A DNA stretch of 15,289 nucleotides from an uncultured Spirochaetaceae bacterium. Lineage in GTDB: Bacteria > Spirochaetota > Spirochaetia > Treponematales > Treponemataceae. The notes beneath the pieces are model-generated. The model saw nothing but the letters and a program-made list of their open reading frames with translations. It had not been told where the DNA came from and did no database searches. A program made the position numbers and the translations under genes. Below, piece by piece: positions 1 through 15,289 of this stretch; the stretch's first letter is position 1; each line of letters starts with the position of its first letter. The stretch spans positions 1-15,289 of the forward strand of contig CACYDQ010000140.1 of NCBI GenBank assembly GCA_902773215.1, read 5' to 3'.

Positions 1-586
1 CAAGAAGGGCTTGGGCAAGACTTCCGTGCTTGTCCAGTTCGGTATGGACATGCTCTTGGGCAGCAAGCAGCTTGTCCATGTGTCCTTTGACCAGAAGTCC
101 GGCAACGTCATCTCCTGGTACGACGGCATTTTCACCGAGGTCGCCAAGAAGAAGTCCCTCTCCAACGAGGCCGAGGTTAAGGATCAGATTATGCGCAACC
201 GCACGATCCTGAACTTCAACCAGGACAACTTCAACTTGGAGAAGGTCGTCAATACGCTCAATGCGCTCAAGGCCGGCGGAATTGACGTCGCCGGTGTCGT
301 GATCGACGGCGTTGACTTTGCCAAGGTGAGCGAGGAGGACTTCCAGTCCGTCGCCAACTACGCCAAGGCTACCAAGACGAGGGTCTGGGTCAGTGCGACG
401 GCTGAGAGCGACAAGCTGGAGGATTCCGCCCCCAAGAACATCCTGCCGTATTTTACGGCGGTCGTTCACTTGGTCTCCAAGAACTCCGTCACTCAGGTGG
501 AGCTTCTGAAGTTCGGTGACAAGAAGGACATCCCGACCAACTTGAAGCTGGATTCCAAGACTCTTCTGCTTACGCCGAACAAGTAA
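1..586 (+). CDS. P-loop ATPase-like protein, 5' end missing
   Basis: This is the C-terminal 194 residues of a protein whose start lies left of the window. The first visible residues read KKGLGKTS. The single base before them is c, so a preceding GGC (Gly) codon would complete a Walker A box (GxxxxGKT); that Gly is inference. About 95 residues later, VAGVVIDGVDF is a good Walker B strand (hydrophobic residues then D), and VWVSATAES follows about 30 residues on, where RecA-fold ATPases carry their next core strand. Together these suggest a compact RecA/RadA-like P-loop NTPase of roughly 200-240 residues. The partner and pathway are unknown. There is no signal peptide or membrane segment in the visible part. 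Codon use is strongly biased (lysine is nearly always AAG, Asn AAC, Phe TTC), which suggests high expression. The gene ends with TAA at 584-586 and is followed by a strong terminator, so it is the last gene of its transcript. I do not recognise a specific name. Confidence 0.8.
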   Translation, partial: KKGLGKTSVLVQFGMDMLLGSKQLVHVSFDQKSGNVISWYDGIFTEVAKKKSLSNEAEVKDQIMRNRTILNFNQDNFNLEKVVNTLNALKAGGIDVAGVVIDGVDFAKVSEEDFQSVANYAKATKTRVWVSATAESDKLEDSAPKNILPYFTAVVHLVSKNSVTQVELLKFGDKKDIPTNLKLDSKTLLLTPNK

Positions 587-610
587 GCCTGTCTTTCAGC
601 AGATAATAAG

Positions 611-642
611 GGCCGGTTCCTGTGCGGGACCGGCCTTTTTTT
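611..642 (+). terminator. Rho-independent terminator after the P-loop gene
   Basis: A 10-bp stem pairs 611-620 (GGCCGGTTCC) with 626-635 (GGGACCGGCC), with one T-G wobble and a 5-nt loop (TGTGC). It is followed directly by seven T (636-642). It lies 25 bases after the stop codon of the P-loop gene. This is a textbook intrinsic terminator and separates that gene from everything downstream. Confidence 0.93.
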
Positions 643-724
643 GTTCTGTCGAACAAAGCCCGCCCCTACTCAGCGCGCTACAATTCCTTGCGTACGACCG
701 TTTTGTGCTGCATAATTTTTTTTC

Positions 725-753
725 TTGCATTGTCGCAGGGGGTATAGTATAAT
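725..753 (+). promoter_or_regulatory. Sigma-70-type promoter candidate P1
   Basis: TTGCAT (725-730) and a perfect TATAAT (748-753) are separated by 17 bp, the optimal spacing for a housekeeping sigma factor. A T-rich tract (715-724) lies just upstream. The next gene in this direction is the leucine-rich-repeat gene at 1033. The match is good, but use is inferred from sequence alone. Confidence 0.65.
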
Positions 754-795
754 AGAAGAAGTAAGAGAACGAATGATGAACGGAAGCAGAAGGAA

Positions 796-834
796 GTGCA
801 AAAAGTACAAAAGTGCAAAAAGTGCAAAAAGTAC
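796..834 (+). repeat. Tandem short repeat, GTGCAAAAA / GTACAAAA
   Basis: Four adjacent units are present: GTGCAAAAA (796-804), GTACAAAA (805-812), GTGCAAAAA (813-821) and GTGCAAAAA (822-830), then a final GTAC (831-834). The outer AAGTAC (803-808) and GTACTT (831-836) are inverted copies. The array ends against the TTGACA hexamer of the second promoter, and lies just downstream of the first promoter's expected start, which is where an operator would sit. It could also be simple replication slippage. Confidence 0.7.
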
Positions 835-862
835 TTGACACGCAGGAACAAACTCTCATAAG
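835..862 (+). promoter_or_regulatory. Second promoter candidate P2 for the LRR gene
   Basis: A perfect TTGACA (835-840) is followed after 16 bp by CATAAG (857-862), a four-of-six match to TATAAT. The -35 is excellent and the -10 is mediocre, so strength is doubtful without an activator. The -35 directly abuts the tandem repeat at 796-834. Confidence 0.4.
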
Positions 863-980
863 CGAACAGGGGCATACTACGCCCAAGTCAGCCGCGCTCT
901 CCCCGGTGGCATAGCAAAACACTCTCGCACAGGACTATTTTTCTCACATACAAGCCAGACAGGGCTGCATCCCGCCGTCT

Positions 981-1007
981 CCGCCGGAACAAGCGGAATG
1001 CCGGCGG
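981..1007 (+). promoter_or_regulatory. Leader hairpin upstream of the LRR gene
   Basis: CCGCCGG (981-987) and CCGGCGG (1001-1007) are perfect 7-bp inverted copies around a 13-nt loop, ending 11 bases before the Shine-Dalgarno sequence. There is no T-run, so it is not a normal terminator. It could stabilise the mRNA or modulate translation. Confidence 0.4.
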
Positions 1008-1032
1008 ACAATAAGCGCAAGGAGCAATAAAT

Positions 1033-1853
1033 ATGTACAGGCCAGATTGGGACATCGATATCTATATGAATGACTATAACGGCAGTGCGCAGCATAAAGA
1101 GCTGATGGAAAAACTGCGGGAATTGCTCAGCAAGGTCTGGGAACTTGACTTTGAAAACCAAGGCGGCGGCGAACTGCATGCGTACGCGGGCGGACGAAGC
1201 CTTCAGTACGGGCTGATAGTCGGTTGGGATGACTTATTTCCCAAAAAGCATTCGTTCACGATAGAGGCCTCGGAGATAGTCGGCGGCGATGACGAATACG
1301 ATGAAGACGACGACGGGGACGGCAAGGGGACTACATCGGCGTGGTCAGCCGGAACGACGCAGAGGACTTCATCATAAAGCCGGACCCTGCCGAGGGAACG
1401 TTCGGCGGTCTCCGCATGGGCGGGGACATTACGGGGAAATACGTTGATGCTTACATCAAGAAAGGCAGGTACGTCGGGGCCGGGGAAATAATCAGCCCGG
1501 AGGAAGACCTTGAGCACGCGGTAGTCAGCAGCATCGTGCAGTGCGGGGACGGCGAGGATGACGAGGGTGACCTCTTCCGTTTCCGTCTGGGGGAAGCACT
1601 GCCGCCCGTGAGCGTCAGCATCCCCGAGGGCGTGACGGAAATCGGCGGGAGTGCGTTCCAGGGCTTCACGTCGCTCGCCTCTATCAGCATACCTGCCAGC
1701 GTGACGGAAATCGGCTGGAGTGCGTTCTCTGGCTGCGAGGCTCTTGCGGAAATCCACTATGCGGGCAGCAAGGAGCAGTGGTACGCCGTGCAGAAGGGCG
1801 AGGACTGGAACAAGGACGTTCCCGCCACGGACGTGCTCGTCCGCAAGGACTAG
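1033..1853 (+). pseudogene. BspA-like leucine-rich-repeat protein, frameshifted
   Basis: Two overlapping frames make one gene. The first starts at ATG 1033 after AAGGAG (1019-1024, 8-nt spacing) and encodes about 99 meaningful residues ending in an acidic tract (DDEYDEDDDGDGKG). It then runs into a meaningless tail that stops at 1377. Near 1326-1329 the sense passes into the next frame (DYIGVVSRNDAEDF...), which continues to TAG at 1851-1853. Restoring one G to the GGGG run (1326-1329) gives a continuous protein of 273 residues. The C-terminal third has two 23-residue LRR_5 units of the Treponema/BspA type (IPEGVTEIGGSAFQGFTSL, then IPASVTEIGWSAFSGCEAL), capped by a typical IHYAGSKEQWYAV end. 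No signal peptide is seen, unlike secreted BspA proteins, so the product would be cytoplasmic. The N-terminal domain is unrecognised. The alternatives to decay are a sequencing error in the G run or, less likely, programmed -1 slippage. Confidence 0.75.
1630..1727 (+). repeat. Near-identical LRR units, 69-bp period
   Basis: The 29 bases at 1630-1658 and 1699-1727 differ at one position and lie exactly 69 bp (23 codons) apart. They encode the GVTEIGxSAF / SVTEIGxSAF core of two consecutive leucine-rich repeats. Such DNA identity points to recent duplication or gene conversion between units. Confidence 0.85.
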
Positions 1854-1877
1854 GCAGTCGCGGGGCGCATGCAGCCT

Positions 1878-1908
1878 CCGTGGGGGTCTGTGTTGCGTGG
1901 ACCCACGG
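1878..1908. terminator. Possible bidirectional terminator between convergent genes
   Basis: CCGTGGG (1878-1884) pairs with CCCACGG (1902-1908). It lies in the 91-base gap between the converging ends of the LRR gene and the Rpn gene. There is no T-run on either side, so this would be a weak or Rho-assisted terminator. Confidence 0.4.
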
Positions 1909-1944
1909 ACTGGGCTGGCGGAAATCTGCCCCGGTCGGCGCGGT

Positions 1945-3015
1945 CTAGCGGGCTGCCGCCAGCTCCTCGCCCAGGCGGGCCACGTCCGCAAGGGAAAGAC
2001 CGGTTACCTGCGCTATCTGCTCATGGGTTCCAAGCCCCATCGTCAGCATGTTCCGGGCGTCCTCCTTCTTGCCAAGCTCGATACCTTCTTCCATGCCTTC
2101 TCGCCGCCTGTTGCGGTCGTATTCCTCTTGGTCAAATTCCGTCAAGCTCATGTTCATCACCTCCATCTTCTGTGATTTGAAGAAGCCGTCAAGGTAGTTT
2201 TCCTTTATGGCGTAGTCGACGGCTTCTCCGACAGCGGCTTTTTTCGGCATCCCTGTCTTCAGGTTGTTTTTTACGCGATCCACGTAACTGCAATAATCAT
2301 ACAACGCCTTGCACTTTTTCAGCAAGCCCTCGTTGTGCTTTCCGCCGATGTTTATCACTTTCGCCGTCCACTCAAATCCCTTCCCGCTGCCAGCAGGCAC
2401 AAAGGCGTCGGAGAGCCGCTGCTCAGACACGTCAGGAAGCTCCCTGTCGCCATTGTAGAAGACGACGAAGCTGGGGGAAGGAATCTTCACGAGCTTTGAG
2501 CCGAAGAGGTCCAGCCCCCGGGCGGAGAGATTCATTTGATACAACTGCGCGAAGTACATGAGACCGCGCAAGGGCATGTTCGGGTTGAACGTCGATTGTT
2601 GTTCATATAGGTTCATCTGACTGCCTCCGTGAGTTTCCGCATAGCGGAAACTCATAAGCTTCCCGTAGGGAAGCGGGTTCATCTGGCTGCCTATGAGGAA
2701 TGAGATATCGTTCTTCATCGTGACGTAAATCACATTCTCTATCGTCGTCAGCTTGAGCTTGTTCGGGTCAGTGTACGCCGTGCCGTTCAGGGCATTGTAG
2801 AGGTCAAGCCGCCAGCGTTTGCTTTCCTCCGTCGTATCACCGAAAATCTTTTTGAACAGCCTGTCCTTGTACTCTCGGACAGGCAAGGGGGAATCCTGAT
2901 GTATCACGATTGCTGGCCGGGCAAGGCTCCCGGACCGGGGCGGATTGGGCGGTGCGGCATCCGGCTGGGCAGGGAGGGGCTGGGCAGACTGCCCCAGAAT
3001 CTCTTCTTCTTTCAT
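1945..3015 (-). CDS. Rpn family recombination-promoting nuclease / putative transposase
   Basis: The product is 356 residues, starting at ATG 3015. This start has AAGGAG (3022-3027) six bases upstream and is preferred over an in-frame ATG 25 codons earlier that would lie in the palindrome-rich spacer. Residues 11-35 are Pro/Ala-rich linker. The PD-(D/E)XK nuclease core follows: YKDRLFKKIFG (49-59), NDISFLIG with the likely catalytic Asp103, and NLYEQQS with the Glu138-x-Gln140 pair, then the family's MPLRGLMYFAQLYQ helix (147-160). The C-terminus has the usual RxxGMEEGIELGKKEDARNM hinge and a short helix-turn-helix-like segment (GTHEQIAQVTGLSLADVARL, 329-348). Rpn proteins cleave DNA and are linked in E. 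coli to RecA-independent recombination; they are abundant in treponemes and are not true transposases. A 22-residue insertion (about 109-130) separates Asp103 from Glu138; whether the enzyme remains active is uncertain. It stands alone on the minus strand, convergent with the LRR gene. Confidence 0.9.
   Translation of the reverse strand: MKEEEILGQSAQPLPAQPDAAPPNPPRSGSLARPAIVIHQDSPLPVREYKDRLFKKIFGDTTEESKRWRLDLYNALNGTAYTDPNKLKLTTIENVIYVTMKNDISFLIGSQMNPLPYGKLMSFRYAETHGGSQMNLYEQQSTFNPNMPLRGLMYFAQLYQMNLSARGLDLFGSKLVKIPSPSFVVFYNGDRELPDVSEQRLSDAFVPAGSGKGFEWTAKVINIGGKHNEGLLKKCKALYDYCSYVDRVKNNLKTGMPKKAAVGEAVDYAIKENYLDGFFKSQKMEVMNMSLTEFDQEEYDRNRRREGMEEGIELGKKEDARNMLTMGLGTHEQIAQVTGLSLADVARLGEELAAAR
2610..2692 (-). 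mobile_element. 66-bp palindromic element inserted in frame in the Rpn gene
   Basis: GGTTCATCTGACTGCCT (2610-2626) recurs as GGTTCATCTGGCTGCCT (2676-2692), 16 of 17 bases identical and 66 bp apart. Between the copies lie two perfect hairpins: GAGTTTCCGC-ATA-GCGGAAACTC (2631-2653) and GCTTCCC-GTA-GGGAAGC (2658-2674). In the protein this gives GSQMN twice, at residues 109-113 and 131-135, with a palindrome-encoded stretch between. Deleting 66 bp would restore a normal Rpn spacing from Asp103 to Glu138. The arrangement resembles the in-frame palindromic elements of Rickettsia genes. Calling it mobile is inference; an internal duplication is the alternative. Confidence 0.6.
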
Positions 3016-3058
3016 ACGCTGCTCCTTACATATAGTTTTTGTTTGAGCCACAGGTGAA

Positions 3059-3096
3059 TTCCCGTGGTGCGGAAGGCATCTGACTCCCAACGGGAA
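3059..3096. repeat. Inverted repeat TTCCCGT / ACGGGAA
   Basis: TTCCCGT (3059-3065) and ACGGGAA (3090-3096) are perfect inverted copies 24 bp apart. The inner part also holds TCCC-AAC-GGGA (3085-3095). Read on the minus strand it contains GGGAGTCAGATG, which matches 11 of 12 bases of the GGCAGTCAGATG flank of the insertion in the Rpn gene. Confidence 0.55.
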
Positions 3097-3118
3097 GCCG
3101 GGGATGCGCCACGCTTGT

Positions 3119-3134
3119 CTTCCCGCAAGGGAAG
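3119..3134. repeat. Short hairpin CTTCCC-GCAA-GGGAAG
   Basis: A perfect 6-bp stem is closed by a GCAA (GNRA-type) tetraloop. It is nearly the same hairpin as GCTTCCC-GTA-GGGAAGC inside the Rpn gene, which suggests both belong to one family of dispersed palindromes. Confidence 0.6.
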
Positions 3135-3267
3135 CAGGGCCGCTTATGGCGCTCTCCTATATGTATTGTCCATGAAAGACAAAAAACGAAACTTCGCGGG
3201 CATAAAAAAGTGTTTTTTTGAATTTTTGAGGTTCTTTGGCTACGAATCGCGAAGTATATCTTGCACG

Positions 3268-3291
3268 CGCCTTCCTGCACGCAGGAAGGCG
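3268..3291. repeat. Perfect 11-bp hairpin upstream of lepA
   Basis: CGCCTTCCTGC (3268-3278) and GCAGGAAGGCG (3281-3291) are exact inverted copies with only two bases between them. There is no following T-run. It could be part of a palindromic repeat family, a protein-binding site, or a Rho-dependent termination or attenuation site ahead of lepA. Confidence 0.65.
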
Positions 3292-3324
3292 TCAGCTTCC
3301 GGGGTGGCTAGATTTTTTCCGTGA

Positions 3325-3360
3325 AATCCTGTACCTTATACGAATCCCGGAATAAGGATT
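3325..3360 (+). promoter_or_regulatory. lepA Shine-Dalgarno within a possible pairing switch
   Basis: The ribosome site AAGGA (3354-3358) lies six bases before the lepA ATG. It can pair with CCTTAT (3334-3339 with ATAAGG 3352-3357) or with AATCCT (3325-3330 with AGGATT 3355-3360). The two pairings exclude each other and both would hide the site. The stems are only 6 bp, so this may be chance. Confidence 0.35.
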
Positions 3361-3364
3361 CTAT

Positions 3365-5173
3365 ATGACCGAACTGAAATACAAGCGGAACTTCTGCATT
3401 ACCGCCCACATTGACCACGGCAAGTCCACGCTCGCCGACCGCCTGATTCAGAAGGCGCGGATTATCGACGACCGTCAGATGAAGGACCAGATACTTGACA
3501 GCATGGACATTGAGCGGGAGCGGGGCATCACGATAAAGAGCCAGGCCGTCACGATTCCCTACCATGCCAAGGACGGGCACGACTACGAGCTGAACTTCGT
3601 CGACACGCCCGGCCACGTTGACTTTTCCTACGAGGTCAGCCGCGCCATCGCTTCCTGCGAGGGGGCACTCCTGCTGATTGACGCGACCCAGGGGGTGGAA
3701 AGCCAGACCGTCAGCAACATGTACCTGGCACTGGAGCAGGATCTGACGATCGTGCCGGTCATAAACAAGATAGATTTGGCGAGCGCGGACGTTGAGTCTG
3801 TCAAAAAGCAGATAGACCACGACCTGGGGCTGGATGCCGCCGATGCCGTGCTGGTCAGCGCGAAGACGGGGCAGGGTGTGGACGAGCTTTTGGAGGCAAT
3901 CGTCCAGAAGTTCCCGCCGCCACAGGGTGATGCCGAAGCTCCTCTGCAGGCCCTGATTTTTGACTGTCACTACGATGAGTACCGGGGCGTCGTCGTCCAC
4001 ATCCGCGTCATGCAGGGCCGTGTCAAGGAAGGCGACGTCATCCGCCTGATGGGGCGCAATGCCGACTACAAGGCCGAGCAGATCGGCGTGTTCAAGATAA
4101 AGTACGAGCAGACCGGCGTGCTTGAGGCGGGCGACGTGGGTTACATCATCGCGGGCATGAAGACGATCAGCGAAGTCCGCGTCGGCGACACGATCACCAA
4201 CGCCGCGAACCCTGCCCCGGAGCCCCTTGCGGGCTTCAAGGAGGTCAAGCCCGTCGTATTCTCTTCCATATATCCCATAGATTCCAACGACTACGAGGAG
4301 CTCAAGGAGAGCATGGAAAAGCTCAAGCTCAACGATGCCTCTCTCGTCTGGGAAAAGGACAATTCCCTTGCCTTGGGCAACGGCTTCCGCTGCGGCTTTC
4401 TGGGCCTGCTCCATCTGGAGATAATACAGGAGCGGCTTGAGAGGGACTTTGATCAGGCGGTCATATTCACCGCCCCGTCCGTCCGCTACCGGCTCAAGGT
4501 TCCCGGCAAGGACTGGTTCTTCTGCGACAACCCGGCGGATTTCCCCGACGGTAAGATTGAGGCCGCCGAGGAGCCCTACATCGACGCGAGCATCATCACT
4601 CCCTCCGAATACCTCGGTTCGATCATGGAACTCTGCCGGATGAAGCGGGGCAATCAGAAGAACATGCAGTACCTGGATGAGAAGCGGGTGGAGCTTACCT
4701 ATGACATGCCTTTGTCAGAGGTTTTGTTCGACTTCTACGACAAGCTCAAGTCCTTCAGCCGGGGCTACGCGAGCTTTGACTACGAGCTGACCGATTACCG
4801 GCCGACCGACCTCGTGAAGGTGGACATCCTCATAAACGGTAAGCCCGTCGATGCGATGGCGGCCCTGTGCTACCGTCCGTCCGCCGTTGCCCGCGCCAAG
4901 ACGGTCTGCGAGCGGCTCAAGGGCGAGATTGCCCGTCAGCAGTTCAAGATTGCCATTCAGGGGGCGATCGGCGGCCAGATTATAGCCCGCGAGACGGTGA
5001 ACCCCGTGCGCAAGGACGTGCTTGCCAAGTGCTACGGCGGTGACGTGACGCGAAAGCGCAAGCTGCTCGAAAAACAGAAGGCGGGTAAGAAGCGCATGTT
5101 CCTTGCGGGCGAGGTGGAGCTGCCCCAGTCCGCCTTCCTTGCGGTCCTTCGCGAGCGGGAGGACGACAACTGA
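3365..5173 (+). CDS. lepA: Elongation factor 4 (LepA), translational GTPase
   Basis: The 602-residue product is full length for the family. EF4/LepA is a ribosome-binding GTPase that acts on elongating or initiating ribosomes and becomes important under ionic, temperature or similar stress. All G motifs are intact: G1 AHIDHGKST (14-22), G2 GITI (54-57), G3 DTPGHVDF (80-87), G4 NKID (134-137), G5 SAK (165-167). A beta-barrel domain II and the EF-G-like domains follow. The LepA-specific C-terminal domain ends in the diagnostic basic stretch GGDVTRKRKLLEKQKAGKKR, which contacts the tRNA/peptidyl-transferase region. The ATG at 3365 is preceded by AAGGA at six bases. The stop codon abuts the start of the HAD gene, so the two are probably cotranscribed. 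It is the best-conserved gene of the window and its placement looks chromosomal. Confidence 0.98.
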   Translation: MTELKYKRNFCITAHIDHGKSTLADRLIQKARIIDDRQMKDQILDSMDIERERGITIKSQAVTIPYHAKDGHDYELNFVDTPGHVDFSYEVSRAIASCEGALLLIDATQGVESQTVSNMYLALEQDLTIVPVINKIDLASADVESVKKQIDHDLGLDAADAVLVSAKTGQGVDELLEAIVQKFPPPQGDAEAPLQALIFDCHYDEYRGVVVHIRVMQGRVKEGDVIRLMGRNADYKAEQIGVFKIKYEQTGVLEAGDVGYIIAGMKTISEVRVGDTITNAANPAPEPLAGFKEVKPVVFSSIYPIDSNDYEELKESMEKLKLNDASLVWEKDNSLALGNGFRCGFLGLLHLEIIQERLERDFDQAVIFTAPSVRYRLKVPGKDWFFCDNPADFPDGKIEAAEEPYIDASIITPSEYLGSIMELCRMKRGNQKNMQYLDEKRVELTYDMPLSEVLFDFYDKLKSFSRGYASFDYELTDYRPTDLVKVDILINGKPVDAMAALCYRPSAVARAKTVCERLKGEIARQQFKIAIQGAIGGQIIARETVNPVRKDVLAKCYGGDVTRKRKLLEKQKAGKKRMFLAGEVELPQSAFLAVLREREDDN

Positions 5174-5845
5174 ATGTACGCAGGCATTAAGGCGGTGGCG
5201 TTTGACATTGACGGGACCCTCTACCCATCTTGGCGGCTCTATATACGGATAGCCTTCTATTTTGTGCGCCACCTGCGCTTCTTCCTCAAGTACAACAAGG
5301 TCCGCAAGATCCTGCACCAGACCGCCCCCCTGCCGGATTTCTTTGAGTACCAGGCCCGGCTTTTGGCCAAGGAGCTGGATTGCGAGAGCGATTATGCCAA
5401 GCTCCTCATAAATGAGGTCTGCTACGAGGGGCTCAAGCCCTACTTCTTCAAGATAAAGACTTTCCCCGACGTGTACCAGACCCTCGTCGCCTTCAAGTCC
5501 GCCGGGCTTAAAATCGGGATTATGTCGGACTTCCCGCCGGAGCAGAAGGGCCGGCTCTGGGGCCTTCGCACTCTCTGCGACGTGTGCATCGGCAGCGAGG
5601 AATCCGGCGCGCTCAAGCCTTCCGTCTATCCTTTCGGAATACTCGCCAAGAAGCTGGGGCTTGCCCCGGCGGAAATCCTCTATGTGGGCAACAGCATCAA
5701 GTACGACGTGCGGGGGGCCAAGGGCTACGGCATGAAGACCGCCTACCTGATGCAGGGCTTCAGGAAGCTTCTGGGGATAAAGTGCCCGGAGGCGGACATC
5801 TCCTTCTCCAGCTACCGGCAGCTGAAAAATATTGTTTTAAACTAG
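5174..5845 (+). CDS. HAD superfamily hydrolase (probable phosphatase)
   Basis: The 223-residue product is a soluble haloacid-dehalogenase-fold enzyme. Motif I is AFDIDGT with the nucleophile Asp11 and acid Asp13. Motif II is Ser118 in GIMSD, motif III Lys148 in GALKPS, and motif IV is VGNSIKYDVRGAK (172-183). In motif IV an Asn replaces the more usual Asp after Gly, and Asp178 remains to bind Mg2+. A helical cap lies between residues 20 and 95. This pattern fits small-molecule phosphatases such as nucleotide or phosphoglycolate phosphatases, but the substrate cannot be told from sequence. ATG 5174 follows the lepA stop with no gap; a GGGAGGA sequence (5157-5163) inside lepA can serve as ribosome site, so translation is probably coupled. 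It ends with TAG inside the first copy of an 11-bp tandem repeat. Confidence 0.92.
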   Translation: MYAGIKAVAFDIDGTLYPSWRLYIRIAFYFVRHLRFFLKYNKVRKILHQTAPLPDFFEYQARLLAKELDCESDYAKLLINEVCYEGLKPYFFKIKTFPDVYQTLVAFKSAGLKIGIMSDFPPEQKGRLWGLRTLCDVCIGSEESGALKPSVYPFGILAKKLGLAPAEILYVGNSIKYDVRGAKGYGMKTAYLMQGFRKLLGIKCPEADISFSSYRQLKNIVLN

Positions 5846-5861
5846 CAAAAAACTAGCAAAA
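5840..5861 (+). repeat. Perfect 11-bp tandem repeat AACTAGCAAAA
   Basis: AACTAGCAAAA occurs at 5840-5850 and again at 5851-5861 with no change. The first copy supplies the stop codon of the HAD gene. The A-rich result lies just upstream of two -10 boxes and may act as an UP-like or curved element. Confidence 0.85.
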
Positions 5862-5873
5862 AAAGCTCAAGTA

Positions 5874-5901
5874 TGCTATAATTTAGTGCTAATGCTATAA
5901 T
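5874..5901 (+). promoter_or_regulatory. Two identical extended -10 promoters in tandem
   Basis: TGCTATAAT occurs at 5874-5882 and 5893-5901, 19 bp apart. Each is a perfect TATAAT preceded by TGn, the extended -10 form that needs little or no -35. I found no good -35 for either copy. The small palindrome TTAGTGCTAA (5883-5892) lies between them. Transcripts would start near 5889 and 5908, giving very short leaders of about 20-40 nt for the giant gene at 5928. Confidence 0.65.
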
Positions 5902-5927
5902 GCGAAGTTAGTGGGTGGGGATAAAAA

Positions 5928-8900
5928 GTGATAGCTCTTCTTGGTATCGTTATATCGGTGATACTGTCTGCGGCTTTGACTGTGGGGATGCGCAGCCGGG
6001 ACAGGAACGACAACTCTCTGGATAAGGTCAAGCGGTATGCTGACAAGAGGCTGGGGGAGTTTGACGAGTACTTCAAGAAGCAGCAGGAACACCTGTCGGT
6101 TTCCGGGAACGAGCTTGAGAGCAAGGACATTGAGGCCAAGGCTGCCGTCAAGAGGCTGGAGCAACAGATCGGCGACCTGAGGGCTGATGCATCAAGCCTT
6201 CAGAATACGATAGACAGTGTGCGGTCAATCGGTACCCAATTGAAAGACTATGACGAGGTGATAAACAACCTCCTGGAGATGACCAAGAAGGTCGAGGAGA
6301 ACCTTCAGCGGGTACAGGACGAGGCCAATGTCATAGACAAGTACAATTCCCGCCTGGAGAAGCAGGACAAGACGATCGGGGCAATCGAGCGCAGGGTAGG
6401 GGAGGTGACCAAGCGCTTTTCCGAGAAGAACCTTGAGCAGCTCAAGCAGATTGGCAGCGATCTTCTGACCCAGTACGAGGAGCGGGCCAGGACGATAGAC
6501 GAGTCCACGCAGAAGTACCTGGGGGCCAACCAGGCAATCCTTGACAAGATTAATTCAGACATCAAGACGGCGTACGACAATGCCGCCGAGGCCGCCGAGA
6601 ACTTGGAGAACGATGCCTTTGACTCCCTCAAGGCCCGGTCGGAAGAGCGGCGCGGGGAGATAATCAGCAGCCTGGAGGCGGGCGTAAAGAAGCTCTCCGA
6701 CTACATAGACAGCAAGGTGCAGGGCGTGCAGAAAGACCTGCTGGACAAGACCCGTGCATTCGATGCCTCCTATGCCAAGTCCCTCAAGGACTTCGAGGGG
6801 CTTCTGGCCCAGCGCAGGGGCGAGATGTCTGCGTTCGTCGAGGGCAAGACTGCCGAACTGACGGACGACCTTGAAGAAAAGATAAACATCCTGAACGATG
6901 CCATCGCCGAGCGGACTGGGGTGCTGGACTCCACGTTCAGCGACAAGAAGGATGCGCTTGAGGATATCTTCAACAACCGGATAGAGGAAATAGAGTCTTC
7001 GTTTGACACTGTTGCCAAGGGGCTTGAGGCGCGGATCCAGCAGAAGTGCGACGAGCTTTCTTCTATCGTCAGCGGCAGCCAGTCAGACTTGGAGGAGCGT
7101 TTCTCCGACACGACCGACACGATAAACAATGCGATAAACAGCGCGATAGACAGTCTGGAAAAGCTGTACGGCCAGCGCAAGGCGGAGCTTGAAGGGCAGT
7201 TCAAGGAACAGACCCTCGGGCTTGAGGACAGCTTCAATAGGAACGTAGAGTCCATCTCGTCGCAGATTGTCGAGCGGTCGGCCTCCCTGCAGCAGACCTT
7301 TGACGCGACAACGGACGGCTGGCACAGTAAGTTCGGGGAGGAGGCCGCCAAAATTGAGAGCGAGATGGCACAGCGGTCAGCTGACTTGGAACAGCGGGCT
7401 TCGGATCTTGCGGAGGATATTGCCAGCAGGACGGGCGGCTTGCAGTCTGACCTTGAACAGCGGACCGCGAACCTTGCGGCAGACATTGCGGACAAGACCG
7501 GCAGGCTTCAGTCCGACCTTGAACAGCGGACTGCGAATCTTGCAGGCGACATTGCCAGCAGGACGGAAGGCTTGCAGTCAGACCTTGAGCAGCGGACGGC
7601 CGCCCTCGCCGGGGACATCGCGGACAAGACCGGCAAGCTTCAGTCCGACCTTGAGCAGCGGACGGCGAACCTTGCGGGCGACATTGCCAGCAGGACGGAA
7701 GGCTTGCAGGCCGACCTGGAGCAGCGGACAGCGGTCCTTGCGGGCGACATACAGGAGAAAACCAACGGCCTTCAGACAGATTTGGAAAGCCGCGCGACTG
7801 CCCTTGCGGAGAATATTGCGGCCAGGACGGAAGGCTTGCAGTCCGATCTGGAACAGCGGGCCGCGAATCTTGCCGGGGACATCGCGGACAAGACCGGCAA
7901 GCTTCAGTCCGACCTGGAGCAGCGGGCTTCGGATCTTGCGGCGGACATTGCCAGCAGGACGGACAATTTGCAATCAGACTTGGAGCAGAGGGCGGCAGCT
8001 CTTGCAGACGATATAGCCAGAAGAACGGGTGACTTGCAGTCCGATTTGGACGGAAGGACTTCTGCCCTTTCCGACAGGATTTCCTCTACCGATGCGGCGC
8101 TTCAGTCACGTCTGGACGGTGTGCTTGAGAGCGTGCAGCAGGAGTTCGACGGCAGGATTACTGCGTTTAACGAGGCCCTTGACGAGGCAAAGCGGAACGC
8201 GGATGACAGCTACAATCAGAAACATTCTGCCCTCGAGACGGCCTGGCAGGAAGCCAGCGATTTCATGAAGGCTTCTTTTGCCCAGCGTTCCGATGACCTT
8301 GAGAATGATGTCAAGAGGCGGATTGCATCTTTGAAGGATTCCCTTTCATCTGACACGGACAGCCTGGAGGAATCCCTGAACAAGCGGCTTTCCGACCTGA
8401 AGGACAGGTCTGCCAAGATTGATTCCCACATAAAGAAGGAGACCTCCGCACTTGCCAAGTCCGTGCTCGACGATCTTGGAAGGATAACGGGCGACTTGCG
8501 CAAGCAGACTGACGATGCTGTCTCCAGGTACAATGCGGAGAGCGAGTCCGATAAGGCTGAGCTTGAGGCCAAGGTCGCCGAGATTAAAGCTGCCCTTGAG
8601 GACAGGCTGAACCAGATTGCTACGGATGTCGCGGAGCGGACGGGAGCGATTGATTCCGATGCGGGAAGCCGCATAGAAGGCCTGTCATCGCAGCTGAACG
8701 GCAGGATTGATGATTTGAATTCTCTTGTTGAGGAGATAAACTCCCAGGTTGCGGGCGAGAGCGCATCGCTCCGTAACAGCGTCACCGAGCAGCTTTCTGC
8801 CGCGGCACAGCAGGCACAGGATGAGACCCGGGCGGCTGTCGAGCGGTATAATCAAGAGGCGAAGAAGTATACCGTCGAGGTGGACGAGCGTACAGGCAAC

Positions 8901-11900
8901 CTTCACGACTCCCTGAACGAGAAGCTCACGGAGCTGGAGAGCGCCATAAACGATAAGACCGGGACTCTGGAAAGTTCCTTCAATGAGAAGATTTCGGGTC
9001 TTGCTGATTCCCTTAACGGCAAGGCGGACGGAATAGAGTCTTCCCTTGCGGAACGTATGGAGGCTATTGTCGGAAGCCTTACTGACCGTGCCGATAGTGT
9101 CGAGTCTTCTTTCGTTGAAAAGATATCATCCCTTTCTGAAGCGCTTTTCGGTAAGGCTGACGGTATGCACGATGCCTTGTCGGAGAAGATTGCTTCTGTT
9201 TCCGACGAGCTTTCCGCGAAAACGGACGGGCTTCATTCTTCCTTTGAGAAGCAAATCGCGGCGATTTCTGAAGAGCTTGCAGGAAAGGCCGACGGCGTGC
9301 AGTCGTCCTTGGCAGACAAAATTGCGGCAATCTCCGATGAGCTTTCCGGCAAAGCAGACGATGTGCAGGAATCCTTGTCGGGAAAGATTGCGTCCGTTGC
9401 GGATGAGCTTTCCTCGCGGGCTGACGGCGTGCAGGCATCGCTGGCTGAGAAGATAGAGAACGTGTCCGGCGATCTGGGCGGCAGGGCTGACGGTGTGGAG
9501 CGCGGCTTCAACGAACGCTTCGAGACGATGTTCCGCACCGTGGGCGAGCGCTTTTCCGACATGGAGCGGCAGCTGGACGACAAATCCCAGAGCTTCGCTG
9601 AGGAGCTTGCCAATGCGAACGCCGCTCTTGAGTCCGGTCTTGAGGAGAAAATCAGCCGGATAAAGGAGAACATAGAGGAACGCTACGGGACTGTCGGCGA
9701 TGATGTGGACTCCCGCACTTCCATGCTGTCCCAGAACCTCGATGAATTCATATCGGGATGTAATTCCCGCCTTGAGCAGATGAACGGCGACGTTGCCCGC
9801 CAGATTGACGATTTGGAGAAGAAAGTCTCTTCTAAAACATCCTCCCTTTCTTCTGATGTGGACACCCGCATCGGCAAGCTTCAGGAGGATGTCGCCGCAC
9901 GCTCCGCCGAGGCCCTGGAGTCCTACCGGAACTTGGCGGACGGTTACATCGGTGAGGTTACGAGCCGGAGTGATGACCTGAGGAAGTCACTGGAAGAAAG
10001 CGTCTCTTCCCTGCGTGATGAAATAGAGCAGAAGACAGGATCTCTGAAAGATGACGCTGATAGCCGCATACAGAAGATTGAGGCGGATTTGGATTTTGCC
10101 GCCGCTGAGTTCAACGGAAAGGTGTCCAACATTGAGCGGACTTCCGCCGAGCGTATTGCGGAGCTGGAGAAATCCGTCGCCGAGAAGACAGACGGCATGG
10201 AGCTGACGATTGACGACAGGACCAAGGCCGCCGTCAAGGGGCTTGACGATCAGTTCGCCGAGATAGCCCAGGACATAGACAGCCGTACCAAGAACGCGCT
10301 TGACAAGTACAACAAGAGTGCGGCAGTCTACCTGAAGAACATTGAGGACTATGACGCCCGGATACAGAATACGCTCAAGAACAAGAAGGACGAGCTGGAG
10401 AAGCGGGTTAACGACTTCTCCAACGAGATAAACGCGACGATTACCGACAAGTCCACCGGGCTCAATGATGCGTTCAACGAGCGGGTCGCCAACATAAGCT
10501 CAGACCTGAGCGGTAAGATTGCATCCCTTGCCGCGAGCCTGACGACGCAGGCGCAGGACATTGAGGCGGATTTCTCCGGGAAGTTCAACGATTTGACGAA
10601 TGCACTTACCGGCAAGTATGACGCGCTCGAGGGCAAGCTGAGCGAGCGCGATTCAGCCTTGGCGGAAGATATTACCGGCAGATACGATGCGCTTGAAAAC
10701 AAGCTCGGCGAGCGGGATACTGCCTTGTCTGACGAGATTGCCGGCAAGTATGACGCGCTCGAAAGCAGACTCCGTGAGCGGGATTCAGTTCTGGCAGATG
10801 AGATTACCGGGAAGTTCGATGCGCTTGAGAGCCGTCTTGGCGAGCGTGATGTGGCGATTGCTGCCGAAATCAGGGAAAAGTACGATGCCCTTGCCGCCGA
10901 GCTTGAGGAGAAACGTGCGGGTCTTGACGAGGATATCCGCACCCGGTACGTGGAGCTTAATTCCCTGCTGAGCGGTCAGTCGCAGGATTTGACTTCTGAC
11001 ATAGAAGGCGAGATAAGCCGTCTGAATGAGTCCTTGCGGGATCGGACCGCAACGATTGGTGAGGATGTCGCCACCAGGGTTGAGATGTTGATTGACAGCT
11101 TCAAGGAGAAGTCCTCCGCGTTGGAGAAGGAGATAGACGGTCTGGTTCAGACTCTGACCGACTCCGTGACGGAGAAGACGAACGGCGTGAACAATGAGGC
11201 CGCCGCTAAGATTGTCAGGGCGACCAAGGAGTTTGAAGAGCGGAGCAATGCCCTTGATGAGAAGATAGATTCCGTCATCGCTGGCCTGGCATCCTCATTG
11301 GAAGAGAAATCCGGCAATTTGGGCAGTAACATACAGGATACCTACGACCGGCTCTCTTCGGACTTTGCCGGGAAGTACGAAGACCTTTCCTCGTCGTTCA
11401 GCGATAGGCATGACAGGCTTGCTTCAGAGTTGAACGGGGGGCTTTCTGAGCTCAACAAGTCCTTTGAGGATCTTTCTGCCCTGTCCAAGGACAAGTTCGA
11501 CACGCTTGAGTCTTCCATAGATAACAGGGTGCGGACTCTCGACGCGGCTTTTGACGGCCGGATTGCCGATCTGGACAAGTCCGTGCAGGAGCGGACGAGC
11601 ACAATCGATCAGGACGTGCAGGACAGGGTGGACTCCCTTATTGCACAGGTGGACGGCAAGGTCCAGGAGCTGGATGGTGGCGTGAACGAAAAGGTGTCCA
11701 CGCTCAACGACAGCGTGCAGAAGATTACTTCCACGATAGACCAGGATATCAAGGGGAAGATTGCCGAGCTGACCGATATGCTCGCCAGCCGCACGGGCAG
11801 CCTGGACAAGGATGTGAACGAGAAGCTGTTAGCGATAAGCAAGGTTCTGGACGGGCGGACGAACGCGCTTGCCAAGAAGCTCAATGATGAGACAGCCAAG

Positions 11901-14900
11901 ATTGACAGCGATGTCATGACCAAAATCACCGATCTCTACAAACGTGCGGAGTCCATAAACGAGGAGATGAACAAGAAGGCGACCGCCCTTGAGACTGTTG
12001 TCAAGCGCCGCCTGGTGGAGCTTGCGGAAGAGGTCAAGAGGGACACCGGAGCCGCCGTCGACGAATACCGCGCCACCTGCGACAATTACACCAAAAATAT
12101 CGAGGACAGGACTGCTGTCCTCCGTAGTGCGCTTGACGAGAAAGCGGAGGAACTGGAGAAGGAGATAAGCGAGAAGACTGCGACGCTCGATACCGTTATG
12201 AAGAACCGCTCTGACAGTTTGGATGCTTCCATCGTGGAAAGGCTGAACGAGCTTGACAGCAAGGCCAAGGCGATTAACGACGAGATTCACAGCAAGACTT
12301 CTGATTTGGCGAAGGCAGTCAGGGCCCAGCTCGAGACGATGACGAACGATGTCAAGAATCAGACATCCGCCGCCATAGAGAAATACCGCAGCACGACAAT
12401 AAACTACACGCAGAACATCGAGGACCGGACGTCTGCTCTCAGAAAGGCGTTGGACAAGAAGACCTCCGTGCTTGAAAAGGAGATAAATGAGAAGACCAAG
12501 CTGCTTGAGAACGCGCTGAACCACCAGCTTGCTGAGGTCAAGGAGCGGACCCTTGCAATCAACAGGGAGATTGCGGGCAAATCGGAGCAGTTCCAGGATG
12601 CCTTGCAGCGCGAGCTTTCTGAGCTGACGACCAATGTCACCCGGCAGACCTCACAGGCTCTGGAGAACTACAAGAACACTGCGGCTTCCTACAGCAAGGA
12701 CGTGGAGACGCGGACTGCGGAAATGCAGAACCTTCTTGATGGCAGGGTCTCTTCCCTCAGGCAGATGATTACGGATAAGACAGGTTCCCTTGAGAACGAT
12801 TTGAATAACAAGACGAGCAGCATTGAGAACTCTCTGAACAACATCACGAGCAACCTCACTTCCGAACTCAAGAAACGGACGACTACCCTTGCGCAGGAAA
12901 TTGCCAGCAAGACGGGCGGTCTCAAGAGCGAGTTCGACTCTCGGATGCAGAACCTTGAATCCGACTTCACGACCAAGACCAACATGCTCGCGGAGAAGGT
13001 CAAGAAAGAGTCTGTCGATTTGGAAACGGCGGTCAGCACGAACAACAGCGAGGTGACTGCCCGTATCAGCGATAAGGTCGATGAGCTGACAGGGCGGCTT
13101 GCGGGCAAAGTCAAAGCCTTTGAGGAGCAGCTTGACGAGAAGACGAGCGCGATTGAGAATGACTTCACAACCCGTCTCGCGGCTCTCAAGGACAGCTTCT
13201 CTTCTTCTTACGATGAGGCCAAGCGGACTGCTGATGCCTTGACGTTGGACACGCAGGGCAACACCAAGCAGCTTTCCATGCTGAACAGCACTCTGGATTC
13301 CAAAACCGCGGAGATTATCCAGCGCTATGACGGAATTTATGACCGGGCTATGAAGGATGCAGAGCTTAAGGAGAAAGAGGCCTACGAGAAATATTCCGGT
13401 CTCAGCTCCTCCAATTTGCAGAAGTACCGTGACGCGTTGCAGGGCAGGATGGACGAGATGCAGAAGTCCGTCGCCGGGACTATCGCTGACTTGCGGGCTC
13501 AGGCGGAGGATGTGCGCTCATCAGTCGAGGATTCTTTGGAGCGGCTCCGGAGCGAGTTCCAGGAGTCCGAGAAGCTTTCCAAGCTGACGGCTTCTCAGGT
13601 CGAGGAAGAGACACAGCAGGGCATGCAGCGGCTCAGCGCCTTCACTGAGGCGATAAACCGACAGCTTGCCGAGTTCGACGAGAAGGTGAGCCAGACCATG
13701 CAGGGAATTGCCTCTGAGTACGATGCCCGTGAGGCAAAGTTCCTGTCCGGCATAGACCAGCAGCTCGAAGATTATAAAAAGGAAATGGAGGGCCGCTTCA
13801 AACGCCTTTCTGCTACCGGCGGAGATGTGGACAAGCTGGAAGCGACGCTCAGGAACCTTGTAGACCGGTCGGAGAAAGAGGTTTCCGGGAACCTTGAGAA
13901 GTTCACCAACGACATAACGCAGAAGGAGAGCAGCTTTGAGGCTTCCATGAGGGAGCGATCCCAAGCATTGGCGACCGAGCTTGCACAGCTTAAGGCGGGT
14001 ATCGAGGAGCTAAAGAACAAGGCCTACATGAGCACGAGCGCGAACCTCAAGAAGTTCGAGGACAGCTTTGAGCAGGACCTCAAGCAACGTGAGCAGGAGC
14101 TTTCCAGCCACCTGATTGAGTGGAAGAACGACTTTGATATTAAGATAACCAAGATAAGCGACGAGTACGAGCAGAACAGGTTGAAGCTTGAGGGCAAGTA
14201 CATGGACGCACTCAAAAAGCGTATTGCGGAAGTTCAGGCTAAGACCGACGCGCAGGAACAGCAGTTCCAGACGACAATCCTGGACAACCAGTCCGTCATC
14301 CAGAAGCAGGTGACGAGCGTGGATCAGCAGCTGCATGACTTCATCGAGAAGTACAAGCAGGAGCTCAAGAAGACCTCCGATCAGGCCGAGGCCATCCTCA
14401 AGGAAGAGACGGACAAGTACAACCGCAAGATTGAGAACCAGATTCAGGAAAATCAGTTCACCTTTGACAAGGAGCTGGACGACCTGAAGCGGTCCTATGA
14501 CGAGAAGCAGAAGTCCAGTACCGCCGCGATTGACAGCGCGATGCAGGAATTCAACGTCTGGCAGAAGAGGCTCAGACAGCAGTTCGATGAGGCTAAGGCG
14601 CAGTTCGATGAGCAGCTCAAGGACTTCTCCAAGGATACGGCGGACCGTATGGCGGAGATTGTCGAGCAGACGGGGAATTCCGAGGGCGAGATACAGACCA
14701 ACATCCGTGATCTTGCTGCCAAGCTCCACGATGCGCTTGCCAGCTACGAGGAGGTCTCCACATCTATCCTCGCCGGGCTCAAGAAGCAGTCTGAGGACAT
14801 GCATGCCGCCAACAGGACGATTGCGGAGAATCAGAAGGACAAGCTTCTGTCTGACCTCAAGGCATACGAGCAGAAGTACAATACGCTCAACAGCCAGAAC

Positions 14901-15289
14901 CGCAAGTCCTACAACGAGATGATAAACAAGCTGAATGCCGACACGAACAATTTGCAGCTGAAGATTGGGGAAATTAATTCCAGTGTCGCAACGTTCACCG
15001 CGCAGACCGGTTTGTTCGATACTGCCCGCGAGCTTCAGGATCAGCTGTCTTCTTCGATAAAAGATCTCAAGAAGAAGATAGACGAGGTTGCTTCCTACGA
15101 AAAGGAGATTGACGAGCTCGGCGATAAGATTCGCGAGGTGGAGGCCATGCACGACAACGTGGATCGCAAGATTGGTAATTACGACTCCCAGAAGCTTACG
15201 CTCCAGACGATTGACGCGAAGTTCAACCGCTTGGTGGAGCTGAGCAACGGGATGGACACAAAGATTGCCGAGCTTACGGCTCAGAGCGA
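5928..15289 (+). CDS. Giant membrane-anchored coiled-coil protein (SpiroCoCo-like), 3' end missing
   Basis: At least 3120 codons are open, and the frame runs off the right edge. GTG 5928 is the only start that keeps the membrane segment: an in-frame TAA lies at 5922-5924, and a GGGGA ribosome site (5917-5921) sits six bases before it. Residues 2-21 (IALLGIVISVILSAALTVGM) form one membrane helix, followed by basic residues (RSRDR...KVKRYADKR). The positive-inside rule therefore predicts that the rest faces the cytoplasm. Everything after is Glu/Lys/Asp/Ser/Ala-rich coiled coil with no globular domain. Most of it is hendecad (11-residue) repeat with 4-3-4 core spacing, often in 22-residue pairs. 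I read no proline, three cysteines (residues 374, 1278, 2051) and four tryptophans (465, 773, 2732, 2878). After about residue 2450 the repeats become irregular and more Gln/Lys-rich. A single continuous helix of this length would be about 460 nm. A structural, filament-like or envelope-linking role is inference. It resembles spirochaete giant coiled-coil proteins by memory only. Confidence 0.9.
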   Translation, partial: MIALLGIVISVILSAALTVGMRSRDRNDNSLDKVKRYADKRLGEFDEYFKKQQEHLSVSGNELESKDIEAKAAVKRLEQQIGDLRADASSLQNTIDSVRSIGTQLKDYDEVINNLLEMTKKVEENLQRVQDEANVIDKYNSRLEKQDKTIGAIERRVGEVTKRFSEKNLEQLKQIGSDLLTQYEERARTIDESTQKYLGANQAILDKINSDIKTAYDNAAEAAENLENDAFDSLKARSEERRGEIISSLEAGVKKLSDYIDSKVQGVQKDLLDKTRAFDASYAKSLKDFEGLLAQRRGEMSAFVEGKTAELTDDLEEKINILNDAIAERTGVLDSTFSDKKDALEDIFNNRIEEIESSFDTVAKGLEARIQQKCDELSSIVSGSQSDLEERFSDTTDTINNAINSAIDSLEKLYGQRKAELEGQFKEQTLGLEDSFNRNVESISSQIVERSASLQQTFDATTDGWHSKFGEEAAKIESEMAQRSADLEQRASDLAEDIASRTGGLQSDLEQRTANLAADIADKTGRLQSDLEQRTANLAGDIASRTEGLQSDLEQRTAALAGDIADKTGKLQSDLEQRTANLAGDIASRTEGLQADLEQRTAVLAGDIQEKTNGLQTDLESRATALAENIAARTEGLQSDLEQRAANLAGDIADKTGKLQSDLEQRASDLAADIASRTDNLQSDLEQRAAALADDIARRTGDLQSDLDGRTSALSDRISSTDAALQSRLDGVLESVQQEFDGRITAFNEALDEAKRNADDSYNQKHSALETAWQEASDFMKASFAQRSDDLENDVKRRIASLKDSLSSDTDSLEESLNKRLSDLKDRSAKIDSHIKKETSALAKSVLDDLGRITGDLRKQTDDAVSRYNAESESDKAELEAKVAEIKAALEDRLNQIATDVAERTGAIDSDAGSRIEGLSSQLNGRIDDLNSLVEEINSQVAGESASLRNSVTEQLSAAAQQAQDETRAAVERYNQEAKKYTVEVDERTGNLHDSLNEKLTELESAINDKTGTLESSFNEKISGLADSLNGKADGIESSLAERMEAIVGSLTDRADSVESSFVEKISSLSEALFGKADGMHDALSEKIASVSDELSAKTDGLHSSFEKQIAAISEELAGKADGVQSSLADKIAAISDELSGKADDVQESLSGKIASVADELSSRADGVQASLAEKIENVSGDLGGRADGVERGFNERFETMFRTVGERFSDMERQLDDKSQSFAEELANANAALESGLEEKISRIKENIEERYGTVGDDVDSRTSMLSQNLDEFISGCNSRLEQMNGDVARQIDDLEKKVSSKTSSLSSDVDTRIGKLQEDVAARSAEALESYRNLADGYIGEVTSRSDDLRKSLEESVSSLRDEIEQKTGSLKDDADSRIQKIEADLDFAAAEFNGKVSNIERTSAERIAELEKSVAEKTDGMELTIDDRTKAAVKGLDDQFAEIAQDIDSRTKNALDKYNKSAAVYLKNIEDYDARIQNTLKNKKDELEKRVNDFSNEINATITDKSTGLNDAFNERVANISSDLSGKIASLAASLTTQAQDIEADFSGKFNDLTNALTGKYDALEGKLSERDSALAEDITGRYDALENKLGERDTALSDEIAGKYDALESRLRERDSVLADEITGKFDALESRLGERDVAIAAEIREKYDALAAELEEKRAGLDEDIRTRYVELNSLLSGQSQDLTSDIEGEISRLNESLRDRTATIGEDVATRVEMLIDSFKEKSSALEKEIDGLVQTLTDSVTEKTNGVNNEAAAKIVRATKEFEERSNALDEKIDSVIAGLASSLEEKSGNLGSNIQDTYDRLSSDFAGKYEDLSSSFSDRHDRLASELNGGLSELNKSFEDLSALSKDKFDTLESSIDNRVRTLDAAFDGRIADLDKSVQERTSTIDQDVQDRVDSLIAQVDGKVQELDGGVNEKVSTLNDSVQKITSTIDQDIKGKIAELTDMLASRTGSLDKDVNEKLLAISKVLDGRTNALAKKLNDETAKIDSDVMTKITDLYKRAESINEEMNKKATALETVVKRRLVELAEEVKRDTGAAVDEYRATCDNYTKNIEDRTAVLRSALDEKAEELEKEISEKTATLDTVMKNRSDSLDASIVERLNELDSKAKAINDEIHSKTSDLAKAVRAQLETMTNDVKNQTSAAIEKYRSTTINYTQNIEDRTSALRKALDKKTSVLEKEINEKTKLLENALNHQLAEVKERTLAINREIAGKSEQFQDALQRELSELTTNVTRQTSQALENYKNTAASYSKDVETRTAEMQNLLDGRVSSLRQMITDKTGSLENDLNNKTSSIENSLNNITSNLTSELKKRTTTLAQEIASKTGGLKSEFDSRMQNLESDFTTKTNMLAEKVKKESVDLETAVSTNNSEVTARISDKVDELTGRLAGKVKAFEEQLDEKTSAIENDFTTRLAALKDSFSSSYDEAKRTADALTLDTQGNTKQLSMLNSTLDSKTAEIIQRYDGIYDRAMKDAELKEKEAYEKYSGLSSSNLQKYRDALQGRMDEMQKSVAGTIADLRAQAEDVRSSVEDSLERLRSEFQESEKLSKLTASQVEEETQQGMQRLSAFTEAINRQLAEFDEKVSQTMQGIASEYDAREAKFLSGIDQQLEDYKKEMEGRFKRLSATGGDVDKLEATLRNLVDRSEKEVSGNLEKFTNDITQKESSFEASMRERSQALATELAQLKAGIEELKNKAYMSTSANLKKFEDSFEQDLKQREQELSSHLIEWKNDFDIKITKISDEYEQNRLKLEGKYMDALKKRIAEVQAKTDAQEQQFQTTILDNQSVIQKQVTSVDQQLHDFIEKYKQELKKTSDQAEAILKEETDKYNRKIENQIQENQFTFDKELDDLKRSYDEKQKSSTAAIDSAMQEFNVWQKRLRQQFDEAKAQFDEQLKDFSKDTADRMAEIVEQTGNSEGEIQTNIRDLAAKLHDALASYEEVSTSILAGLKKQSEDMHAANRTIAENQKDKLLSDLKAYEQKYNTLNSQNRKSYNEMINKLNADTNNLQLKIGEINSSVATFTAQTGLFDTARELQDQLSSSIKDLKKKIDEVASYEKEIDELGDKIREVEAMHDNVDRKIGNYDSQKLTLQTIDAKFNRLVELSNGMDTKIAELTAQS
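7383..8042 (+). repeat. Array 1: ten tandem 66-bp (22-residue) repeats
   Basis: Ten units start every 66 bp from 7383; an eleventh degenerate unit follows (8043-8108). The typical unit is DLEQRTANLAG followed by DIASRTEGLQS, that is two matching hendecads of the form D(L/I)xxRTxxLxx. Units 1-5 alternate in their second half between IASRT and IADKT, suggesting an older 132-bp step. About 44 bases at 7608-7651 recur without change at 7872-7915, four units apart, so the array has been reshuffled recently. Confidence 0.95.
8916..9509 (+). repeat. Array 2: nine tandem 66-bp (22-residue) repeats
   Basis: Nine units start every 66 bp from 8916. The typical unit is ADKIAAISDEL followed by SGKADGVQSSL, again two 11-residue halves with hydrophobic positions at 4, 7 and 11. 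The next unit (9510 onward) is degenerate. DNA identity between units is lower than in array 1, so this array is older or less homogenised. Confidence 0.92.
10611..10940 (+). repeat. Array 3: five tandem 66-bp (22-residue) repeats
   Basis: Five units start at 10611, 10677, 10743, 10809 and 10875. The typical unit is GKYDALESRLG followed by ERDSALADEIT. A tyrosine or phenylalanine sits at position 3 and a charged residue (D14) falls in a core position of the second half, unlike arrays 1 and 2. A sixth, diverged unit starts at 10941. Confidence 0.92.
12060..12722 (+). repeat. Long super-repeats with a Y-x9-Y motif in the coiled coil
   Basis: Three related blocks begin at 12060 (DEYRATCDNYTKNIEDRT), 12378 (EKYRSTTINYTQNIEDRT) and 12663 (ENYKNTAASYSKDVETRT). 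The spacings are 106 and 95 residues, which differ by exactly one hendecad. After the motif the blocks stay alignable for tens of residues (AVLRSALDEKAEELEKEI against SALRKALDKKTSVLEKEI). Weaker single copies of the motif occur at 8841 (ERYNQEAKKYTVEVDERT) and 10302 (DKYNKSAAVYLKNIEDYD). Confidence 0.8.

Follow-up and report, generated by a model that had tools for sequence, protein, structure and literature searches.

FipA of gammaproteobacteria is a close described counterpart of the gene reported here. According to the available sections of PMC11620751, this polar-flagellum factor consists of a transmembrane (TM) segment, a coiled region and a DUF2802 domain, through which it binds FlhF. 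Residues G110, E126 and L129 of FipA are invariant; the exchange G110A or L129A abolishes FlhF binding in V. parahaemolyticus, and the corresponding G mutant of P. putida FipA retained some binding. The same sections report FipA homologues as absent from spirochaetes. A TM + HTH (helix-turn-helix) protein, presumably the DUF6115 protein, is mentioned as part of flagellar superoperons in the available sections of PMC11607428. A further membrane-anchored flagellar assembly protein, resembling in this respect the role proposed below, is SwrB of Bacillus subtilis, which is said to activate the export apparatus via FliP (PMC4526659, available sections).

SpiroCoCo is named neither in these sections of PMC11620751 nor in those of PMC11607428. 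The family is defined by the NCBIfam models NF047514 (SpiroCoCo_N) and NF047515 (SpiroCoCo_C), with the LA_3659 family NF047516, and the model names carry no function. In the open-licence PMC papers that we searched, BB0512, LA_3659 and TP0408 included, we found no function for SpiroCoCo, in line with the first-pass annotation, which knew of none. Neither a flagellar link nor an HTH of the DUF6115/DUF2802 class in SpiroCoCo_C was found in these papers. We take BB0512 and TP0408 to be locus names of SpiroCoCo relatives; the labels Brachyspira, Borrelia, T. pallidum, Sphaerochaeta and Spirochaetia for relatives' genomes are likewise our own assumptions.

The DNA analyzed here (the window) is a stretch of 15,289 nucleotides, contig C140 of a genome of 2.69 Mb in 523 contigs that is 72% complete. 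On its plus strand, a reading frame of 3120 codons begins with GTG at position 5928 and is still open at 15287, occupying 9360 of 15289 bases (61%). Given that 3 of 64 codons are stops, the chance of an open frame this long is about e^-150 by our own arithmetic. The 87 bases at the end of the window are identical to the first 87 bases of contig C154 and in frame with them; there the frame continues to a stop after 247 codons, 28 of which belong to the overlap. Taken together, the whole gene has about 3339 codons. The two parts of the protein were analyzed separately. The features of the locus are as follows.

5174..5845, plus strand: gene for a HAD-family hydrolase, directly upstream of SpiroCoCo; the pair is conserved among relatives
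5873..5901, plus strand: two copies of ATGCTATAAT, -10-like, at 5873-5882 and 5892-5901, upstream of the start; read from the sequence
5928..15287, plus strand: SpiroCoCo gene, first 3120 of about 3339 codons, continued on C154 (L003:2-745)
5931..5987, plus strand: putative N-terminal TM segment, residues 2-20, a hydrophobic stretch read from the sequence and aligned with 17 relatives
5949..6632, plus strand: SpiroCoCo_N / LA_3659 domain, residues 8-235 (NF047514, 226.1 bits, cut-off 75)
5988..6047, plus strand: conserved juxtamembrane motif, residues 21-40, family consensus YRQLDxNNRSLEKVKRYxDR
6048..15287, plus strand: proline-free hendecad rod, core period 3.66
7383..8044, plus strand: 66-bp (22-residue) tandem array, 10 copies, about 70% alike
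9253..9377, plus strand: 66-bp tandem array, 1.9 copies
10606..10832, plus strand: 66-bp tandem array, 3.4 copies
12790..12852, plus strand: 33-bp (11-residue) tandem array, 1.9 copies
14928..15281, plus strand: first 118 positions of SpiroCoCo_C, the remainder including the HTH lying on C154
15203..15289, plus strand: assembly overlap with the start of C154, 87 identical bases

The N-terminal model was passed within the window. For SpiroCoCo_C (cut-off 125), the window part alone scored 91.3 bits and stayed under the cut-off, and the C154 continuation alone scored 201.1 bits. Hence, with C154 counted, both models are passed and the window gene is, by its profile matches, a member of the SpiroCoCo family. 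The first-pass annotation had described a frame of more than 3100 codons running from a GTG to the window edge over more than 60% of the window, had read it as a very long, membrane-anchored coiled coil, and had pointed to an HMM search for SpiroCoCo and to a stop codon beyond the contig; all of this held.

The window's own version of the juxtamembrane motif is RDRNDNSLDKVKRYADK. Among the best 80 of 176 named loci, a script placed the TM segment, the NNRSL motif and a start in 62; in the other 18, the 5' end is open or the pattern was not fitted. The inferred start of these 62 relatives precedes the motif by 19-24 residues. As the GTG of the window gene lies 20 residues ahead of it, close to the distance in relatives, this start is plausible. 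A protein search with the window N-terminus gave one distant match and no more.

Both ends are conserved among SpiroCoCo relatives and the rod is variable. Stop-to-stop frames with SpiroCoCo_C span 448 residues (f8 g12) to 9127 (G051); some frames, which may be incomplete, are shorter (327 in G111, 416 in G152, 401 in G156, 436 in G144). A search for giants that we take to be Brachyspira-like gave three matches. The frame of 327 codons in G111 (G111:C1:748335, L012) lies in a one-contig genome, so that this gene may be interrupted.

We also inspected the surroundings of the gene. Of the 67 named loci (among the best 80 of 176) with 700 bp or more of upstream sequence, 56 have a HAD gene on the same strand less than 400 bp upstream of SpiroCoCo; loci that we take to be Borrelia-like and T. 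pallidum-like have one upstream as well. The window gene is flanked by LepA and HAD and, on C154, by IspD/IspF and CarD. In G049, a single strand carries fliF, fliG, fliH, fliI, fliJ, a racemase-like gene, HAD, SpiroCoCo and SecD; in G076, fliF to fliJ are followed by five ORFs and then SpiroCoCo on the same strand. A fliG within 12 kb of SpiroCoCo was noticed in four genomes only (G049, G076, G079 and G046); the remaining genomes have SpiroCoCo without fliG linkage or on separate contigs. Elsewhere in the window, a short ORF (1341-1853, plus strand) encodes a BspA-type leucine-rich repeat (PF13306), and an ORF cut by the window start (2-586, plus strand) matches nothing in Pfam or NCBIfam at E ≤ 1e-3.

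The distribution of the family was compared with that of flagella. In a class sample of 199 genomes, FliG was found in 162 (E ≤ 1e-3), 156 of these being over the FliG cut-off. SpiroCoCo_C was over its cut-off in 150 of the 162 FliG-positive genomes of the window's class and in none of the 37 FliG-negative ones (20 directly named, the rest deduced by elimination); a recount agreed. The best E-value among the 37 was 7.7e-7, which is the level of coiled-coil noise. Counting raw matches at E ≤ 1e-3 as presence was rejected, because 7-8 of 14 control genomes match as well, none over the cut-off; presence was therefore scored by the cut-off, with inspection of the tail in borderline cases. Among the 12 FliG-positive genomes under the cut-off are seven, those of f8 g12, whose SpiroCoCo is short and carries the tail; six of these frames also include a hydrophobic start, while the seventh is cut at the locus edge. 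These loci (L157-L163) have frames of 448-509 residues, one cut at 284, and go along with a divergent FliG; the single LepA examined (G135) is ordinary. No clear SpiroCoCo was seen in five further FliG-positive genomes of the class sample (G157, G172, G184, G198, G264), all of which match FlhA.

In a phylum sample of 150 genomes, SpiroCoCo_C matched 148 at E ≤ 1e-3 and 106 over the cut-off. Here, G034 and G137 are FliG-negative but have FlhA. SpiroCoCo_C was not found in G016 and G140 though FlhA is present, and G041, G081 and G145, which also have FlhA, show weak SpiroCoCo_C matches only.

LepA was searched in nine FliG-negative genomes, and the eight usable sequences form one clade (support 95/95), indicating one loss; FlhA was found in none of the six of these genomes tested. 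A second case, from a comparison that listed 20 of 62 FliG-negative genomes, is family f73 in the window's order, which was judged on FliG alone and whose independence relies on kinship labels and not on a tree. The FliG-positive members G335, G365 and G456 (the last with a partial FliG match, E 2e-55) reach 297-332 bits with SpiroCoCo_C, which was not found in the FliG-negative G403, G444 and G466, nor in G397 with its trace FliG match (E 1.4e-4). It passes in 11 of the other 12 genomes of this comparison, the exception being G395, which has none despite FliG. The co-loss with flagella, seen in two lineages only, supports a connection between the two. Overall, a link of SpiroCoCo to flagella is well supported, and SpiroCoCo is probably a flagellar part with an unrecognized job, because the family is missing from the flagella-less spirochaetes tested.

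The flagella-less clade (G150, G169, G151, G170, G161, G155, G173 and G248) still encodes an FlhF-like GTPase; it scored 169 bits in G169 and 179 in G161, with its neighbours in frame, at a cut-off of 174. This persistence weakens the case for FlhF as sole partner of SpiroCoCo.

To characterize the rod, we analyzed the composition and periodicity of the 3120 residues encoded in the window. They contain no proline, 140 Gly, 628 D+E and 428 K+R. Of 92 windows of 66 residues each, 85 had their best hydrophobic-core period at 3.58-3.75, and 87 exceeded the 95% level of shuffled sequence. Over the whole rod, the period peaked at 3.66 (= 11/3; height 13.7, runner-up 3.05), and the autocorrelation had peaks at 11, 22, 33 and 44. 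This periodicity is that expected of a hendecad, not of a heptad, coiled coil, and so bears out the coiled coil of the first-pass annotation. The annotation's estimate of 460 nm holds only for an uninterrupted helix, and both the absence of proline and the constant phase of the hendecads agree with one; the finished protein would measure about 480 nm if fully helical. The tandem arrays suggest that the rod grew through duplication of 11- and 22-residue units.

Several matches of the rod were set aside. Apolipoprotein (PF01442) reached 513.8 bits at a cut-off of 90, Baculo_PEP_C 108.8 (Pfam cut-off 38) and ApoLp-III 72.8 (Pfam cut-off 36.3), yet these scores follow from the amphipathic 11/22-residue repeat. 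ZorA, SMC and Rad50 are look-alikes of the rod and scored far under their cut-offs. A PDB search with the rod gave no match at E ≤ 1e-10.

The length of the rod, its 11/3 periodicity and the Apolipoprotein score are also what one would expect of a cell-shape cable, or of an apolipoprotein-like amphipathic helix lying on the inner membrane, which would stiffen or curve the cell cylinder. The absence of the gene from flagella-less lineages agrees with such a function too; the flagellar link would then be an indirect one, arising from the joint loss of helical shape and flagella. We take Sphaerochaeta, likewise non-helical, to be the best-known relatives of these lineages. The excess of acidic residues speaks against a position on an anionic membrane, and a shape function leaves both the strongly conserved HTH tail and the paralogy with a flagellar protein, described below, unexplained. 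We therefore consider it rather unlikely.

The first-pass annotation had seen no globular domain, which is correct for the part in the window; the finished protein, however, ends in an HTH encoded on C154. This tail passed DUF6115 (PF19610; 30.6 bits, gathering cut-off 27; L003:2-742) and stayed under the cut-off of DUF2802 (PF10975; 28.5 bits, E 1.7e-6, cut-off 33.5), of which it covers profile positions 3-66 of 68. In 40 diverse SpiroCoCo tails, DUF6115 was matched by 35, DUF2802 by 20 and HTH_23, the best generic HTH, by 14 (E ≤ 0.01), any further family by at most five. A readable tail near GWxxxEIAxxTKLSxGEVELILEL occurs in 78 named loci (among the best 80 of 176). An AlphaFold2 model of one SpiroCoCo tail has a long helix followed by three short ones (mean pLDDT 82.5, pTM 0.41).

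An HTH at the end of a membrane-anchored rod could also tether the chromosome: the rod would join the inner membrane to HTH-bound DNA and organize the nucleoid of a long, thin cell. Indeed, the top PDB matches of the tail model in Foldseek are DNA-binding domains of the Pax and Tn3/gamma-delta resolvase type (best E 0.02, none at E ≤ 0.001), the tail profile also matches Sleeping Beauty and Pax chains among PDB sequences, and the window protein has a terminal basic run behind an acidic linker. Against this, the helix placed where DNA recognition would occur is both hydrophobic and acidic, with a mean net charge of about -2; the nearest families, DUF6115 and DUF2802, contain flagellar TM proteins; and the corresponding domain of FipA binds a protein (PMC11620751, available sections). 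Moreover, a role in the nucleoid does not predict joint loss with flagella. A chromosome tether thus appears improbable. Given the acidic recognition helix and the FipA precedent, a protein partner is favored, and the tail HTH would bind protein and not DNA. The tail profile also matched PDB 8vd6_A, a chain titled CAP REPEAT, at E 2.9e-10.

The tail profile was then scanned over 38 genomes, 36 of them with FliG, at E ≤ 1. Matches besides SpiroCoCo were absent from G244, G135 and G046. Further matches occurred in 33 flagellated genomes, and in 19 of them the best such match lay within 8 kb of flhF (0.21 expected; E-values 1e-9 to 0.14), the position of flhF being that of the best TIGR03499 match, which was over the model cut-off in 22 of 45 genomes. 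Twenty flhF loci were taken, namely 18 of the 19 together with G297 and G003, in which the flhF-linked ORF ranks behind another tail match; the window's own genome is included. An ORF with a hydrophobic N-terminus and an HTH tail was present in all 20. The next tail match was not by flhF in 14 of the 33 genomes. Four genomes (G109, G009, G149, G154) encode the same kind of small protein away from flhF, in G154 one short ORF downstream of fapA; in the three loci checked for this, the small protein lies one short ORF after fapA. In the eight of the 14 beyond G297, G003 and these four, the next match is likewise away from flhF, that of G064 being a response regulator. The flagella-less G155 and G248 had tail-profile matches at E 0.06 or worse only.

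In an alignment of the small proteins (the 20 flhF loci plus L170 and L171), 18 of 22 matched DUF6115 and nine DUF2802, and several database relatives bear both labels. Comparison of the SpiroCoCo tail profile with the small-protein profile gave a probability of 98.0 and an E-value of 2.3e-13 over 44 columns, and the single modelled member of each has three short helices in its tail. Thus, the DUF6115 or TM + HTH protein has the same type of ends as SpiroCoCo and is a paralogue in the same genomes, but has about 100-300 residues, is encoded near flhF and fapA and lacks the giant rod. The small protein of G162 is 100% identical to a Spirochaeta cellobiosiphila protein.

Like SpiroCoCo, FipA has one N-terminal TM helix, a coiled region and a C-terminal G...E..L at 0/+16/+19, and occurs with flagella. 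However, it has 163 residues in V. parahaemolyticus and is encoded just downstream of the flhF operon (PMC11620751, available sections), whereas SpiroCoCo has about 450-9100 residues and is usually encoded elsewhere; its tail, unlike that of FipA, stays under the DUF2802 cut-off, and FlhF binding by SpiroCoCo is only putative. With its approximately 3339 residues, the window gene does not correspond to a small TM protein just downstream of an flhF-flhG-fliA-che operon. The best FlhF match of its genome lies on contig C501 beside FlhA and scored 148 bits (cut-off 174). Counterparts of the FipA residues G, E and L were found in 73, 78 and 78 of 78 named SpiroCoCo tails (among the best 80 of 176), in 37, 33 and 32 of the 40 diverse tails, where the E at +16 and the L at +19 fade in deep lineages, and in 22, 22 and 17 of the 22 small proteins. 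The window protein has G, M and L at the equivalents of G110, E126 and L129. Taken alone, this motif is a weak criterion, as Rpn-type HTH tails have part of it. The window also holds, at 1945-3090 on the minus strand, an Rpn/T_den_put_tspse-like nuclease gene (29.9 bits, under the cut-off), the product of which has an HTH-like C-terminus as well. SwrB, likened by description alone, is presumably similar to SpiroCoCo in build.

The N-terminal membrane helix, the hendecad rod, the HTH tail, the kinship of this tail with a small flagellar protein and the absence together with FliG are supported by computation. Architecture, paralogy and the two co-losses support a flagellar role. With moderate confidence, we propose that the flagellar TM-HTH protein has in SpiroCoCo a giant paralogue, extended by the rod, and that SpiroCoCo serves flagellar assembly as a long tether at the membrane. 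One N-terminal helix would fix the protein in the inner membrane, and the rod (about 480 nm if fully extended) would carry an acidic, protein-binding HTH far from this anchor. The target of this HTH would be a flagellar assembly factor, either FlhF or another component of the basal body or export apparatus; SpiroCoCo would therefore act as a long-reach tether that may help to place or organize the periplasmic flagella near the cell ends. The partner (FlhF or another), the location in the cell and the reason for the rod length are what we infer here. The first-pass annotation had suggested a plain cable without a domain or a general cytoskeletal spacer; the HTH tail, the distribution and the paralogy point to flagella instead.

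The placement of a fixed set of flagella just inside each end of the spirochaete cell is an open question, for which SpiroCoCo is a concrete candidate: it is giant, phylum-wide and missing where flagella are missing, and it has a FipA-related tail in a phylum from which FipA is reported absent in the available sections of PMC11620751. The proposal gives a testable role to a family for which the open-licence PMC papers offered no function, and its members would illustrate the extent to which tandem duplication can lengthen a bacterial rod with both ends kept.

A more specific idea is that the rod serves as a flagellar landmark or spacer, its length (about 450 to 9100 residues) setting the distance of the HTH and being tuned, through the 11/22-residue duplications, to the number or layout of the periplasmic flagella; we regard this as unlikely. 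That the frame is an artefact of mis-joined or over-extended repeats, as the fragmented genome and the contig break within the gene might suggest, is very improbable, since the copies of the longest array are just about 70-77% alike, the 87 overlapping bases agree exactly and keep the frame, and genomes from the same genus and family, scored as 98-99% complete, have open frames of about 1000-2800 residues, with one of 4425 in G154.

The tether proposed here would have its longest form in G051 (G051:C1:80800-112800; L231, L232), where a frame of about 9127 residues has a hydrophobic start and an HTH end. If fully helical, this protein would measure about 1.3 micrometres.
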